The notes under the pieces were generated by a model, which saw only the letters and a list, made by a program, of their open reading frames with translations, did not search any database and was not told the origin of the DNA. Of a DNA stretch of 64,000 nucleotides, positions 1 to 64,000 are shown piece after piece; position 1 is the stretch's first letter; the number at the start of each line of letters is the position of its first letter. Source of the stretch: Pimelobacter simplex (GTDB lineage Bacteria; Actinomycetota; Actinomycetes; Propionibacteriales; Nocardioidaceae); contig JADCLI010000009.1 of the NCBI GenBank assembly GCA_016803235.1, forward strand, positions 82,295 through 146,294, written 5' to 3'. The translations under genes were made by a program, and so were the position numbers.

Positions 1-295
1 GCAGCACCACCCGAGCGTCGGTGCCGAACGCCAGCATCCCGAACCGGGCGCCGGGCAGCGCCTCGGCGAGTGCGACGAGGTCGGCCTTGGCGCCGGTGAT
101 GCGGGGCAGCTTGGTGTCGTGGTCGAGCGCCGCCATCGACCGGGTGCGGTCGACGACCACGATCACGTCGAGGTCGGCGAGCTGGGTGGGGACCTCGGTG
201 CGGCCGACGCCGGGGCGCAGCAGGATGACCACGAACAGGAGCACGATGCCGATCCGGCGGGCGATCACGAGGGCCGTGGAGGTCGAGGCGGTCAT
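1..295 (-). CDS. VWA-domain membrane protein, C-terminus beyond window (partial)
   Basis: About 98 residues are visible before the window edge. One membrane segment (about residues 11-28, IVLLFVVILL) is followed by the start of a von Willebrand A domain with a MIDAS-like motif DRTRSM (about 49-54), where Thr replaces the usual first Ser. It overlaps the upstream VWA gene by ATGA, so translation is probably coupled. It is the last visible gene of a MoxR/DUF58/VWA (BatA-like) operon. Such operons are thought to act in MoxR-assisted assembly of envelope proteins. The substrate here is unknown. Confidence 0.8.
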   Translation of the reverse strand, partial: MTASTSTALVIARRIGIVLLFVVILLRPGVGRTEVPTQLADLDVIVVVDRTRSMAALDHDTKLPRITGAKADLVALAEALPGARFGMLAFGTDARVVL

Positions 296-1338
296 CGGCG
301 CTCCCCGGCACGACGGTCGCGCAGCACCAGCACGGCCTGGGCGACCCACACCGCCACCAGGCCGGCGAGGCCGACGCCGACGACGACGGTGCCGAGCCGC
401 GGCCGGTCGAGCACCTGCACCAACGGCGGCCGCTTGATCGGCTTGGCGTCCAGGCTCGCGATCGCGTCGATGACCGCCTTGGTGCTGCCGTCGGCGCCGA
501 GCACCGAGAAGGTGCCGCCCGTGCTGGTCACCGCCGCCTCGAACTGCTGGGCCGCGTCGGGCCGCTCCGCCGTCGCCGGGGCGGCGATGCCGTGGACCAC
601 GACCTTCTTCTCCCGCGCGAACGCCGCCGCGTCCGGCACGGTGAAGATCCCCGCTCCGATCGGCTCGTTGTCGGAGGCCAGCACGATCGCGCGGCTGCGG
701 TCCTCGTCGCTGCGGTCGAACCGCTGCACGCACGAGGCCAGGCCGTCGCCCATCTGGGACTGGACGTCCCAGTCGAGCACGGTGCCGGCGGTGAAGACGG
801 CGTACTCGTCGCTGTAGACGTCGCCGGACGCGAACGCCTTCTCCGCCGCGTTGAGCTGGTCGAGCACGTAGGTGTAGTCGTCGGTCAGCGGGAACACCGT
901 GATCGCGGCGCCGCTCCAGATGGTCAGCCCGATCCGCTCACCGCGCAGTCCCGAGATGATGGTGCGGAACTCACGCAGCACGTCGGCGTCGACCTCCGCC
1001 ATCGACCCGGAGGCGTCCAGGCACAGCACGATGTCGCGGGTGCGCTCCTCCTGGCTCATCGACTGCCGCTGCTGCAGGCGGCCGGCCAGCACGACGGCGC
1101 CGGTGCACGCGACCAGGGCGGCCAGGGTCAGACAGGCACCGAGCGCGACCTGGCGGCGGACCAGCGTGCGGTAGCGGGGGAGGGACTGCAGCCGCGCCGC
1201 GTGGGCGACGTACGACGCCCCGGTTCGGCTCGGCCGCCGCCACGGCCGCAGCCACAGGACGAGGAGCAGCAGCACGAGGGCGCCCAGCGCCAGGGCCAGC
1301 CACGGCCAGCGGAACGTGGTGGCGTCGCTGTCCCACAT
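292..1338 (-). CDS. VWA-domain membrane protein (BatA-like)
   Basis: This 348-residue protein has membrane segments at about 13-30 and 65-85, a VWA domain with MIDAS motif DASGSM (about 108-113), and a C-terminal membrane segment at about 317-340. That is the usual BatA/BatB layout, with the VWA domain between membrane anchors. The ATG at 1338 shares a base with the TGA of the preceding gene (TGATG). A longer open frame reaches 1779, but it runs over that gene and has shadow-like composition. VWA proteins of this operon type are believed to work with the adjacent MoxR ATPase. A metal-dependent protein-binding role is inferred from the MIDAS motif. Confidence 0.85.
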   Translation of the reverse strand: MWDSDATTFRWPWLALALGALVLLLLVLWLRPWRRPSRTGASYVAHAARLQSLPRYRTLVRRQVALGACLTLAALVACTGAVVLAGRLQQRQSMSQEERTRDIVLCLDASGSMAEVDADVLREFRTIISGLRGERIGLTIWSGAAITVFPLTDDYTYVLDQLNAAEKAFASGDVYSDEYAVFTAGTVLDWDVQSQMGDGLASCVQRFDRSDEDRSRAIVLASDNEPIGAGIFTVPDAAAFAREKKVVVHGIAAPATAERPDAAQQFEAAVTSTGGTFSVLGADGSTKAVIDAIASLDAKPIKRPPLVQVLDRPRLGTVVVGVGLAGLVAVWVAQAVLVLRDRRAGERR

Positions 1339-1838
1339 CACACGGCGCTCCGGACCGGGCTCCAGGTCGCCACCAGCCCGCGGGCACGGCCGACCGCGGT
1401 CTCGAACAGGTCGCGCGCGACGGCGTCCTCGGGTGCGAACTCCGGGGGGTACACGAGCTCGAGCACCTCGACCAGGGCGAGCGGCGCGCGGTCGCGGAAG
1501 TCGGCCAGGGCCATGGTCCGCGCCGGCAGGGTGGTGACCGCGGCGACGTAGTCGCGCACCACCTCGCTGAGCTGCTGGTGACCGTCGCGGGCCGTGATCT
1601 CGCCCGCCCGGACCCGGGCGTCGACCTGGTCGATCCGGGCCAGGTGCTGCTGGCGTACGTCGGGCAGCGGCACGCCGGGGCGGGCCAGCGCCGGCGACCG
1701 GGGCGCACGGGTGAGCCACCAGGCGAGCAGGTAGTAGAGCACGAGGGCGACCACGAGCCCGACCGCGATCCACAGCCACCGGTCGGCGTACGCGACCGGG
1801 CCGGTGAACTCCTCGGGGAGGTCAACGGCGGCGCGCAT
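1338..1838 (-). CDS. small single-pass membrane protein of MoxR/VWA operon (DUF4381-like)
   Basis: This 166-residue protein has one strong membrane helix at about 22-42 (WLWIAVGLVVALVLYYLLAWWL) and a soluble helical domain after it. In MoxR operons the slot between DUF58 and the VWA genes is usually filled by a DUF4381-type protein, and size and topology fit. The sequence alone does not prove family membership. It overlaps the end of the DUF58 gene by 17 bases and the next VWA gene by one base, so the operon is tightly coupled. Confidence 0.75.
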   Translation of the reverse strand: MRAAVDLPEEFTGPVAYADRWLWIAVGLVVALVLYYLLAWWLTRAPRSPALARPGVPLPDVRQQHLARIDQVDARVRAGEITARDGHQQLSEVVRDYVAAVTTLPARTMALADFRDRAPLALVEVLELVYPPEFAPEDAVARDLFETAVGRARGLVATWSPVRSAV

Positions 1839-2712
1839 GGCGGTGCCTCTCGAGGAGCCGGAAGACGGCGGTGATCGCGCCGTCGTGGTCGCGGACGACC
1901 TCGTGGGCGATGCCGAGCTGGTCGAGCCGGCGGCGCATCCGCTGGCCCTCCTCGTCGACGAGGGCGGCGAACTCGGCGCGCAGCCGGGCGTCGCGCCGCA
2001 GCCAACCGGGCACCTCGGCGTCGGCGTCGACGTCGACGAGCCGCCGGCCCGCCACCTCGCGCCGGGTCGGGTCGAGGTCGCCGACGGTCAGGAAGAGCAC
2101 CTCGTGCTGCGCGGTGAGCCGGCGCAGCAGCAGGGTGGACTCCTCGGAGAGGGTCACGTCGTCGGTGACGACGACGAGGATGGTGCGCCGCCGGATGGTG
2201 CGCACGACGTGGCGCAGCAGTCCGGGGAGGTCGCTGTGCGGGCCGTCGGGCGTGATCGCGCGGTGCACCGTGCCGAGCAGCCGCTCGAGGTGGAGCTCGC
2301 CGGCGCCCGGGCGCTCGACGTGGCGGCGGTGCTCGTCGCCGTGGACCAGCGCGACGAGGTCGCCGTGCTGCACGGCGAGCAGGCCCAGCACGCCCGACAC
2401 CAGGACCGCGAGCTCGCGCTTGGCCACCGCGGCGTCGTTGAGCGCCGCCATGCTCCGGCCGGTCGAGACGCACAGCAGCACGGTGTGCTTGCGCTCGGCG
2501 ACGTACCGCTTCACCAGGAGCTGGCGGCTGCGGGCCGAGGCCTTCCAGTCGATGTCCTTGACGTCGTCGCCCCGGACGTACTCGCGCAGGTCGTTGAAGT
2601 CGATCCCGCGCCCGACGTGGATCGCGGCGTACTCGCCCTCGAGCAGGCCCCACACCTTGCGGTGGGCGTGGATCGCCAGGCGGGACTTGATCCGGGTCAG
2701 GTGCGCGGTCAT
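1822..2712 (-). CDS. DUF58 domain-containing protein
   Basis: This 296-residue protein carries the DUF58 core: the R-x-Y-x-x-G-D-D...I-D-W signature seen in LREYVRGDDVKDIDWKASAR (about residues 43-62), followed by a conserved Glu in the next strand (YVAERKHTV). DUF58 proteins have a VWA-like fold and are nearly always encoded beside MoxR ATPases. The gene starts 8 bases after the moxR stop. It is soluble as read, with no membrane helix. It probably acts as an adaptor between the ATPase and the membrane VWA proteins, but its biochemical function is not known. Confidence 0.9.
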   Translation of the reverse strand: MTAHLTRIKSRLAIHAHRKVWGLLEGEYAAIHVGRGIDFNDLREYVRGDDVKDIDWKASARSRQLLVKRYVAERKHTVLLCVSTGRSMAALNDAAVAKRELAVLVSGVLGLLAVQHGDLVALVHGDEHRRHVERPGAGELHLERLLGTVHRAITPDGPHSDLPGLLRHVVRTIRRRTILVVVTDDVTLSEESTLLLRRLTAQHEVLFLTVGDLDPTRREVAGRRLVDVDADAEVPGWLRRDARLRAEFAALVDEEGQRMRRRLDQLGIAHEVVRDHDGAITAVFRLLERHRHARRR

Positions 2713-2719
2713 CCGCGGC

Positions 2720-3778
<1,059 letters not shown>

Positions 3779-3808
3779 GCCGCCCAACCTACCCAGTGGG
3801 CGAGGGGG

Positions 3809-4624
3809 TCACCCCTCCTCGCTGAGCAGCCGGTGGCGCAGCTGCTCGTCGCGGTGCAGCCGGGCCAGGTCGCGCTCGCGGCGCTCGGCCACCACCGCCA
3901 TCAGCACCAGCTCGGCGGGCGCCCCGGGCGGCGGCGGCGGAGCGACGTACGGCGCCACGTCGGCGAGCAGCGCGCGCCCGACGCGGTCGCGGGACACCGG
4001 GTCCAGCGTGGGCAAGCGGCCCAGGAACTGGCGCACGGCCAGCGCCGTGCCGGTCGGCAGCGCCGCGAGGTCGGTCCGCCGCGCCCACGCCGCGAGCTGC
4101 GGCGGCATCGGCGGCGGTGGGGGCAGGCGCAGCGGGACCCGCTCGCGCACGACGTAGGTGCCGGCGGCGTAGTCACCGAGCCGCTTGCCGCGGGTGCTGA
4201 GCATGATCGAGAAGAACGCCGGGGCCCCCGAGAACGCGTAGATCTCGACGAACCCGATCAGCGCCCTGACCAGCGCGTGCTGGAAGCTGATCGGCCCGCC
4301 GTCGTCACGCACGGTGCGCAGCCCCAGCGCCAGCTTGCCCACCGACCGGCCGCGGGTCAGCGTCTCCAGCGCGGTCGGCACCACCAGGAAGGTCACCACC
4401 GAGGTGAGCACGATGCCCGCGCCGATCAGTGCCTCGTCGTGGGCGACCGAGGCGCCGACGAGCAGCAGGATGTAGAGCGCGACCAGCGTCAGCACCGTCA
4501 CCACGACGTCGATCAGCCCGCTCGCCATCCGCAGGCCGAGGGACGCGGCCGGCAGGTCGAGCGCCACGCCCTCGCCGGTGACGAGGTCGTCGGCGGTGAC
4601 GGTGGCGAAGTCGGAGGTGGTCAT
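3809..4624 (-). CDS. RDD family membrane protein
   Basis: This 271-residue protein starts with an RDD domain. The name-giving residues are seen in LRMASGLIDVVV, and TRGRSVGKLALGLRTV and RGKRLGDYAAGTYVV are typical. It has four hydrophobic segments in the first 150 residues and a Pro-rich soluble tail (LPPPPPMPPQ at about 180). The open frame continues upstream to 4990, but a -10 hexamer TAGGCT (4632-4637) lies 7 bases before the ATG at 4624, which fixes the start. RDD and SpoIIM-like proteins flank MoxR operons in many actinobacteria, as they do here. Its transport role is unknown. Confidence 0.88.
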   Translation of the reverse strand: MTTSDFATVTADDLVTGEGVALDLPAASLGLRMASGLIDVVVTVLTLVALYILLLVGASVAHDEALIGAGIVLTSVVTFLVVPTALETLTRGRSVGKLALGLRTVRDDGGPISFQHALVRALIGFVEIYAFSGAPAFFSIMLSTRGKRLGDYAAGTYVVRERVPLRLPPPPPMPPQLAAWARRTDLAALPTGTALAVRQFLGRLPTLDPVSRDRVGRALLADVAPYVAPPPPPGAPAELVLMAVVAERRERDLARLHRDEQLRHRLLSEEG

Positions 4625-4656
4625 CGTGGGCAGCCTACGGGTGGGACCGGAGTCAG

Positions 4657-5079
4657 TCAGGAGAGCAGGTCCAGGCCTGGAGCGTTCTGATAGATGCCGT
4701 CGCCTGCGAGTAGTGCTGCGCCCTTGGCGATCGCGCTGGCGGCCACCCACCGATCGGCCGTGTGGTGCTTGGCGTGCAGCGCGTGACCGAGCCGCCTGCA
4801 CGCTGACGTGAGGTCCGCGTGGGCATCCACCACCTGGTTGTCGGACCGGATCGTCGGTGTCTGGTCGAGGACCATTCGAAGGTCCGTGCGGCGCCGTGCC
4901 CCCCAACCATCCGCAAGCGCTCCGGCCAGCAGCTCGGCCCTCGTCTGGAACGAGATGAGGACCCTGCGGTCGCGGAGCAGCTCTCGCCACGCAGGAACGC
5001 GAGGATCAACAGAGTTCCTGTGGACGAACAGGTGGCTGTACACGTCGGTGTCGACGACAGCGACAGCGACGGCGCTCAC
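4657..5079 (-). CDS. PIN-domain ribonuclease toxin (VapC-like)
   Basis: This 140-residue PIN protein has the acidic metal-binding residues of VapC toxins: the N-terminal Asp in VVDTDVYSH (about 9-12), a Glu in TRAELLAG (about 48), and later Asp residues in HTADRWVAASAIA and GDGIY. VapC proteins are Mg-dependent ribonucleases that cut tRNA or rRNA. It starts with GTG and overlaps the upstream gene by GTGA, the usual antitoxin-toxin coupling. The partner is much larger than normal VapB antitoxins (see the next gene). Role as a toxin is inferred from fold and context. Confidence 0.85.
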   Translation of the reverse strand: MSAVAVAVVDTDVYSHLFVHRNSVDPRVPAWRELLRDRRVLISFQTRAELLAGALADGWGARRRTDLRMVLDQTPTIRSDNQVVDAHADLTSACRRLGHALHAKHHTADRWVAASAIAKGAALLAGDGIYQNAPGLDLLS

Positions 5080-5930
5080 CCTCGCGCAGCCTTCATGAAG
5101 GAAGAGAACTCCTCCTCGTTGAGGTCGAGACCACCGCGCGGATCAGGTCCGGGAGCCGAGGCGAGGATCTCGTCGAGGTCCAGGATGTGACCGTCCTCGA
5201 GGTCGGCGGCTGGATCGTCCAGCGCGGCGATGGAGACGTCGTCCAGTGCCACGAGCTGTCCCGAGACGAGGATGCCCTTGCCGGTGGCGAGCACCCACTG
5301 CCCGACGAGGTGAGCGGCTGGCAGATCGTTCTCGACGTGCTTGAGGTCGACTGCGTGACCGACGTCGTCGCGCACCCGGAACTCGTGCGAGCGGAGATCG
5401 ACCTTCTCGAGACGTCCCTTCGCGGTCATCACCACGTCCGTCAGCTCTCGTCGGGAGGTCCAGGTCTCGACGTTGATCGCGCTGGACTCGAGCTCGATGG
5501 GTGGGTGCGCCGAGTCGCTCAGTGTCGCGCGTGGGCCTGCTTCGCGGAGCGCCGCCACCAGCTTGCCTGCGCTCTCGGCGATGAGCTCGGTCGTCCACTC
5601 GGGACGCTCGTCGGCGCGGATCGCCTCGATGATCTCCCAGAATCGCAGATCGGCGAGCTCGTGCTGCTCCAGGTCGAGGTCGAGCTTGTCGATGGGGCCC
5701 TTGCTGAAGCGGAGGATCGTGCTGCCCGGCTCGACGGCCCGAAGCCGCAGCTCGGCGAACTCCTCCATGAAACGCATCGTGCGGCCCGGACCCGGGGTGT
5801 TCACGACATGCCGACCGATCCGGGTCGTGAGCTCCTGGAGGGCCGTGGTCAGTGCGGCGAGGTCCCTCACGACGACCTCGCCGTCAGGGAACGGTGCGTC
5901 GATGAGCCGCAGCTCGAGGTCCTTCGTCAT
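5076..5930 (-). CDS. putative large antitoxin paired with PIN toxin (unknown family)
   Basis: This 284-residue acidic protein sits immediately upstream of the PIN toxin with a 4-base overlap. Its last 35 residues (HILDLDEILASAP ... EEEFSSFMKAARG) resemble the toxin-wrapping tail of type II antitoxins. The rest is a globular domain I do not recognise: a helical N-terminal half, then a beta-rich section around 175-240 (GRLEKVDLRSHEFRV, VGQWVLATGKGILVSGQ) that might be OB-like. The ATG at 5930 has a strong GGAGG 8 bases upstream, so I prefer it to the longer frame from 5978. No HTH or ribbon-helix-helix is visible, so how the locus is autoregulated is unclear. Confidence 0.6.
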   Translation of the reverse strand: MTKDLELRLIDAPFPDGEVVVRDLAALTTALQELTTRIGRHVVNTPGPGRTMRFMEEFAELRLRAVEPGSTILRFSKGPIDKLDLDLEQHELADLRFWEIIEAIRADERPEWTTELIAESAGKLVAALREAGPRATLSDSAHPPIELESSAINVETWTSRRELTDVVMTAKGRLEKVDLRSHEFRVRDDVGHAVDLKHVENDLPAAHLVGQWVLATGKGILVSGQLVALDDVSIAALDDPAADLEDGHILDLDEILASAPGPDPRGGLDLNEEEFSSFMKAARG

Positions 5931-6039
5931 GGCGGACACCTCCTGACTTCCATTCTCCACCTGGGCTGGTTCGCGCATCGATCATCGGTCGAACCCTCGA
6001 CAGATCCCGGGAAGGCCACGCCGGTAGCGGCCCGGCAGG

Positions 6040-6114
6040 TCACCAGGTCTCGACGCGGAGTCCGTCGACGCGGCGGAACTCGCGCTCGTCGCGGGTCACG
6101 ACCGCTCCGCGCGA
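6040..6114 (-). pseudogene. C-terminal remnant of a second VapC/PIN toxin
   Basis: Read on the minus strand, about 24 codons encode SRGAVVTRDEREFRRVDG and then LRVETW followed by TGA at 6042-6040. This is the typical end of VapC toxins, where VTRD-x-x-x-F and LRVE-x-W form the last strand and helix. No upstream part survives: the frame runs into the promoter and start of the divergent SpoIIM gene at 6131. I read it as a truncated relic beside an intact PIN module. It is too short for a firm assignment. Confidence 0.5.
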
Positions 6115-6118
6115 CGGA

Positions 6119-6124
6119 TACGCT
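6119..6124 (+). promoter_or_regulatory. -10 hexamer of the SpoIIM-like gene
   Basis: TACGCT lies six bases before the GTG start at 6131, which places the predicted transcription start on the start codon. No Shine-Dalgarno is present. This spacing recurs before many genes in the window. Confidence 0.55.
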
Positions 6125-6130
6125 CGCCTC

Positions 6131-7135
6131 GTGCCCCGCATCGACCTCGACGCCTACGTCGCCACCCATGCGGGGTCGTGGACACGCCTGGACCAGCTGG
6201 TGCGCCAGCGGCGCCGGACGGGGGCGGAGGCCGACGAGCTGGTCGACCGCTACCAGCAGGTCGCGACCCACCTGTCCGTCGTGCGCACCTCGGCGCCCGA
6301 CGGCGAGCTGGTCGCGCACCTCTCGTCACTGCTGGGGCGGGCACGGATCGCGATGCTCGCCTCGCGGGTGCCGAGCTGGCGGGGGTTCGCGGGGTTCTTC
6401 ACCGAGCGCTTCCCGGCGGCGCTCTACCAGCTGCGCTGGTGGTGGCTCGGCTGCCTGGCCGGCAACGTGGTCGTCACCGCGGTGATGATGGTCTGGCTCG
6501 GCCAGCACCCCCAGGTCGAGCAGAGTCTGCTCTCGCCGCAGGAGGTCGACCAGCTGGTCGACAACGACTTCGAGAGCTACTACAGCGAGAACGCCGCGGG
6601 TGCCTTCGCCACCCACGTGTGGGTCAACAACGCGTGGGTGAGCGCGCTGTGCATCGCGCTGGGGATCCTCGGGCTGCCGGTGCTCTACCTGCTGTTCCAG
6701 AACATCGCGAACCTCGCCATCGTCGGCTCGATCATGATGCGGCACGACCGCGGCGACCTGTTCTGGGGCCTGATCATCCCGCACGGCCTGCTCGAGCTGA
6801 CCTGCGTCTTCGTCGCCGGCGGGGTGGGCCTGCGGCTGTTCTGGTCGTGGGTCGAGCCCGGCCAGCTCTCCCGCGCGGCCTCCCTGGCACGGGCGGGACG
6901 TACGTCGGTCACGGTCGCGCTGGGGCTCGCGGTCTGCCTGTTCGTGAGCGGCATCATCGAGGGCTTCGTGACCCCCTCGCCGCTGCCGACCTGGGCCCGG
7001 ATCGCGATCGGCGTGCTCGCCGAGCTGGTGTTCCTCGCCTATGTGTTCGTGGTGGGCCGCGCCGCGGCGTCGCGAGGTGTCACCGGAGACGTCTCGGCGT
7101 CGCTGCTGGAGGACCGGGTCGCCACCCAGGCCTGA
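6131..7135 (+). CDS. stage II sporulation protein M-like integral membrane protein
   Basis: This 334-residue protein has a soluble N-terminus of about 100 residues and then five to six membrane helices. The SpoIIM/DUF95 hallmarks are visible: ESYYSENAAGAFATHVWVNNAW, a long hydrophobic stretch, and the motif LIIPHGLLELTCVFVAGGVG (about 214-233). In sporulating Firmicutes SpoIIM takes part in peptidoglycan hydrolysis during engulfment. In non-sporulating actinobacteria the homologue travels with MoxR/RDD genes, as here, and its role is unknown. The start is GTG and leaderless. It is divergent from the MoxR operon, with a toxin-antitoxin locus between them. Confidence 0.88.
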   Translation: MPRIDLDAYVATHAGSWTRLDQLVRQRRRTGAEADELVDRYQQVATHLSVVRTSAPDGELVAHLSSLLGRARIAMLASRVPSWRGFAGFFTERFPAALYQLRWWWLGCLAGNVVVTAVMMVWLGQHPQVEQSLLSPQEVDQLVDNDFESYYSENAAGAFATHVWVNNAWVSALCIALGILGLPVLYLLFQNIANLAIVGSIMMRHDRGDLFWGLIIPHGLLELTCVFVAGGVGLRLFWSWVEPGQLSRAASLARAGRTSVTVALGLAVCLFVSGIIEGFVTPSPLPTWARIAIGVLAELVFLAYVFVVGRAAASRGVTGDVSASLLEDRVATQA

Positions 7136-7159
7136 GACCGGCCTCCCTAGGCTGGGCAC

Positions 7160-8503
7160 ATGAGCCGGGCCGTCGTGGTGGGAGCAGGCATCGCCGGACT
7201 GACCGCCGCCCGCGCCCTCGCCGAGGCCGGTCACGACGTCCTCGTCCTCGAGGCGACCGACCGGGCCGGCGGGAAGCTGCGGTCCGGCCGGGTCGCCGGC
7301 GTCACGGTCGACGTCGGCGCCGAGGCGATGCTCCACCGCCGTCCCGAGGGCACCGCGCTCGCCAGCGGGCTCGGCCTGCCGCTGACCCACCCCACCGCCG
7401 CCACCTCGCGGGTGTGGACCCGCGACGCCCTGCGCCGGCTGCCCCGCACCGTGATGGGCGCGCCGCTCGACCTCGACGACCTCGCCGCCACCGGCATCCT
7501 GTCGGCCGACGGCCTCGACCGCGCCCGGCACCAGGCCGTCCCGCACCCCGGCGGCGACGTCTCCGTGGGCGACCTCGTCGCCGAGCGGTACGGCGACGAG
7601 GTGGTCGACCGGCTCGTCGAGCCCCTCCTCGGCGGGGTGTACGCCGGCCAGGCCCGCCGCATCTCCACCCGCTCCGCCGCGCCCCAGCTCCTCGAGCTCC
7701 TCGCCCGCGACCAGGTCGCCGTCCCGGCGCCGCCCGCGGACGCACCCCCGGTGTTCGCGGCCGTCGACGGCGGCATGTGGCTCCTGCCCGCGGCGCTCGA
7801 GGCAGACCTCCACGACCGCCCCGCCGCCGAGGTCCGGTACGCCGCCCCGGTGACCGCGGTCCGCCGTACTCCCACCGGCTTCGTGGTCACCACGCCCACC
7901 GGTGACGAGACCGCCGACCGGCTCGTCCTCGCCACGCCCGCGGCGCCGACCGCGCGGCTGCTCGCCGACCTGGCCCCCGCGGCGTCCGCCGAGCTCGAGG
8001 CGGTCGCCTACGCCTCGGTCGCCCTCGTCACCTTCGCCTTCCGCGGCGACGACCCGGGCGTCGCCGAGGCGCTCGACACCGGCGCCTCCGGCTTCCTGGT
8101 GCCGCCGGTCGACGGCCGCCGGGTGAAGGCGTCGACCTTCTCGTTCGCCAAGTGGGACTGGGTGCGCCGCGCGGGGGAGGGCCTGCTGGTCCTGCGCACG
8201 TCGCTGGGCCGCTTCGGCGAGGAGCGCACCCTCCAGGTGCCCGACGAGGGACTGGTCGGCGCCTCGCTCGCCGACCTCGAGGCCGCCACCGGCCTCACCG
8301 CCGCCCCGGTCGACGCGGTGGTCCAGCGCTGGGGCGGCGGCCTGCCGCAGTACTGGGTCGGTCACGCCGACCGGGTCGCCCGGATCCGGGCAGCCGTCGC
8401 CGAGGTGCCGGGCCTGGCCCTGTGCGGGGCGGCGTACGACGGCGTCGGGATCCCCGCCACCATCGGCTCCGCGCAGCGGGCGGTCCGCGACCTGCTGGCC
8501 TGA
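7160..8503 (+). CDS. hemG: coproporphyrinogen III / protoporphyrinogen oxidase
   Basis: This is a 447-residue FAD-dependent oxidase. The dinucleotide motif VVVGAGIAGLTAARALAEAG (about residues 5-24) is followed by the second FAD contact EATDRAGGKLRSG, and the C-terminal FAD contact is LCGAAYDGVGIPATIGSAQ (about 417-435). Members from Gram-positive bacteria mainly oxidise coproporphyrinogen III (CgoX, also called HemY/HemG) in the coproporphyrin-dependent haem pathway. The nearby hemQ supports that route. A TAGGCT hexamer at 7148-7153 lies 6 bases before the ATG, so it is probably leaderless. The closest relatives elsewhere lie directly next to hemQ; here 3.6 kb separates them. Confidence 0.9.
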   Translation: MSRAVVVGAGIAGLTAARALAEAGHDVLVLEATDRAGGKLRSGRVAGVTVDVGAEAMLHRRPEGTALASGLGLPLTHPTAATSRVWTRDALRRLPRTVMGAPLDLDDLAATGILSADGLDRARHQAVPHPGGDVSVGDLVAERYGDEVVDRLVEPLLGGVYAGQARRISTRSAAPQLLELLARDQVAVPAPPADAPPVFAAVDGGMWLLPAALEADLHDRPAAEVRYAAPVTAVRRTPTGFVVTTPTGDETADRLVLATPAAPTARLLADLAPAASAELEAVAYASVALVTFAFRGDDPGVAEALDTGASGFLVPPVDGRRVKASTFSFAKWDWVRRAGEGLLVLRTSLGRFGEERTLQVPDEGLVGASLADLEAATGLTAAPVDAVVQRWGGGLPQYWVGHADRVARIRAAVAEVPGLALCGAAYDGVGIPATIGSAQRAVRDLLA

Positions 8504-8529
8504 GCCCGAGAACCTTGCCCCGATGTCCC

Positions 8530-8543
8530 TGTCCCGCGGGACA
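8530..8543. promoter_or_regulatory. perfect 14-bp palindrome, candidate response-regulator operator
   Basis: TGTCCCGCGGGACA is a perfect palindrome 23 bases before the membrane protein gene at 8566 and downstream of hemG. A similar TGTCGGGC...GCCCGACA palindrome precedes the other histidine kinase of this window (33310-33329). I infer a binding site for the adjacent LuxR-type regulator. Confidence 0.45.
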
Positions 8544-8565
8544 CCGGGCCCGGGATGGTCCTGCC

Positions 8566-9279
8566 ATGACAGCCCAGACCCACGTCCCCCCGACCGCCCT
8601 CGACCACACCGCTCCGCGCGACGAGCCGGTCGTCTACCCCCCGACCCGCTGGGCGCTGGCCGGCCTCGGCGCCGGCCTCGCCGGCGTCGGCGTCATGGTC
8701 TCGTCCTCGATGGTCGACGCCGTCTACGACGAGAAGCTCCAGGGCGACGCCGACGCGATCTCCCGGGCGCTCGGCGACATGGTGCCGCAGATGCTCGTGT
8801 TCCACGTGAGCGCGATGGTCGCCGCCGTCCTGATGATCCCGTTCGCGGCGGGCCTCCACCGCCGGCTGAAGGCGACCACCCCGGCCGACAGCGTCCTCCC
8901 GCTCGTCGCGTTCTCGGGCGTCCTGGTCACCGCCGTGATGCTGGTCGTCGGCTCCGGGCTCGACACCGAGTTCATCTTCGCGGCGGGCGACCCGGAGATC
9001 GTCGTCGCCGAGGACGCCGCGATGTTCAACCACTGGATCGGCACCGTCCCGTGGTGCTGGGGCCTGCTCGGCCTGGCCGGGCTCACCCTGTTCGGCGCCG
9101 CGCGCCACGGCGGCGTCCCGAGGTGGATCGGGCTGGTCGGCCTCGTCGGCGGCGGGCTGACCCTGCTGCTCGGCATCTCGCCGCTGCAGTACATGGCCGG
9201 CATGACCGGCCCGATCGGCCTCGTCGTGATCGCACTCGGCTTCCTCGCCGGGGACAAGGCGTTCCGCGGTCGCTCGTGA
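8566..9279 (+). CDS. multi-pass membrane protein of unknown function
   Basis: This 237-residue protein has about six hydrophobic segments (for example WALAGLGAGLAGVGVMVSS, FHVSAMVAAVLMIPFAAGL, GLVVIALGFLAGD). The N-terminal 28 residues are soluble, and no catalytic motif is visible. It resembles DUF4386-like membrane proteins in size and topology only. The ATG at 8566 lies just after the palindrome at 8530-8543, and the gene is followed by the histidine kinase at 9342 on the same strand. It could be the sensed partner or the target of that two-component system. Confidence 0.75.
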   Translation: MTAQTHVPPTALDHTAPRDEPVVYPPTRWALAGLGAGLAGVGVMVSSSMVDAVYDEKLQGDADAISRALGDMVPQMLVFHVSAMVAAVLMIPFAAGLHRRLKATTPADSVLPLVAFSGVLVTAVMLVVGSGLDTEFIFAAGDPEIVVAEDAAMFNHWIGTVPWCWGLLGLAGLTLFGAARHGGVPRWIGLVGLVGGGLTLLLGISPLQYMAGMTGPIGLVVIALGFLAGDKAFRGRS

Positions 9280-9341
9280 GGCGAGTGTCCAATTCGGCCG
9301 GTCCGCACCGTGGGGGTGCGGGCCGGCTGCACAATGTGCCG

Positions 9342-11408
9342 GTGACCGAGCCGGTGCCGCCCCAGGCCGCCACCCGCCCGCGCGGCCTGACGGTCGTCGC
9401 GGTCCTCGTCGTACCCGCCCTGTGCGTGGCGATGGTGCCGATCGCCTCGTGGCTCGACATGGGCGCGCCGACCTCCGGCCCGGGGTACGACGTCGCCGGC
9501 GGGGCGGGCTGGCCGTGGACGTTGATCGGTGCGCTGCTCGGCGTGCTCGCCGGCATCATCCTGGTGCGGGAGCCGCGGCAGCGGGTCGGCTGGGTGCTCG
9601 CGGGCTCCGGGCTGTTCTGGGCGCTCGACGGCCTCTCGCAGAGCTACATCCTGTCCGGCCTGCGGGAGACCGAGGCCTGGCCGGGGATGACCTTCGCGCT
9701 GTGGTTCCTCAACCGATTCGGGTCCTACCTGACCTCGGTGACCGCGGTGCTGGTGATGATCTTCCCGACCGGCCGCTTCCTGCCGGGACGCTGGGGCACC
9801 GCGTCGTGGGTCGCCACGGTCGCGATGGTGGTCAGCGGCCTGTGCTTCCTCGTCATCCCGGCCGACGGCGATCGCGCGATCCCCGACCTGCCGCCCGGCG
9901 TCGACGAGGACCCGACCTCGATCGACGCCCTCGCCGGTCACGGCGACCAGGTCGTCACGCTCGGGCTCGCGCTCGGCATCGCCGGGTTCTTCTTCGCGCT
10001 GCTCACCGTGGTCGTGCGCTACCGCCGCTCCGCGGGCCTCGACCGCGACCGGATGCGCTGGCTGCTGTGGAGCGTCATCGTCGTCGTCGCCGTCAGCATC
10101 GCGACACTGGCCTTCTCCGTGCCCGACGGCGACTTCGTCGGCGCCGTCGTGGCCTCCGTCGTCCCGCCGATGGCGATGACGATCGCGATCGTCCGCCCGG
10201 CGCTCGTGCCGATCCAGGACCTGCTCGCCCGCACGTCCGTGCTGGCCGCGGTGTTCGCCGTCCTCGTGGCCGCCGACGCGCTGGTGCTGGGGCTGTTCAC
10301 GCTGCTCCTCGACGACGAGCTGACCCAGGCCCAGGTCGTCGGCGTGGTGCTCGTCGTCTCCGTCGTCCTCTACGGGCCCGTGCGGCAACGGCTCTCCGCC
10401 GGGGTGCGCCGGGTGATGCTCGGCGAGCGCGGGAACCGGTACGACGCCGTGGCCGGTCTCGCGTCCACGCTGGAGAACACCGACGACACCGCCGAGCAGC
10501 TCGCCGAGGTCGCCCGGGCGGTGGCCTCCGCGTTCGCCGTCCCGTTCGTCAGCGTCGAGGTCGACCGCGGCCACGGCGAGCGGTTGGTGACCACCTTCGG
10601 CGAGCGACCCGCCGAGGTGCGCACGCTGCCGATCACCTGGCGCGACACGACCATCGGCCGGCTGGTCCTGCCCGCCAAGGGCCTGCGCAGCCGGCTGACC
10701 GTGCGCGACGAGGAGCTGCTCGGCGACCTGGTCCGCCAGGCCGCCACCGCCGCTCGCACCAGCCAGCTCGCCGAGGAGGTCCAGCGCAGCCGCGAGCGCC
10801 TGGTCACCGCCCGCGAGGAGGAGCGGCGCCGGATCAGGCGCGACCTGCACGACGGCTTCGGGCCGGCGCTGAGCGGCATCGTCTTCCAGCTCGAGGCGGC
10901 CCGGATGACCGTCGAGCGTGACCCGGCCCGAGCCCAGGCCCAGCTGGAGACGGTGAGCTCGCAGGTGCAGGAGGTCGTCGCCGACGTACGACGCCTCGTG
11001 CACGACCTGCGTCCGCCGGCCCTCGACGACCGGGGGCTGGTCGGTGCCCTGCGGCAGCAGGCCGAGCACCTCGCCGTCCCACTCGACGTGTCCGCGCCCG
11101 AGGACCTGCGGCTCCCGGCGGCGGTCGAGGTCGCGGCGTACCGGATCGCGGGCGAGGCGCTGACCAACGTCGCCCGGCACGCCGGCGCGAACGGCGCCCG
11201 GCTGCTGGTCGAGAGGGCCGACGACGACACCCTCGTGCTCGAGGTCGCCGACGACGGCCGCGGCATCCCGGCCGACCGGGCCGCCGGCGTCGGCCTCGCC
11301 AGCCTGCGCGAGCGCGCCGCCGAGCTCGGCGGCACCACCGTCATCTCCAGCCCACCGGGCGGCGGCACCGTCGTCCGGGCCCGACTTCCCCTGAGGAGCC
11401 CCGCATGA
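9342..11408 (+). CDS. NarL/DegS-type sensor histidine kinase with multi-pass membrane sensor
   Basis: This 688-residue protein has an N-terminal sensor of eight to ten membrane helices (to about residue 350), a GAF-like linker (about 365-480), and a HisKA_3 dimerisation domain with RRIRRDLHDGFGPALSG, in which H503 is the likely phospho-acceptor. A HATPase_c domain follows, with EALTNVARHAGA (N box) and VADDGRGIPA (G1 box). The GTG start at 9342 is chosen because the frame upstream lacks membrane or domain character. It overlaps the response regulator by ATGA, so the two form a pair. The signal is unknown. Its location between the haem genes could mean envelope or redox stress sensing, but nothing in the sequence shows this. 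Confidence 0.87.
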   Translation: MTEPVPPQAATRPRGLTVVAVLVVPALCVAMVPIASWLDMGAPTSGPGYDVAGGAGWPWTLIGALLGVLAGIILVREPRQRVGWVLAGSGLFWALDGLSQSYILSGLRETEAWPGMTFALWFLNRFGSYLTSVTAVLVMIFPTGRFLPGRWGTASWVATVAMVVSGLCFLVIPADGDRAIPDLPPGVDEDPTSIDALAGHGDQVVTLGLALGIAGFFFALLTVVVRYRRSAGLDRDRMRWLLWSVIVVVAVSIATLAFSVPDGDFVGAVVASVVPPMAMTIAIVRPALVPIQDLLARTSVLAAVFAVLVAADALVLGLFTLLLDDELTQAQVVGVVLVVSVVLYGPVRQRLSAGVRRVMLGERGNRYDAVAGLASTLENTDDTAEQLAEVARAVASAFAVPFVSVEVDRGHGERLVTTFGERPAEVRTLPITWRDTTIGRLVLPAKGLRSRLTVRDEELLGDLVRQAATAARTSQLAEEVQRSRERLVTAREEERRRIRRDLHDGFGPALSGIVFQLEAARMTVERDPARAQAQLETVSSQVQEVVADVRRLVHDLRPPALDDRGLVGALRQQAEHLAVPLDVSAPEDLRLPAAVEVAAYRIAGEALTNVARHAGANGARLLVERADDDTLVLEVADDGRGIPADRAAGVGLASLRERAAELGGTTVISSPPGGGTVVRARLPLRSPA

Positions 11409-12064
11409 CCAGCCCGATCCGCGTGGTCGTCGTCGACGACCACCAGATCGTCCGCGACGGACTCACCTCGCTGCTCGGCGCGCTCGACGGCATCGAGGTC
11501 GTCGGCTCGGCGTCCGACGGCCGCGAGGCGCTGCACGTCGTCGAGGAGACCACGCCGGACCTGGTGGTCATGGACATCCAGATGCCGCACCTCGACGGCA
11601 TCGAGGCGACCCGCTTCCTCACCGGCCGCAACCCGGCCCTGCGGGTGGTCATGCTGACCATGAACGAGGACGACGACATGGTGCTGAGCGCGATCCGGGC
11701 GGGCGCCTGCGGCTACCTGCTCAAGGGCGCCGGCGCCGACGAGGTCCAGCACGCGATCCGCTCCGCCGCCGCCGGCGGGATGGTCTTCGGCGCCAGCCTC
11801 GCCGCGAAGGTCGCCGGCTTCTTCGCCGGCGCCGTCCCGGCCGCCCGGGCCGACGACGAGCCCTTCCCCGAGCTCAGCGACCGCGAACGCGACGTGCTGC
11901 AGCGGATCGCCGCGGGCCGCACCAACGACGAGATCGCCGCCGCCCTCTACGTGTCCAACAAGACCGTGCGCAACACGGTCTCGGCGATCTACGCCAAGCT
12001 GCACGCCACCGGGCGGGCCGACGCCATCGTCAAGGCGCGGGAGGCGGGCTACGGTCGCGACTGA
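11405..12064 (+). CDS. LuxR/NarL-family response regulator
   Basis: This 219-residue protein has a receiver domain (DD at 11-12, phospho-acceptor D57 in LVVMDIQMP, K near 107 in YLLKGAG) followed by a LuxR-type HTH (about 155-215) with LSDRERDVLQRIAAGRTNDEIA. The HTH contains the substitution SNKTVRNTVSAIYAKL. It is coupled by a 4-base overlap to the kinase. Candidate target: the palindrome at 8530-8543 before the membrane-protein gene in the same run. Confidence 0.9.
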   Translation: MTSPIRVVVVDDHQIVRDGLTSLLGALDGIEVVGSASDGREALHVVEETTPDLVVMDIQMPHLDGIEATRFLTGRNPALRVVMLTMNEDDDMVLSAIRAGACGYLLKGAGADEVQHAIRSAAAGGMVFGASLAAKVAGFFAGAVPAARADDEPFPELSDRERDVLQRIAAGRTNDEIAAALYVSNKTVRNTVSAIYAKLHATGRADAIVKAREAGYGRD

Positions 12065-12084
12065 GGGCCCGGCAGAATGGGGGC

Positions 12085-12816
12085 ATGTCGGACCAGGACC
12101 CCCAGGCGCACCTCAAGACCAACGCCGCGAAGATCAACGAGCTCAACGACACCGTCCGCTTCACCATGTGGTCGGTGTTCCGGCTCGAGCAGCCGCTCGG
12201 CGCCGACGACGTGGTCCGCAAGAACGAGGCCGCCGAGGTCGAGGCGCTCCTCGCCGACCTCGCCGCCGAGGACGTCGTCGTCCGTGGTGTCTACGACGTC
12301 GCGGGGCTGCGTGCCGACGCCGACCTGATGATCTGGTGGCACGCCGCCGACAGCGACCGGCTCCAGGACGCCTACCACCGGCTGCGTCGTACCGCCTTCG
12401 GGGCACGGCTCGCCCCCGTCTGGTCGCAGATGGCGCTGCACCGCCCGGCGGAGTTCAACCGCAGCCACCTGCCGGCGTTCCTGGCCAACGAGCGCGCCCA
12501 CGCGTACGCCGCGGTCTACCCCTTCGTCCGCTCCTACGAGTGGTACCTCCTCGAGGACGCCGAGCGCCGCCGGCTGCTCGCCGAGCACGGCCAGATGGCC
12601 CGCGGCTACCCCGACGTGCGGGCCAACACCGTCCCGAGCTTCGCGCTCGGCGACTACGAGTGGATCCTCGCGTTCGAGGCCGACGACCTGACCCGGATCG
12701 TCGACCTGATGCGCCACCTGCGCGGCTCGGAGACCCGCCGCCACGTCCGCGAGGAGGTGCCGTTCTACACCGGGCGGCGCATCGAGGTCGCCGACCTGCT
12801 CGCCAGGCTGCCCTGA
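12085..12816 (+). CDS. hemQ: coproheme decarboxylase (HemQ, chlorite-dismutase family)
   Basis: This 243-residue member of the chlorite-dismutase superfamily fits HemQ/ChdC. HemQ converts Fe-coproporphyrin III to haem b by two peroxide-dependent decarboxylations. The conserved YPFVRSYEWYLL (about 150-161) contains the Tyr expected to form the catalytic radical. The stretch LAEHGQMARGYPDVRANTVP holds conserved residues of the haem pocket, and the tail EEVPFYTGRRI is typical. The start is leaderless by position (CAGAAT at 12073-12078, 6 bases before ATG). Together with the hemG/CgoX at 7160 it indicates the coproporphyrin-dependent pathway. No hemE or hemH lies in the window. Confidence 0.92.
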   Translation: MSDQDPQAHLKTNAAKINELNDTVRFTMWSVFRLEQPLGADDVVRKNEAAEVEALLADLAAEDVVVRGVYDVAGLRADADLMIWWHAADSDRLQDAYHRLRRTAFGARLAPVWSQMALHRPAEFNRSHLPAFLANERAHAYAAVYPFVRSYEWYLLEDAERRRLLAEHGQMARGYPDVRANTVPSFALGDYEWILAFEADDLTRIVDLMRHLRGSETRRHVREEVPFYTGRRIEVADLLARLP

Positions 12817-12824
12817 GTCATCGT

Positions 12825-12853
12825 TTGCAAAGTCTATTGACTTAGTCCACTAT
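12825..12853 (+). promoter_or_regulatory. promoter of the cysteine-leader operon with inverted repeat
   Basis: TTGCAA (12825-12830) and CACTAT (12848-12853) are separated by 17 bases and place transcription start on the A of the leader ATG at 12860. An AGTC-N4-GACT inverted repeat (12831-12842) lies between the two hexamers and could be a repressor or activator site. Confidence 0.55.
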
Positions 12854-12859
12854 GGAGGC

Positions 12860-12928
12860 ATGACCAGCCTCCTCCCAGTCCTGCGTGGCACCCTCCGGGC
12901 GTCCGGGCTGTGTTGTCGCTGCTGTTGA
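12860..12928 (+). CDS. poly-cysteine leader peptide (cysteine-responsive attenuator)
   Basis: This 22-codon reading frame starts MTSLLPVLRG and ends with CCRCC followed by TGA, so four of the last five codons are Cys (TGT, TGT, TGC, TGT). It lies 53 bases before the cysteine dioxygenase start and appears leaderless. In mycobacteria, leaderless short ORFs with poly-Cys ends are reported attenuators that raise downstream expression when cysteine is scarce or abundant through ribosome position. Here TCCTCC inside the frame (12870-12875) is complementary to GGAGGA of the downstream ribosome binding site (12971-12976), so ribosome position on the leader could expose or mask it. The pairing is inference; the peptide and its position are directly seen. 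Confidence 0.8.
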   Translation: MTSLLPVLRGTLRASGLCCRCC

Positions 12929-12981
12929 TCCGCGCCATCCGATCCAGCCGATCCAGCACCGACCACTCCCGGAGGAACCCC

Positions 12982-13431
12982 ATGACCCAGCTCGCCGTCC
13001 TGCCCCTGCTCGAGGTGGTGCGCAACCACGCGGCCGACCCCGACCTGCTCCACCTCCTCGACCACGACCCGCACGAGCGCTCGTGGATCCGCCTGCTCGC
13101 CACCGACGACTACGAGCTCTGGCTGATCTCGTGGCCCGCCGGTGCCGCCACCGACTGGCACGACCACGGCTCGTCCTCGGGTGCGTTCACCGTCCTCGAG
13201 GGCCGGCTCACCGAGCACACCTTCGACGGCGGGCTGCGGCTCGTCGACATCGGTCCCGGCGACGGCAAGGCGTTCGGTGCGGGCTACGCGCACGACGTCC
13301 GCAACGCCACCGACCGCCCGGCGCTCTCCCTGCACGCGTACTCGCCGCGGCTGCACACGATGACCCGGTTCAGGTTCCACGGCGACCGGCTGGAGGCGCT
13401 CGGCGTCGAGCGGGCGGGGGAGGGCTGGTGA
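12982..13431 (+). CDS. cysteine dioxygenase family protein (cupin)
   Basis: This 149-residue cupin has the 3-His iron site of thiol dioxygenases: H60 and H62 in [13 protein letters not shown] and H104 in [10 protein letters not shown]. Bacterial cysteine dioxygenase oxidises cysteine to cysteine sulfinate. The start is the ATG at 12982 with a clear GGAGGA 5-11 bases upstream; the open frame from 12910 would run through the leader. It overlaps the rhodanese gene by GTGA and is preceded by the poly-Cys leader, so its substrate is very probably cysteine or another small thiol. Confidence 0.88.
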
Positions 13432-13853
13432 GCGCCCTGGCCCCGGCGTCCGTCCGGTACGACGGCGTCGACGCCCTCCTCGCCGACGCCCGGTCCCGGC
13501 TCGACCGGATCAGTGCCCGCGCCGCCTTCCAGGAGCTGGTCGCCCTCGGCGCGCTGCTCGTCGACATCCGGCCTGCCGCCCAGCGGGCCCGGGAGGGCGA
13601 GGTGGCGCGCTGGCTGCCCGCGCTCGTGGTCGAGCGCAACGTGCTCGAGTGGCGCTTCGACCCGCGCAGCGACGCGCGGCTGCCCGAGGCGTCGTACGAC
13701 CGCCGGGTGATCGTGCTGTGCCAGGAGGGCTACACCTCCTCGCTCGCCGCGGACGCGCTGCGCAGCATCGGCGTCGAGCGGGCCACCGACGTCATCGGTG
13801 GCTTCGCGGCCTGGCGCGAGGCCGGCATGCCGGTCAACGGGCTCGCTGCCTGA
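13428..13853 (+). CDS. rhodanese-like sulfurtransferase
   Basis: This 141-residue single rhodanese domain has the active-site loop [15 protein letters not shown] with C98 as the persulfide Cys. The CDC25/rhodanese N-terminal strand [11 protein letters not shown] (about 44-54) and the C-terminal [16 protein letters not shown] are both present. It starts with GTG within the stop of the dioxygenase gene (GTGA). The cysteine dioxygenase/rhodanese pair probably handles excess cysteine and its sulfite or sulfane-sulfur products, controlled by the leader at 12860. Confidence 0.9.
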
Positions 13854-13876
13854 GGGCTGCTGAGTACGCTCGTCGT

Positions 13877-14281
13877 ATGGCATACGAGGTCGAGAAGACG
13901 GACGAGGAGTGGCGCGCCGAGCTGACTCCCGAGGAGTACCAGGTGCTCCGCCAGGCCGGCACCGAGCGGGCCTTCACCGGTGAGTACACCGACACCGAGA
14001 CCAAGGGTGTCTACCGCTGCAAGGCTTGTCAGGCCAAGCTCTTCGAGTCCGACACGAAGTTCCACTCCGGCTGCGGCTGGCCGAGCTTCTACCAGCCGAT
14101 CAGCGACACGATCGAGTACCTCGAGGACACCTCGCACGGCATGAAGCGGGTCGAGGTGCGGTGCGCCAACTGCGGCTCGCACCTCGGTCACGTCTTCCCC
14201 GACGGCTACGGCACGCCGACCGGTGACCGGTACTGCATCAACTCGATCAGCCTGAGCCTGGAGCCGGCCGACGGCAGCTGA
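13877..14281 (+). CDS. msrB: peptide-methionine (R)-S-oxide reductase
   Basis: This 134-residue MsrB has two CxxC zinc pairs (C48/C51 in YRCKACQ and C96/C99 in [12 protein letters not shown]) and the catalytic C120 in [19 protein letters not shown] (65-72) is also conserved and includes C66 as a possible resolving Cys. It reduces methionine-R-sulfoxide in proteins. TACGCT at 13865-13870 sits 6 bases before the ATG, so it likely has its own leaderless transcript although it lies only 23 bases after the rhodanese gene. Confidence 0.94.
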
Positions 14282-14301
14282 CCCGGCGGTGCCGGCTTGA
14301 C

Positions 14302-14355
14302 GGACACCGGACTTGCACATGAGAATCATTCTCATGTTGACCAAGTCCGGTGTCC
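14302..14355. promoter_or_regulatory. Zur/Fur-type box inside a 54-bp near-perfect palindrome
   Basis: The core TGAGAATCATTCTCA (14320-14334) matches the actinobacterial Zur box pattern TGAAAATnATTTTCA. It lies in an inner palindrome CATGAGAAT-c-ATTCTCATG (14318-14336). Outside this, GGACACCGGACTTG (14302-14315) and its exact complement (14342-14355) form 14-bp arms. A -35-like TTGACG at 14297-14302 and GAGAAT at 14321-14326 would start transcription at the ATG 14334, so the box covers the -10 and start. Readthrough RNA from msrB would fold the start codon into a long hairpin. Confidence 0.75.
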
Positions 14356-15569
14356 TCGTCGTCCTCTCCTCCCTCCTGCTCGCCGCGTGCGGGACCGAGC
14401 AGTCCGCTCGTCCCTCCTCCGACCCCAGTGACCGCTCGCCCGCCGGCGAGGCGGCGACGGAGGTCGACCGGCCGCAGGCCCGGCTCGCCGTGACCTACGA
14501 CGGCGGCGTGCTCGTGCTCGACGCCGCGAGCGGCGAGGTGCTGCTCGACGAGAAGCAGGAGGGCTTCCTCCGGCTCAACCCGGCGGGCGACGATCGGCAC
14601 GTCTTCGTCTCCGGGGCGGGCGGTCTGACCGCGCTCGACACCGGCGCGTGGACCGACGAGCACGGTGACCACGGGCACTCGTGGACGACCACGCCCCGGC
14701 TCACGGACTTCACCATCCCGGCCGAGGAGCCCGGTCACGTCGTCCCGCACCACGGCCGCACCACGGTCTTCGACGACGGCACCGGCGCGATCACCGCCTT
14801 CGACCCGGCCGACCTGGCCGACCTCGACGAGGACGAGCCCGAGCTCGACACGTGGGAGGCCGACGAGGCGCACCACGGCGTCGCCGTCCAGGACGGTCAC
14901 GGCAACCTGGTCCTCACGGTCGGCGACCATGAGTCCCGCAGCGGCATCCGGGTGATGACGGCGGCCGGCAACGTGCTGGCCGAGACCGACGAGTGCCCGG
15001 GCGTCCACGGCGAGGCGTTCGCGGGCGAGGTCGCCCTCTTCGGGTGCGAGGACGGCGTCGTCCTCGTCGACGGGCGCGAGATCACCAAGGTCGACGCGCC
15101 GGACGCCTACGGCCGGATCGGCAACCAGGCCGGCCACGAGACGTCGCCGTACGTGCTCGGCGACTACAAGGTCGACGCCGACGCCGAGCTGGAGCGCCCC
15201 ACGCGGGTCTCGGTCATCGACACGCGTGACGCGTCGCTGCGCCTGGTCGACCTGCCCGCCAGCTACAGCTTCCGGTCCCTCGGCCGTACGCCGGACGGCG
15301 CCGCCCTGGTCCTCGGCACCGACGGCAGGCTGCACGTGATCGACGTCGCCGAGGCGAGGGTGGTCGCGTCGGTCCCGGTCACCGCGGCGTGGAAGGAGCC
15401 GAAGGACTGGCAGCAGGCCCGGCCGCTCCTGGAGGTCGTCGGCGCGACGGCGTACGTCACGGAGCCGGCGACCAAGCAGGTCCATGTCGTCGACCTCGAC
15501 TCCCTCGAGGTCACCGGCAGCCTCACCCTGCCCCAGGTGCCGGTCGAGCTGACCGGCGTCACCGGCTGA
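14334..15569 (+). CDS. aztD: zinc metallochaperone AztD-like lipoprotein
   Basis: This 411-residue protein has a lipoprotein signal (SGVLVVLSSLLLAACGTEQ, lipobox LAAC at about 16-19). A beta-propeller with several V-L-D repeats follows, and a His/Asp-rich loop (WTDEHGDHGHSWT) that is typical of AztD. AztD hands zinc to the AztC solute-binding protein of the AztABC importer. No azt transporter genes are next to it. The Zur-type box over its start supports zinc-starvation induction. I choose the ATG 14334 over the in-frame TTG 14313, because the promoter predicts a leaderless start there and the signal peptide begins cleanly. Confidence 0.85.
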   Translation: MLTKSGVLVVLSSLLLAACGTEQSARPSSDPSDRSPAGEAATEVDRPQARLAVTYDGGVLVLDAASGEVLLDEKQEGFLRLNPAGDDRHVFVSGAGGLTALDTGAWTDEHGDHGHSWTTTPRLTDFTIPAEEPGHVVPHHGRTTVFDDGTGAITAFDPADLADLDEDEPELDTWEADEAHHGVAVQDGHGNLVLTVGDHESRSGIRVMTAAGNVLAETDECPGVHGEAFAGEVALFGCEDGVVLVDGREITKVDAPDAYGRIGNQAGHETSPYVLGDYKVDADAELERPTRVSVIDTRDASLRLVDLPASYSFRSLGRTPDGAALVLGTDGRLHVIDVAEARVVASVPVTAAWKEPKDWQQARPLLEVVGATAYVTEPATKQVHVVDLDSLEVTGSLTLPQVPVELTGVTG

Positions 15570-15619
15570 GCCGCGCGCCGCGGTCCTCGCCGTGGCACGG
15601 CCGGGCTTAGGCTCGCGCC

Positions 15620-16711
15620 ATGGCGAAGACCGCGGCGGCGATGGTCCAGGCAGGCGACCGCGAGGTCCGGGTGTCGAGCCCGGACCGGGTGATCTACGAG
15701 GCGACCGAGCGCACGCCCGAGGTGACCAAGCTGATGGTGGCCGAGTTCTTCGTCGCGGTGGAGGACGGCCTGATGCGCGCGCTGCGCGACCGGCCCACCG
15801 CGCTCGAGCGCTGGCCGGACGGCTACCGCGAGGGCTTCCGGCTCTCCACGGGGTACGGCGACGACGGCGAGGGCTTCTACCAGAAGCGCGTCCCCAAGGG
15901 CGCCCCCGACTACCTCGAGCCGGTGCGGATCACCTTCCCGTCGGGCCGCACCGCCGAGGAGATCTGCCCGACCGAGATCGCGGTGCCGGTCTGGTGCGCC
16001 CAGATGGGCACGCTCACCTTCCACCCGTGGCCGGTGCGGCGGGGCGACGTGGACCACCCCGACGAGCTGCGGATCGACTTCGACCCGCAGCCCGGCACCA
16101 CCTTCGGCGACGCCGTGCGGGTCGCCGGGGTCGCGCGCGAGCTGCTCGAGGAGCTCGGGCTGCAGGGCTACCCGAAGACCTCGGGCAACCGCGGCGTCCA
16201 CGTGTACGTGCGGATCGAGCCGCGCTGGGAGTTCACCGACGTCCGCCACGCCGCGATCGCCTTCGGCCGGGAGCTCGCCAGGCGCGACGACCAGGTCACC
16301 ACCGCGTGGTGGAAGGAGGAGCGGGGGGAGCGGATCTTCATCGACTTCAACCAGAACAACCGGGACCGGACCATCGCCTCGGCCTACTCCTTGCGGCCCA
16401 AGCCCGGCGCGCCGGTGTCGACCCCGCTGACGTGGGCCGAGCTGGCCCACACGACCGATCCCCGCGAGCTCAACCTGTTCACGGTGCCCGAGCGGATGAC
16501 CGACGGCGACCCGTGGGCCGGGATCGACGACACGGCGTACTCGCTCCAGCCGCTGCTCGACCTCTGGGAGCAGCAGGTCGCCGACGGCGAGGGCGAGCTC
16601 AACTTCCCGCCGGACTACCCGAAGATGCCGGGCGAGCCGCCGCGGGTGCAGCCGAGCAAGAAGGTCGCCGAGCACTGGGACGAGGACGGCAACCGGGTCG
16701 AGGGCACCTGA
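15620..16711 (+). CDS. LigD-type polymerase/primase domain protein (NHEJ)
   Basis: This 363-residue stand-alone LigD polymerase domain belongs to the archaeo-eukaryotic primase-like family. Visible hallmarks are the DxD metal site in RIDFDPQPGTTF (about 152-163), TSGNRGVHVYVRI (about 190-202) and ERIFIDFNQNNRDRTIASAY (about 237-256). The family fills short gaps and adds ribonucleotides at double-strand breaks in Ku-dependent end joining. Full-length LigD carries nuclease and ligase modules; here the ligase is encoded separately at 17588 on the other strand, and no ku gene is present. TAGGCT at 15608-15613 suggests a leaderless start. Confidence 0.9.
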   Translation: MAKTAAAMVQAGDREVRVSSPDRVIYEATERTPEVTKLMVAEFFVAVEDGLMRALRDRPTALERWPDGYREGFRLSTGYGDDGEGFYQKRVPKGAPDYLEPVRITFPSGRTAEEICPTEIAVPVWCAQMGTLTFHPWPVRRGDVDHPDELRIDFDPQPGTTFGDAVRVAGVARELLEELGLQGYPKTSGNRGVHVYVRIEPRWEFTDVRHAAIAFGRELARRDDQVTTAWWKEERGERIFIDFNQNNRDRTIASAYSLRPKPGAPVSTPLTWAELAHTTDPRELNLFTVPERMTDGDPWAGIDDTAYSLQPLLDLWEQQVADGEGELNFPPDYPKMPGEPPRVQPSKKVAEHWDEDGNRVEGT

Positions 16712-16724
16712 GGCCCGCCGGACG

Positions 16725-16988
16725 TCACCCCAGGCCGCGGACGACCGCCACCTCGCACAGCCGCGCGATCGCGCCCCGGACCGCCAGGTCGAGCGCCGGG
16801 ACCGACGTACCGACCAGCAGGTGGACCGCCGAGCGCGTCGTCCGCGCGGGGTGGGGGAGTCCGGAGCCCGGCACCATGGCGACGACGAAGTCGCACAGGT
16901 CGATCACCCGGTCCCGCTCCTCGGCCCTCAGGCCCGCGCCGGCGAGCGCCTCGTAGAGGCGGACGTCGAGGGTGTGCAGGGCCGACAT
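16725..16988 (-). CDS. small hypothetical protein
   Basis: This 87-residue frame (MSALHTLDVRLYEALAGAGL...) has helical, protein-like composition and no motif I recognise. It is convergent with the LigD-polymerase gene and lies 30 bases after the start side of the unknown gene at 17019-17546. The ATG 16988 has GGAGG about 13 bases upstream, somewhat far. Length and position make it plausible but not certain. Confidence 0.45.
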   Translation of the reverse strand: MSALHTLDVRLYEALAGAGLRAEERDRVIDLCDFVVAMVPGSGLPHPARTTRSAVHLLVGTSVPALDLAVRGAIARLCEVAVVRGLG

Positions 16989-17018
16989 GACCGGTCAACG
17001 ACCTCCTCGGTCGGTGCG

Positions 17019-17546
17019 TTACGACTCCTCGTGCTCCAGCAGGTGCAGCACGGGGACGCCGAGCTTGCGGCGCGCCCGCGAGGTCCAGTCGACGTGGAAG
17101 AACTCGGCGACCAGGTGCGGGCGGGTGAGGATGATCGACTCCCGGCCGTCGACCTCCTTCACCTTGCTGATGAGGGCGTCCACCGGCGGCTCGGTGACGA
17201 TCGAGACCGAGCCGATGATCGCGCCGGCCGCGACCAGCGCCTCGCGGGTGGTGGCGAGATCGCGCTCGGCCTGGTCGCGGTACTCCCCGCGCAGCCGCTC
17301 GATCTCGTCCGGCGACGGCGTGATCGGCGGCGCGATCAGGTCGGCGCCGCCGATGACGCCGAGGGAGGCCTCGACGGCGGCCGCGGCGTCGGCCATCGGC
17401 AGCAGCACGTGGTACTGCACCTCGATCGTCGGGTCGTCGTCGAGCTCCTGGTGCAGGCCGCGGACCTGGGCGGCGTCGGCGGCGGTGAGCGCCTGCTCGA
17501 TGAGCAGGACGACGGCGTACGGTTCCTCGCGGGGAGCGGTGCTCAT
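17019..17546 (-). CDS. conserved-looking hypothetical protein
   Basis: This 175-residue soluble protein has an alternating alpha/beta pattern (AVVLLIEQALTAADAAQV, EVQYHVLLPMADAAAAVEAS, SIILTRPHLVAEFFHVDW). It ends with SRARRKLGVPVLHLLEHEES. The pattern resembles small nucleotide-binding or universal-stress-like folds, but I see no Walker or Usp ATP loop, so no function is claimed. It lies between the two NHEJ-related genes and is co-oriented with the ligase 41 bases upstream. Confidence 0.65.
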   Translation of the reverse strand: MSTAPREEPYAVVLLIEQALTAADAAQVRGLHQELDDDPTIEVQYHVLLPMADAAAAVEASLGVIGGADLIAPPITPSPDEIERLRGEYRDQAERDLATTREALVAAGAIIGSVSIVTEPPVDALISKVKEVDGRESIILTRPHLVAEFFHVDWTSRARRKLGVPVLHLLEHEES

Positions 17547-17587
17547 GACACCATCCTGCCGCTCCGGCGCTCGCGCGTCAGCCCCGG

Positions 17588-18700
17588 TCAGCCCCCGAGG
17601 ACGTCGGCGAGGTCGTAGCGCACCGGCTGCTCGAGCTGGTCGTAGCCGCACGACTCCGGGTCCCGGTCCTCGCGCCACCGCTTGAAGTGCGCGGTGTGCC
17701 GGAAGCGCCGGCCCTCCATGGCGTCGTACTTCACCTCGATCACGCGCTCGGGCCGCAGCGGCGTGAACGAGAGGTCCTTGCCCTGGCTCCACCGGCTCTG
17801 CGTGCCGGGCTGGCGGCCGGGGTTGGCGACGAGGAACTCCTGCCACCGGCCCCACGGGTGCTCCTCGATCGGCACGACGAGCGGCTGCAGCTCGTGCCAC
17901 AGCTCGGCCCGGCGCTTGGCGGTGAAGCTCGCGCTGACCCCGATGTGCTGGAGCTCGCCGCCGTCGTACAGGCCCAGCAGGAGGCTGCCGATCAAGGGGT
18001 TGTCCGGGGTGCTCGTCTTGTGCTCGCGGTAGCCCGCGAGGACGACGTCGGCGGTCCGCTCGTGCTTGATCTTCAGCATGGTGCGGGCGTTCGGGGCGTA
18101 CGGCGCGCTCAGCGGCTTGGCCACGACCCCGTCGAGCCCGGCCCCCTCGAACTGGTGGAACCACTCCTCGGCCATCGCCGGGTCGGTGCTGGTGCGGGTC
18201 AGGTGGCAGCGTCCGGTGTCCGCGCCCAGGTGGGCCAGGGCCTCCTCCAGCGCGGCCCGGCGCTCCGCGAACGGCCGGTCCAGGTAGCTGTCGTCGTCGA
18301 GCGCGAGCAGGTCGAAGGCGACGAAGTCCGCCGGTGTCTGCTCGGCCAGCAGGTTGATCCGCGAGGCCGCCGGGTGGATCCGCTCCTGCAGCACCTCGAA
18401 CTGCAGCCGCCCCTTCCCGTCGGCGCCGTCGAGCGCCACGAAGATCTCCCCGTCGAGGACGCACCGTGGGGGCAGCTCGGCCCTCATCGCCTCGACCAGC
18501 TCGGGGAAGTAGCGCGTCAGCGGCTTGGTGTTGCGGCTCGCCAGCTCCACCTCGTCGCCGTCACGGAACACGATGCACCGGAACCCGTCCCACTTCGGCT
18601 CGAAGCTGAGGCCCAGGGGGTCGTGCTTCGCCGGGTCGGGCACGCCGGACACGGCCTTCGCGAGCATCGGCAGGACGGGCGGCATCACAGGCAGGTCCAC
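17588..18700 (-). CDS. ligC: ATP-dependent DNA ligase (LigC/LigD-ligase type)
   Basis: This 370-residue ligase has nucleotidyltransferase motif I EPKWDGFR (K36 is the adenylated Lys), motif III-like FVAFDLLALDDDSY, motif IV LDGVVAKPL and motif V ARTMLKIKHER (about 208-218). An OB-fold follows (HIGVSASFTAKRR; VIEVKYDAMEGRRFRHTAHFKRWR). It seals nicks and probably works in repair or end joining with the LigD-type polymerase at 15620. The GTG at 18700 has ACCGTA (minus-strand TACGGT) 7 bases upstream, a leaderless arrangement. Confidence 0.9.
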   Translation of the reverse strand: MDLPVMPPVLPMLAKAVSGVPDPAKHDPLGLSFEPKWDGFRCIVFRDGDEVELASRNTKPLTRYFPELVEAMRAELPPRCVLDGEIFVALDGADGKGRLQFEVLQERIHPAASRINLLAEQTPADFVAFDLLALDDDSYLDRPFAERRAALEEALAHLGADTGRCHLTRTSTDPAMAEEWFHQFEGAGLDGVVAKPLSAPYAPNARTMLKIKHERTADVVLAGYREHKTSTPDNPLIGSLLLGLYDGGELQHIGVSASFTAKRRAELWHELQPLVVPIEEHPWGRWQEFLVANPGRQPGTQSRWSQGKDLSFTPLRPERVIEVKYDAMEGRRFRHTAHFKRWREDRDPESCGYDQLEQPVRYDLADVLGG

Positions 18701-18739
18701 GCTGCCCACCGTAGTGCCGCGCGCCCCTAGGATCGGCGG

Positions 18740-20401
18740 GTGAGCGCGAACCTCGTCACCAAGAACCTCTCCGGTGGCCATGCTCACCGCGTGCTCTTCG
18801 AGGCCCTCGACCTCACGGTGGCGCCGGGGGACGTGGTCGGCGTCGTCGGCGTCAACGGCGCCGGGAAGTCGACCTTCCTGCGGATCCTCGCCGGCGACCT
18901 CGACCCGCTCGACGGCACCGTCACGACCGCACCCTTCGACGCCTTCGTCGGCTGGCTGCCGCAGGAGCACGAGCGGGTCGTCGGCGAGACCGTGGGCGGG
19001 TACGTCGAGCGTCGTACCGGCGCCGCTGCCGCGACCGCCGCGATGGAGCAGGCCGCCGCCGCCTTCGGCGCCGAGGACTTCACGAGCGCCGACGAGGACG
19101 CGTACGCCGCCAGCCTCGACCGCTGGATCGCCAGCGGGGCGGCCGACCTCGACGAGCGGCTCGCGCCGGTGCTCGCCGACCTCGGGCTCGACGTCGGCCC
19201 GGACGCCCTGATGACCTCGCTGTCCGGAGGTCAGGCGGCCCGGGCCGCCCTCGCCGCCCTGCTGCTGAGCCGGTTCGACCTGGTGCTGCTCGACGAGCCG
19301 ACCAACGACCTCGACATCGCCGGTCTCGAGCGCCTGGAGGGCTTCGTGCGCGGCCTGCGCGCCGGTGTCGTGCTCGTCTCCCACGACCGCGAGTTCCTCT
19401 CCCGCGTGGTCACTCGGGTCGTCGAGCTCGACCTGGCCCAGCGCCAGGTGGCGGTCTACGACGGCGGCTACGACGCCTACCTCGAGGAGCGGGCGGTCGC
19501 TCGCCGTCACGCCCGCGAGGCCTACGAGGAGTTCGCCGCCACGAAGGCCGACCTGGTCAACCGGGCGCGCGTCCAGCGGGAGTGGAGCTCCCAGGGCGTC
19601 CGCAACGCGATGCGGAAGTCGCCCGACAACGACAAGGTCCGGCGCCGCGCGCAGAGCGAGTCGTCGGAGAAGCAGGCGCAGAAGGTGCGCCAGATGGAGT
19701 CCCGGATCGCGCGCCTGGAGGAGGTCGCCGAGCCGCGCAAGGAGTGGGAGCTGCGGTTCACCGTCGGCGCCGCCCCGCGCTCCAGCTCCGTCGTCGCCAC
19801 GCTCGACCAGGCAGCGGTGCACCTCGGCACCTTCACCCTGGGGCCGGTGTCCCTGCAGGTCAACGCACGCGACCGGATCGGCGTCACCGGGCCCAACGGC
19901 GCCGGCAAGTCGACCCTGCTCCAGCTCCTCCTCGGCCGCCTGGCCCCCGCCACCGGTCGCGCCGGCCTGGGCGCCTCGGTCGCGATCGGCGAGATCGACC
20001 AGGCCCGCACCGGCCTCCCCGAGGACCGCGCCCTTGCCGACGCCTTCGAGCAGGCCGTCCCCGAGATGTCACCGGCCGACGTCCGCACCCTCCTGGCGAA
20101 GTTCGGCCTCAAGGCCGACCAGGTCACCAGCCTCGTCGGTCGGCTCTCCCCGGGCGAGCGGACCCGCGCCGCGATGGCGCTGCTGCAGGCGCGCGGGGTC
20201 AACCTGCTCGTCCTCGACGAGCCCACCAACCACCTCGACCTGCCCGCCATCGAGCAGCTCGAGGAGGCGCTCGCGTCCTACGACGGCGCGCTGCTCCTCG
20301 TCTCGCACGACCGCCGGCTGCTCGACAACGTCCGGCTCGACCAGCGCTGGCACGTCCAGGACGGTCGGGTGAGCGTCACGCACGTCGAGGGCGGGCAGTA
20401 G
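18740..20401 (+). CDS. ABC-F family ATP-binding protein
   Basis: This 553-residue protein has two ABC ATPase domains and no membrane segments: Walker A GVNGAGKST and GPNGAGKST, signatures SLSGGQAARAALA and RLSPGERTRAAMA, and Walker B LLDEPTNDLD and LVLDEPTNHLD. The charged linker (about 255-330) fits ABC-F proteins, which act on the ribosome in translation control or antibiotic protection. It starts with GTG, leaderless after TAGGAT (18728-18733), and is divergent from the DNA ligase. Which subfamily it belongs to cannot be told from motifs. Confidence 0.9.
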   Translation: MSANLVTKNLSGGHAHRVLFEALDLTVAPGDVVGVVGVNGAGKSTFLRILAGDLDPLDGTVTTAPFDAFVGWLPQEHERVVGETVGGYVERRTGAAAATAAMEQAAAAFGAEDFTSADEDAYAASLDRWIASGAADLDERLAPVLADLGLDVGPDALMTSLSGGQAARAALAALLLSRFDLVLLDEPTNDLDIAGLERLEGFVRGLRAGVVLVSHDREFLSRVVTRVVELDLAQRQVAVYDGGYDAYLEERAVARRHAREAYEEFAATKADLVNRARVQREWSSQGVRNAMRKSPDNDKVRRRAQSESSEKQAQKVRQMESRIARLEEVAEPRKEWELRFTVGAAPRSSSVVATLDQAAVHLGTFTLGPVSLQVNARDRIGVTGPNGAGKSTLLQLLLGRLAPATGRAGLGASVAIGEIDQARTGLPEDRALADAFEQAVPEMSPADVRTLLAKFGLKADQVTSLVGRLSPGERTRAAMALLQARGVNLLVLDEPTNHLDLPAIEQLEEALASYDGALLLVSHDRRLLDNVRLDQRWHVQDGRVSVTHVEGGQ

Positions 20402-20415
20402 CCGGTCGCGCGGAG

Positions 20416-20820
20416 TCAGTAGGACTGACCGTTCGCGTACCGCTCCCGCCGGAAGTGCCGACCCCTGCCTCGGTTGCGGCTCTTGAACGTCGGCAGCTGC
20501 GAGTCGCAGTTCGGGCAGACCATGCGCAGGTTGTCTCGGTGGTTGTTGGTGGCGTCGCCGTCGACGTGGTCGAGCACGAAGACCAGGGGCTGGTCGTTCC
20601 ACTCCTCGGCGATGCCGCAGATCTCGCAGCAGCCGTCCTGGGCATCGAGGAGGTAGCGCCGGATGTAGTGGCCCTTCTCGCCGGCGACCGTCGCGACCCC
20701 GGTCTGTAGCCAGGCATAGGTCTTAGCGGTGCGTTCGGCCGACCGCTGGCAGTGGTTGCTGCAGAACACCTTCTGGCTGCGCCGGACCAACTCGACGCCG
20801 CACCCGAGACAGTTCGTCAT
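20416..20820 (-). CDS. HNH endonuclease with N-terminal zinc finger
   Basis: This 134-residue protein starts with a CxxC...CxxxC zinc-binding segment (CLGCGVELVRRSQKVFCSNHC region). The HNH core follows, with CCEICG, LDHVDGDATNNHRDNLRMVC and PNCDS. HNH proteins of this size are common in phage and mobile elements. It lies 36 bases downstream of the 3' end of tRNA-Thr, a site favoured by integrating elements, but no integrase or repeat is seen. It could be a homing-type or phage-derived relic that still has an intact frame. Confidence 0.82.
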   Translation of the reverse strand: MTNCLGCGVELVRRSQKVFCSNHCQRSAERTAKTYAWLQTGVATVAGEKGHYIRRYLLDAQDGCCEICGIAEEWNDQPLVFVLDHVDGDATNNHRDNLRMVCPNCDSQLPTFKSRNRGRGRHFRRERYANGQSY

Positions 20821-20856
20821 GGTCGGACGTTAGGAACCGGGTCCGACGGAAATTGG

Positions 20857-20930
20857 AGCCGCGTGTCGGATTCGAACCGACGGCATTCGCTTTACAAGAG
20901 CGACACTCTAGCCAACTGAGTTAACGCGGC
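20857..20930 (-). tRNA. tRNA-Thr (anticodon UGU)
   Basis: The 74-base cloverleaf is read from the minus strand. Acceptor stem GCCGCGT pairs with ACGCGGC, and the discriminator is U. The anticodon stem TCGCT/AGCGA carries loop CTTGTAA with anticodon TGT (codon ACA), and the T arm is TCGGTTCGAATCCGA. The CCA end is not encoded. Confidence 0.96.
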
Positions 20931-20965
20931 ACGTCCCGCGTGGGCGGGCACGTGGGCCATCCTAG

Positions 20966-21829
20966 TCAGCGCAGCTGCGTGACCTCGAACCGCTCGTCCG
21001 GTACGGCGATCGCGTCCTGTGCCGCGACCAGCCGCAGCTCCCGCTCACCCGACTCCAGGGTCGCCGCGAGCACGTCGTACACCGACGCGACGGTCCGCCC
21101 CAGGGCGACCGCGGCCGAGCCGGAGGTGTGCAGGTGGGCGGTGAACAGGGCGGCGGTGATGTCGCCGGAGCCGTTGGCCTTCATCGGCAGGCGGGGGGTC
21201 TGGACGATCCAGGCACCGTCGCCGGTGACGGCGACCATCTCGATCACGTCGTCGGGCGCGCCGGCCCGCTCCACCGAGGTGACCAGCACGGTGGAGGGCC
21301 CGAGGGCGCGCACCTCGTCGGCCGCCGCGAGGATGTCCTCGAGCGACGACGGCCCGGACAGCGCGTCGCGTCCGGTGATGAAGCCCAGCTCGAACTGGTT
21401 GGGCGTGAGGATGTCCGCGACCGGTACCACCTCGGCGCGGATGATCGGCGGGATCTCCGGGTTCACGAAGCAGCCCGACCTGGCGTTGCCCATCACCGGG
21501 TCGCAGGTGTACGTCGCCGCGGGGTTCGCCGCCTTGACCCGCTTGACGGCGTCGACGATCACGGCCGCGACGGCGGGGGAGCCCTGGTAGCCGGAGAGGA
21601 CGGCGTCGCACGACGGGAGCACGCCGCGGTCCTCGATGCCCGTGATCACGTCGGCCACGTCGCCGGGTGCGAGCAGCGGGCCGCGCCAGGCGCCGTACCC
21701 GGTGTGGTTGGAGAAGTGGACCGTGAAGACCGGCCACACCTCGTGGCCGAGGCGCTGCAGCGGGAAGACCGCCGCGGAGTTGCCGACGTGGCCGTAGGCG
21801 ACCGAGGACTGGATGGACAGGATCCGCAC
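20966..21829 (-). CDS. pdxY: pyridoxal kinase
   Basis: This 287-residue ribokinase-superfamily protein phosphorylates pyridoxal (and probably pyridoxine) to supply PLP. Visible are the substrate-binding start RILSIQSSVAYGHVGNSAAV, the PdxY/PdxK motif TPNQFELGFITG (about 160-171), and the ATP-site anion hole MKANGSGDITAALF (about 230-243). The start is a GTG at 21829; a GTG six bases upstream is possible. It is divergent from the GMC oxidoreductase operon. It is the only vitamin B6 gene in the window. Confidence 0.88.
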   Translation of the reverse strand: MRILSIQSSVAYGHVGNSAAVFPLQRLGHEVWPVFTVHFSNHTGYGAWRGPLLAPGDVADVITGIEDRGVLPSCDAVLSGYQGSPAVAAVIVDAVKRVKAANPAATYTCDPVMGNARSGCFVNPEIPPIIRAEVVPVADILTPNQFELGFITGRDALSGPSSLEDILAAADEVRALGPSTVLVTSVERAGAPDDVIEMVAVTGDGAWIVQTPRLPMKANGSGDITAALFTAHLHTSGSAAVALGRTVASVYDVLAATLESGERELRLVAAQDAIAVPDERFEVTQLR

Positions 21830-21867
21830 CCGCACATCCTCCCAGCCGCCCCTGACCAAGACGAGAA

Positions 21868-21884
21868 CACGAAACACTTTCGTG
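21868..21884. promoter_or_regulatory. inverted repeat, candidate operator
   Basis: CACGAAA-cac-TTTCGTG is a perfect 7-bp inverted repeat in the 130-base divergent region between pdxY and the GMC oxidoreductase gene. The cognate regulator is unknown. Confidence 0.4.
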
Positions 21885-21891
21885 AAGAAAC

Positions 21892-21905
21892 TAGAACGCG
21901 TTACA
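21892..21905. promoter_or_regulatory. KstR-like operator
   Basis: TAGAACGCGTTACA matches the published KstR consensus TnnAACnnGTTnnA at all fixed positions. It lies 57 bases before the GMC oxidoreductase start. KstR is a TetR-type repressor of sterol and lipid catabolism. No kstR gene lies in the window, so regulation is inferred. Confidence 0.55.
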
Positions 21906-21961
21906 GTGAGCCGGCCGGGCCCCGAATGACCCCGGTCACACGAGCGAAGGATGGGAAGCGG

Positions 21962-23617
21962 ATGGCGAAGCGCGCGGCGTACGGCAACGAGGCTGACTAC
22001 GTGGTGGTCGGCTCGGGCAGCTCCGGGGCGATCGTGGCCGGGCGCCTCGCGCAGTCCGGTGCGAGCGTGATCCTGCTCGAGGCCGGCAAGTCCGACGACA
22101 AGGGCATGCACGGCTACTTCACCAAGAAGCCCGGCATGATCGGCCCGATGCACTCCGAGCCGCGGCTCGAGAGGCTCTTCGACTGGGGCTACCGCTCGGT
22201 CCCGCAGCCCGGCCTCGACGGCCGCCGGATGCCCGCCCCGCGCGGCAAGGTCGGCGGTGGCTCGAGCTCGGTCAACGGCATGGTCTACGTCCGCGGCAAC
22301 CGCGCCAACTACGACTCGTGGGCGGCCGAGGGCAACACCGGCTGGGACGCCGACAGCGTCAACGAGGCGTTCAAGCGCTACGAGGACTTCGAGGACGGCG
22401 AGAACGCCTACCGCGGCGCCGGCGGCCCGATCAAGATCACCCGCAACAAGACGCCGCAGGAGGCCAGCCTCCAGTTCATCCAGGCCACCGCCGACACCCT
22501 CGGCGTGAAGGTCCTCGACGACTACAACGCCGCCGAGCAGGAGGGCATCGCCCGGATGCAGCAGAACGCTGCCGACGGCCTGCGCTACTCCTCGACCCGT
22601 GGCTACGTCCACGACCTCGCGCCGCGCACGCTGGAGTTCCAGACCGAGGTCCACGTCACGAGGATCGTGGTCAAGGACGGCCGGGCGACCGGCGTCGAGG
22701 TCATCGACCAGGGCAAGGGGGGCGGCACCCGCCGGTTCATCAGGGCCGGCAAGGAGGTCATCGTCTCCGCCGGCTTCGCCAACAGCCCGCAGCTGCTGAT
22801 GCTCTCCGGCATCGGCCACGCCGACCACCTCGCCAGCGTCGGCATCGACTGCATCGCGGACCTGCCGGTCGGCGACAACCTGCACGACCACCTGTTCCAC
22901 CCGATGTCGTTCCACGTGCCGAGCGTCGCGTACCGCGGCAACGCCTGGACCTTCTTCAAGGGCATGGCGCGCGACCTGACCCGCGGCGGCTCGTTCCTCG
23001 ACAACTCGGTCTTCGAGTCCGTCGGCTTCGTGCGTACGTCGGCCGCCACCGACGTCCCGGACCTCCAGCTGCACATGCTGCCGTGGGCCTACCCGAGCCC
23101 CAACCAGGACGAGCCGATCCGGCACATCCCCGACGGCCGCCCGTCGCTGACCGTCTTCTCGACGCTGATCTACCCGAGGAGCCGCGGCACGCTGCGCCTC
23201 GCCTCGGCCGACCCGACGGCCGCGCCGCTCATCGACTACGGCTTCTTCACCGACCCCGCCGACGTCGAGGTGCTCGCCGAGGGCACCGAGATGATCCGCG
23301 AGATCATGGCCTCGGCCGCCTTCGGTGGCGCGGTCAAGGAGGAGATCCACCCCGGCCCGTCCATCCCCAACGGCAAGGAGCTGCGGGTCGCGCTCAAGAA
23401 CCGCTCCACCTCCGTCTACCACGGCGTCGGCACCTGCCGGATGGGCGTCGACGAGCGCGCCGTCGTCGGCCCGGACCTCAAGGTCCGTGGCATCGAGGGC
23501 CTGCGCGTCGCGGACGCCTCGATCATGCCGAGCATCACCGGCGGCAACACCAACGCGCCGTGCTACATGATCGGCGAGAAGGCCGCGGAGCTCATCCTGG
23601 GCGGAGCGAGCTGGTGA
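21962..23617 (+). CDS. GMC-family FAD oxidoreductase (choline-dehydrogenase-like)
   Basis: This 551-residue flavoprotein has the FAD-binding YVVVGSGSSGAIVAGRLAQ (about 13-31), GMC signature 1 in GKVGGGSSSVNGMVYVRGN (about 92-110), and signature 2 region IVSAGFANSPQLLMLSGIG (about 263-281). The catalytic His is in STSVYHGVGTCRMG and the C-terminal Asn in GGNTNAPCYMIGEKA. It probably oxidises an alcohol to an aldehyde that the co-transcribed dehydrogenase (GTGA overlap) oxidises further. An upstream in-frame ATG at 21925 is possible; 21962 is chosen for closeness to the FAD motif. The KstR-like box suggests sterol or lipid-linked substrates. Confidence 0.88.
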   Translation: MAKRAAYGNEADYVVVGSGSSGAIVAGRLAQSGASVILLEAGKSDDKGMHGYFTKKPGMIGPMHSEPRLERLFDWGYRSVPQPGLDGRRMPAPRGKVGGGSSSVNGMVYVRGNRANYDSWAAEGNTGWDADSVNEAFKRYEDFEDGENAYRGAGGPIKITRNKTPQEASLQFIQATADTLGVKVLDDYNAAEQEGIARMQQNAADGLRYSSTRGYVHDLAPRTLEFQTEVHVTRIVVKDGRATGVEVIDQGKGGGTRRFIRAGKEVIVSAGFANSPQLLMLSGIGHADHLASVGIDCIADLPVGDNLHDHLFHPMSFHVPSVAYRGNAWTFFKGMARDLTRGGSFLDNSVFESVGFVRTSAATDVPDLQLHMLPWAYPSPNQDEPIRHIPDGRPSLTVFSTLIYPRSRGTLRLASADPTAAPLIDYGFFTDPADVEVLAEGTEMIREIMASAAFGGAVKEEIHPGPSIPNGKELRVALKNRSTSVYHGVGTCRMGVDERAVVGPDLKVRGIEGLRVADASIMPSITGGNTNAPCYMIGEKAAELILGGASW

Positions 23618-25176
23618 GTACGCCGACCCGTCCCGCCACGGTCACCGACGAGCTGCTCGAGCGCCTGGTCGCCCGGGTCCCCGGTCGCACCGGCGCGACC
23701 TGGAAGCTCACCGAGGTCTACACCGGCGAGGTGCTCGTCGAGCTCCCGCAGTCGACGCCCGAGGACATCGAGGACGCCTTCGCCCAGGCCCGCGCCGCCC
23801 AGGCGCTGTGGGCGCAGTGGCCGGTCGCCAAGCGGCTCGAGGTCTTCGACCGCGCCCACACCCTGCTGGTCGACAACGCCCACACCACCGCCGACCTGAT
23901 CCAGGTCGAGAGCGGCAAGAACCGGCGGATGGCGATCGAGGAGACCTGTGACCCGCCGATGGTCATGTCGTACTACCTCAAGCGCGCGAAGAGGCTCCTC
24001 GCCCCGAAGAGGCACGGCGGCCCGGTGCCGGTCGTCTCCGGCTCGACCGAGGTCCGCGTGCCCAAGGGCGTCGTCGGCATCATCGCGCCCTGGAACTTCC
24101 CGTTCGCGACGGGTCTCTCCGACGCCATCCCGGCGCTGATCGCCGGCAACGCGGTCGTGGTCAAGCCCGACAACAAGACGGCCCTCTCGCCGCTCTACGG
24201 CATCTCGCTGCTCGAGGAGGCGGGCCTGCCGAAGGGCCTGTTCCAGGTCGTCTGCGGCGAGGGGCCCGACGTCGGCCCGACCCTGATCGACAACGCCGAC
24301 TACGTCATGTTCACCGGCTCCACCGCGACCGGCCGGGTGATCGGCGAGCGCGCCGGCCGCAACCTGATCGGCTGCTGCCTCGAGCTCGGCGGCAAGAACC
24401 CGATGATCGTCCTCGACGACGTCAACGTCGAGGAGTGGGTCGAGGGCACCACCTTCGGCGTCTTCGGCAACACCGGCCAGATCTGCATGCACATCGAGCG
24501 GATCTACCTGCCCGAGAGCCGGTACGACGAGCTCAGGTCCGCCTTCGTCACGCGGGCGGCCAACCTGCGGATCGGCGCGGCCTACGACTTCGGCCCGGAG
24601 ATCGGCTCCCTGGTCAGCCCCGACCACCGCGACCGCGTGGCCTCGCACGTGGAGGACGCCGTCGCCAAGGGAGCGACCGTGCTGACGGGCGGTCGCGCTC
24701 GGCCCGACATCGGTCCGGCGTTCTTCGAGCCGACCGTGCTCGAGGGCGTCACCAAGGACATGCTCGCCGGCCACACCGAGACCTTCGGGCCGGTCGTCTC
24801 GCTCTACTCCTACCGCACGGTCGACGAGGCGATCCACCTCGCCAACGACACCGACTACGGCCTCAACGCCTCGGTGTGGAGCGGTGACCTCGCCCGCGCC
24901 GAGGCGGTGGCCGAGAGGATCGAGTCGGGCAACGTCAACATCAACGACGCGCTCGCGACGGCGTACGCCTCCAAGGGCTCGCCCTCGGGCGGCGTGAAGA
25001 AGTCCGGCGTCGGCGCCCGGCACGGCGACCAGGGCCTGCTCAAGTACACCGACGCCAAGAACGTCGCGGTGCTCAAGAAGCAGGTCATGGGGCCACGGCC
25101 GGGCCAGGCCTACGACGCCTACGTCAAGCAGATGCTCAGCTCGCTCAAGCTGATGCGGAGGCTCCGCGTCCGCTGA
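23614..25176 (+). CDS. NAD(P)-dependent aldehyde dehydrogenase (succinate-semialdehyde dehydrogenase type)
   Basis: This 520-residue ALDH has the cofactor-binding APWNFPFATGLSDAI (about 154-168), the Rossmann FTGSTATGRVIGERAG (about 233-248), the catalytic Glu in LELGGKNPMIVLDD, and the nucleophile Cys in NTGQICMHIERIYL (about 288-301). It resembles the GabD2/SSADH branch, but the true substrate is not readable. It starts with GTG inside the stop of the GMC gene, which suggests a two-step alcohol-to-acid pathway. Its stop codon lies in the loop of a strong terminator. Confidence 0.88.
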   Translation: MSTPTRPATVTDELLERLVARVPGRTGATWKLTEVYTGEVLVELPQSTPEDIEDAFAQARAAQALWAQWPVAKRLEVFDRAHTLLVDNAHTTADLIQVESGKNRRMAIEETCDPPMVMSYYLKRAKRLLAPKRHGGPVPVVSGSTEVRVPKGVVGIIAPWNFPFATGLSDAIPALIAGNAVVVKPDNKTALSPLYGISLLEEAGLPKGLFQVVCGEGPDVGPTLIDNADYVMFTGSTATGRVIGERAGRNLIGCCLELGGKNPMIVLDDVNVEEWVEGTTFGVFGNTGQICMHIERIYLPESRYDELRSAFVTRAANLRIGAAYDFGPEIGSLVSPDHRDRVASHVEDAVAKGATVLTGGRARPDIGPAFFEPTVLEGVTKDMLAGHTETFGPVVSLYSYRTVDEAIHLANDTDYGLNASVWSGDLARAEAVAERIESGNVNINDALATAYASKGSPSGGVKKSGVGARHGDQGLLKYTDAKNVAVLKKQVMGPRPGQAYDAYVKQMLSSLKLMRRLRVR

Positions 25177-25198
25177 GCGTGTCCGCGGACGCGGAGCC
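25160..25198. terminator. bidirectional terminator hairpin
   Basis: GGCTCCGCGTCCGC (25160-25173) and its exact complement (25185-25198) form a 14-bp stem with an 11-base loop that contains the ALDH stop codon. It lies between the convergent ALDH and hsp20 genes. There is no T-tract, as is common in high-GC actinobacteria. Confidence 0.7.
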
Positions 25199-25206
25199 CC
25201 TCCCGG

Positions 25207-25650
25207 TCAGGCCTCGATCGCCTCGCGGTCGCCCGGCGACGCGGCGCCGGCGACCTCGATGCGGCGCGGCTTCGCCTTCTCGGCGACGGGGATGACCAGG
25301 CGGAGCACGCCGTCGGCGTACGCCGCCTCGATCCGCTCGAGGTCGAGGTTGTCGCCGAGGACCAGCTGGCGCGAGAACTGGCCGTGCGTCCGCTCCGACG
25401 CCAGGCGCTGCCAGTCGCCGTTGCCGGCGACCCGCTCGGCCCTGATGGTCAGCACGTTGCGCTCGACGTCGATGTCGATGCTCTCCTTGCTGACGCCGGG
25501 GATGTCGAGCTCGAGCACGAACTGCTCGCCCTGCCGCCAGGCGTCCATCGGCATCACGGCCGGACGGTTGGTCGTACCGAGTCCGGCGCCCAGGAGCTGA
25601 CCGGCGAACCGGTCGAAGTCACGGAACGGGTCGGTGGTACGCAGCAACAT
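25207..25650 (-). CDS. Hsp20/alpha-crystallin small heat-shock protein
   Basis: This 147-residue small heat-shock protein begins [20 protein letters not shown], a typical N-terminal helix. An alpha-crystallin domain follows (about 35-130), with [20 protein letters not shown], the FSRQLVL...L strands, [13 protein letters not shown] and the C-terminal PRRIEV (I-x-V-like) anchor. It binds unfolding proteins as an ATP-independent holdase. The ATG at 25650 has a strong GGAGGAA six bases upstream, so the longer frame is rejected. The divergent MerR/HspR-like regulator is the likely controller. Confidence 0.92.
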
Positions 25651-25738
25651 GACAGGTTCCTCCTTCGGGATGTGCCGGCACCCGTCGTGCCGGGCGGATG
25701 CGTTGATCTGCAATGACTGTTATAGGTAATCTGAACCC

Positions 25739-26038
25739 GTGATTCAAGGGGATCCGGAAGGTCATGGCGAGCGGACGCGGGGCGTCTTCGCGATCTCGGT
25801 CGCGGCCGAGATGACCTCGTTGCAGATCCAGAACCTGCGCGTCTACGAGCGCCGCGGCCTCCTGGAGCCCGCGCGGAGCGACGGCGGCACCCGGCTCTAC
25901 AGCCGCGCCGACATCGACACCCTGCACCGCATCCGCGACCTGCTCGCCGAAGGCCTCAACCTCGCCGGCATCGCGCGGGTGCTGGAGCTCGAGGCCGAGG
26001 TGGCCCGGCTGCGCCGGCGACTCGCTCAGGCAACCTGA
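25739..26038 (+). CDS. MerR-family regulator (HspR-like)
   Basis: This 99-residue protein has an N-terminal MerR HTH. After a short leader, FAISVAAEMTSLQIQNLRVYERRGLLEPARS (read in parts) matches HspR, in which the wing recognises HAIR operators, and GGTRLYSRADIDTLHRI follows. The C-terminal coiled coil is short (EAEVARLRRRLAQ). HspR normally represses chaperone genes; this one is divergent from hsp20, its likely target. It starts with GTG. A TAATCT-type hexamer ends 6 bases before it, so it is probably leaderless. I do not see a canonical HAIR sequence in the 88-base gap. It overlaps the next convergent gene by 13 bases. Confidence 0.82.
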   Translation: MIQGDPEGHGERTRGVFAISVAAEMTSLQIQNLRVYERRGLLEPARSDGGTRLYSRADIDTLHRIRDLLAEGLNLAGIARVLELEAEVARLRRRLAQAT

Positions 26039-26811
26039 AGGCTGCGCTTCGACAGGCCCATCCAGAACCCGTCGATCACCTGGTCGCCCGGCTCGGTGGG
26101 GTCGGTCGCGGCACCCAGCGTGACGAACAGCGGTGTGTAGTGCTCGACCGTCGGGTGCGCGTAGGGCATGCCCGGCGCCTTGTCGCGGTACGACGCCAGC
26201 TCGTCGACGTCGCCGCGCGCCATCGCCTCGCCGGCCCAGGCGTCGAAGTCCGAGGACCAGCCGGGGGCGGCCGCGTCGAGCTGCCAGGACGTCAGGAACG
26301 GCAGGCCGTGGGTGAGGAAGCCGGAGCCGATGATGAGCACGCCCTCGTCGCGCAACGGCTTGAGCCGGCGCCCGATCTCCATCAGCCGGCCCGGGTCGTG
26401 GGTGGGCATCGACATCTGCAGGACCGGGATGTCGGCGTGCGGGTACATGATCCTCAGCGGCACCCAGGCGCCGTGGTCGAGGCCGCGCGAGGAGTGCTGG
26501 TGGATCGGCTCCGTGCGCGGCATCATCGCCGCCACCCGGGCGGCCAGCGCCGTGGCGTCGGGCGTCTCGTAGGTCATCTGGTAGTACTTCGGCGCGAAGC
26601 CGCCGAAGTCGTAGACCAGGGGCGCGCCGCTCGCGGTGAGCGAGAGGGGTGCCGACTCCCAGTGGGCGCTGACGATGAGGATCGCCCGGGGGCGCGGCAG
26701 GTCGCCGGCCCAGGCGGCGAGCTGGCTCGACCAGAGTGGGTCGTCGAGGAGTGGGGGAGCGCCGTGCCCGATGTAGAGGGCCGGCATCCGGCTGCTGGTG
26801 TCCGTCGTCAT
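26026..26811 (-). CDS. DODA-type extradiol ring-cleavage dioxygenase
   Basis: This 261-residue class III extradiol dioxygenase is of the 4,5-DOPA dioxygenase (YgiD) type. The iron-binding His residues are expected in YIGHGAPPLL (about 11-20), VSAHWESA (about 47-54) and GLDHGAWVPLRIMYP (about 108-122), and GSGFLTHGLP also fits. The family opens catechol rings, but its physiological substrate in bacteria is often unknown. The ATG at 26811 has GGAG five bases upstream; longer frames would cross the operator. An inverted repeat upstream points to repression by a MarR-type protein. Confidence 0.88.
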   Translation of the reverse strand: MTTDTSSRMPALYIGHGAPPLLDDPLWSSQLAAWAGDLPRPRAILIVSAHWESAPLSLTASGAPLVYDFGGFAPKYYQMTYETPDATALAARVAAMMPRTEPIHQHSSRGLDHGAWVPLRIMYPHADIPVLQMSMPTHDPGRLMEIGRRLKPLRDEGVLIIGSGFLTHGLPFLTSWQLDAAAPGWSSDFDAWAGEAMARGDVDELASYRDKAPGMPYAHPTVEHYTPLFVTLGAATDPTEPGDQVIDGFWMGLSKRSLQVA

Positions 26812-26821
26812 GTCCACTCCA

Positions 26822-26841
26822 ATAGTTGAGACTTCAACTAT
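26822..26841. promoter_or_regulatory. inverted repeat over the dioxygenase promoter
   Basis: ATAGTTGA-gact-TCAACTAT is a perfect 8-bp inverted repeat just upstream of the DODA dioxygenase gene. On the minus strand it overlaps a -10-like TATAGT. The AGTTGA-N4-TCAACT pattern is typical of MarR-family operators; no marR gene is adjacent. Confidence 0.55.
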
Positions 26842-26868
26842 ATTCCCACCGGGCGTGGACGGCAAGGT

Positions 26869-27566
26869 TCAGGCGGGCAAGGTCCAGTCCACCGGTTGCC
26901 CACCGCGCTCCACGAGCAGCGCGTTGACCCGGCTGAAGGGGCGCGACCCGAAGAAGCCGCGTGACGCCGACAGCGGCGAGGGGTGCGGGGACTCGACCGA
27001 CGGGATCGGGCCCAGGTGCGGCGTGAGCGTCTGGGCGTCGCGGCCCCCCGGATGGCGGCGATCGGGGCGCCGGCCTCGGCCCGGCGTACGAGGGCCTGGA
27101 TCGCGCACGCCGTGACGTGCTCCCAGCCCTGGTTGCGGTGCGACCCGGGCTCGCCGGGCCGCACCGTCAGCACCCGGTTGAGCAGCATCACGCCCTGGTC
27201 GGCCCAGCCGGTGAGGTCGCCGTGGCCGGGGTGCACGAAGCCGACGTCGTTGGCCAGCTCCTGGTAGATGTTCACGAGGCTGCGCGGGATGGGGCGTACG
27301 CCGCGGTCGACGGCGAAGCTGAGCCCGATCGGGTGACCGGGCGTCGGGTAGGGGTCCTGCCCCACGACGAGCACGCGGACGTCGGCGAGCGGGCGCCGGA
27401 AGGCGCGGAAGACGTGGTCGCCGGCCGGCAGGTAGGCGCGGCCCGCGGCGATCTCGGCCCGCAGGAACTGGCCGAGAGCAGCGATCCGGTCCTCCACCGG
27501 TGCGAGGGCCTCGGCCCAGTCCGCGGCCATCAGGCCCTGGTCGACGAGTCCCTGGAGAGCACCCAC
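26869..27566 (-). pseudogene. ung: uracil-DNA glycosylase with a frameshift
   Basis: Both halves of a family 1 UDG are present but in different frames. From GTG 27566 the first frame carries [20 protein letters not shown] (water-activating motif) and runs to [11 protein letters not shown]. The second frame then gives [20 protein letters not shown] and [18 protein letters not shown] (leucine-loop motif), ending VDWTLPA. The shift falls at a run of six C at 27044-27049. Restoring one base would give a full-length protein of about 232 residues, though IRGG would replace the usual hydrophobic-Trp-Gly. It may be a sequencing error or a genuine mutation. TAGGGT 6 bases before the GTG supports the start. 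Confidence 0.85.
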
Positions 27567-27890
27567 GGCCGAACCCTAGGACACCCAAGGTGTCGTGGTC
27601 CCCCCAGACCCCACCCCTCCCAGAGGGTCCGGCCGTGGTGCTGCTTCCTGTCGTCGCGGTGCCGGCGTGCGCCCCTCTCCCTCCCAGGGGCGCACGACCG
27701 GCTGCGACGTGGCTCCGACGCGGATCTCGAGCCCGGCTGGTCCTCCGGGGGCACTCCCGGCAATGGGGTGCCGGATCCCGGTGGGGCTCCCTCCAGCGGG
27801 CCTGAGGTCCGCGTCGGTAGTGAGGAATCTACGGAGCGCGCCGGGGGTCGCGAATCGGGAACGCGGCCGGGACCGGTTAGTCCTTTGGGA
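27567..27890. other. highly structured intergenic segment, possible non-coding RNA
   Basis: No convincing gene is seen in 324 bases, but folding potential is high. CCGACGCGGA (27715-27724) is exactly complementary to 27808-27817 and closes a domain whose next layers also pair (GCCCG with CGGGC, CTGG with CCAG). A second hairpin has stem GTGCGCCCCT (27667-27676) / AGGGGCGCAC (27686-27695), extended by GCCGG/CCGGC, with loop CTCCCTCCC. GGTC-CCCCCA-GACC (27597-27610) and GACACC-caa-GGTGTC also fold. Strand and family are unknown. It lies upstream of ung and downstream of the decarboxylase. Confidence 0.5.
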
Positions 27891-29318
27891 CTATGTCCCG
27901 GGAGCGAACGGCCGGGCCAGCCGGTCGAGGAAGGCGACCAGCACGGCCTCCCGCAGGGCCGGCGGGGCGACGTCGAGCAGCGCGTTGACCGTCGCCATCC
28001 GTTCCGGCAGGCCCAGCCGGCCGTCCTCCCCGGCGAGGCCGCCGGCCGCGAGCAGCAGGTCGAGCTCGGCGTCGCCCAGCGTCGCCGGGTCGAGGCCGCG
28101 CAGCAGCTCGGCCACCCCGCTGTCGACCGCCACCGGACCCGCCTGGCGCGCCGCGGCGACCGACTCGTCCAGGGCGGCGAGGAACGCCGCCGGGTCGGTG
28201 GCCGCGCTGATCGCGAGGTGCAGGGAGGGCGCCCGGTCGCCGTACGACAGCTGGGGCTGGACGAACCAGCCGCGCGCCGCCATCTCGTCGCAGACGGTGA
28301 AGACGTCGAGGCCCGCGTCGGCCACCGCGGCGACCAGCGTCGACTCCGGGACGGCGACCAGGCAGAGCCCGTCGAGCGCTGAGATCCCCGTCGCGATCGT
28401 GTCCGTCGCCACCAGCGCCCGCTCGGCGAGGCGGAGGTACCCGTCGTCGCCGATCGCCTGCACCGTCGCCCATGCGCCGGCGGTCGGGCCGCCCGAGCGC
28501 GTGGACTGCAGCGTCGCGTTGAGCATCGTGTAGCCGGGCCAGCCGGCGTGGGCGAAGTACTGCGGCCGGCGCAGCGCGGGTGTGCGGTGCAGCAGCAGGG
28601 AGGCGCCCTTGGGGGCGTAGGCGTACTTGTGCAGGTCGGTCGAGATCGACGTGACGCCCTCGACCGCGAAGGTCCACGGCGTCACCTGCCGCCCCAGCCG
28701 GGCGGCGTACGGCAGCACCCAGCCGCCGATGCAGGCGTCGACGTGGCAGCGCACGCCGCGCTCCGCGGCCGCCGCCGCGATCGCGGGGACCGGATCCACC
28801 ACCCCGTCCGCGTACGACGGCGCGCTGGCCACCACCAGCACCGTGGTCTCGTCCATGGCAGCCGTCATCGCGGCTGCGTCGGCGCGGTGGTCGGGCCCGG
28901 TGGGCACCGCCACGACGCGGACGCCGAAGTAGTGCCCGGCCTTGTGGAAGGCGGCGTGCACGGTGTCCGGCACGACGATCGACGGCGAGTCGACGTCCGG
29001 CCGGGAGTCCCGTGCCCCCTGCACCGCGAGCAGGCAGGACTCCGTGCCGCCCGAGGTCAGCGTCCCGACCATCGTCGGCGGGCCGTCCACGAGCGAGCGG
29101 GCGAAGGCGACCAGGTCGTTCTCCATCGTCAGCAGGCTCGGGAACGCCGTCGGGTCCAGGCCGTTGCTGCCGGCGAACGCGGCGACCGCCTCACGGGCCA
29201 GGGCGTCGACCTCGGCCAGCCCGGCGTCGTACACGTAGGCGAGCGTGCGCCCACCGTGCACCGGCAGGTCGTCGTCCTGCAGTGCGGCCAGCCGGCCGCG
29301 GATCTCCTCATGAGCCAA
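27891..29318 (-). CDS. PLP-dependent decarboxylase/lyase (sphingosine-phosphate-lyase/group II-like)
   Basis: This 475-residue fold-type I PLP enzyme has SGGTESCLLAVQGARD (about 90-105, phosphate-binding), CHVDACIGGWVLPYA with the conserved Asp (about 190-204), and the Schiff-base Lys in STDLHKYAYAPKGASL (about 226-241). The family includes glutamate/tyrosine decarboxylases and sphingosine-1-phosphate lyase; the substrate is not determined. The start is probably TTG 29318, overlapping the MFS gene by 11 bases. Its stop codon lies inside a GGGAC-tat-GTCCC repeat. It is the third gene of a tightly overlapping operon with a hydrolase and a transporter. Confidence 0.85.
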   Translation of the reverse strand: MAHEEIRGRLAALQDDDLPVHGGRTLAYVYDAGLAEVDALAREAVAAFAGSNGLDPTAFPSLLTMENDLVAFARSLVDGPPTMVGTLTSGGTESCLLAVQGARDSRPDVDSPSIVVPDTVHAAFHKAGHYFGVRVVAVPTGPDHRADAAAMTAAMDETTVLVVASAPSYADGVVDPVPAIAAAAAERGVRCHVDACIGGWVLPYAARLGRQVTPWTFAVEGVTSISTDLHKYAYAPKGASLLLHRTPALRRPQYFAHAGWPGYTMLNATLQSTRSGGPTAGAWATVQAIGDDGYLRLAERALVATDTIATGISALDGLCLVAVPESTLVAAVADAGLDVFTVCDEMAARGWFVQPQLSYGDRAPSLHLAISAATDPAAFLAALDESVAAARQAGPVAVDSGVAELLRGLDPATLGDAELDLLLAAGGLAGEDGRLGLPERMATVNALLDVAPPALREAVLVAFLDRLARPFAPGT

Positions 29319-30615
29319 CGAGATCGACCTCCCGTGCGTCGAGGGCGTAGCCGCGCAGCCACCACAGGCTCGCGAGGACCAACAGGGCCGGCAGGACCGA
29401 GAAGCCGAGGGTGATCGCGGTGACCGCGGAGTCCGGCTGCACGACGTCGCCGCCGTCGCTGGACCGGTAGGACCCGAGTGTCAGCACCACCGCGAACAGG
29501 CCGGGGCCCAGGGCCAGGCCGAGGGTCTCGCCCGCGGTCCACACGCCGGTGTAGACGCCGACCCGCGACGATCCGGTACGACGCGCGTCGACCGCCGCCG
29601 CGTCCGGCAGCATCGCCATCGGGAACACCTGCACGCCGGCGTACCCGACGCCGACGAGGCCGACCGCCGCGAACACCACCGCCGACGGGGCGTGCCCGGC
29701 GAGCACCGCCAGCGCGGCCCCGGTGGCGAGCACGATCGAGGAGGCGACGTACCCCCGCTTCTTCCCGACCCGCCGCCCCACCGCCGCCCACGCCGGCGTC
29801 AGCAGCAGGGCCGGGCCGACGAAGCACACGAAGAGGATCGTCGCGGCGCCGTCGCGCTCGAGCACGTCGCCGGCGAGGTAGTCGACGCCGGCGAGCATGC
29901 AGCCGGTCGCGAGCGCCTGGACCACGAAGGTGACGAGCAGCAGCCGGAAGTCCCGTGCGGCCGCGACGAGGCGGAGCTGGTCGCGCAGGGTGCCGGGGCC
30001 GGGCGCGACCTGGCCGATCGGTGCGGTGCGGGTGCCCCGGTAGGCGAGCAGCGCACCGGTGACGATGATCGCCGCCATCGCGACGCCCATCACCCGGTAG
30101 CCGTCGCGGCCGCCGACGGCGTCCCGGATCGCCGGTGCGCTCGCGCCCGCGAGCAGGATCGTGAACGCCAGGATCGCCACCCGCCAGGTCATCAGCCGGG
30201 TCCGCTCGGCGTAGGAGTCGGTGATCTCGGCGGGCATCGCGACGTAGGGCACCTGGAAGAAGGCGTAGGCCGTCGCGCAGGCCAGGAAGGCGACCAGCAC
30301 CCAGGCCGCGTCGAGGGCGCGCGAGCCGAGGTCGGGCCCGGCGAAGAGCAGTGCGAAGCACCCGCCCAGCACCAGGCCGGCGCGCAGCAGCCACGGCCGT
30401 CGCGGACCGCGTGGATCGACCGTGCGGTCGCTGATCCGTCCCGCGACCGGGTTGAGCACGACGTCCCACGCCTTCGGCAGGAACACGATCGCGCCGGCCA
30501 CGAGCGCGGGCAGCGCCAGGGTGTCGGTCAGGTAGGGGAGCAGCATCAGGCCGGGGACCGTGCCGAACGCGCCCGTGGCGACCGAGCCGGCGCCGTACCC
30601 GATCCGCAGGCTCAC
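29308..30615 (-). CDS. MFS transporter (GPH/MelB-like)
   Basis: This 435-residue protein has about twelve membrane helices. The start RIGYGAGSVATGAFGTVPGL and the loop KAWDVVLNPVAGRISDRT (about 48-65) are typical of glycoside-pentoside-hexuronide (MelB-like) symporters, as is DGYRVMGVAMAAIIV after the third loop. The transported compound is unknown; in an operon with a hydrolase and a PLP lyase it may export or import a lipid- or amine-related metabolite. It starts with GTG inside the stop of the hydrolase gene (GTGA). Confidence 0.85.
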   Translation of the reverse strand: MSLRIGYGAGSVATGAFGTVPGLMLLPYLTDTLALPALVAGAIVFLPKAWDVVLNPVAGRISDRTVDPRGPRRPWLLRAGLVLGGCFALLFAGPDLGSRALDAAWVLVAFLACATAYAFFQVPYVAMPAEITDSYAERTRLMTWRVAILAFTILLAGASAPAIRDAVGGRDGYRVMGVAMAAIIVTGALLAYRGTRTAPIGQVAPGPGTLRDQLRLVAAARDFRLLLVTFVVQALATGCMLAGVDYLAGDVLERDGAATILFVCFVGPALLLTPAWAAVGRRVGKKRGYVASSIVLATGAALAVLAGHAPSAVVFAAVGLVGVGYAGVQVFPMAMLPDAAAVDARRTGSSRVGVYTGVWTAGETLGLALGPGLFAVVLTLGSYRSSDGGDVVQPDSAVTAITLGFSVLPALLVLASLWWLRGYALDAREVDLVGS

Positions 30616-31796
30616 TTGCCGAGGGCTCGCGACGCCGCCGAGGAGTGCCGCCGCTTCCGGTTGGTGCCGATCGGCGTCGTCGCCCGGTTGTCGGTCGACC
30701 ACTGGGTGATCCACTCGTCCATCGCCAGCCAGGTGGTGGTCCGAGCGGCCCGGCCGGTCAGCATGCCGAGGTGGCCGCCCGGCACGACCTCGAAGCGGAC
30801 CTCGGGCGACTTCGTCAGCAGGGGTACGACGGCCCGCACCGCCGGGACGGGCGCGATGCCGTCGGTCGCGCCGCCGAACACCAGCACCGGCACGGTGATC
30901 TCGCCCAGGTCGATGGTCCGGTCGTCGAGCTCGAAGGTGCCGCTGGCGAGCTGGTTGCCCTTCGCGAAGCGGTGGTAGAGCTGCCCGAAGGTGCGGCCCG
31001 GGTAGGCGATCATGTTGGCCGTGAAGTGGTCGACCGCCTCGACCTGGGCGAGGAACTCGCGGTCGTCGACGTGGGTCGCGAGCGCGATCGGCTTGGTCAC
31101 CAGCTTCTGGAACGCGGTGAGCTGGAAGGCCCACTTGACCAGGGGCTTCGGTGCCCCGCCGAGCATCTGGTAGCCCCTCGTGATCGGGCCGTTGCCGTTG
31201 AACAGGTTGAGCAGCGGCCGGAACGGCGCCAGCAGCGGCACCAGCGAGATGTCGATGGGCGAGCCGACGACGGTCAGCGACGCGACGGGCAGGTCGCCGG
31301 AGCGCCGGTCGGCCAGCGTGAGCAGCGAGAAGATGCCGCCCAGCGACCAGCCGATCACGTGCACCGGCCGGCCGCCGGCGTGCTCGGAGGCCGCTCGGAT
31401 CGCGCTGGGCACGACCTCGTCGACCCAGTGCTCCATGCCGAGGTTGCGGTCGCGGAAGGACACCTCGCCGTACTCGACGAGGTACGTCGGCCGGCCCTCG
31501 GTGACGAAGTGCTCGACCAGCGAGCAGCCGCGCCGCAGGTCGTAGCAGCTCGACGGCGCGGCGAGCGGGGTCACCAGCAGCACCGGGTCGCCGTGCTCCT
31601 GGACGTGACCCGACGGGCGGTAGTGGTAGACCTCCCGCAGCGTGCCGTCGTCGATCAGCGTGCGCGGCATCGGCCGCAGGTCGGCGACGCCCCCGTACAG
31701 CAGCTTGTGGGCGACATTGCTCGCCGCGGCGACGACCTGGTCCGGGGCGGGGAGCAGGCCGGCGCCCGGGACGGAGCGCAGGGGCACCAGATCCAT
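30612..31796 (-). CDS. alpha/beta hydrolase (PhaC-like)
   Basis: This 394-residue alpha/beta hydrolase has nucleophile elbow VIGWSLGGIFSLL (about 145-157), acid candidate FGGATDGIAPVPAV, and His in VPGGHLGMLTGRAA. Length and the N-terminal region (PLAAPSSCYDLRRGCSLVEH) resemble class III polyhydroxyalkanoate synthases, but the nucleophile is Ser and not Cys, so a lipase/esterase or acyltransferase is more likely. It heads the three-gene operon. A palindrome and a TAGTTT hexamer 6 bases before the ATG suggest a leaderless, repressed promoter. Confidence 0.82.
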   Translation of the reverse strand: MDLVPLRSVPGAGLLPAPDQVVAAASNVAHKLLYGGVADLRPMPRTLIDDGTLREVYHYRPSGHVQEHGDPVLLVTPLAAPSSCYDLRRGCSLVEHFVTEGRPTYLVEYGEVSFRDRNLGMEHWVDEVVPSAIRAASEHAGGRPVHVIGWSLGGIFSLLTLADRRSGDLPVASLTVVGSPIDISLVPLLAPFRPLLNLFNGNGPITRGYQMLGGAPKPLVKWAFQLTAFQKLVTKPIALATHVDDREFLAQVEAVDHFTANMIAYPGRTFGQLYHRFAKGNQLASGTFELDDRTIDLGEITVPVLVFGGATDGIAPVPAVRAVVPLLTKSPEVRFEVVPGGHLGMLTGRAARTTTWLAMDEWITQWSTDNRATTPIGTNRKRRHSSAASRALGK

Positions 31797-31805
31797 GGAG
31801 GAAAA

Positions 31806-31819
31806 CTACCGCGCGGTAG
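31806..31819. promoter_or_regulatory. perfect 14-bp palindrome at hydrolase operon promoter
   Basis: CTACCGCGCGGTAG overlaps the predicted -10 (TAGTTT on the minus strand) of the hydrolase/MFS/lyase operon. It is likely a TetR-type operator. No regulator gene is adjacent. Confidence 0.55.
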
Positions 31820-31858
31820 CCCCTCGTGAGGCTGTCGTCCGGGGATCGTCTCCCGAGG

Positions 31859-33283
31859 TCAGGACCGGGTGGCCGGCCGCACCGACTTGGTGTGGCTGTG
31901 GTTCTCGTCCTCGAGCTCGGTCATGAAGCTGTCGGCCCACGCCTTCACGTCGTGCTGCGCGATCTGGCGGCGCATCGCCTTCATCCGCCGGCCCAGCTCC
32001 TTCGGGTCGGCCTGGTAGGCCTCGAGGAGTGCCGCCTTCATGCCGTTCATGTCGTAGGGGTTGACCAGCCAGGCCTGGCGCAGCTCGTCGGCCGCGCCGG
32101 CGAACTCCGAGAGCACGAGCGCGCCGTCGTCCTCGACCCGGCAGGCGACGTACTCCTTGGCGACCAGGTTCATGCCGTCGCGGTACGGGGTGACGACCAT
32201 GACGTCGGCGGCCCGGTAGAGCGCCGCCATCTCCTCGCGCGGGTACGACGTGTGCAGGTAGCTCACGGCCGGTCGGCCGATCCGGCCGAGGTCGCCGTTG
32301 ATCCGCCCGACGAGCAGCTCGATGTCGTCGCGCAGGTTGCGGTAGTGCTCGACCCGCTCTCGCGAGGGGACGGCGACCTGGACGAAGACCGCGTCGTCGA
32401 CGGTGAACGAGCCGTCGCGGATCAACTCGCCGAAGGCGCGCAGCCGGGCGTGGATGCCCTTGGTGTAGTCGAGCCGGTCGATGCCGAGGAAGATCCGGCG
32501 GGGGTTGCCGAGCGCGTCGCGGATGGCCTCCGCCCGCTCGGCGACGGCCTCGGAGCGGGCCAGCTCCTCGAAGCCGGCGGCGTCGATCGAGATCGGGAAG
32601 GCGGCGGCGCGCACGGTGCGCCCGTCGGGCAGGTAGACGAGGTCGCGGTGCGTCTTGTGGCCGACTCGCTGGCGCACCAGGCGGATGAAGTTCTGCGCGG
32701 CGCCGGGCAGCTGGAAGCCGACCAGGTCGGCACCGAGCAGTCCCTCGAGGATCTGGCGGCGCCACGGCAGCTGCTGGAACAGCTCGGCCGGCGGGAACGG
32801 GATGTGCAGGTAGAAGCCGATGCGCAGGTCCGGGCGCAGCTCGCGCAGCATCTGCGGCACGAGCTGCAGCTGGTAGTCGTGCACCCACACCGTCGCGCCG
32901 TCGTTGGCGAGCTCGGCGGCCCGCTCGGCGAAGCGCCGGTTGACCTTCACGTAGGTCTCCCACCACTCGCGGTGGAACTCCGGCTTCGCGACCACGTCGT
33001 GGTAGAGCGGCCACAGGGTGGCGTTGGAGAAGCCCTCGTAGTGCTCCTCGATCTCCTCGGCCGACATCGCCAGCGGCACCAGGTCGAGGCCGTCGACCTT
33101 GAACGGCTTGAACGGCTTCGTGCCGCCGGGCCAGCCGATCCACACCCCGTCGTGGGCCCGCATCACGGGCTCGATGGCCGACACCAGGCCACCGGGGGAG
33201 CGGCGCCAGCGCGCCTTCCCGTTGTGGTCGGTGACGCGGTCGACGGGGAGGCGGTTGGCGACGATCACGAGGTCATGGCCCAC
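31859..33283 (-). CDS. otsA: trehalose-6-phosphate synthase
   Basis: This 474-residue GT20 glycosyltransferase makes trehalose-6-phosphate from UDP- or ADP-glucose and glucose-6-phosphate. Visible are [22 protein letters not shown] (about 28-39), [15 protein letters not shown] (about 128-142), [15 protein letters not shown] (about 257-271) and [16 protein letters not shown] (about 351-366). The start is GTG 33283 with TAGGGT 6 bases upstream (leaderless). The partner phosphatase otsB is 4.1 kb away on the other strand. Trehalose serves as osmoprotectant and, in many actinobacteria, as a precursor of envelope glycolipids. Confidence 0.95.
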
Positions 33284-33309
33284 GGCCCCACCCTAGTGGG
33301 GCAGGGGGA

Positions 33310-33329
33310 GTGTCGGGCTGGCCCGACAC
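33310..33329. promoter_or_regulatory. palindrome between otsA and a two-component system
   Basis: GTGTCGGGC-tg-GCCCGACAC is a perfect 9-bp inverted repeat in the divergent region between otsA and the histidine kinase. It resembles the palindrome at 8530-8543 beside the other two-component system. Likely operator for the LuxR-type regulator at 34676. Confidence 0.5.
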
Positions 33330-33384
33330 CAGGTGTCGTGCTGGCAGGATTCTGCCGACGACGATCCCCGACCACGCTGGACCC

Positions 33385-34665
33385 ATGACCGAGACCTTGG
33401 TGACGAGCCCGCCCGCGCAGCCGCTGACGAGGCGCTGGCTGCGCGACACCGGCTACGCCTTCGCCGCACTCCCGCTCGCCCTCCTCGCGCTCGTCGTGGT
33501 GGTCGCGCTGGTCGCCGCCGGGCTCGGGATGGCCGTGGTGGTCGGCGGCGTCTTCGTCCTCGTCGTCGGCGTGCACGCCGCCCGCGGCTTCGCCCACGTC
33601 GAGCGCCGCCGGCTCGCGGTGCTCACCGGGCGGGAGGTCCCGCTGCCGGCGTACCTGCGGGCGCGCGGCGACGACGGCCTCTGGCGCCGGACCCTGACCC
33701 CGCTGCGCGACCCGCAGTCGTGGCTCGACGTGGTGTGGGCGCTGGTCGGGTGGATCACCGCGACGGTGGCGTTCTCGGTCGCGATCATCTGGTGGGCCTC
33801 CGTCCTCGGCGGACTGTCGTACTGGTTCTGGGAGCGGTTCGTCCCGCGCGACGGCACCGACGCGCAGAGCCTGGCCGACCTGGTCGGGCTCGGCGAGAGC
33901 CGGGCCGCCGACGTCGGGCTGGTCACGGCGATCGGGGTGCTCGCGCTGGTCACGCTGCCGTTCGCGATGCGGTTCGCCGCCGTCGTGCACGCCAGCCTGG
34001 CGTCGGTGCTGCTGACCAGCCGGGCCGAGCTGCAGGGCCGGGTGGCGCACGTGGAGGAGAGCCGCGAGTCGGCGCACCGGGCCGAGGCCGAGTCGCTGCG
34101 CAGGCTGGAGCGCGACATCCACGACGGCCCCCAGCAGCGGCTGATCCGGCTCGGCATGGACCTCGGTCGGGCGCGCGTCCAGCTGGCCGACGACCCGGCC
34201 ACGGCCGCCCGCACGCTGGACGCCGCCGTCGCCCAGACCCGCGAGGCGGTGGAGGAGCTGCGCGCGCTGTCGCGGGGCATCGCACCGCCACTGCTGGTCG
34301 ATCGCGGCCTGGCCGCCGCGGTCAGCGAGATGGCCGACGGGCAGCCGATCCCCGTCCGGGTCAGCGCCGACCTGCCGCCCGAGCTGCCGCTCGCCGTCGA
34401 GACCGCTGCGTACTTCGTGGCCGCCGAGGCGCTGACGAACGTCGTCAAGCACAGCGGCGCCGACCGGGCCGAGCTCGCGCTCGGGGTCGCCGGCGGGGAG
34501 CTGGTGATCACCGTCGACGACAACGGCTGCGGCGGCGCGGCCGACGTGCCCGGCCACGGTCTGGCCGGCCTGCGCGAGCGGTTGGCCGGTGTCGACGGCG
34601 CGCTCTTCCTGGCCTCCCCGGAGGGCGGGCCGACCCGGCTGCGGGCGCAGGTGCCGCTGCGGTGA
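33385..34665 (+). CDS. NarL-type sensor histidine kinase
   Basis: This 426-residue protein has four membrane helices in two pairs (about 26-67 and 118-200) with a DUF-type sensor, a HisKA_3 domain with RRLERDIHDGPQQRLIRLG (H246 probable phospho-acceptor), and a HATPase_c domain with EALTNVVKHSGADRA and VDDNGCGGA. The IHDGPQQRL form is typical of an actinobacterial two-component family. It is followed 10 bases later by its response regulator. It is divergent from otsA, with a shared palindrome between them. The signal is unknown. Confidence 0.9.
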   Translation: MTETLVTSPPAQPLTRRWLRDTGYAFAALPLALLALVVVVALVAAGLGMAVVVGGVFVLVVGVHAARGFAHVERRRLAVLTGREVPLPAYLRARGDDGLWRRTLTPLRDPQSWLDVVWALVGWITATVAFSVAIIWWASVLGGLSYWFWERFVPRDGTDAQSLADLVGLGESRAADVGLVTAIGVLALVTLPFAMRFAAVVHASLASVLLTSRAELQGRVAHVEESRESAHRAEAESLRRLERDIHDGPQQRLIRLGMDLGRARVQLADDPATAARTLDAAVAQTREAVEELRALSRGIAPPLLVDRGLAAAVSEMADGQPIPVRVSADLPPELPLAVETAAYFVAAEALTNVVKHSGADRAELALGVAGGELVITVDDNGCGGAADVPGHGLAGLRERLAGVDGALFLASPEGGPTRLRAQVPLR

Positions 34666-34675
34666 GGATGGCGTC

Positions 34676-35353
34676 GTGAGGATCGTGGTCGCCGACGACT
34701 CCGTGCTGCTGCGGGAGGGCCTGCAGCTGCTGCTCGTCGAGGCCGGCCACGACGTCGTGGCCGCCGTCGGCGACGGACCGACCCTGGTCGACGCGGTCCT
34801 CGAGCACCGCCCGGATCTCGCGATCGTCGACGTCCGGATGCCGCCGAGCCACACCGACGAGGGCCTGCGGGCGGCGGTGGCCTGCCGGCGCTCGTGGCCG
34901 GACGCGCGGGTGCTGGTGCTCTCGCAGTACGTGGTGGCGTCCTACGCCGACGAGCTGCTCGCCACGGGGGAGGGTGGCGTCGGCTACCTGCTCAAGGACC
35001 GGGTGAGCGAGGTCCGCGAGTTCCTCGACGCGCTGGTGAGCGTCGCCGAGGGCGGGACCGTGCTCGACCCGATGGTCGTCAAGCACCTGATGGGCCGGCA
35101 GCGCGACCCGCTGGCCGCGCTGACCCCGCGCGAGCGGGAGGTGCTCGCGTTGATGGCCGAGGGCCGGTCCAACGCCGCCGTCGCGGACGCGCTCGTCGTC
35201 TCGCTCGCGGCAGTGGAGAAGCACACGCAGCGGATCTTCGCGAAGCTCGGCCTCTCGCCCGACGACGACCAGTCGCACCGCCGGGTGCTGGCGGTGGTGC
35301 GCTTCCTGCGCGCCCACCAGGGCGGCCCGTCGTCCGATCAGTCGTCGGGGTAG
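34676..35353 (+). CDS. LuxR/NarL-family response regulator
   Basis: This 225-residue protein has a receiver with ADD at 6-8, phospho-acceptor D52 in LAIVDVRMPP and Lys near 104 in YLLKDRVSEV, and a LuxR HTH (about 143-200) with LTPREREVLALMAEGRSNAAVADAL. The start is GTG 34676. It overlaps the convergent oxidoreductase gene by 16 bases. It pairs with the kinase just upstream. Confidence 0.9.
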   Translation: MRIVVADDSVLLREGLQLLLVEAGHDVVAAVGDGPTLVDAVLEHRPDLAIVDVRMPPSHTDEGLRAAVACRRSWPDARVLVLSQYVVASYADELLATGEGGVGYLLKDRVSEVREFLDALVSVAEGGTVLDPMVVKHLMGRQRDPLAALTPREREVLALMAEGRSNAAVADALVVSLAAVEKHTQRIFAKLGLSPDDDQSHRRVLAVVRFLRAHQGGPSSDQSSG

Positions 35354-36348
35354 CGGATCCCCAGGTCGGCCCGCAGGGCGTCCATCTGCCGTAACACCGT
35401 GAGCGTCTGCGCGTGGGGGACCAGCGGGCTCTCCCGCAGCCCCGCGCGCAGGCAGCGGCCGACCTCGGCGATCTCGTTGCCGTAGCCGCGCCCGATCACC
35501 GGCTCCTCACCGGCGAGCACGACCTGCTGGTCGGGCCGGCCGATCGGCGTGAACACCGCGGCGGTCGGGTGGTGGAAGTCGCCGTCCAGGATGATCCGGC
35601 CGAGGTCGGTGGCGATCGACGCGGCGCGGCTCGACCACGACGTCATCGAGGCGTGCAGGGTGGCGACCGCGCCGTTCGGGTAGCGCCCGGCGATCGCGAC
35701 GTCGAGGTCGATCCCGCTGGGGGCGACGGTGGCCACGCCGCGCAGCTCCTCGGCCTCGCCGAGCAGCAGGTGCGCGAGGGTCAGCGGGTAGATGCCCATG
35801 TCGAGCAGGGCGCCGCCGCCGAGCTCGGGGGCGAGCATCCGGTCCGTCGGCGCGGCGTCGACGCGGAAGCCCAGCTCGGCCGCGAGGTGGCGTGGCGTGC
35901 CGAACCGGCCGGTGGCCAGGTCGCGGCGCAGCTCGCGCACCACGGGGTGGCAGGCCGTCCACATCGCCTCCATGAGGAACCGGTCGTGCTCGGTGGCGAG
36001 CCGCACCATCTCCTCGGCGTCGGCGGTGCGCAGGGTCAGCGGCTTCTCGCACAGCACGTGCTTCCCGGCGGCGAACGCCGCCCGGGCTCCGGCGAGGTGC
36101 AGGGAGTGCGGCGTCGCGACGTAGACGACGTCGACCGCCGGGTCGGCCACCAGCGAGGCGTAGCTGCCGTGGACGCGGGTGCCGCTGTCGCCGTACTCGC
36201 TGGCGAAGGCCTGCGCGGAGGTCTCGCTGCGCGATCCGACGGCCGCCAGCCGGGCGCCGGGGACCAGGGCCAGGTCGGCGGCGAAGGCGCGTGCGATCTT
36301 TCCGGTGGCGAGGATGCCCCAGCCGAGGGGGTCCGGGTTGCCCGTCAT
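35338..36348 (-). CDS. Gfo/Idh/MocA-family NAD(P)-dependent oxidoreductase
   Basis: This 336-residue protein has an N-terminal Rossmann fold (GWGILATGKIARAFAADLA, about 9-27), the family motif CEKPLTLRTADAEEM (about 100-114, in which the Lys is catalytic), and a C-terminal domain with GGGALLDMGIYPLTLAHLLLG. Substrates of the family are sugars, inositols or trans-dihydrodiols; LDMGIYPL resembles the dimeric dihydrodiol-dehydrogenase branch. TAGGCT lies 7 bases before the ATG. No sugar operon surrounds it. Confidence 0.88.
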   Translation of the reverse strand: MTGNPDPLGWGILATGKIARAFAADLALVPGARLAAVGSRSETSAQAFASEYGDSGTRVHGSYASLVADPAVDVVYVATPHSLHLAGARAAFAAGKHVLCEKPLTLRTADAEEMVRLATEHDRFLMEAMWTACHPVVRELRRDLATGRFGTPRHLAAELGFRVDAAPTDRMLAPELGGGALLDMGIYPLTLAHLLLGEAEELRGVATVAPSGIDLDVAIAGRYPNGAVATLHASMTSWSSRAASIATDLGRIILDGDFHHPTAAVFTPIGRPDQQVVLAGEEPVIGRGYGNEIAEVGRCLRAGLRESPLVPHAQTLTVLRQMDALRADLGIRYPDD

Positions 36349-36467
36349 GGGCGCGAGCCTAGGGTGGGGCGGACGGCGCGGCCGAATGACATCGTTGTGA
36401 TTCGCGCGTTAGAGTACTGATCAGAACACCTGTCGACCTTCCCCACCTGATGCGTCGAGGAGAACCC

Positions 36468-36770
36468 ATGACCGCCGAGCGCAGCACCCAGGAGAACGCC
36501 GCCGCCGCGGCCGCTCCCGGCGGCCTCAGCGACCGCGATCGCGCCATCCTCGAGTTCGAGCGCCAGTGGTGGAAGTACGCCGGCGCCAAGGAGAGCGCCG
36601 TGCGTGAGCAGTTCGACATGAGCGCGACCCGCTACTACCAGGTGCTCAACGCGCTGATCGACCGCCCGGAGGCCCTCGAGGCCGACCCGCTGCTCGTGCG
36701 CCGCCTGCGGCGGCTGCGCTCGCAGCGCCAGCGGCAGCGGTCCGCCCGGCGCCTGGGCTTCGAGATCTGA
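36468..36770 (+). CDS. DUF3263 domain-containing protein
   Basis: This 100-residue protein matches the actinobacterial DUF3263 pattern: LSDRDRAILEFERQWWKYAG (about 20-39), then RYYQVLNALIDRPEALEADP and a basic tail (RRLRRLRSQRQRQRSARR). The core is HTH-like (REQFDMSATRYYQVLN), so DNA binding is plausible. The start ATG 36468 has GAGGAG upstream. The next gene, a LytR_C protein, begins 2 bases after its stop; the pair is conserved in many actinobacteria, which suggests a linked envelope or regulatory function. Confidence 0.88.
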   Translation: MTAERSTQENAAAAAAPGGLSDRDRAILEFERQWWKYAGAKESAVREQFDMSATRYYQVLNALIDRPEALEADPLLVRRLRRLRSQRQRQRSARRLGFEI

Positions 36771-36772
36771 CC

Positions 36773-37306
36773 ATGGCCGCCGACACTCGCACCCACCACG
36801 AGCGCGGCGCCGTCCTGCCCTCGCCCGTGGTGCTGCTCAGCATCGTCGCGGTGGCCCTCGCTGCCATCGCCTTCGTCGCCACCCGGGGCGACGGCCCCGT
36901 CGAGCGCGACATCTCCGCCACCAAGGCGGCGGCGACCCCGACCGCCACCGAGGAGCCCGGCGACGCGGGCACCGAGCCCTCCGCGACCCCCACCGAGGAG
37001 GAGAAGCCCGCGCCGCCCCCGGTGGTGCGCGCCGACCACTCCGTCGTCGTCTTCAACAACACCGCGATCCGTGGCCTCGCCGGCCGGGTCTCGGAGAAGG
37101 TCGAGGACGCCGGCTGGAAGGTCGCGGCGGCCGACAACTGGTACGGCACGGTGCCCGCCACGACCGTGTACTTCCCCAAGGGCAAGAAGGCGGTCGCCCA
37201 GCAGCTCGCGCTCGACCTCGGCATCGCCCGGGTGCAGCCGGCCGACGCCGACAGCGACATGAGCGAGACCAACCTCACCGTCATCCTCACCGGCGAGCTG
37301 GACTGA
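36773..37306 (+). CDS. LytR C-terminal-domain protein
   Basis: This 177-residue protein has one N-terminal membrane anchor (VVLLSIVAVALAAIAFVAT, about 20-38), a Thr/Pro/Glu-rich extracytoplasmic linker (about 50-85), and a LytR_C domain (about 88-175; VVVFNNTAIRGLAGRVSEKV and ATTVYFPKGKKAVAQQLA). LytR_C domains are found attached to LCP cell-wall ligases or alone; the stand-alone form has no known activity. It forms an operon with the DUF3263 gene. Confidence 0.88.
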   Translation: MAADTRTHHERGAVLPSPVVLLSIVAVALAAIAFVATRGDGPVERDISATKAAATPTATEEPGDAGTEPSATPTEEEKPAPPPVVRADHSVVVFNNTAIRGLAGRVSEKVEDAGWKVAAADNWYGTVPATTVYFPKGKKAVAQQLALDLGIARVQPADADSDMSETNLTVILTGELD

Positions 37307-37379
37307 TCCCGGTCGATCGACGCCGGTCCGGCCGAGCATTCACCCTCCCGTCATCCGTCGTCGCTGGTGTCGTGATGGG

Positions 37380-38240
37380 ATGGAGGGCGTGAGGTTCACG
37401 TCCGTCTCCGGCGAGCAGCGGTACGACGCGCTGGTGCGCGTCGCGTCGCGCACCGTCGTCGGCCTGGACTTCGACGGCACCCTGTCGCCGATCGTCGACG
37501 ACCCGACGCAGGCGCACATCCACCCGGACGCCCCCGAGGTGCTGATGGCACTGGCCGAGGAGGTGGCCGCGATCGCGGTGATCACCGGCCGGCCGGCCCG
37601 CCAGGCTCTCGACCTCGGGGGGCTCGAGGAGGTCGGCGACGCGCTCGAGGCGGCCGGCAAGGAGCTCTTCGTCTTCGGGCAGTACGGCAACGAGCGGTGG
37701 AGCTCGACCCACCGCAGGATCATGGGCGCCAGGCCTCCGCGGGGGCTGGCGACCTTCGAGCGCGACCTGCCCCGGGCGCTGCGCAGCGCCGGCGCGAGCG
37801 ACGCGTTCGTCGAGGACAAGGGGCTCGCGGTCGCGGTCCACACCCGCCGGCTGCCCGACCCCGAGGGGGCCTTCGACCGGCTGCTGCCCCCGCTGCGCGA
37901 GCTCGCGGACCGGCACGGCCTGGTCCTGGAGCCCGGGAAGTCCGTGATCGAGGTCCGCTCGGCCGGTTCGCACAAGGGCATGGTCGTGCACCGCCTCGCC
38001 GGCGTGCTCGACGCCGCCGGCTTCCTCTTCGCCGGTGACGACCTCGGCGACGTCGAGGCGTTCGAGGCCGTCGAGGAGCTCGGCCAGCGCGGCCTGGCGA
38101 CCCTGCGGGTCTGCTCGGCCTCCGACGAGCAGAGCGCCCTGGTCGCGCTCTCCGATGTCGTCGTGCACGGTCCCGCCGGCGTCCTGGACCTGCTCCGGCG
38201 GTTGGCCGCCGACGCGCGCGCCGCGCGGCGTACGCCCTGA
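37380..38240 (+). CDS. otsB: trehalose-6-phosphate phosphatase
   Basis: This 286-residue HAD-superfamily phosphatase has motif 1 VVGLDFDGTLSPIVDDP (about 27-43, nucleophile Asp and general acid Asp), motif 2 AVITGRPARQAL, motif 3 Lys in SAGSHKGMVVHRL and motif 4 FAGDDLGDVEAFEAV (about 217-231). It removes phosphate from trehalose-6-phosphate made by OtsA (31859). The two genes are separated by a two-component system, an oxidoreductase and the DUF3263/LytR_C pair. The start ATG 37380 has no clear ribosome-binding site. Confidence 0.93.
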   Translation: MEGVRFTSVSGEQRYDALVRVASRTVVGLDFDGTLSPIVDDPTQAHIHPDAPEVLMALAEEVAAIAVITGRPARQALDLGGLEEVGDALEAAGKELFVFGQYGNERWSSTHRRIMGARPPRGLATFERDLPRALRSAGASDAFVEDKGLAVAVHTRRLPDPEGAFDRLLPPLRELADRHGLVLEPGKSVIEVRSAGSHKGMVVHRLAGVLDAAGFLFAGDDLGDVEAFEAVEELGQRGLATLRVCSASDEQSALVALSDVVVHGPAGVLDLLRRLAADARAARRTP

Positions 38241-38321
38241 GATCCCACATCTCGGACGCTGATCTCGACATTCGGGACCCCGATTGGTTGTCGGCGAGGG
38301 ATCGCCCCTAGGCTGAGCGTG

Positions 38322-38461
38322 CTCATCCAGAGGGACTGAGGGAACGGCCCTGAGAAGTCCCGGCAACCGCCGCGAACTCCCGTCGGACACCTGCTCGCAG
38401 GACCGGCGTCGCGGAAACGGTGCCAAATCCGACCCGCGCGAGAGTCGCCGGGACAGATGAG
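38322..38461 (+). promoter_or_regulatory. SAM-I (S-box) riboswitch
   Basis: P1 is CTCATC (38322-38327) pairing with GATGAG (38456-38461). The conserved core is present: AGAGGGACTGAGGGAACGGC, then CCGGCAACC, and GGTGCCAAATCC (38419-38430). A -10 hexamer TAGGCT at 38309-38314 places transcription start at the first base of P1. The Shine-Dalgarno AAGGAGGA (38462-38469) abuts the 3' strand of P1 and no terminator is seen, so SAM binding probably acts on translation. Confidence 0.93.
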
Positions 38462-38473
38462 AAGGAGGAATCC

Positions 38474-39760
38474 ATGAGCGCCGTTGTGACCGAGTCGCCC
38501 GAGACGACCGAGACCGCCAAGCCCGGCCTGCGCGAGGGCGCGTTCGGCAACGCCACCGCCCTCTCCTGTCGCGAGTGCGGCCACCGGGTCGACCTGGGCC
38601 CGTTCTACGCCTGTCCGGATTGCTTCGGCCCGCTGGAGATCTCCTACGACTTCCCGAAGGTCACCCGCGAGGAGATCGAGGCCGGCCCGCGCAACATCTG
38701 GCGCTACAAGGCGCTGCTGCCGGTCCCGTCGGACATCGAGACCAGCCCCAACACCGAGCCCGGCTTCACCCGGCTGCTCAAGGCCGACAACCTCGGCCGC
38801 GAGCTCGGCATCGCCAACCTGTGGGTGAAGGACGACACGACCAACCCCACCAACTCCTTCAAGGACCGCGTCGTCGCCTGCGCGCTCAGCGCCGCCCGCG
38901 AGCTGGGCGCCAAGGTCTTCGCCTGCCCCTCGACCGGCAACCTCGCCAACGCGGTCGCCGCGGCCGGCGCCCGGGCCGGGATCAAGACCGTCGTGTTCAT
39001 CCCGAGCAACCTCGAGCACCCCAAGCAGGTGAACTCGGCCATCTTCACCGACGGCCTGGTCGCCGTCGACGGCAACTACGACGACGTCAACAAGCTCGCC
39101 TCCGAGATCGCCGGCGAGGAGGAGGGCTGGGCGTTCGTCAACGTCAACGTGCGGCCCTACTACGCCGAGGGCTCCAAGACCATCGGCTACGAGATCGCCG
39201 AGCAGCTCGGCTGGCGGCTGCCCGACCAGGTCGTCATCCCGGTCGCGTCCGGCTCCCAGCTGACCAAGGTCGACAAGGCCTTCCAGGAGCTGATCAAGCT
39301 CGGCCTGGTCGAGGACAAGCCCTACCGGATCTTCGGCGCCCAGGCCACCGGCTGCGGTCCGGTCGCCACCGCCTTCAAGGCCGGCACCGACGCCATCCGT
39401 CCGGTCAAGCCCGACACCATCGCCAAGAGCCTGGCCATCGGCAACCCGGCCGACGGCATCTACGTCCTCGACATCGCCCGCCGCACCGGCGGTGCCGTCG
39501 AGGAGGTCACCGACGACGAGATCCGCGCCGGCATCGTGCTCCTCGCGCGCACCGAGGGGATCTTCGCCGAGACCGCCGGCGGTACGACGACCGCGGTCAC
39601 CAAGAAGCTCGTCGAGACCGGCCAGCTCGACCCGAACCTCGAGACCGTCGTCGTCAACACCGGCCACGGCCTCAAGACCCTCGACGCGATCGCCGACCAG
39701 GTCGGCGCCGCGGCGACCATCGCCCCGACCTACAGCGCCTTCAAGGCGACCGGTCTCTGA
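38474..39760 (+). CDS. thrC: threonine synthase homologue, possibly an O-phosphohomoserine-dependent homocysteine synthase
   Basis: This 428-residue PLP enzyme has an N-terminal zinc-ribbon-like segment (C32, C35, C47, C50 in LSCRECGHRV and YACPDCFG), PLP Lys K130 in NPTNSFKDRVV, a CPSTGNLANAVAAA phosphate loop and PVASGSQLTKV. Family knowledge says threonine synthase converts O-phosphohomoserine to threonine. Context says otherwise: it is headed by a SAM-I riboswitch, normally linked to methionine genes, and followed 26 bases later by a sulfur-carrier protein. I infer it may replace the phosphate of O-phosphohomoserine by carrier-bound sulfur to make homocysteine. Plain threonine synthase remains possible. 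Confidence 0.85.
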   Translation: MSAVVTESPETTETAKPGLREGAFGNATALSCRECGHRVDLGPFYACPDCFGPLEISYDFPKVTREEIEAGPRNIWRYKALLPVPSDIETSPNTEPGFTRLLKADNLGRELGIANLWVKDDTTNPTNSFKDRVVACALSAARELGAKVFACPSTGNLANAVAAAGARAGIKTVVFIPSNLEHPKQVNSAIFTDGLVAVDGNYDDVNKLASEIAGEEEGWAFVNVNVRPYYAEGSKTIGYEIAEQLGWRLPDQVVIPVASGSQLTKVDKAFQELIKLGLVEDKPYRIFGAQATGCGPVATAFKAGTDAIRPVKPDTIAKSLAIGNPADGIYVLDIARRTGGAVEEVTDDEIRAGIVLLARTEGIFAETAGGTTTAVTKKLVETGQLDPNLETVVVNTGHGLKTLDAIADQVGAAATIAPTYSAFKATGL

Positions 39761-39786
39761 TCCTCCCGAAAGCAAAGGAACCCCCC

Positions 39787-40065
39787 ATGGCAGTCAGCGT
39801 CCGGATCCCCACCATCCTCCGCACCTACACCGGCGGTGAGTCCGAGGTCAGCGCCACCGGCGCCAACCTCGCGGAGATCCTCGACGACCTCGACGCCAAC
39901 TACGCGGGCATCAAGGGCCGGATCCTCGACGAGGACGGCAAGCTGCGCCGCTTCGTCAACGTCTACGTCAACAACGACGACGTGCGCTTCGAGCAGGAGC
40001 TCGCCACCCCGACGCCCGACGGCGCCGAGGTCTCGGTGATCCCCGCGGTCGCCGGCGGCTGCTGA
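39787..40065 (+). CDS. MoaD/ThiS-family sulfur-carrier protein ending GGC
   Basis: This 92-residue ubiquitin-like protein (SVRIPTILRTYTGGESEVSA at the start; VSVIPAVAGGC at the end) resembles CysO/MoaD/ThiS. Carriers become C-terminal thiocarboxylates after adenylation at Gly-Gly; here one Cys follows. Extra residues after Gly-Gly are known in QbsE and HcyS, where a metalloprotease removes them first. The tail is therefore probably processed. It is co-transcribed with the thrC homologue under a SAM riboswitch, so it likely donates sulfur for methionine synthesis. No activating enzyme or protease gene lies in the window. Confidence 0.87.
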   Translation: MAVSVRIPTILRTYTGGESEVSATGANLAEILDDLDANYAGIKGRILDEDGKLRRFVNVYVNNDDVRFEQELATPTPDGAEVSVIPAVAGGC

Positions 40066-40077
40066 GCCAGCGCCCCT

Positions 40078-41103
40078 TCACAGCTCCCGACGCCGGGTCC
40101 GCAGGTACGCGGACTCGGCGTCGTTGCTGCACAGGGCCAGCGCGGCGTCGTACGCGCGCCGGGCCTCCTCGGTCCGGCCCAGCCGGGCCAGCAGCTCCGC
40201 CCGCACGGCCGGCAGCCGGTGGCCCGGCAGCGCGACCGCCCCGAGCGCGGCCAGCCCGGCGGCCGGGCCGTCGCGCTCGGCGAGCGCGACCGCCCGGTTG
40301 AGGCGCACGACCGGCGACTCGCGCAGGGCCAGCAGCTCGTCGTACCGCTCGACGATGCGACCCCAGTGCGTCGCGGCCGGGGTAGGTGCGATCGCGTGCT
40401 CGGCGGCGATCAGCGCCTGGAGCAGGTACGGCGCCGGCGGCTCGCCGACCAGGGGGCGGAGTAGCTCCAGCGCCCCGAGCGCCTCGCCGTGGTGCCACCG
40501 GCCGCGGTCCTGGTCGGCGAGCAGCACCAGGGCGCCGTCGACGACCCGGGCGTCGCGGCGAGCGTGCAGCAGGACCATCAGGGCCAGCAGGGCGTCGAGC
40601 TCGGCGCGGTCGACCTCCGGCGGCAGGACCGATCGCAGCACCCGCACCAGCCGGATCGCCTCGCCCGCAGGACCCGGCCGCAGCACGTCGGCACCCGTCC
40701 CGGGCGCGTAGCCGGTGGTGAAGGCGAGGTAGGCGATCTCGCCGACCGTCCCGATCCGGGACGCCAGCTCGGGCCCGTCGGGCAGGGTGAACGCGGCATC
40801 GGCCAGCTTCTTGCGGGCCCGGGTGAGCCGGGCCGCCATGGTGGCGGTCGGCACCAGGAACAGGCGCGCGATCTCCTCGGTCGGGACGCCGAGGACCAGC
40901 CGCAGCGTGAGCGCGGCGGCCGCCTCGCGGTGGGTTGCCGGGCACGCCCTCGTCCGGCCAGTGCCGGGCCGCGGCCTCGAACGCGTCGGCCAGGCCGTCC
41001 TCGGCCAGGTCCAGGCGCCGGTAGCGCGCGACGAGCAGGGCCAGCAGCCGGCCCCACTCGTCGCACTGCAGCCGGGCCAGGGCTTCGTGCGCGGTCTGCT
41101 CGC
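40078..41103 (-). pseudogene. ECF42-type RNA polymerase sigma factor with internal deletion
   Basis: The N-terminal sigma region 2 is readable from about 41103 (SEQTAHEALARLQCDEWGRL ... HWPDEGVPGNP). It then jumps out of frame to HREAAAALTLRLVLGVPTEE (sigma region 4) and on to the SnoaL-free TPR-like tail of about 200 residues ending RRREL at 40078. About 55 residues that normally link regions 2 and 4 are missing at 40928-40935, with a frame change. The start is unclear (CTG context). Sigma factors of this class usually work with a YCII-domain protein, whose remnant is upstream. The gene is not expected to be functional. Confidence 0.72.
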
Positions 41104-41175
41104 TCAGGCCGGCTGCTCGACGGCCGGGCGGACGTCGACGGTGGTGTCGCCGTCCGCCGCGATGACGCCCGGGAG
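41104..41175 (-). pseudogene. remnant of a YCII/DGPF-domain gene
   Basis: A short minus-strand frame ends PGVIAADGDTTVDVRPAVEQ and two more residues before TGA (41106-41104). The VDVRP-x-x-E end is like the last strand of YCII/DGPF proteins that accompany ECF42 sigma factors. The rest of the gene is missing, cut off before the acyl-CoA synthetase stop at 41216. Assignment rests on context and about 15 residues. Confidence 0.4.
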
Positions 41176-41215
41176 GGCTCCCGATCGACAGCTCGAGGGA
41201 GGAATTCCTCCGGGG

Positions 41216-42817
41216 TCAGCCCAGCAGCTGCGCCGCCAGCGCCGCACTGGCCGGGTAGTCGACCTTGCTGACCGGGGTGCGCGGCACCTCGTCGATGAAC
41301 AGGATCGTCTTGGGGACCTTGTAGTTGGAGATGAGCGCGCGGCAGTGCTCGCGGACGTCGTCCTCGGTCAGCGTCGAGCCCTCCCGGCGCTGGACCAGCG
41401 CGGTGACCTGCTGGCCCCAGCGCTCGTGCGGGGTGCCGACCACGACCGCGTCGAAGATGTCGTCGTGGCGCAGCAGCACCGCCTCGACCTCCTCGGGGTG
41501 GACCTTCTCGCCGCCGGTGTTGATGCACACCGAGCCGCGGCCCAGGACCGTGACCGAGCCGTCCTCCTCGCGACGCGCGAAGTCGCCGGGGATCGCCCAG
41601 CGCACCCCGTCGATCTCCTTGAACGTGGCAGCCGTCTTGACCGGGTCCTTGTAGTAGCCGAGCGGCACCGGGCCGGAGCGGCCGAGCATGCCGTCGACGC
41701 CGACCGGGCACGGCTTGAAGTCGGCGTCGAAGACCTCGACCTGGTCGGTGACGGTGAACCGGGGCGCGCTCTGGCCGCCGTCGGTGCCGTCGTCCATCCG
41801 GGAGCCGGCGGCGCCGGACTCCGAGGAGCCGTAGGAGTCGAGGATGAACCGGCCGGGCAGGGCGCGGCGGATCTCCTCGCGCACGCCGTCGGACAGGGGA
41901 GCGGCGCCGTTGGACACCGCGGCCAGGCTGGACAGGTCCCAGCGGTCCGGCTCGGCGAGGATCGCCTCGGCCACGGGACGGCCCATCGCGTCGCCGAGGA
42001 AGGTCAGCGAGACGACCTTCGCCTTCTCGACGAGGTCCAGGATCTTCGCGGCGTCGAAGTGCGGCTCGGTGTAGAGGGCGACGGTCTGGCCGGCGACGTG
42101 GGCGTTGCCGAGGATCCACTGGCTGCCGCCGTGCATCATCGGGCCGCACGCCAGCAGCACCATCGGGTTCTCGGTCGCGCTCGCCTCGGCGACCAGCTGC
42201 TCGATCGAGTCCAGCGGGGCGCCGTACCGCGCGGCGTTGAGCGCGGCGCGGATCAGGTCCTCGTTGCGCCACACGACGCCCTTCGGATAGCCGGTCGTGC
42301 CGCCGGTGTAGAGCACGTAGTGGTCGTCGGCGGAGCGGCCGGTGACCTTGCGCTCGGGGGAGGACGCGGCCAGCGCGGCGTCGTACTCCTCGCCGAGGAC
42401 GATCGTGTGCCGCAGCGTCGGCAGGTCGAGCTCGGCCACCGCGGCGACGTGCTCGGGAGCGACGATGGCCGCGACGCAGTCGGCGTTGCCGTAGAGGTAC
42501 GCCAGCTCGTCGCGGAGGTACTTGTAGTTGATGTTGATCGGGACCGCCCGGGCCTTCAGGCAGCCGTAGAGCGCGTCGACCCACTCGATCCGGTTGGTCG
42601 AGTGGACGGCGACGTGCTCGCCGGGCTGGATGCCGAGCCCCACCAGGTGGTTGGCCAGCCGGGTGGAGCGCTCGTCGACCTCCGCAAAGGTCCACACCCG
42701 GTCGCCGGTGTGCACGGCCGCCCGGTCGGGCAGGGCGTCGGCCATCGCCTCGAGCACGTCGGCGAGGTTGATCGGGCGTGCGGTGGCCTCTGCAGCGGTG
42801 TCTGTGGTGGGGGTCAC
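41216..42817 (-). CDS. acyl-CoA synthetase (FadD17/FadD19-like)
   Basis: This 533-residue ANL-superfamily enzyme has the P-loop YTGGTTGYPKGVVWRN (about 175-190), DSYGSSESGAAGS (about 323-335), the hinge GDFARREEDGSVTVLGRGS and the Lys region VSKVDYPASAA near the C-terminus. It activates a carboxylic acid as acyl-AMP then acyl-CoA. The closest functional group by motif pattern is the actinobacterial FadD family for long-chain or steroid side-chain acids. The GTG start at 42817 follows a KstR-like box that overlaps a TAGTTT hexamer, so control by sterol or lipid intermediates is likely. Confidence 0.9.
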   Translation of the reverse strand: MTPTTDTAAEATARPINLADVLEAMADALPDRAAVHTGDRVWTFAEVDERSTRLANHLVGLGIQPGEHVAVHSTNRIEWVDALYGCLKARAVPININYKYLRDELAYLYGNADCVAAIVAPEHVAAVAELDLPTLRHTIVLGEEYDAALAASSPERKVTGRSADDHYVLYTGGTTGYPKGVVWRNEDLIRAALNAARYGAPLDSIEQLVAEASATENPMVLLACGPMMHGGSQWILGNAHVAGQTVALYTEPHFDAAKILDLVEKAKVVSLTFLGDAMGRPVAEAILAEPDRWDLSSLAAVSNGAAPLSDGVREEIRRALPGRFILDSYGSSESGAAGSRMDDGTDGGQSAPRFTVTDQVEVFDADFKPCPVGVDGMLGRSGPVPLGYYKDPVKTAATFKEIDGVRWAIPGDFARREEDGSVTVLGRGSVCINTGGEKVHPEEVEAVLLRHDDIFDAVVVGTPHERWGQQVTALVQRREGSTLTEDDVREHCRALISNYKVPKTILFIDEVPRTPVSKVDYPASAALAAQLLG

Positions 42818-42835
42818 AGGAGAAGAGTGCCAAAC

Positions 42836-42849
42836 TAGAACAAGTTCCT
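42836..42849. promoter_or_regulatory. KstR-like operator
   Basis: TAGAACAAGTTCCT matches seven of the eight fixed positions of TnnAACnnGTTnnA. It overlaps the predicted -10 of the acyl-CoA synthetase and lies in the 87-base divergent gap to the OsmC gene. A second site precedes the GMC gene (21892-21905). Confidence 0.55.
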
Positions 42850-42904
42850 GCCAGTGAACGTCCCACTCGGTGACGGCTTTCGTGCGGGTCGGGACAATGG
42901 CCCG

Positions 42905-43375
42905 GTGACCGACCACCACTACGCGCTCGACCTGGTCTGGCAGGGCAACCGCGGCACCGGCACCTCCGGCTACCGCGACTACGACCGCACGGTCCTGCTC
43001 ACCGCGGCCGGCAAGCCGGACCTGCTCGGCTCCGCCGATCCGACCTTCCGCGGCGACGCCGCGCGCTGGAACCCCGAGGAGCTGCTCCTCGCGGCCCTCG
43101 CGCAGTGCCACCTGCTGTCGTACCTCCACTCGGCGGTCAACCACGGCGTCGTCGTGGTCGCCTACGACGACAGCCCGGTCGGCACCATGGCGCAGGTCGG
43201 GCAGGGTGGGCGGTTCACGTCGGTGACGCTGCGCCCGCGGGTCACCGTCGCGGACGCGTCGATGGCCGAGACGGCCCAGGCGATCCACGGCGAGGCGAGC
43301 ACCAACTGCTTCATCGCGGCGTCGGTCAGCTTCCCCGTCGGCCACGAGCCGACGGTGCTCGTCGCCGGAGCCTGA
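42905..43375 (+). CDS. OsmC-family peroxiredoxin-like protein
   Basis: This 156-residue OsmC/Ohr-fold protein has the two redox Cys residues: one in ALAQCHLLSYLHSAV (about 65-79) and one in EASTNCFIAASVSFPV (about 133-148). OsmC proteins reduce organic or fatty-acid hydroperoxides. Divergence from an acyl-CoA synthetase may link it to lipid peroxide defence. GTG start with GACAAT 6 bases upstream (leaderless). Confidence 0.88.
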   Translation: MTDHHYALDLVWQGNRGTGTSGYRDYDRTVLLTAAGKPDLLGSADPTFRGDAARWNPEELLLAALAQCHLLSYLHSAVNHGVVVVAYDDSPVGTMAQVGQGGRFTSVTLRPRVTVADASMAETAQAIHGEASTNCFIAASVSFPVGHEPTVLVAGA

Positions 43376-43433
43376 CACCCCGCCGCCACCGGCGCGCCAC
43401 GATCCGTTCAGGCCGGTCTGGTTCAAAGCAGCC

Positions 43434-44261
43434 ATGAGCCGCACCCGTACCGCCCTCGTCGCCGCCGGCGCCGCCCTCGCCGGGATCGGCGTGACGACCG
43501 GCGGTGGGCGCGAGCTGCTGCGCCGGCAGGCCGCGATCGCCCGGGCCCGGATCGGGAAGCCGCTGGGCGAGCAGGCCATCCCGGCCGACAAGGTCTGGAA
43601 GAGGAAGTCGTACGACGGCCCGCCGCTCCACCTGCTCGTCCTCGGCGACTCGATCGCCGCCGGGCTGGGCGCCGAGCGCGCCAAGGACACCCTCGGTGCG
43701 CGGATCGCACGCGGCCTGGCCGGCGAGGTGCGGCGCCCGGTCGCGCTACGGACCGCCGCGGTCGTGGGCTCGGAGAGCTCGGCGCTCGCCGGGCAGCTGG
43801 ACGGGCTCCCGGAGGGCTACCGCGCGGACGTCGCCGTGATCGTGATCGGCGGCAACGACGTGACCCACCGGGTCCCGGTGGCGACGTCGGCGGCACAGCT
43901 GGAGGAGGCCGTCGCGCGGCTGCGGGCCCTGGGGACCGAGGTCGTGGTCGGCACGTGCCCGGACCTCGGCGCGCTCCGGCCGGTCCCGCAGCCGCTGCGC
44001 TCGCTCGGCTCGCGGATGTCACGCCAGCTCGCGACGGCGCAGGCCGAGGTCGCCGTACGCAACGGGGCGCACGCGGTCTCCCTCGCCCACGTGGTCGGGC
44101 CCTTCTTCATCACCAACCCCGACGAGATGTTCAGCCTGGACCGGTTCCACCCCAGCGCGTTGGGCTACAAGCGCACGGCCAAGGCGCTGCTGCCGTCGGT
44201 GCTGCTGGCGCTGGGGCACGCGGAACGGGTGCCGTTCGGGCACCGTGCGCCCGCCTCCTAA
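43434..44261 (+). CDS. SGNH/GDSL-type hydrolase, secreted or anchored
   Basis: This 275-residue protein has a hydrophobic N-terminal segment (TALVAAGAALAGIGVTTGGG), which is probably a signal anchor. The SGNH blocks are LVLGDSIAAGLG (catalytic Ser, about 65-76), VIGGNDVTHRV (block III, about 139-149) and DRFHPSALGYKR (Asp and His, about 237-248). It is likely a lipase/esterase or acyl hydrolase acting outside the membrane. It is followed 9 bases later by the ATP-grasp gene. Confidence 0.85.
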   Translation: MSRTRTALVAAGAALAGIGVTTGGGRELLRRQAAIARARIGKPLGEQAIPADKVWKRKSYDGPPLHLLVLGDSIAAGLGAERAKDTLGARIARGLAGEVRRPVALRTAAVVGSESSALAGQLDGLPEGYRADVAVIVIGGNDVTHRVPVATSAAQLEEAVARLRALGTEVVVGTCPDLGALRPVPQPLRSLGSRMSRQLATAQAEVAVRNGAHAVSLAHVVGPFFITNPDEMFSLDRFHPSALGYKRTAKALLPSVLLALGHAERVPFGHRAPAS

Positions 44262-44270
44262 CGTGGCCCC

Positions 44271-45128
44271 ATGGCCTGCGTCCTCCTCGTCACCTTCGAC
44301 CTCATGCCCGACGGTGAGCCGGGCGGCTCCGTGCTGCCCGAGGCGTTCGCGGCGCACGGGATCGAGGCCCGGTGGGTGCGCTGGGACGACCCGTCGGTCG
44401 ACTGGGCGGCGGCCGACCTGGTCGCGGTCCGCTCGACCTGGGACTACCACCGCCGGCTGCCCGCCTTCCTCGCCTGGGCGCGGGAGGTCGAGCGGGTGAC
44501 CGCCCTGCTCAACGGTGCCGAGGTCTTCGCGTGGAACGCGGACAAGGCCTACCTGACCGAGCTCGCGGACGTCGTACCCACGGTCCCGACGATGCTGCTC
44601 GACGACACCGACTGCGCGGGCGGGCTGGCCGCGGCGTTGGAGCGGTGGGGGAGCGTGGTCGTGAAGCCCCGCACCGGTGCGGGCGGGGTCGGCGTCGTGG
44701 TCGTCGAGAGCATCGACGACGCGCGACTGGAGGGCCTGGTCGCCGGGCCGTGGATCGCGCAGCCGCTGGTGTCGTCGGTGCGCACGACGGGGGAGTCGTC
44801 GGTGTACGTCTTCGGCGGGGTCGCGGCCGCGCAGGTCGACAAGGTCGCGGCGGCGGGGGAGGTCCGCGTGCACGAGCTGTACGGCGGATCGAGTCGGCCG
44901 GTGGCGCTGGACCCCGAGCGGGCGGCGGTCGCGGAGGGGGCGGTGCGAGCGGCCGCGACGCGGTGGGGTGCGGACCTGGCCTACGCCCGGGTCGACCTGA
45001 TGGTCTGGGAGGGCGCCTGGGTGGTCAGCGAGCTGGAGCTGATCGAGCCCGGCCTCTACCTCGACGTCGACCCGGCCAACGCGGACCGCTTCGCGACCCT
45101 GCTCGCGGGCCGGCTGGCCCGCTCCTGA
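44271..45128 (+). CDS. ATP-grasp domain protein
   Basis: This 285-residue protein has ATP-grasp features: WGSVVVKPRTGAGGVGVVVV (about 125-144, with the ATP-binding Lys), a hinge at about 160, and the metal-binding ELELIEPGLYLDVDPANADR (about 254-273, with Glu and Asn). The N-terminal part is like glutathione-synthase or RimK-type ligases. It may join a carboxylate to an amine or amino acid; the substrate is unknown. It has its own leaderless promoter (TAACGT at 44259-44264) although it is close to the SGNH gene. Confidence 0.8.
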   Translation: MACVLLVTFDLMPDGEPGGSVLPEAFAAHGIEARWVRWDDPSVDWAAADLVAVRSTWDYHRRLPAFLAWAREVERVTALLNGAEVFAWNADKAYLTELADVVPTVPTMLLDDTDCAGGLAAALERWGSVVVKPRTGAGGVGVVVVESIDDARLEGLVAGPWIAQPLVSSVRTTGESSVYVFGGVAAAQVDKVAAAGEVRVHELYGGSSRPVALDPERAAVAEGAVRAAATRWGADLAYARVDLMVWEGAWVVSELELIEPGLYLDVDPANADRFATLLAGRLARS

Positions 45129-45140
45129 CCACCCCTTCTC

Positions 45141-45167
45141 CTTGCACTCGCCATGGTCGAGTGCTAA
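45141..45167. promoter_or_regulatory. CIRCE element (HrcA operator) of groEL
   Basis: CTTGCACTC-N9-GAGTGCTAA matches TTAGCACTC-N9-GAGTGCTAA with a perfect right arm and two changes at the left end. It overlaps a TTGCAC / TAAACA promoter with 17-base spacing. Confidence 0.9.
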
Positions 45168-45173
45168 ACATGA

Positions 45174-46859
<1,686 letters not shown>

Positions 46860-46884
46860 GTCCTCCCGCTTCACCTGTTTCACA

Positions 46885-46918
46885 CCACAGGGCCCTCGCT
46901 TCGGCGGGGGCCCTGTGG
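46885..46918 (+). terminator. groEL intrinsic terminator
   Basis: CCACAGGGCCC (46885-46895) pairs exactly with 46908-46918 around a 12-base loop and is followed by CATTTGTT. It lies 26 bases after the groEL stop. Confidence 0.88.
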
Positions 46919-46960
46919 CATTTGTTCGACAGCGCGGACGGTCCGTCACATGATGAGGAC

Positions 46961-47131
46961 ATGGTCGTGTGGGACTGGATCGTCCTCGTCCTCCGTCGGC
47001 GACGCGAGCGGCAGAGGCTCGCGGCGAGCAGGGTCGCCCGGGAGCGGGCCGTGGTTCATCGCGAGGAGATGCCGGTCGTGCCGAGCCGCGGTGACCTGAT
47101 CTGCTTCAACGCGGCGATCCATCCCTGCTGA
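46961..47131 (+). CDS. possible small basic protein
   Basis: This 56-residue frame (MVVWDWIVLVLRRRRERQRL...) has a short hydrophobic start and an Arg-rich body. GAGG lies 5-8 bases upstream of ATG 46961. No motif is recognised. It could be a real small membrane-proximal protein or chance. Confidence 0.25.
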   Translation: MVVWDWIVLVLRRRRERQRLAASRVARERAVVHREEMPVVPSRGDLICFNAAIHPC

Positions 47132-47256
47132 TCGTGTGCGAGCGCGGGGGAGCAGGCCATCGAGGCGGCCAGCCGGAACGCGGCGGTATGCGGCAGGGTT
47201 ACCTGACCTCCAACCCTGCAGCAGACCCAACGTAGTACGAACGCTGGTCACATCTA

Positions 47257-47487
47257 GTGGCGCACGGCCGTAAAGCTGATGTCGTGTCCCGGCCGCGCCG
47301 AGCACATGTGGATTCGTGTCCGGACGACGCCGTGCTGCTGTGGAGAATCGAACTCCTTGGCACGGACGTTCCCGGGAGCGCCGAACTCGTTGCAGGTGGC
47401 TGGACCGTGAAGTGGGCGCCTGAACAGAGGATCCTGGCCCCACGCGTGCGCGCCTTCATCGGTTCGGCGGGCCTGTCCCCCTGCTAG
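47257..47487 (+). CDS. possible small hypothetical protein
   Basis: This 76-residue frame from GTG 47257 contains the protein-like stretch DDAVLLWRIELLGTDVPGSA. No motif or ribosome-binding site is visible. It may be a fragment of a decayed gene. Confidence 0.2.
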   Translation: MAHGRKADVVSRPRRAHVDSCPDDAVLLWRIELLGTDVPGSAELVAGGWTVKWAPEQRILAPRVRAFIGSAGLSPC

Positions 47488-47512
47488 GAAACCGCGTGAT
47501 TGACCGACGGCA

Positions 47513-48271
47513 TCACAGGTCTCCGACGACGCGGCACTCGACGGTGGGCGCCATGAGGGAGTCCGGGCTCAGAGATTCACCGAACTGCACGGTTGTGCCG
47601 GGCGGAACGGGGTCGACGATCGTCGACGAGGAACCGCCGACGACCTTGTCCCCCTGCAGGTAAATACAATCCCATTCGGGAAGCTGAATAACGACCTCGG
47701 TGGGGTTCTTCACCTGCGCGCTCAACTCGTTGCCGTACTCGCCCTTCTTGATCTTGCCACCCACGAACTCGAGGATTGCGCCCTCGCCACCGAATGCTCC
47801 CTTGGGACCCTCGTCCTCGACGAATTCGCCGACGACCTGGACCTGCAACTCGGTCGGAGCTGTCGATGCATCGAATCCGATCTGGAGGGGCGCGACTGGA
47901 ACGGTCTCGCCCGGACCGACGTAGTACACCGTCTCTGATGTCGTGTCCAAGATGTTGCCGTCGGGGCCGACAAGGTTGAAGAGCACCTGAACGTCGTAGG
48001 CGGCGCGGTCGTTGTTGGGGTTGGTCAGTCGTGCGCCGGCGGAGGTGTAACGCGTGCCAATGGAGTCCTCGCCGGTCGTGAACCCGCTGACGACCACAAA
48101 GTCCTCAGCCTCTGCCGCTGGGCCGGTGTCGGCTTCTGACGAAGCGTCACGCGAGTTGCCGTCTGATCCGATCACGCGCGCCCCTTTTCCGTCGTCGGAA
48201 GAGCAGCCGGCGAGCGCGCCGCCAACGAGGGCAGCTGCGAACAACAAACTCAGGGGGGAGTGAACGCGCAT
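47513..48271 (-). CDS. lipoprotein of unknown function
   Basis: This 252-residue protein has an N-terminal lipoprotein signal (SPLSLLFAAALVGGALAGCSS; lipobox LAGC at about 19-22). A low-complexity acidic linker follows, then a beta-rich domain with GARLTNPNNDRAAYDVQVLF and YYVGPGETVPVAPLQIGF, as in DUF4352/FxLYD-like extracellular domains. The start ATG 48271 is chosen because the signal begins there; the open frame runs to 48571. It lies in the accessory stretch and its codon use is less GC-biased than that of its neighbours. Confidence 0.75.
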   Translation of the reverse strand: MRVHSPLSLLFAAALVGGALAGCSSDDGKGARVIGSDGNSRDASSEADTGPAAEAEDFVVVSGFTTGEDSIGTRYTSAGARLTNPNNDRAAYDVQVLFNLVGPDGNILDTTSETVYYVGPGETVPVAPLQIGFDASTAPTELQVQVVGEFVEDEGPKGAFGGEGAILEFVGGKIKKGEYGNELSAQVKNPTEVVIQLPEWDCIYLQGDKVVGGSSSTIVDPVPPGTTVQFGESLSPDSLMAPTVECRVVGDL

Positions 48272-48656
48272 GCGCGGCACCGTATGGCAATCAGGTGGGT
48301 CTGCGCTGCGAAACCGCTTAGCTGCCAGGTGAGTGGGGGCGGGGACCGCAGGGTAGTTCGGCGCCGACGCGGCCGAAGCGGGACATGAACTCGGGCGGTG
48401 CTGCCATGGTGCTTCCGCGTCGCTGCCTCGACGGTCATCTGGTTTGCATTGACCCATGACTGACGGCCGCACAACCGTAGCCCCATGGAGGTCAGGGCGC
48501 CGAGTCCGTCTCCCCGTCAGATGCATTGCCTGCAAGGAGCAGAATAGCGGGGGACATCCACGGTCGGTCAATCAATCGGCATGGCGTCCACGAGGTTCCG
48601 GGCAGCCGTCTCATGGCTGATCGGTGCGAGCAACTCGATACATAGGCGTGTTTTCC
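48272..48656. other. 385 bases without a recognised feature
   Basis: Short frames here have no protein-like composition. I see no RNA gene, terminator or repeat. Confidence 0.5.
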
Positions 48657-49788
48657 TTATCCGGCGGCAGGTGGGGTCGAAGCGCCGACCGGTCTGATCA
48701 AGTTGGTTAGAGCGAGAAGCCCGCTAAGGGATTCGTCTTTCACGGAATGTCCCGATCCGATGGTCAGATGGGCTTGAAGAACTAGTTGCCCCATGGTCAT
48801 CATGAAGCGTTCTTTTTCGGCAGGATCGCTGATTTGACTGCTGTAGGAAATCATTGTTCCCATAGCGGTAGACAGGTCGTTAGCCCGTTGCGCCGAATGG
48901 TCTCGAGAACGCGCCCTTGCGAGCAACACGCCCGCGAAGGTCGCCAGGGCTAGGGTCGACGCGATATGTGCGCCGACCTGTGCAGTTTTCGAATACTCGG
49001 GCCCTTTGCCGGCGTGGTGGATGATCAATGGCAACACCGCCACCAGGGTTGCTGCACCAAGTACTGCGAGTCCTGCTCCCCAAGCGATCCGCGACTCCTT
49101 CTTGTTCCTTTCGGCGTCGGCCTTGAAGAGCGCGTTCGTCGCGTCGGACAAGGTTGCAGTTATGAGCAAGCCCGCTTGTTTAGCTCTTGTTTGGAGGTCA
49201 TCCTTCGCTTTGGTGATCTCAGAAAGGGCATCGGATGCATCCGCAGTGACTCGATCTCTTTCATGTCGCGCCGACGAACTAAGCGCCTCAAGTTCTGTCA
49301 TTCGTTCCCGGGCTTGCGCGACGAACCGATTCAAGCGGTCCGGAACGGGGAACCAATCTCCGGTCATGCTCATCAGGCGCAGCGCCATTTCAGGCTGATT
49401 TTGGCCGATGAGGTTCCAGGCGTTCCCAATGGGGTCGATCCCCGGTTGCCATGGAAGAGCGGCTTCGGCGAGTTCGGGTAGGCGTTCGACCAATTGTGGT
49501 GCCGAAGGAAGTTGTCCGATCACGTAATTGAAGGTGTTTACTGCCTGCCAGGGCATTCCGAGTTGCGCGGCCTTCAGTGCGTAGGCAATGCTCTGCTCAA
49601 TCGCGGGGTACCCCTGCTGCATCATGAGCCAAGCGGAGAGCAACCGCCCAGGGTCGATCCGCCTCGACGAGAGGACGCATGATTTCCACGGCTTGAGGTT
49701 GATTTCCGCCATTCCAAAATTGATGAACTTGTCGAACCACCTCAACGTCGTTTGGATCCACCAATGTGTCTGGAATCGTCACGCTCAT
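48657..49788 (-). pseudogene. two-pass membrane protein with N-terminal helical repeats, frameshifted
   Basis: From ATG 49788 (MSVTIPDTLVDPNDVEVV) the first frame runs to AHDAAGVPRD and a TGA at 49597. The same helical-repeat sequence continues in the next frame as EQSIAYALKAAQLGMPWQA. Removing one T at GATTGAG (minus strand, 49598-49601) would join them into about 376 residues. Later parts are a coiled coil (about 170-215), two membrane helices (WGAGLAVLGAATLVAVLPLI and STLALATFAGVLLARA) and a soluble tail. Codon use is clearly less GC-rich than in the core genome. Function unknown; it may be an error or a real mutation. Confidence 0.65.
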
Positions 49789-50030
49789 GGCCGACGAATC
49801 TAGTCCGTACTGGCTTGAGGCGGAGGAGGTTTGTGTGATCTTTCGATTGCGGGCCACGTCAATGCGGGCAAGGCCTTCGTGCCTCTCCTCAAGAAAGCGA
49901 GACCCAGTCGAATCGGTCGGCGCATAGGCAGCGACCTACGGGGCGGTTTGACCTTGGCGGCTGAGCCGACCAAGACACTGGCCTGCTGTCGGGCCGACTG
50001 TTCCTGTGCGCGCCAAAGCCCGGCGGAGCG

Positions 50031-51515
50031 TCAGGACCCGCAGGGCAGTCCGGCGTGGACCAGATCAATCGGTGAGCAGGGGTAGCACTCGCCGAGCACC
50101 GTGCCGTCGCGGGCGCGCAGCAGTTCGACGCGGGCTGTGCCGCGTGGAGTGACCATGCGCGCCATCCCGTGGGGTGTGATCCAGCGGTAGGCGGTGAGGC
50201 CGAGCTGGCGCACCTGGTAGCCGCCGCCTCCGTCGGGGAGGTGGCCGTGGGTCTTGATCCGATGGTGTCGTCGGGTCAGGGGCGCGGCGTTGTGGTCGCC
50301 GGTCTGGCCGGGTGGTCCGCCGCGGGCGGGTGGGACGTAGGGATCGACATGGTCCAGGTCGAAGCGGCCGCCGATGCCGGCGCCGTTCGCGGAGTGCGGG
50401 AAGACGTCGCCGCACATCCGCTGGATGGCGCGCTCGCGGACGATCGTGGGGTGCTCGTAGGCGTTGACGTTGGTGACGCCGGCGAGGTCGAGCACGGGCT
50501 GCACGGTGATGTCGTGGCGGCCGAGGAGCTCGGCGAGCTGCTCGAGCAGGAACGGGCCGAGCCCGTCTGCCCTCGCGACGCCGGGGACCGTGCCGGCAAG
50601 CGCAACGTCGGAGAGGTGCACGTGGATGACCGCCTTGCGGCGGGACGGCTTCGTCGCCGCTTCGGCGGGGCGGTCCGGGCCGTCCAGGCTGTCCAGGCTG
50701 TCCAGCCCGTCCAGGAACCGCACGGCCGCATGCGGATCGGCCAGCAGCGCCAACGCCTCGGCCCTCAGCTGGGCCCGCGTGGCCGGCGGTTCGTCGCCGA
50801 TGCGGTCCTGGTGAGTCTCGAGGGCATCGGCGAGATCGTCGATGACGGCGTCCAGCTCGACGGCGGCACCTGTGGGCAGCTTCGCCGCGAAACGCCGGGT
50901 GGCCGCCTCGCCGCCGCCGACGGGTTCGAGGATGTCGCCGGGACGCGGCCTGGACAGCCAGCACCCGGTCTTGCGGGCGTCCTCGGCGACCCGGGCGCGA
51001 TGAGCGGCCAGGTCGGCCTCGATCACCTTGGCCTCGGCGATCCTCAGGATCCGGCTGGGGGACTCGTGCACCGCCCTCGCGACCGCGGTGTCGACCAGCC
51101 GCACCGCGTCGCGGTCGAGCTCGCGGGCCATCACGGCGACCTTGCGGGCCAGCCAGACCGGCATCCGGAGGTCGAGCACCAGGCTCCACAGCATCGGCAA
51201 CCGGTGGCGGAGGTCGAGCGCCGCGGCGGCGAGGTTGTGGGTGCTGACGTAGCCGGACTGGAAGGCGATGGCCAGCTCGCCGATGCACAGCTCGGCCACC
51301 AGCGGTGTGCCGTCGCCACCGAGCCGGACCAGGCGGTCCCCGCCCCACGTCACCGGCGCGGTGCCGGGCGCGGACTGCGGGTCGTTGGCGTTGCGGTCGC
51401 ACCACGCCAGCGCCAGCAGCAGCTGGTCGACCTCGGACTGTCGCCGCTCGCGCACGTTGGCCTCGGCGCGCGCCAGCAGCTCTCCCGCTGCCAGCTCGCC
51501 CAGGTCCAGGTCCAT
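50031..51515 (-). CDS. DUF222/HNH endonuclease (13E12-type repeat family)
   Basis: This 494-residue protein has an N-terminal DUF222 domain (about 1-330; for example LPMLWSLVLDLRMPVWLARK and SRILRIAEAKVIEADLAAHR) and a C-terminal HNH motif (FDLDHVDPYVPP, GDHNAAPLTRRHHRIKTHG). These proteins are multi-copy in many actinobacteria and are sometimes called REP13E12; mobility is suspected but not shown. The start ATG 51515 is preferred to GTG 51521. The tail of a second family member is at the window end (63905-64000). Confidence 0.88.
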   Translation of the reverse strand: MDLDLGELAAGELLARAEANVRERRQSEVDQLLLALAWCDRNANDPQSAPGTAPVTWGGDRLVRLGGDGTPLVAELCIGELAIAFQSGYVSTHNLAAAALDLRHRLPMLWSLVLDLRMPVWLARKVAVMARELDRDAVRLVDTAVARAVHESPSRILRIAEAKVIEADLAAHRARVAEDARKTGCWLSRPRPGDILEPVGGGEAATRRFAAKLPTGAAVELDAVIDDLADALETHQDRIGDEPPATRAQLRAEALALLADPHAAVRFLDGLDSLDSLDGPDRPAEAATKPSRRKAVIHVHLSDVALAGTVPGVARADGLGPFLLEQLAELLGRHDITVQPVLDLAGVTNVNAYEHPTIVRERAIQRMCGDVFPHSANGAGIGGRFDLDHVDPYVPPARGGPPGQTGDHNAAPLTRRHHRIKTHGHLPDGGGGYQVRQLGLTAYRWITPHGMARMVTPRGTARVELLRARDGTVLGECYPCSPIDLVHAGLPCGS

Positions 51516-51689
51516 GCCCACAGTCGATCACGCACCCCCGACATTGATGCTGGTCTTCGCTGCTCCCTGTGGAGTAGTGAAGGGGGCCCGATCGTCGTGC
51601 CTCAGCCTCCGACTGTCGCCCTGTTGGGTTGACCATCTTGTGGTCCGGTCGGCGGTCGGGACCCCGCACGCCGGCCGGGCGGACATGAC

Positions 51690-53030
51690 CTAATAAGAGC
51701 CTGGCAAGCGCCTCATCAATGTCCTGTCTGCTCGCCCGACCGGCGTCGACCAACCCCATCGGTATCGACACGGAAGGCAGTTCCATCATGACAGCGACAC
51801 GACCAGCGACCCTTGTCGTCTTCGCGGGTGCTGACACCCACGCCGACACGATCCACGTGGCCGCGATCGACGACTACGGTCGCGAGCTCGGCGACAGCCA
51901 GTTCCCCACGACACCGGCGGGCTACCGCGACGTCTTGGTCTTCCTCGCGTCGTTGGGTCCGGTACAGGTCTTCGGGATCGAAGGCACCAGTTCTTACGGG
52001 GCGGGCCTGGCCGTGGCGGCCCGTGCGGCCGGGATCACGGTGCGGGAGGTGATCCGTCCCGAAGCCACGGTGCGGCGGATGCAGGGCAAGTCCGACCCGA
52101 TCGACGCCTACCAAGCAGCCAGGGCTGCCATGACCGGTCGCGCGAGGACCGCACCGAAGGACGAGGACGTCGAGGGGCTTCGAGCCCTTCTCAGCACGCG
52201 ACGTTCAGCCGTCAAGGCACGTACTGCGGCGATGAACCAGATCCACGCACAGTTGATCACCGCGCCCGTCGAGATCCGTGAGAGGTACCGGAAGCTGAGT
52301 GACAAGCGGTTGATCGACGCGCTCGCTGCCTGCCGTCCCGGCACTCGCGGCGCAGTGGTGGCCACCGTGCTGCTCGGGTTGAAGATGCTGGCCCGGCGCC
52401 ACCGGTTCCTCGGCCAGCAGATCGAGCTGCTCGACGAGGAGCTCCGCGATCTGGTCGCGGCGATCAACCTGAACCTGATCTCGGCACGCGGCATCGGACC
52501 GGTGACCGCGGCGCAGCTCCTCCTCACTGCGGGCGGCAACCCGGAGCGCTTGGCCAGCGAGGCATCCTTCGCTGCCCTGTGCGGCACCGCACCGGTCCCG
52601 GCATCGTCGGGTAAGACCAGCCGCTTCCGGCTCTCTCGTGGCGGGGACCGTCACGCCAACTCCGCGCTGCACACGATCGCGACCGTGCGGATGGCCAGCG
52701 ACCCCCGCACCCGCGCGTTCGTCGCCGCCCAGCGGGCCAAGAACCGCAGCAACCCCGAGATCCTGCGGATCCTCAAACGCGCAATCGCCCGAGAGGTGTT
52801 CAAGCTGCTCCAGAACCCGAACGCCCTTGCCGGAATCGCCGACCTACGGCGCATCCGACGCGCGAAGAACCTGCCCATCCGAGTCGTGGTCGAACAACTC
52901 GGCACCACCTTGAACCATGTCAGCCGCATCGAACGCGGAGTCGCGTTCGACCGCGAGTTCACCCAGCGCTACCGAACCTGGCTCCAAGCCGCTTGACAAC
53001 CATAGGAGCATCACAAACCCGCCCCGATGA
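51690..53030 (+). mobile_element. IS110-family insertion sequence (ends approximate)
   Basis: The element contains one transposase gene. IS110 elements lack terminal inverted repeats, so the exact ends are not visible; the left boundary is set near CCTAATAAGAGCCTGGCAAG and the right after AACCATAGGAGCATCACAAA. The roughly 100-260 bases before the gene are where IS110-group elements encode the bridge RNA. Confidence 0.55.
51788..52996 (+). CDS. IS110-family transposase with C-terminal HTH-like extension
   Basis: This 402-residue protein has an N-terminal RuvC-like DEDD domain: Asp in FAGADTHADTIHV, Glu in VFGIEGTSSYG and the pair in GKSDPIDAYQAARAA. The C-terminal transposase_20 domain contains ARGIGPVTAAQLLLTAGG and the active Ser region PVPASSGKTSRFRLSRGG. 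IS110 enzymes recombine DNA guided by a bridge RNA. After the usual end, about 40 residues form a Xre-like HTH (LPIRVVVEQLGTTLNHVSRI). ATG 51788 is chosen; the frame is open from 51719. All catalytic residues are present. Confidence 0.93.
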   Translation: MTATRPATLVVFAGADTHADTIHVAAIDDYGRELGDSQFPTTPAGYRDVLVFLASLGPVQVFGIEGTSSYGAGLAVAARAAGITVREVIRPEATVRRMQGKSDPIDAYQAARAAMTGRARTAPKDEDVEGLRALLSTRRSAVKARTAAMNQIHAQLITAPVEIRERYRKLSDKRLIDALAACRPGTRGAVVATVLLGLKMLARRHRFLGQQIELLDEELRDLVAAINLNLISARGIGPVTAAQLLLTAGGNPERLASEASFAALCGTAPVPASSGKTSRFRLSRGGDRHANSALHTIATVRMASDPRTRAFVAAQRAKNRSNPEILRILKRAIAREVFKLLQNPNALAGIADLRRIRRAKNLPIRVVVEQLGTTLNHVSRIERGVAFDREFTQRYRTWLQAA

Positions 53031-53087
53031 GATAGGCATGGGGTGCGACCAGATGGGCCGCGGAGCGACGCCCGGGAGGAGCACGCA

Positions 53088-53414
53088 ATGGAGTCCACGA
53101 ACCTGACCTCGCTGGCGGACGACCAGCTCGAGGCCGCCCGTGTGGCGAGCAGCGGACGCGCCGCCGTCACCGTGTACGGCGGCCGTGAGCACCGGCTGCG
53201 CCAGACCCTGATCGCGCTGCGCGCCGGTGAGCGGCTCGGAGAGCACGACGCACCGGAGGAGGCGACGCTGCAGGTGATCGAGGGCGAGGTGGCGCTGCAC
53301 GCCGGTGGGGACACTTGGCGGGGCGCGGCCGGTGACCACCTCGTCATCCCGCCCCAGCGCCACGACCTCGAGGCGATCAGCGATGCCGCCGTGCTGCTGA
53401 CCGTGGCCAACTAG
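53088..53414 (+). CDS. cupin-domain protein
   Basis: This 108-residue single cupin (LRQTLIALRAGERLGEHDAP, then VIEGEVALHAGGDTWRGAAG) has His and Glu in the first cupin motif (GEHDAPEEATLQVIEG) and His in PPQRHDLEAISD. It may bind metal; a role in small-molecule or stress sensing is possible. GGGAGGAG lies 8-15 bases before the ATG. It is the first gene after the IS110 element and co-oriented with the molybdenum-related genes. Confidence 0.8.
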   Translation: MESTNLTSLADDQLEAARVASSGRAAVTVYGGREHRLRQTLIALRAGERLGEHDAPEEATLQVIEGEVALHAGGDTWRGAAGDHLVIPPQRHDLEAISDAAVLLTVAN

Positions 53415-53423
53415 CCTGACCCG

Positions 53424-53978
53424 GTGATCACCAGCGGTCTCCTCCTCGCCGCCGGTGCCGGCCGCCGGATGGGCATGCCCAAGGCACTGGTCCGCGACGA
53501 CGCCGGCACGTCCTGGCTCACCCGGTCCGTGGAGGTCCTCCGCGACGGCGGCTGCGGCGAGGTCGTGGTGGTGCTGGGCGCGGGTGCCGACGAGGCGGAG
53601 CCGCTGCTCGCCGGACTGACCGGGGTGACGACGGTGCGCTCGGAGGACTGGTCCTCGGGCATGGGCGCCTCGCTCGCGACCGGCCTGACGGCCCTGGGTG
53701 AGGCCGATGCCGCACTGGTCCACCTCGTCGACCTGCCCGACGTCACGGCGCGAGTGGTCGCCCGGGTCCTCGCCGCCGGCGACGGCGCACCGGCACTCGC
53801 CCGGGCGTCGTACGACGGCCGCCCGGGTCACCCCGTCCTGATCGGCCGCGGCCACTGGGCGGGCGTGATCGAGAGCGCAGCAGGGGACCAAGGCGCGCGC
53901 ACCTACCTCAAGGCGCACGACGTGACCCTCGTCGAGTGCGGGGACCTGGCGACCGGTGCCGATGTCGACCGGCGATGA
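53424..53978 (+). CDS. MobA/MocA-like nucleotidyltransferase (molybdenum cofactor cytidylyltransferase)
   Basis: This 184-residue GT-A-like transferase has the nucleotide-binding start LLLAAGAGRRMGMPKALV (about 6-23). DWSSGMGASLATGLTALG (about 73-90) and a metal-binding Asp in VHLVDLPDV follow. Such proteins attach CMP (MocA) or GMP (MobA) to molybdopterin; MocA-type serves xanthine or CO dehydrogenase-like hydroxylases. Linkage to CoxD/CoxE/XdhC-like genes favours the MocA role. GTG start, leaderless after TAGCCT (53412-53417). Confidence 0.85.
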   Translation: MITSGLLLAAGAGRRMGMPKALVRDDAGTSWLTRSVEVLRDGGCGEVVVVLGAGADEAEPLLAGLTGVTTVRSEDWSSGMGASLATGLTALGEADAALVHLVDLPDVTARVVARVLAAGDGAPALARASYDGRPGHPVLIGRGHWAGVIESAAGDQGARTYLKAHDVTLVECGDLATGADVDRR

Positions 53979-53985
53979 TGGACCG

Positions 53986-54198
53986 ATGAGCTCGGGCACG
54001 CAGGGACGCGAGGTGTCGGCCGGGATGCGGCTGCTGGTCATCATGGGATGCGTGGTCCTGGGCGGGGTCATCGGGACGGCGCTGGCAATCGCCCTCGATG
54101 CATCGGAGTCGACCGAGATCGTGGCTCGCGTCGTGGGCGTCGTGGGCGGGTACGTCGCCGGCCGCACGTTCCTGCGGTGGCGGTCCACGTCCCGCTGA
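53986..54198 (+). CDS. small two-helix membrane protein
   Basis: This 70-residue protein has two hydrophobic segments (LLVIMGCVVLGGVIGTALAI at about 16-35 and VARVVGVVGGYVAGRTFL at about 44-61) and a basic end. The start ATG 53986 is 7 bases after the cytidylyltransferase stop. No family is recognised. Confidence 0.6.
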   Translation: MSSGTQGREVSAGMRLLVIMGCVVLGGVIGTALAIALDASESTEIVARVVGVVGGYVAGRTFLRWRSTSR

Positions 54199-54202
54199 CT
54201 TC

Positions 54203-54215
54203 GGCAACAGTTGCC
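54203..54215. promoter_or_regulatory. short inverted repeat before the MoxR/CoxD gene
   Basis: GGCAAC-a-GTTGCC is a perfect 6-bp inverted repeat about 25 bases upstream of the TAGCCT -10 hexamer (54240-54245) of the AAA ATPase gene. Operator candidate. Confidence 0.35.
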
Positions 54216-54252
54216 AACCTCCCGCCAACGACCGGGTCCTAGCCTTGGTGGC

Positions 54253-55131
54253 ATGGACACCCGCGTCGCCGATCTCGCCCGCCGGCTGGAGGAGACGGGC
54301 TACCTGGCCGACGAGGAGCTGGCGACGGTCCTCTTCCTGTCGCTGGAGATGTCGCGTCCGCTGCTGCTGGAGGGCGAGCCCGGCACCGGCAAGACTGCGC
54401 TGGCCGAGGCGATCGCCGAGAGCCTCGACCGGCCGCTGATCCGGCTGCAGTGCTACGAGGGGATCGACGCGACGCAGGCGCTCTACGACTGGGACTTCCC
54501 GCGCCAGATCCTGCACCTGCGCGCCCTGGAGGCGCTGTCAGGAACGGCGAAGGGGGACGTGGAGGAGGCCGAGAAGAGCCTGTACGACGAGCGCTTCCTG
54601 CTCGCGCGGCCGGTGCTGGCGGCGCTGCAGCAGAGCCCGGCGGTGCTGCTGATCGACGAGGTGGACCGGGCCGACGACGAGTTCGAGGCGTTCCTGCTCG
54701 AGGTGCTCTCGACCTTCCAGGTGACCATCCCCGAGCTCGGCACGGTGCAGGCGGCGACACCGCCGACCGTCGTCCTCACCTCCAACCGCACCCGCGAGCT
54801 GCACGACGCGCTCAAGCGGCGCTGTCTCTACCACTGGATCGACCACCCGGGCCTGGAGCGGGAGGTCGCGATCGTGCGCAGCCGCGCGCCGGAGGTCAGC
54901 GCCACGCTGGCGCACCAGGTCGTGGAGGTCGTCCAGCAGCTGCGGGCCGGGACCGACCTGCTCAAGCCGCCCGGCGTCGCCGAGACCCTCGACTGGGCGC
55001 GGGCGCTGCAGCACCTCGGCACCACCGACCTCGACGTCGAGACCGCGGCGCGCACCCTCGGCGCGCTGGTGAAGTACCGCGACGACGCGGAGCGGGTGCG
55101 CGCGGCGCTCGACCGGATGCTCGCGCGATGA
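54253..55131 (+). CDS. MoxR/CoxD-type AAA+ ATPase
   Basis: This 292-residue AAA+ ATPase has Walker A EGEPGTGKTALAEAIAESL (about 40-58), Walker B AVLLIDEVDRADDEFEAFLL (about 133-152) and sensor VVLTSNRTRELHDALKRRC. The YEGIDATQALYDWDFPRQ stretch is typical of CoxD-like proteins that help insert the Cu/Mo centre of aerobic CO dehydrogenase or mature related hydroxylases. It overlaps the VWA gene by ATGA. Leaderless start. Confidence 0.88.
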   Translation: MDTRVADLARRLEETGYLADEELATVLFLSLEMSRPLLLEGEPGTGKTALAEAIAESLDRPLIRLQCYEGIDATQALYDWDFPRQILHLRALEALSGTAKGDVEEAEKSLYDERFLLARPVLAALQQSPAVLLIDEVDRADDEFEAFLLEVLSTFQVTIPELGTVQAATPPTVVLTSNRTRELHDALKRRCLYHWIDHPGLEREVAIVRSRAPEVSATLAHQVVEVVQQLRAGTDLLKPPGVAETLDWARALQHLGTTDLDVETAARTLGALVKYRDDAERVRAALDRMLAR

Positions 55132-56249
55132 CCACCGCGGCCCTGGCCCACCAGCCTGACGAGATCCTGCTCGGGTTCGCGACCGCGCTCCGGGCGGCCG
55201 GCGTGCCCGTCACCCAGGACCGCACCCGGGCCTACCTCGACGCCGTCGCCCTCGTCGGTCTCGGCGACCGTACGGCGACCAGGGCGGCCGGGCGCGCGAC
55301 GCTGTGTGCGACGCCGGAGGACCTCGAGCGCCACGACCGGGTGTTCGACGAGTGGTTCCACCGCGACAACACCACGCCGACCGTCCGCCCACGAACCGAA
55401 CGACAGCAGCCGACGGCGTCGCTGCTGCCGGACCAGCAGTCGGCAGCAGGAGCAGGGCCCGACGAGGACGACGACCCGATCAAGGCCGCCGCCAGCGCGA
55501 CCGAGGTGCTGCGCCACCGCGACGTCGCGACCTTGGACCCCGCCGACCGGATCCGGCTCGCGAGCATGTTCAGCACCCTGCGGGTCGCCCTGCCCACCCG
55601 CCCGACCGCGCGTCGTACCCCGCACCGGCGCGGCGACGTCGACGCCTCCCGCACCCTGCGCGCCAGCCTGCGCCGGATGGGCGAGCCGGGCGAGATCCAC
55701 CGCCGCCGGCGCGCGACCCGGCCGCGACGGGTGGTGCTGCTGGTCGACGTGTCCGGCTCGATGAGCGGGTACGCCGACGCGCTGCTCCGCCTCGCCCACC
55801 GGGTCGTCAACGCCGGCCCGGGCGTCGAGGTGTTCAGCCTCGGCACCCGGCTCACCCACCTGACCCGGGCCCTGAAGCGGCGCGACCCGGACCGGGCGAT
55901 CGCGGCCGCGGGCGACGTCGTACCGGACTGGTCGGGCGGCACCCGCCTCGGCGAGACGCTGAAGGCGTTCGTCGACCGGCACGGCCGCCGCGGCATGGCC
56001 CGCGGTGCGGTCGTGGTCGTCTTCAGCGACGGCTGGGAGCGCGGTGACACCGCGCTGCTGGCCGAGCAGGTCGACCGGCTGCACCGGCTCGCCCACAAGG
56101 TCGTGTGGGTCAACCCGCACCGCGGCAAGGACGGCTACGCCCCGGTGCAGCAGGGGATCGTCGCCGTCCTGCCCCATGTCGACGCGTTCCTCGCCGGCCA
56201 CTCGCTGGCGACGTTCGCGGAGCTCCTCGAGGAGGTACGCCGTGCGTGA
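55128..56249 (+). CDS. VWA-domain protein (CoxE-like)
   Basis: This 373-residue soluble protein has a helical N-terminal half, an acidic disordered linker (about 100-130) and a C-terminal VWA domain with MIDAS VVLLVDVSGSMSGYADALL (about 204-222), VPDWSGGTRLGETLKAF and VFSDGWERGD. CoxE is the usual partner of CoxD in Mo-hydroxylase maturation. It overlaps the XdhC gene by 8 bases. Confidence 0.87.
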   Translation: MTTAALAHQPDEILLGFATALRAAGVPVTQDRTRAYLDAVALVGLGDRTATRAAGRATLCATPEDLERHDRVFDEWFHRDNTTPTVRPRTERQQPTASLLPDQQSAAGAGPDEDDDPIKAAASATEVLRHRDVATLDPADRIRLASMFSTLRVALPTRPTARRTPHRRGDVDASRTLRASLRRMGEPGEIHRRRRATRPRRVVLLVDVSGSMSGYADALLRLAHRVVNAGPGVEVFSLGTRLTHLTRALKRRDPDRAIAAAGDVVPDWSGGTRLGETLKAFVDRHGRRGMARGAVVVVFSDGWERGDTALLAEQVDRLHRLAHKVVWVNPHRGKDGYAPVQQGIVAVLPHVDAFLAGHSLATFAELLEEVRRA

Positions 56250-57360
56250 GGTCCTGCCCCAGCTGCTCGCCTGGTGGGAGGCCGGCGAGACCGTCGGCAT
56301 GGGCACCGTCGTGGCCACCTTCCGCTCCGCCCCGCGCCCGCCGGGGGCCTCGATGCTGGTCGGGCCGGACGCGTCCGCGGTCGGCTCGGTGTCGGGCGGC
56401 TGCGTCGAGGGTGCCGTCTACGACCTGGCCCAGGCAGTGACCACCTCCGGAGTCCCGACGCTGCAGCGCTACGGCGTCTCCGACGACGACGCCTTCGCCG
56501 TCGGGCTGACCTGCGGCGGCATCCTCGACGTCTACGTCGAGAAGGTCGACCGGACGACCTTCCCCGAGCTCGCCGACATCGCCGCCGACATCGAGGCCGG
56601 CCGTCCCGTCGCCGTCGCGACCGTGGTCGACCACCCCGACCCGGCGTACGTCGGCCGGCGCACCGTGATCCACCCTGACCAGCCCCCGACGGGGAGCCTG
56701 GGCAGCCAGCGCATCGACGACGCCGTCCGCGACGACGCGCTGGGCCTGCTCGCCGCCGGCCACAACGGCACCCTGTCCTACGGCCCCGACGGCGAGCGCC
56801 GCGGCGAGGGGATGCGGGTGTTCGTGTGGGCGTTCGCGCCCGCGCCGCGGATGCTGGTGTTCGGCGCCATCGACTTCGCCGCGGCGGTCGCCCGGGTCGG
56901 CGGCTTCCTCGGCTACCACGTCACGGTCTGTGACGCGCGGCCCGTGTTCGCGACGACCAGCCGGTTCCCCGGCGCCGACGAGGTCGTCGTCGAGTGGCCG
57001 CACCGCTACCTCGCCGCCGAGCAGGAGGCGGGCCGGGTCGACGCCCGCACCGTGATCGCGGTGCTCACCCACGACCCGAAGTTCGACGTACCGCTGCTCG
57101 AGGTCGCGCTGCGCCTGCCCGAGGTCGGGTACGTCGGCGCGATGGGCTCGCGGCGCACCCACGACGACCGGATGGAGCGGCTCCGCGAGGCCGGCCTCAC
57201 CGACGACGAGCTGGGGCGCCTGCGCAGCCCGATCGGGCTCGACCTCGGCGCGCGCACGCCGGAGGAGACCGCCATCAGCATCGCCGCGGAGATCGTGGCC
57301 GGGCGCTGGGGCGGGTCGGGGGAGCCGCTGGGGGCGCTCTCCGGTCGCATCCACGCGTGA
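56242..57360 (+). CDS. XdhC/CoxF-family Mo-hydroxylase maturation protein
   Basis: This 372-residue protein has an N-terminal XdhC domain (GSVSGGCVEGAVYDLAQAV, about 48-66, with the conserved Cys; LTCGGILDVYVEKV) and a C-terminal Rossmann-like XdhC_C domain (MLVFGAIDFAAAVARVGGFL, HDPKFDVPLLEVAL, GYVGAMGSRRTHDDRMERL). XdhC binds molybdenum cofactor, helps its sulfuration and inserts it into xanthine-dehydrogenase-family enzymes. No catalytic subunits are in the window. The start is GTG 56242. Confidence 0.9.
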   Translation: MREVLPQLLAWWEAGETVGMGTVVATFRSAPRPPGASMLVGPDASAVGSVSGGCVEGAVYDLAQAVTTSGVPTLQRYGVSDDDAFAVGLTCGGILDVYVEKVDRTTFPELADIAADIEAGRPVAVATVVDHPDPAYVGRRTVIHPDQPPTGSLGSQRIDDAVRDDALGLLAAGHNGTLSYGPDGERRGEGMRVFVWAFAPAPRMLVFGAIDFAAAVARVGGFLGYHVTVCDARPVFATTSRFPGADEVVVEWPHRYLAAEQEAGRVDARTVIAVLTHDPKFDVPLLEVALRLPEVGYVGAMGSRRTHDDRMERLREAGLTDDELGRLRSPIGLDLGARTPEETAISIAAEIVAGRWGGSGEPLGALSGRIHA

Positions 57361-57392
57361 TCGGCGTCACAGTGCGGGAGTAGGGTTCGCTC

Positions 57393-58631
57393 ATGGACGA
57401 GCTCGACCAGCGTCGGCGGCGCGCGCTCGCCGCCTGGACCACCTGGGTCGAGGAGGGCGACGGCGCACTGACCCAGGTGCGCCCGGAGATCCTCGACAGC
57501 TGGACCAGGTCGGGGGCGACGGTCGCGCGCGACGTCGTCCACGCGCCCCTGGCCGACGAGTCGGAGACCCGCTCCTTCTGGCAGGGCTCACCGCTCCAGA
57601 TCGCGGTCGAGCGGGTCGAGGACGAGCTGCGCCGCACCGCGGAGGACGGCGACCTGGTGCTGGCGGTCACCGACCCCGACACCCGGGTCCTGTGGACGTA
57701 CGGCGGGCGCGTGATGCGCCGCAAGGCCGAGACCGTGAACTTCGTGCCCGGCGGGCGCTGGGACGACCGCTCGGTCGGCACCAACGCGCTCGACCTCGCC
57801 AACCGGCTGGACCGGCCCGCGATGGTGTTCAGCGCCGAGCACTACGCCCCGATCGTGCACAACTGGGTGTGCTGGGCCGCGCCCGTGCACGACCCGGTGA
57901 GCGGCGCCAAGCTCGGCGTCCTCGACATCTCCACCACCTGGGAGCGCACCCACCCGATCGGCCTGGCGACCGCCCGGGTGCTGGCGCGGCTGGTCGAGGG
58001 AGCGCTGCCGCGCACCCACCTGTACGAGGACGCCGCGCCACCGGAGGAGACGAGGGAGCCCGGCCTGGTGCTCAGCCTGCTCGGCACCGCCGAGGCGCGC
58101 GTCGACGGGCAGCGGCTGCTGCTCAACCGGCGCCAGACCGAGATCCTCTCGCTGCTCGCGCTGCACCCCGACGGCCTCTCGCTCGACCAGCTCCACGCCA
58201 TGCTCTACGGCGACCACGCGGTGACCTTCTCCACGCTCAAGGCCGAGGTCTCCCACCTGCGCGCCGCGCTGTCCGGCCAGCTCGCCTCGCGGCCCTACCG
58301 GCTGCTCATGCCGATCGCCACCGACGTCGACCACGTGCTGGCGCTGCTGCGCCGCGGTGACGTCGCTGCCGCCGTCGAGGCGTACGGCGGCGACCTGCTG
58401 CCCGGCACCGAGAGCCCCGCGCTGGTCGAGATGGGGGAGTACGTCGCCGTCGCGGTCCGCGAGGCGCTGCTCGCCGATCCGCAGCCCGACGCGGTGCTGC
58501 ACTACAGCGAGCTGGCGCCGTACGACACCGCGGTGCTGGAGGCCTGCCTCGCCGAGCTCGGCCGCGAGGGCCGGCTGCGGCACCCCGCCATCCCGCTGCT
58601 CAAGGCGCGGCTGGCCGTCGCCGACGCCTGA
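57393..58631 (+). CDS. GAF-domain transcriptional regulator with C-terminal winged helix
   Basis: This 412-residue protein has an AcoR-like N-terminus (RPEILDSWTRSGATVARD), a GAF domain with DDRSVGTNALDLANRLDRPA (about 126-145) and a C-terminal domain (about 225-310) with LLLNRRQTEILSLLALHPDG and HAVTFSTLKAEVSHLRAAL, i.e. a SARP/OmpR-type winged helix. The sigma-54 activation and Fis domains of true AcoR are missing, so it must regulate differently. It may control the upstream Mo-hydroxylase maturation genes or the linked CoA-transferase. TAGGGT is 6 bases before the ATG (57381-57386). Confidence 0.82.
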   Translation: MDELDQRRRRALAAWTTWVEEGDGALTQVRPEILDSWTRSGATVARDVVHAPLADESETRSFWQGSPLQIAVERVEDELRRTAEDGDLVLAVTDPDTRVLWTYGGRVMRRKAETVNFVPGGRWDDRSVGTNALDLANRLDRPAMVFSAEHYAPIVHNWVCWAAPVHDPVSGAKLGVLDISTTWERTHPIGLATARVLARLVEGALPRTHLYEDAAPPEETREPGLVLSLLGTAEARVDGQRLLLNRRQTEILSLLALHPDGLSLDQLHAMLYGDHAVTFSTLKAEVSHLRAALSGQLASRPYRLLMPIATDVDHVLALLRRGDVAAAVEAYGGDLLPGTESPALVEMGEYVAVAVREALLADPQPDAVLHYSELAPYDTAVLEACLAELGREGRLRHPAIPLLKARLAVADA

Positions 58632-58641
58632 GCCGGCTCCG

Positions 58642-59799
58642 TCAGGAGTCGAGCCACTCCCGGATCGACTCGTTGTGCTGCCCGAGCGTGGGCGGCGCGA
58701 CGTGCCGCTCGCGGCCGCCGGCGTAGGCGTTGTCGTCGAAGCGCAGCGTGGGTCCGGGCAGCTGGATGTCGCCGAGCGTGGAGTGCTCCACGTCGATGAG
58801 CAGTCCCTGGGACCGGGTCTGCTCCCAGGTGTAGACGTCGTCGAGGCTGCGCACCTTGCCCGCGGGGACGCCGGCCTTGTCGAGCCGCTCGAGGATCTCC
58901 TCGGCCGGCACGGTCGCCAGCAGTCCCTCGATGAGCGCGATCACCGCGTCGCGGTTCTGGACCCGCTCGGGGTTGGTCGCCATGCCCTCGCGCTCGGGGT
59001 CGATGCCGAGCTCGGCGCACAGCGCCTGCCACAGCTTCTCCGAGCCGCAGGCGATCTGCACGGGGGCGGTCGCCGTCGCGAACATGCCGTAGGGGGCGAT
59101 CGACGGGTGGTGGCCGCCGGCCAGCCCGGGGACCTCCTTGGCGACGGTCCACTTGGTGCCCTGGAAGGCGTGCACGCCGACCATGCCCGCGAGCAGCGAG
59201 GTGCGCACGACCCGGCCGCGACCCGTGCGCTCGCGCTCGTAGAGGGCCGAGACGACGCCGTAGGCGCCGTTCATGCCGGCCAGCAGGTCGGCGATCGGGA
59301 CGCCGACCTTGGTGGGCTCGGTGAGTCCGGTCAGCGACATCAGGCCGCCCTCGCCCTGCGCGATCTGGTCGAAGCCGGAGCGGGTCGCCTCGGGGCCGTC
59401 GTGCCCGAAGCCGGTGATCTGCAGGACGACCAGCCGCGGATTGAGCTCGTGGAGGCGCGAGACCGGGAAGCCGAGGCGGTCCAGCACGCCCACCCGGAAG
59501 TTCTCCATCAGCACGTCGGCGCGCTCGACCAGCCGGGCCAGCACGTCCTGGTCGGCGGGGTCCTTGAGGTCGAGGGTGATCGACTCCTTGTTGCGGTTCG
59601 CCGAGAGGAAGTACGTCGACTCGCGCTCGCCCTCCGCGGGCTCGACGAACGGCGGACCCCAGGTGCGGGTGTCGTCACCGCCGGGGCTCTCGACCTTGAT
59701 CACGCGGGCGCCGAGGTCGCCGAGCATCATCGCCGCATGGGGGCCGGCGAGGGCACGGGTGAGGTCGAGGACCAGGACGTCGTCGAGAGGCGCGGACAT
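58642..59799 (-). CDS. CaiB/BaiF-family CoA-transferase
   Basis: This 385-residue class III CoA-transferase has the start LVLDLTRALAGPHAAMMLGDLG (in two parts, about 9-30), VKVESPGGDDTRTWGPPF, a catalytic Asp expected in the long N-terminal domain (NFRVGVLDRLGFPV region), and QIAQGEGGLMSLTG. It transfers CoA between carboxylic acids (formyl-CoA, carnitine or alpha-methylacyl type); the substrate is unknown. TAGGGT lies 6 bases before the ATG. The MaoC hydratase follows upstream on the same strand. Confidence 0.9.
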   Translation of the reverse strand: MSAPLDDVLVLDLTRALAGPHAAMMLGDLGARVIKVESPGGDDTRTWGPPFVEPAEGERESTYFLSANRNKESITLDLKDPADQDVLARLVERADVLMENFRVGVLDRLGFPVSRLHELNPRLVVLQITGFGHDGPEATRSGFDQIAQGEGGLMSLTGLTEPTKVGVPIADLLAGMNGAYGVVSALYERERTGRGRVVRTSLLAGMVGVHAFQGTKWTVAKEVPGLAGGHHPSIAPYGMFATATAPVQIACGSEKLWQALCAELGIDPEREGMATNPERVQNRDAVIALIEGLLATVPAEEILERLDKAGVPAGKVRSLDDVYTWEQTRSQGLLIDVEHSTLGDIQLPGPTLRFDDNAYAGGRERHVAPPTLGQHNESIREWLDS

Positions 59800-59864
59800 G
59801 GGTCGACCCTAGTGACGACCGCCACCGGGGTGCATGGCAGGTGTTGCCAACAGATCCGGCCCGA

Positions 59865-60317
59865 TCAGGGCAGGAGCAGCACCACGGTCTCGGCGACCGC
59901 GGCCGGCTTGTCCTCGCCCTCGATGTCGATGACGTGCTTGAGGGTGAGCTGGTAGCCGCTGGCGAGCTCGGTGACCTCGGCCAGGGTGACCGTGAGCCGG
60001 ACCCGCCTGCCGACCAGCACCGGGTTCGGGAAGCGCACCTTGTTGATGCCGTAGTTGAGCTTGGCGCCCGGGGTCTCCAGCGCGAAGATCGAGTCGCCGA
60101 GCCACGGGATGAGCGACAGCGTCAGGTAGCCGTGGGCGATGGTGCCGCCGAACGGGCCCTGCTTCGCGCGCTCCACGTCGACGTGGATCCACTGGTGGTC
60201 ACCCGTCGCCTCGGCGAACTGGTTGACCCGCTCCTGGGTGATCTCGACCCAGTCACCGGTGCCGAGGACCTCGCCGTTGGCGGCGATCAGCTCGTCGAAG
60301 GTGGTGAAGACCCGCAT
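59865..60317 (-). CDS. MaoC-family (R)-specific enoyl-CoA hydratase
   Basis: This 150-residue single hot-dog MaoC domain has the hydratase motif: FAEATGDHQWIHVDVERAKQ (about 34-53, Asp and His catalytic) and FGGTIAHGYLTLSLIP (about 56-71). It hydrates trans-enoyl-CoA in beta-oxidation-like pathways. It lies 65 bases from the CoA-transferase on the same strand, so joint acyl-CoA metabolism is likely. Confidence 0.9.
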   Translation of the reverse strand: MRVFTTFDELIAANGEVLGTGDWVEITQERVNQFAEATGDHQWIHVDVERAKQGPFGGTIAHGYLTLSLIPWLGDSIFALETPGAKLNYGINKVRFPNPVLVGRRVRLTVTLAEVTELASGYQLTLKHVIDIEGEDKPAAVAETVVLLLP

Positions 60318-60363
60318 GCTTCTTGCTCCTGGCTCTCTGGTGCCTCGTCACTAGGATTCGGTC

Positions 60364-61464
60364 ATGGAACCTACACGCGGCCTTCCGGAGGACCTGCTGC
60401 GGGCGGCACCCAAGGTGCTGCTCCACGACCACCTCGACGGGGGGCTGCGGCCGGCGACCATCATCGAGCTCGCCGCCGGCGTCGGCCACGCCCTCCCGGA
60501 GACCGACACCGACGCGCTCGCGCGGTGGTTCGCCGAGGCGGCCGACTCGGGCTCCCTCGAGCGCTACCTGGAGACCTTCGCCCACACCGTCGGGGTGATG
60601 CAGACGGCTGCCGCGCTGACCCGGGTGGCGCGGGAGTGCGTCGAGGACCTCGCGGCCGACGGCGTCGTCTACGCCGAGATCCGCTACGCCCCCGAGCTCC
60701 ACGTCGAGTCGGGCCTCGACCTCGAGGAGGTCGTTGCCGCCGTCCAGCAGGGCTTCGAGGAGGGCATGGCCGCCGTGGCCGCGTCCGGTGGCCGGATCAT
60801 CGTGCGGCACCTGCTCACCGCCATGCGCCAGGCCGCCCGCGCGATGGAGATCGCCGAGCTCGCGATCGCCTGGCGCGACCGGGGCGTGGTCGGCTTCGAC
60901 ATCGCCGGCCCGGAGGCGGGCTACCCGCCCACCCGCTTCATCGACGCGTTCGAGTACCTCCAGCGCGAGAACTCCCACTTCACCATCCACGCCGGAGAGG
61001 GCTTCGGCCTGCCGTCGATCTGGGAGGCGGTGCAGTGGTGCGGCGCCGACCGGCTCGGCCACGGCGTGCGGATCGTCGACGACATCAAGGTCGACGACGC
61101 CGGGGTCGCGCAGCTGGGTCGGCTGGCGTCGTATGTCCGGGACAAGCGGATCCCGCTCGAGATGTGCCCGTCCTCCAACGTGCAGACGGGGGCAGCGCCC
61201 TCGCTCGAGGAGCACCCGCTGCGCCTGCTCGCCTCGCTGCGGTTCCGGGTCACTGTCAACACCGACAACCGGCTGATGAGCCGCACCACGCTGAGCCGTG
61301 AGTTCGGGCTGCTCGCCGAGACCTTCGGCTACGGCTGGGCCGAGATCGAATGGCTGACGGTCAACGCGATGAAGTCCGCGTTCATCCCGTACGACGAGCG
61401 GTACCGGCTGATCACCGAGACCATCAAGCCCTGGTACGCGGCTCAGACCACGAACCAGAAGTAG
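60364..61464 (+). CDS. add: adenosine deaminase
   Basis: This 366-residue metallo-hydrolase has HxH in [13 protein letters not shown] (about 19-31), a His in [13 protein letters not shown] (about 207-219), [13 protein letters not shown] with the catalytic His (about 234-246), and Asp in [13 protein letters not shown] (about 298-310). It deaminates adenosine to inosine in purine salvage. The TAGGAT hexamer (60352-60357) is 6 bases before the ATG. Its 3' end overlaps the convergent gene by 22 bases. Confidence 0.93.
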
Positions 61465-61961
61465 TTCCAGCCCGCGACGCCGACCCGCTGCCCGGACCAG
61501 CTCTCGGCCGGGACGTCGACCAGGCGTCCGGTCGCCGGGTCGAACACCTCGACCCCGGTGGCGGTCGCGCGCACGGCCAGTACCACGTGGCGCGGGAGGC
61601 AGCGGCTGCCGAGGTAGACGCCGACGGGTCGGCTGCGCAGCTGCTCGCGCAGGACGTCGTACCCGATCGCGGGGCGGGGGCGCACGACGACGGTCGCGAC
61701 GTGCTCGCCGGTGAGCGCCCGCAGGGCGTTGGCGACCGCCCACGGCGGTGTGCCGAGCGCGCGCGGCCAGGGCAGCTGGAAGCGGTCGCGCGGGCTGCGT
61801 GAGGAGGTGAGGAGGCGGTGCTCCTCGGTGATGTCGTCCTCGGGGTTCGCCGGGCGCCACGAGGTCAGCAGCGCCCGGGCGCCGAGGACGCTGGCCGCCC
61901 CGCAGCTGCGCGCGTCGGGCTGCCGCAGCGTGCCGGGCGCGAGGTCATCCGGCCACCGCAT
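61443..61961 (-). CDS. papain-like cysteine-peptidase-like protein (C39-like, uncertain)
   Basis: This 172-residue protein has a Cys-containing start [20 protein letters not shown] (about 14-33) and a late His in [20 protein letters not shown] (about 124-143), the order expected for a Cys/His papain-like hydrolase. Asp follows in [13 protein letters not shown]. It starts within the P-loop kinase gene (17-base overlap), so the two are translationally linked. Peptidase activity is a guess from the Cys-His pattern. Confidence 0.65.
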
Positions 61962-62586
61962 GGTCGCCCTCCTGGTCGTGCCGCTCGCGGATCTCGGCGA
62001 ACGCCCGGTCGCCGGCCGCGACCCGGCAGCCGACCGCGGTCGCCCGGCGCACGATCTGCCGCTGCGCCCTGGCCAGGGCCAGGCCGCGTCGTACCAGCAC
62101 CAGGGGCGGCTTGCGGTGCTCGCGCAGGTCGCGGGTGAGCCGGCGCCAGAAGGTGACGACCGGGTGCTGCGTGATGCAGTACGCCTCGGCGAGGATCCCG
62201 GCCCGGCGGCACTCCTCGACGATCTCGGTCGCGAAGATCCCCTCGGCGCAGAACCGCCGGGCGCCCGCCAGGTCGAGGCGCTGGGAGCCGGTGCGACGAC
62301 TCTCGGAGATCGAGTACGTCGGCACCTCGGTCGAACCGGTCGTGCACAGCTCGAGGAGGGCGGCGAAGGCGTCCTCGTGGCTCCACGTGCCCGGGTGGTC
62401 CCAGTCGACGAGGCCGGCGTTGGCGCCCTCGGTGATCAACGGCAGCCCCGGCTCGTCGCCGTCACGGTAGAAGTCGTCGAGGCGCAGCGTCGGCCAGCCG
62501 TACGCCTTCGCGAGCCGCCCCGCCAGCCGGGACTTCCCGGAGCCCGAGGGGCCGGCGAGCACGATCACGCGGGCAGGGTCGGTCAT
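61945..62586 (-). CDS. P-loop kinase (uridine-kinase-like)
   Basis: This 213-residue P-loop protein has Walker A VIVLAGPSGSGKSRLAGRLA (about 7-26), a DDFY motif in LRLDDFYRDGDEPG (about 35-48, as in uridine and pantothenate kinases) and a Walker B-like CAEGIFATEIV. Uridine kinase activity is the likeliest, but the C-terminal half is not conserved enough to be sure. Downstream overlap with the Cys-hydrolase-like gene. Confidence 0.8.
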   Translation of the reverse strand: MTDPARVIVLAGPSGSGKSRLAGRLAKAYGWPTLRLDDFYRDGDEPGLPLITEGANAGLVDWDHPGTWSHEDAFAALLELCTTGSTEVPTYSISESRRTGSQRLDLAGARRFCAEGIFATEIVEECRRAGILAEAYCITQHPVVTFWRRLTRDLREHRKPPLVLVRRGLALARAQRQIVRRATAVGCRVAAGDRAFAEIRERHDQEGDHAVAG

Positions 62587-62645
62587 GGGGGTCGAGTCTG
62601 CCGTACCGCGGGTGGGGGAGCGAGCCGGCCGGTAGGTTCGCGGCC

Positions 62646-63839
62646 ATGGGAGAGGGAGGACGGCGTCCGCGCCGCTGGATCAAGAGAACGTTGCTCACAC
62701 TGCTTGCCCTGGTGGTCGTGGCCGCGATCGGGTTCTTCACGTTCGCGCCGCGCATCGTGGAGAACGGGATGAACAAGGTCGACCCGGCCGACCTGCCGGA
62801 GGTCGACCCGGAGACGCAGCGGCTCCACGACTCGTTGCAGGTCGTCGACATGCACTCCGACACCTTGATGTGGGATCGCGACCTGCTGGACCGCTCCGGG
62901 CGCGGCCACATGGACCTGCCGCGGCTCGAGGACGGCAACGTCGCGCTGCAGGTGTTCTCGTCGGTGTCGAAGTCGCCGAAGGGGCAGAACTACGACAGCA
63001 ACTCCGCCGACAGCGACAACATCACCCTGCTCACCTTCGCGCAGCTGCAGCCGCCGCGGACCTGGACCTCGCTGCTGCAGCGCTCGCTCCACCACGCCGA
63101 CAAGCTGGAGAAGGCGGCCCGGAAGTCGAACGGCTCGCTGCGCCTGCTCCGCTCGCGTCGCGACCTCGACCGGCTGATCGCCGACCGCGAGGACGGCAAG
63201 CAGGTCACCGGCGCGCTCTTCTCGGTCGAGGGCCTGCACAACCTCGAGGGCGACTTCGACAACCTCGACAAGCTCTACGACGCCGGCATGCGGATGGCCG
63301 GGTTCACGCACTTCTTCGACAACGAGGTCGCCGGCTCGATGCACGGCGAGAAGAAGGGCGGGCTGACCGACCTCGGGCGACGCGTGTTCGCCGAGATGGA
63401 GCGGCGCGGCATCATCGTCGACATCGCCCACGCCAGCCACGACGCCGCCGCCGAGATGCTGGCGCTGGCCACCAAGCCGGTCGTGCTCAGCCACGGCGGC
63501 GTGCAGGCCACCTGCGACGTCAACCGCAACCTCACCGACGCCGAGATCCGCGGCGTGGCTGCCACCGGCGGCGTCGTGGGCGTCGGCTACTGGGACGCCG
63601 CGGTCTGCGAGCTGACCACCTCGGCCGTGGTCGACGCGATCGACCACGTGGTGAAGGTCGGCGGCATCGAGACCGCCGCCCTCGGCAGCGACTACGACGG
63701 CGCGACCACCGTCGGCTGGGACACCACCCACCTCGCCGCGATCACCCAGGAGCTGGTGGACCGCGGCTACGACCGGACCGCGATCGCCGCGATCATGGGT
63801 GGGAACACGCTGCGGGTGATGCGGGCGACGCTGCCGTAG
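62646..63839 (+). CDS. membrane-anchored dipeptidase (peptidase M19)
   Basis: This 397-residue protein has an N-terminal anchor (TLLTLLALVVVAAIGFFTFA, about 15-34). The M19 renal-dipeptidase domain follows: VVDMHSDTLMWDRD (His and Asp of the zinc site), SVEGLHNLEGDFDNL (Glu), DIAHASHDAA and VVLSHGGVQATCDVNRNLTD (two His residues), then ALGSDYDGATTVG. It cleaves dipeptides, often with D-residues at the second position, outside the membrane. TAGGTT is 7 bases before the ATG. A strong hairpin follows. Confidence 0.92.
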   Translation: MGEGGRRPRRWIKRTLLTLLALVVVAAIGFFTFAPRIVENGMNKVDPADLPEVDPETQRLHDSLQVVDMHSDTLMWDRDLLDRSGRGHMDLPRLEDGNVALQVFSSVSKSPKGQNYDSNSADSDNITLLTFAQLQPPRTWTSLLQRSLHHADKLEKAARKSNGSLRLLRSRRDLDRLIADREDGKQVTGALFSVEGLHNLEGDFDNLDKLYDAGMRMAGFTHFFDNEVAGSMHGEKKGGLTDLGRRVFAEMERRGIIVDIAHASHDAAAEMLALATKPVVLSHGGVQATCDVNRNLTDAEIRGVAATGGVVGVGYWDAAVCELTTSAVVDAIDHVVKVGGIETAALGSDYDGATTVGWDTTHLAAITQELVDRGYDRTAIAAIMGGNTLRVMRATLP

Positions 63840-63863
63840 CAGCCGGCCGGGACATGCCGACGT

Positions 63864-63889
63864 CCCCGCAGGACGGTGCTCCTGCGGGG
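63864..63889. terminator. bidirectional terminator hairpin
   Basis: CCCCGCAGGA (63864-63873) pairs exactly with 63880-63889 around CGGTGC. It lies between the dipeptidase gene and the convergent DUF222/HNH gene tail. Confidence 0.75.
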
Positions 63890-63904
63890 TGTGAGGCGGG
63901 GTCG

Positions 63905-64000
63905 CTACCGGTCGGGCGGGCTGGGGTCGCTGGTGTCGTGGACGGGGTGGGTGCCGCGGTGGTCGACGCGGAACCGGAACCCGGACGGGCTGGTCCACAC
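63905..64000 (-). CDS. C-terminal end of a DUF222/HNH protein (partial)
   Basis: The last 31 codons before TAG (63907-63905) read VWTSPSGFRFRVDHRGTHPV and onwards, the usual tail of DUF222/HNH proteins, in which a W-T-x-P-S/T-G segment follows the HNH motif. The rest lies outside the window. It is the second family member here (see 50031). Confidence 0.6.
   Translation of the reverse strand: MWTSPSGFRFRVDHRGTHPVHDTSDPSPPDR

Follow-up and report, generated by a model that had tools for sequence, protein, structure and literature searches.

The locus analyzed here raises the question of why a gene for a threonine-synthase homologue, with a sulfur-carrier gene behind it, is preceded by a SAM riboswitch. 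It lies in a 64,000-nucleotide stretch of DNA from Pimelobacter simplex (denoted the window). Judging from the sequence comparisons described below, we consider it highly probable that the locus is a metM-metO operon that would make homocysteine from O-phosphohomoserine with sulfur borne by MetO, and that would be repressed by SAM. The central idea is not new; according to PMC12172450, it was published in 2024 for MetM of Streptomyces albulus. The gene order had been recognized in a sequence-only reading of the window as a SAM-I aptamer followed by a thrC homologue and a carrier ending in Gly-Gly-Cys, and profile searches confirmed all three elements (70.8 bits to RF00162, gathering score 44.4 bits; 259.6 bits to TIGR00260, cut-off 167.1; 60 bits to PF02597, cut-off 22.5).

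The full-length SAM-I (S-box) riboswitch aptamer occupies positions 38320-38463 on the plus strand (E 1.5e-14, positions 1-108 of 108 of the model). No other RF00162 match was found in the 5.36 Mb genome, and the aptamer stands ahead of metM. From a total of 130 MetM loci, 60 were scanned with Rfam (59 distinct MetM sequences, those of L061 and L140 being identical), and all 60 carried SAM-I immediately 5' of the metM homologue. The score and this recurrent position in relatives rule out a chance match. A TAGGCT hexamer (38309-38314, plus strand), which ends a few bases 5' of the aptamer, is a possible -10 element; the assignment is weak because a strict sigma-70 scan reported no promoter.

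The metM start codon is found 10 bases 3' of the aptamer end, and the Shine-Dalgarno sequence AAGGAGG (38462-38468, plus strand) abuts the 3' strand of helix P1, which runs straight into it. The layout is comparable in relatives, where a purine-rich stretch usually occupies this place. Among the leaders of the window and 59 other loci (L066 was excluded because a contig end truncates it), the P1 3' strand reads GATGAG in 59 of 60 and GATGAA in L057; a crude search that ignored the reading frame placed the first ATG or GTG 6-18 nt 3' of the aptamer in 55 leaders and found none in five. Terminator control of metM-metO was set aside, given the short distance from aptamer to start codon and a scan of positions 38230-40150 that detected no terminator-like site. 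Because no such site was found in the operon, the riboswitch is likely to act at the level of translation: at high SAM, helix P1 would close against the Shine-Dalgarno sequence and less metM and metO would be translated. In the predicted ligand-free fold of the leader, P1 is not formed and its 5' strand (38319-38326) pairs with the start-codon region (38474-38481), which repeats the ATGAG of the P1 3' strand. This modelled pairing is possibly an alternative helix, possibly a coincidence.

The first gene, metM (38474-39760, plus strand), encodes a ThrC-like PLP enzyme of 428 residues, an assignment based on PF00291, TIGR00260, invariant alignment columns, a tree, and a structural model with a fold search. 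The protein scores 291.4 bits against PRK08197, slightly below the cut-off of 303, and its closest named relatives are from Nocardioides sp. Root682 (90% identity) and N. immobilis (88%), identities that would make a Nocardioides the probable source of the window. It carries an N-terminal four-Cys motif (C32/C35/C47/C50) and the PLP motif NPTNSFKDRV, which contains Lys130, by analogy the Schiff-base lysine. The AlphaFold model, computed with 30 alignment rows, has a mean pLDDT of 82.4; threonine synthases ranked first when it was used in a fold search.

A tree of ThrC paralogues with and without the riboswitch had been proposed in the sequence-only reading. In our maximum-likelihood tree, the 38 MetM rows and 29 ThrC rows are split by a single branch with support of 100/100 when L166_ThrC, a row that is 17% filled, is excluded, and of 93/86 when it is included. 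The motifs follow the same division. The four-Cys motif is present in 130/130 MetM rows and in none of 30 ThrC rows (L166_ThrC included here and in the following counts), and STGNLA, found in 130/130 MetM rows, has the counterpart STGNTSA in 29/30 ThrC rows. The ThrC loop NSxNPxRxxGQKT (29/30 rows) is replaced by VNVN[VL]RP[YF]YxEGSKT in 128/130 MetM rows, a count biased, like that of the PLP motif, by the use of the patterns NPT[HN]SFKD and W[AG]FVNVN[VL] to find 80 of the 130. Of the 50 rows found without patterns, all 50 contain NPT[NH]SFKDRV and the four-Cys motif, and 49 contain the VNVN[VL]RP loop. In Thermus ThrC, Asn154, Ser155 and Arg160 of the loop NSxNPxRxxGQKT bind the substrate phosphate; a Tyr of MetM is aligned with this Arg. 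The motifs, tree and model of MetM do not prove its reaction. One metM locus labelled as a Spirochaetaceae MAG (L151) groups with G008 of the window's class at 100/100, and perhaps represents a misbinned contig.

The second gene, metO (39787-40065, plus strand), encodes a CysO-like sulfur carrier of the ThiS/MoaD family with 92 residues, identified by PF02597 and by its 57% identity to the CysO of the same genome. The nearest solved chain is 3dwg_C, listed as antigen cfp10A and presumably CysO. Using phmmer with the window's MetO, a carrier was found to adjoin metM in 108 of 130 loci, including all four from named Streptomyces. The remaining 22 have no carrier adjacent to metM, a count that concerns adjacency only and includes L149, for which sequence downstream of metM is absent, and L130 and L156, for which it extends over only 799 and 942 bases. 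Carrier-less loci were seen in Pseudonocardiaceae and probable kin (L129, L134, L138, L143 and L147), and also at L137, L139 and L141; all those that were scanned (L129, L134, L137, L138, L143 and L147) have SAM-I upstream. At the Lentzea locus L134, the list of open reading frames suggests a convergent neighbour after metM. In Pseudonocardiaceae-type loci the carrier must be supplied from elsewhere or be unnecessary. The 22 loci thus indicate that the carrier may be replaceable or that some MetM enzymes may use sulfide.

MetO of the window ends in PAVAGGC. Among 105 distinct carrier loci (the 108 minus three duplicate MetM rows), 82 carriers end exactly in Gly-Gly, 17 in Gly-Gly-Cys (one with an additional Ala) and six in other tails, the residues beyond Gly-Gly in these 23 being C, CA, S, SR, A, AR or YR. 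Within the window's own family (24 loci), 11 carriers end in Gly-Gly-Cys and 11 in Gly-Gly. Since 82 of the 105 stop at Gly-Gly, the terminal Cys is no required part of the system; it is also labile, since as a label on a quick tree of the 105 rows it requires 14 changes, and at least 8 when judged by the starred branches. An origin by stop loss was rejected, an in-frame stop being the next codon in only 1 of 84 Gly-Gly carriers. Duplication of a CTG triplet, converting GGC-TGA to GGC-TGC-TGA, would fit the codons of many carriers.

The earlier proposal that a JAMM-type protease first removes the terminal Cys does not hold as a general step, given the 82 Gly-Gly ends and the varied tails of the other 23 carriers. 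In this genome, the terminal Cys of MetO probably needs trimming, with Mec as a candidate enzyme. A Mec match was obtained in all 25 genomes of the window's family whatever the carrier tail (the copy in G237 has an internal stop), so that the presence of Mec does not discriminate between tails. CysO itself forms a CysO-cysteine adduct. It is rather improbable that the encoded Cys makes MetO a mimic of this adduct, that Mec matures both carriers and that the state of the cysteine pathway thereby gates homocysteine synthesis; were this so, the repeated gain of the Cys across lineages would be selected.

The rest of the genome contains the genes expected to supply such a pathway. A second canonical thrC with hom and thrB, as well as MoeB/ThiF-like and Mec+-like genes, had been suggested as things to look for, and all of them are present. 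The second ThrC (L003, contig C25) is 34% identical to MetM and is encoded within hom-thrC-thrB, where NCBIfam scores are 280 bits for ThrC, 206 for ThrB and 557 for homoserine dehydrogenase; no Rfam match was found at this locus. The canonical ThrC role is filled by this paralogue and not by MetM, which excludes MetM as the only thrC of the genome. Four ThiS-family carriers are encoded: MetO, CysO, ThiS and a MoaD-like protein that scores below its NCBIfam cut-off. The place of CysO in a dedicated mec-cysO-cysM locus (L007) is held by the paralogue of MetO and not by MetO itself, and the Mec homologue carries a Prok-JAB domain. The genome's CysO (L007, 1492-1770, minus strand) ends in Gly-Gly-Ala-Leu and should likewise need trimming before thiocarboxylation. 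A single ThiF-family protein exceeds the Pfam cut-off; it has a rhodanese domain and passes the NCBIfam MoeZ cut-off (652.7 against 647). The genome also encodes metY-metX, with MetX at 460.5 bits against 331 for NF001209, so that MetM is not the sole likely source of homocysteine here. SAM-I control of metY-metX was set aside, as no Rfam match above the gathering score was found at those loci. Elsewhere in the window, a gene at 44271-45128 (plus strand) matches the NCBIfam D-cycloserine synthetase DcsG with 147 bits, far below the cut-off of 360, and is situated just 5' of what by eye appears to be groEL (45231-46859).

Assembled into a pathway, these genes suggest the following scheme. Hom and ThrB would supply O-phosphohomoserine to MetM, which would exchange its phosphate for sulfur and so yield homocysteine. 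MetO would bear the sulfur in thiocarboxylate form at its Gly-Gly end. The single MoeZ would load it there through adenylation and rhodanese activities, and the extra Cys would probably have to be trimmed, most simply by the JAB protease Mec of mec-cysO-cysM. For the window, we infer the activity of MetM, the loading of MetO by MoeZ and the trimming by Mec. The formation of homocysteine from O-phosphohomoserine and carrier sulfur, as the sequence-only reading had it, gains support from the likeness to published MetM, from hom-thrC-thrB, from MoeZ and Mec, and from the complementary distribution of MetX.

This distribution was determined by searching the same 296 genomes of the window's class for MetM, SAM-I, MetX, Mec, canonical ThrC and MetA, with E limits of 1e-60 for MetM and MetX (TIGR01392), 1e-15 for Mec and 1e-80 for canonical ThrC. 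MetM was found in 195 genomes, SAM-I in 202 (in 200 of them above the gathering score), Mec in 232, canonical ThrC in 286 and MetA in 6; MetX was found in 178, with no match reaching the TIGR01392 cut-off of 500 bits. In counts which, like the Fisher tests made on them, ignore shared ancestry, SAM-I accompanies MetM in 191/195 genomes and occurs in 11/101 genomes without MetM, MetX is present in 87/195 and 91/101 (absent in 108/195 and 10/101), and MetX and MetA are both absent in 107/195 and 8/101, respectively. Near contrasts help here. The window's genus is sampled by 15 genomes, including that of the window; 14 of them have MetM and SAM-I, and MetX is missing from 7 of these 14. G092, the only one without MetM, has MetX and no SAM-I. 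A second family of this order provides the pair of G211, with MetM and SAM-I and no MetX, and G263, which shows the reverse. Two matches near the MetM threshold, in G007 (2e-75) and G023 (2.5e-62), come from genomes without SAM-I and may be incomplete or fall outside the group. SAM-I without MetM was observed in G002, G025, G031, G065, G076, G084, G248, G256, G266, G273 and G281.

PMC12172450 describes an upstream SAM riboswitch of S. albulus metM, the formation of homocysteine from O-phosphohomoserine by MetM (citing Hasebe et al. 2024, doi 10.1128/aem.01247-24) and the prevention of methionine auxotrophy by MetM; it also describes a sulfur-carrier-family gene adjoining the Microcystis thrC that resembles S. 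albulus metO. Compared with this published description, the window's locus looks like an orthologue: it shares the ThrC-like enzyme, the upstream SAM riboswitch and the sulfur-carrier gene. It differs from the system as described there in that the genome keeps metY-metX and MetO has an extra terminal Cys. Proteins from four named Streptomyces other than S. albulus are 65-68% identical to the window's MetM. In S. albulus itself, metO is said to adjoin metM, and thiocarboxylated MetO is reportedly the sulfur donor.

The arrangement also resembles other known systems. Canonical ThrC (TIGR00260) shares with MetM the fold, the NPTxSFKD motif and probably the substrate O-phosphohomoserine, but in the class the four-Cys motif is absent from the ThrC rows, whose active-site loops also differ, and the genome's own copy sits in hom-thrC-thrB. 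In the CysO-CysM-Mec system of Mycobacterium tuberculosis the acceptor is O-phosphoserine, whereas O-phosphohomoserine would be the acceptor here. In the Wolinella system, a C-terminal residue of the carrier is trimmed first, and the PLP enzyme is MetY-like and acts with O-acetylhomoserine, unlike the ThrC-like MetM. Thiocarboxylate-dependent synthesis of cysteine and methionine in M. tuberculosis and Wolinella is cited in PMC6225789. The former combines, as MetM-MetO does, a thiocarboxylate carrier with a PLP enzyme, which is CysM-like there; in the latter, as would be the case here, carrier thiocarboxylate feeds methionine synthesis.

Could MetM instead make homocysteine from O-phosphohomoserine and free sulfide, with MetO accessory or serving another sulfur path? 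The loci without an adjacent carrier, such as that of Lentzea, would agree with this, as would the use of Na2S to mimic MetM activity in PMC12172450. We nevertheless regard it as unlikely, given that a carrier adjoins metM at 108 of 130 loci, that three of the 22 exceptions (L149, L130 and L156) have little or no downstream sequence, and that a shared CysO, 57% identical to MetO here, could serve where no carrier gene is adjacent. Somewhat less probable still is that MetM is a second threonine synthase or deaminase, ordinary or moonlighting, that stands under a SAM riboswitch by chance, the carrier serving another path. The NCBIfam name of MetM and the fold search point that way, and PMC12172450 describes a homologue from a cyanobacterium that shares 51.6% identity with S. 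albulus MetM; it made and deaminated threonine in vitro and, according to its authors, was not fully functional as MetM. A canonical ThrC is, however, already present in 192/195 MetM genomes, the three without it (G083, G130 and G160) being 70, 86 and 68% complete, and MetM has replaced the ThrC loop NSxNPxRxxGQKT. SAM-I control and the loss of MetX fit a role in methionine rather than threonine synthesis.

That MetO is a second CysO feeding CysM, co-transcribed with metM only for a SAM-dependent sulfur balance, appears very improbable. The identity between the two carriers and the terminal Cys of MetO, reminiscent of the CysO-cysteine adduct, speak for it; the existence of the dedicated mec-cysO-cysM locus and the regular succession of metM and a carrier gene speak against it.

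Taken together, our preferred reading of the locus is that of a SAM-repressed metM-metO operon for homocysteine synthesis, and the case adds to the published system the coexistence with metY-metX, a labile carrier tail and loci without an adjacent carrier. NCBIfam calls both MetM and its canonical paralogue threonine synthase, so that the probable role of MetM in methionine synthesis is easily missed. In the class, 191 of the 202 genomes with SAM-I also have MetM. The MetM route would explain the absence of both MetX and MetA in 107 of 195 MetM genomes, and strains with both MetM and metY-metX allow a test of why the cell keeps two routes.
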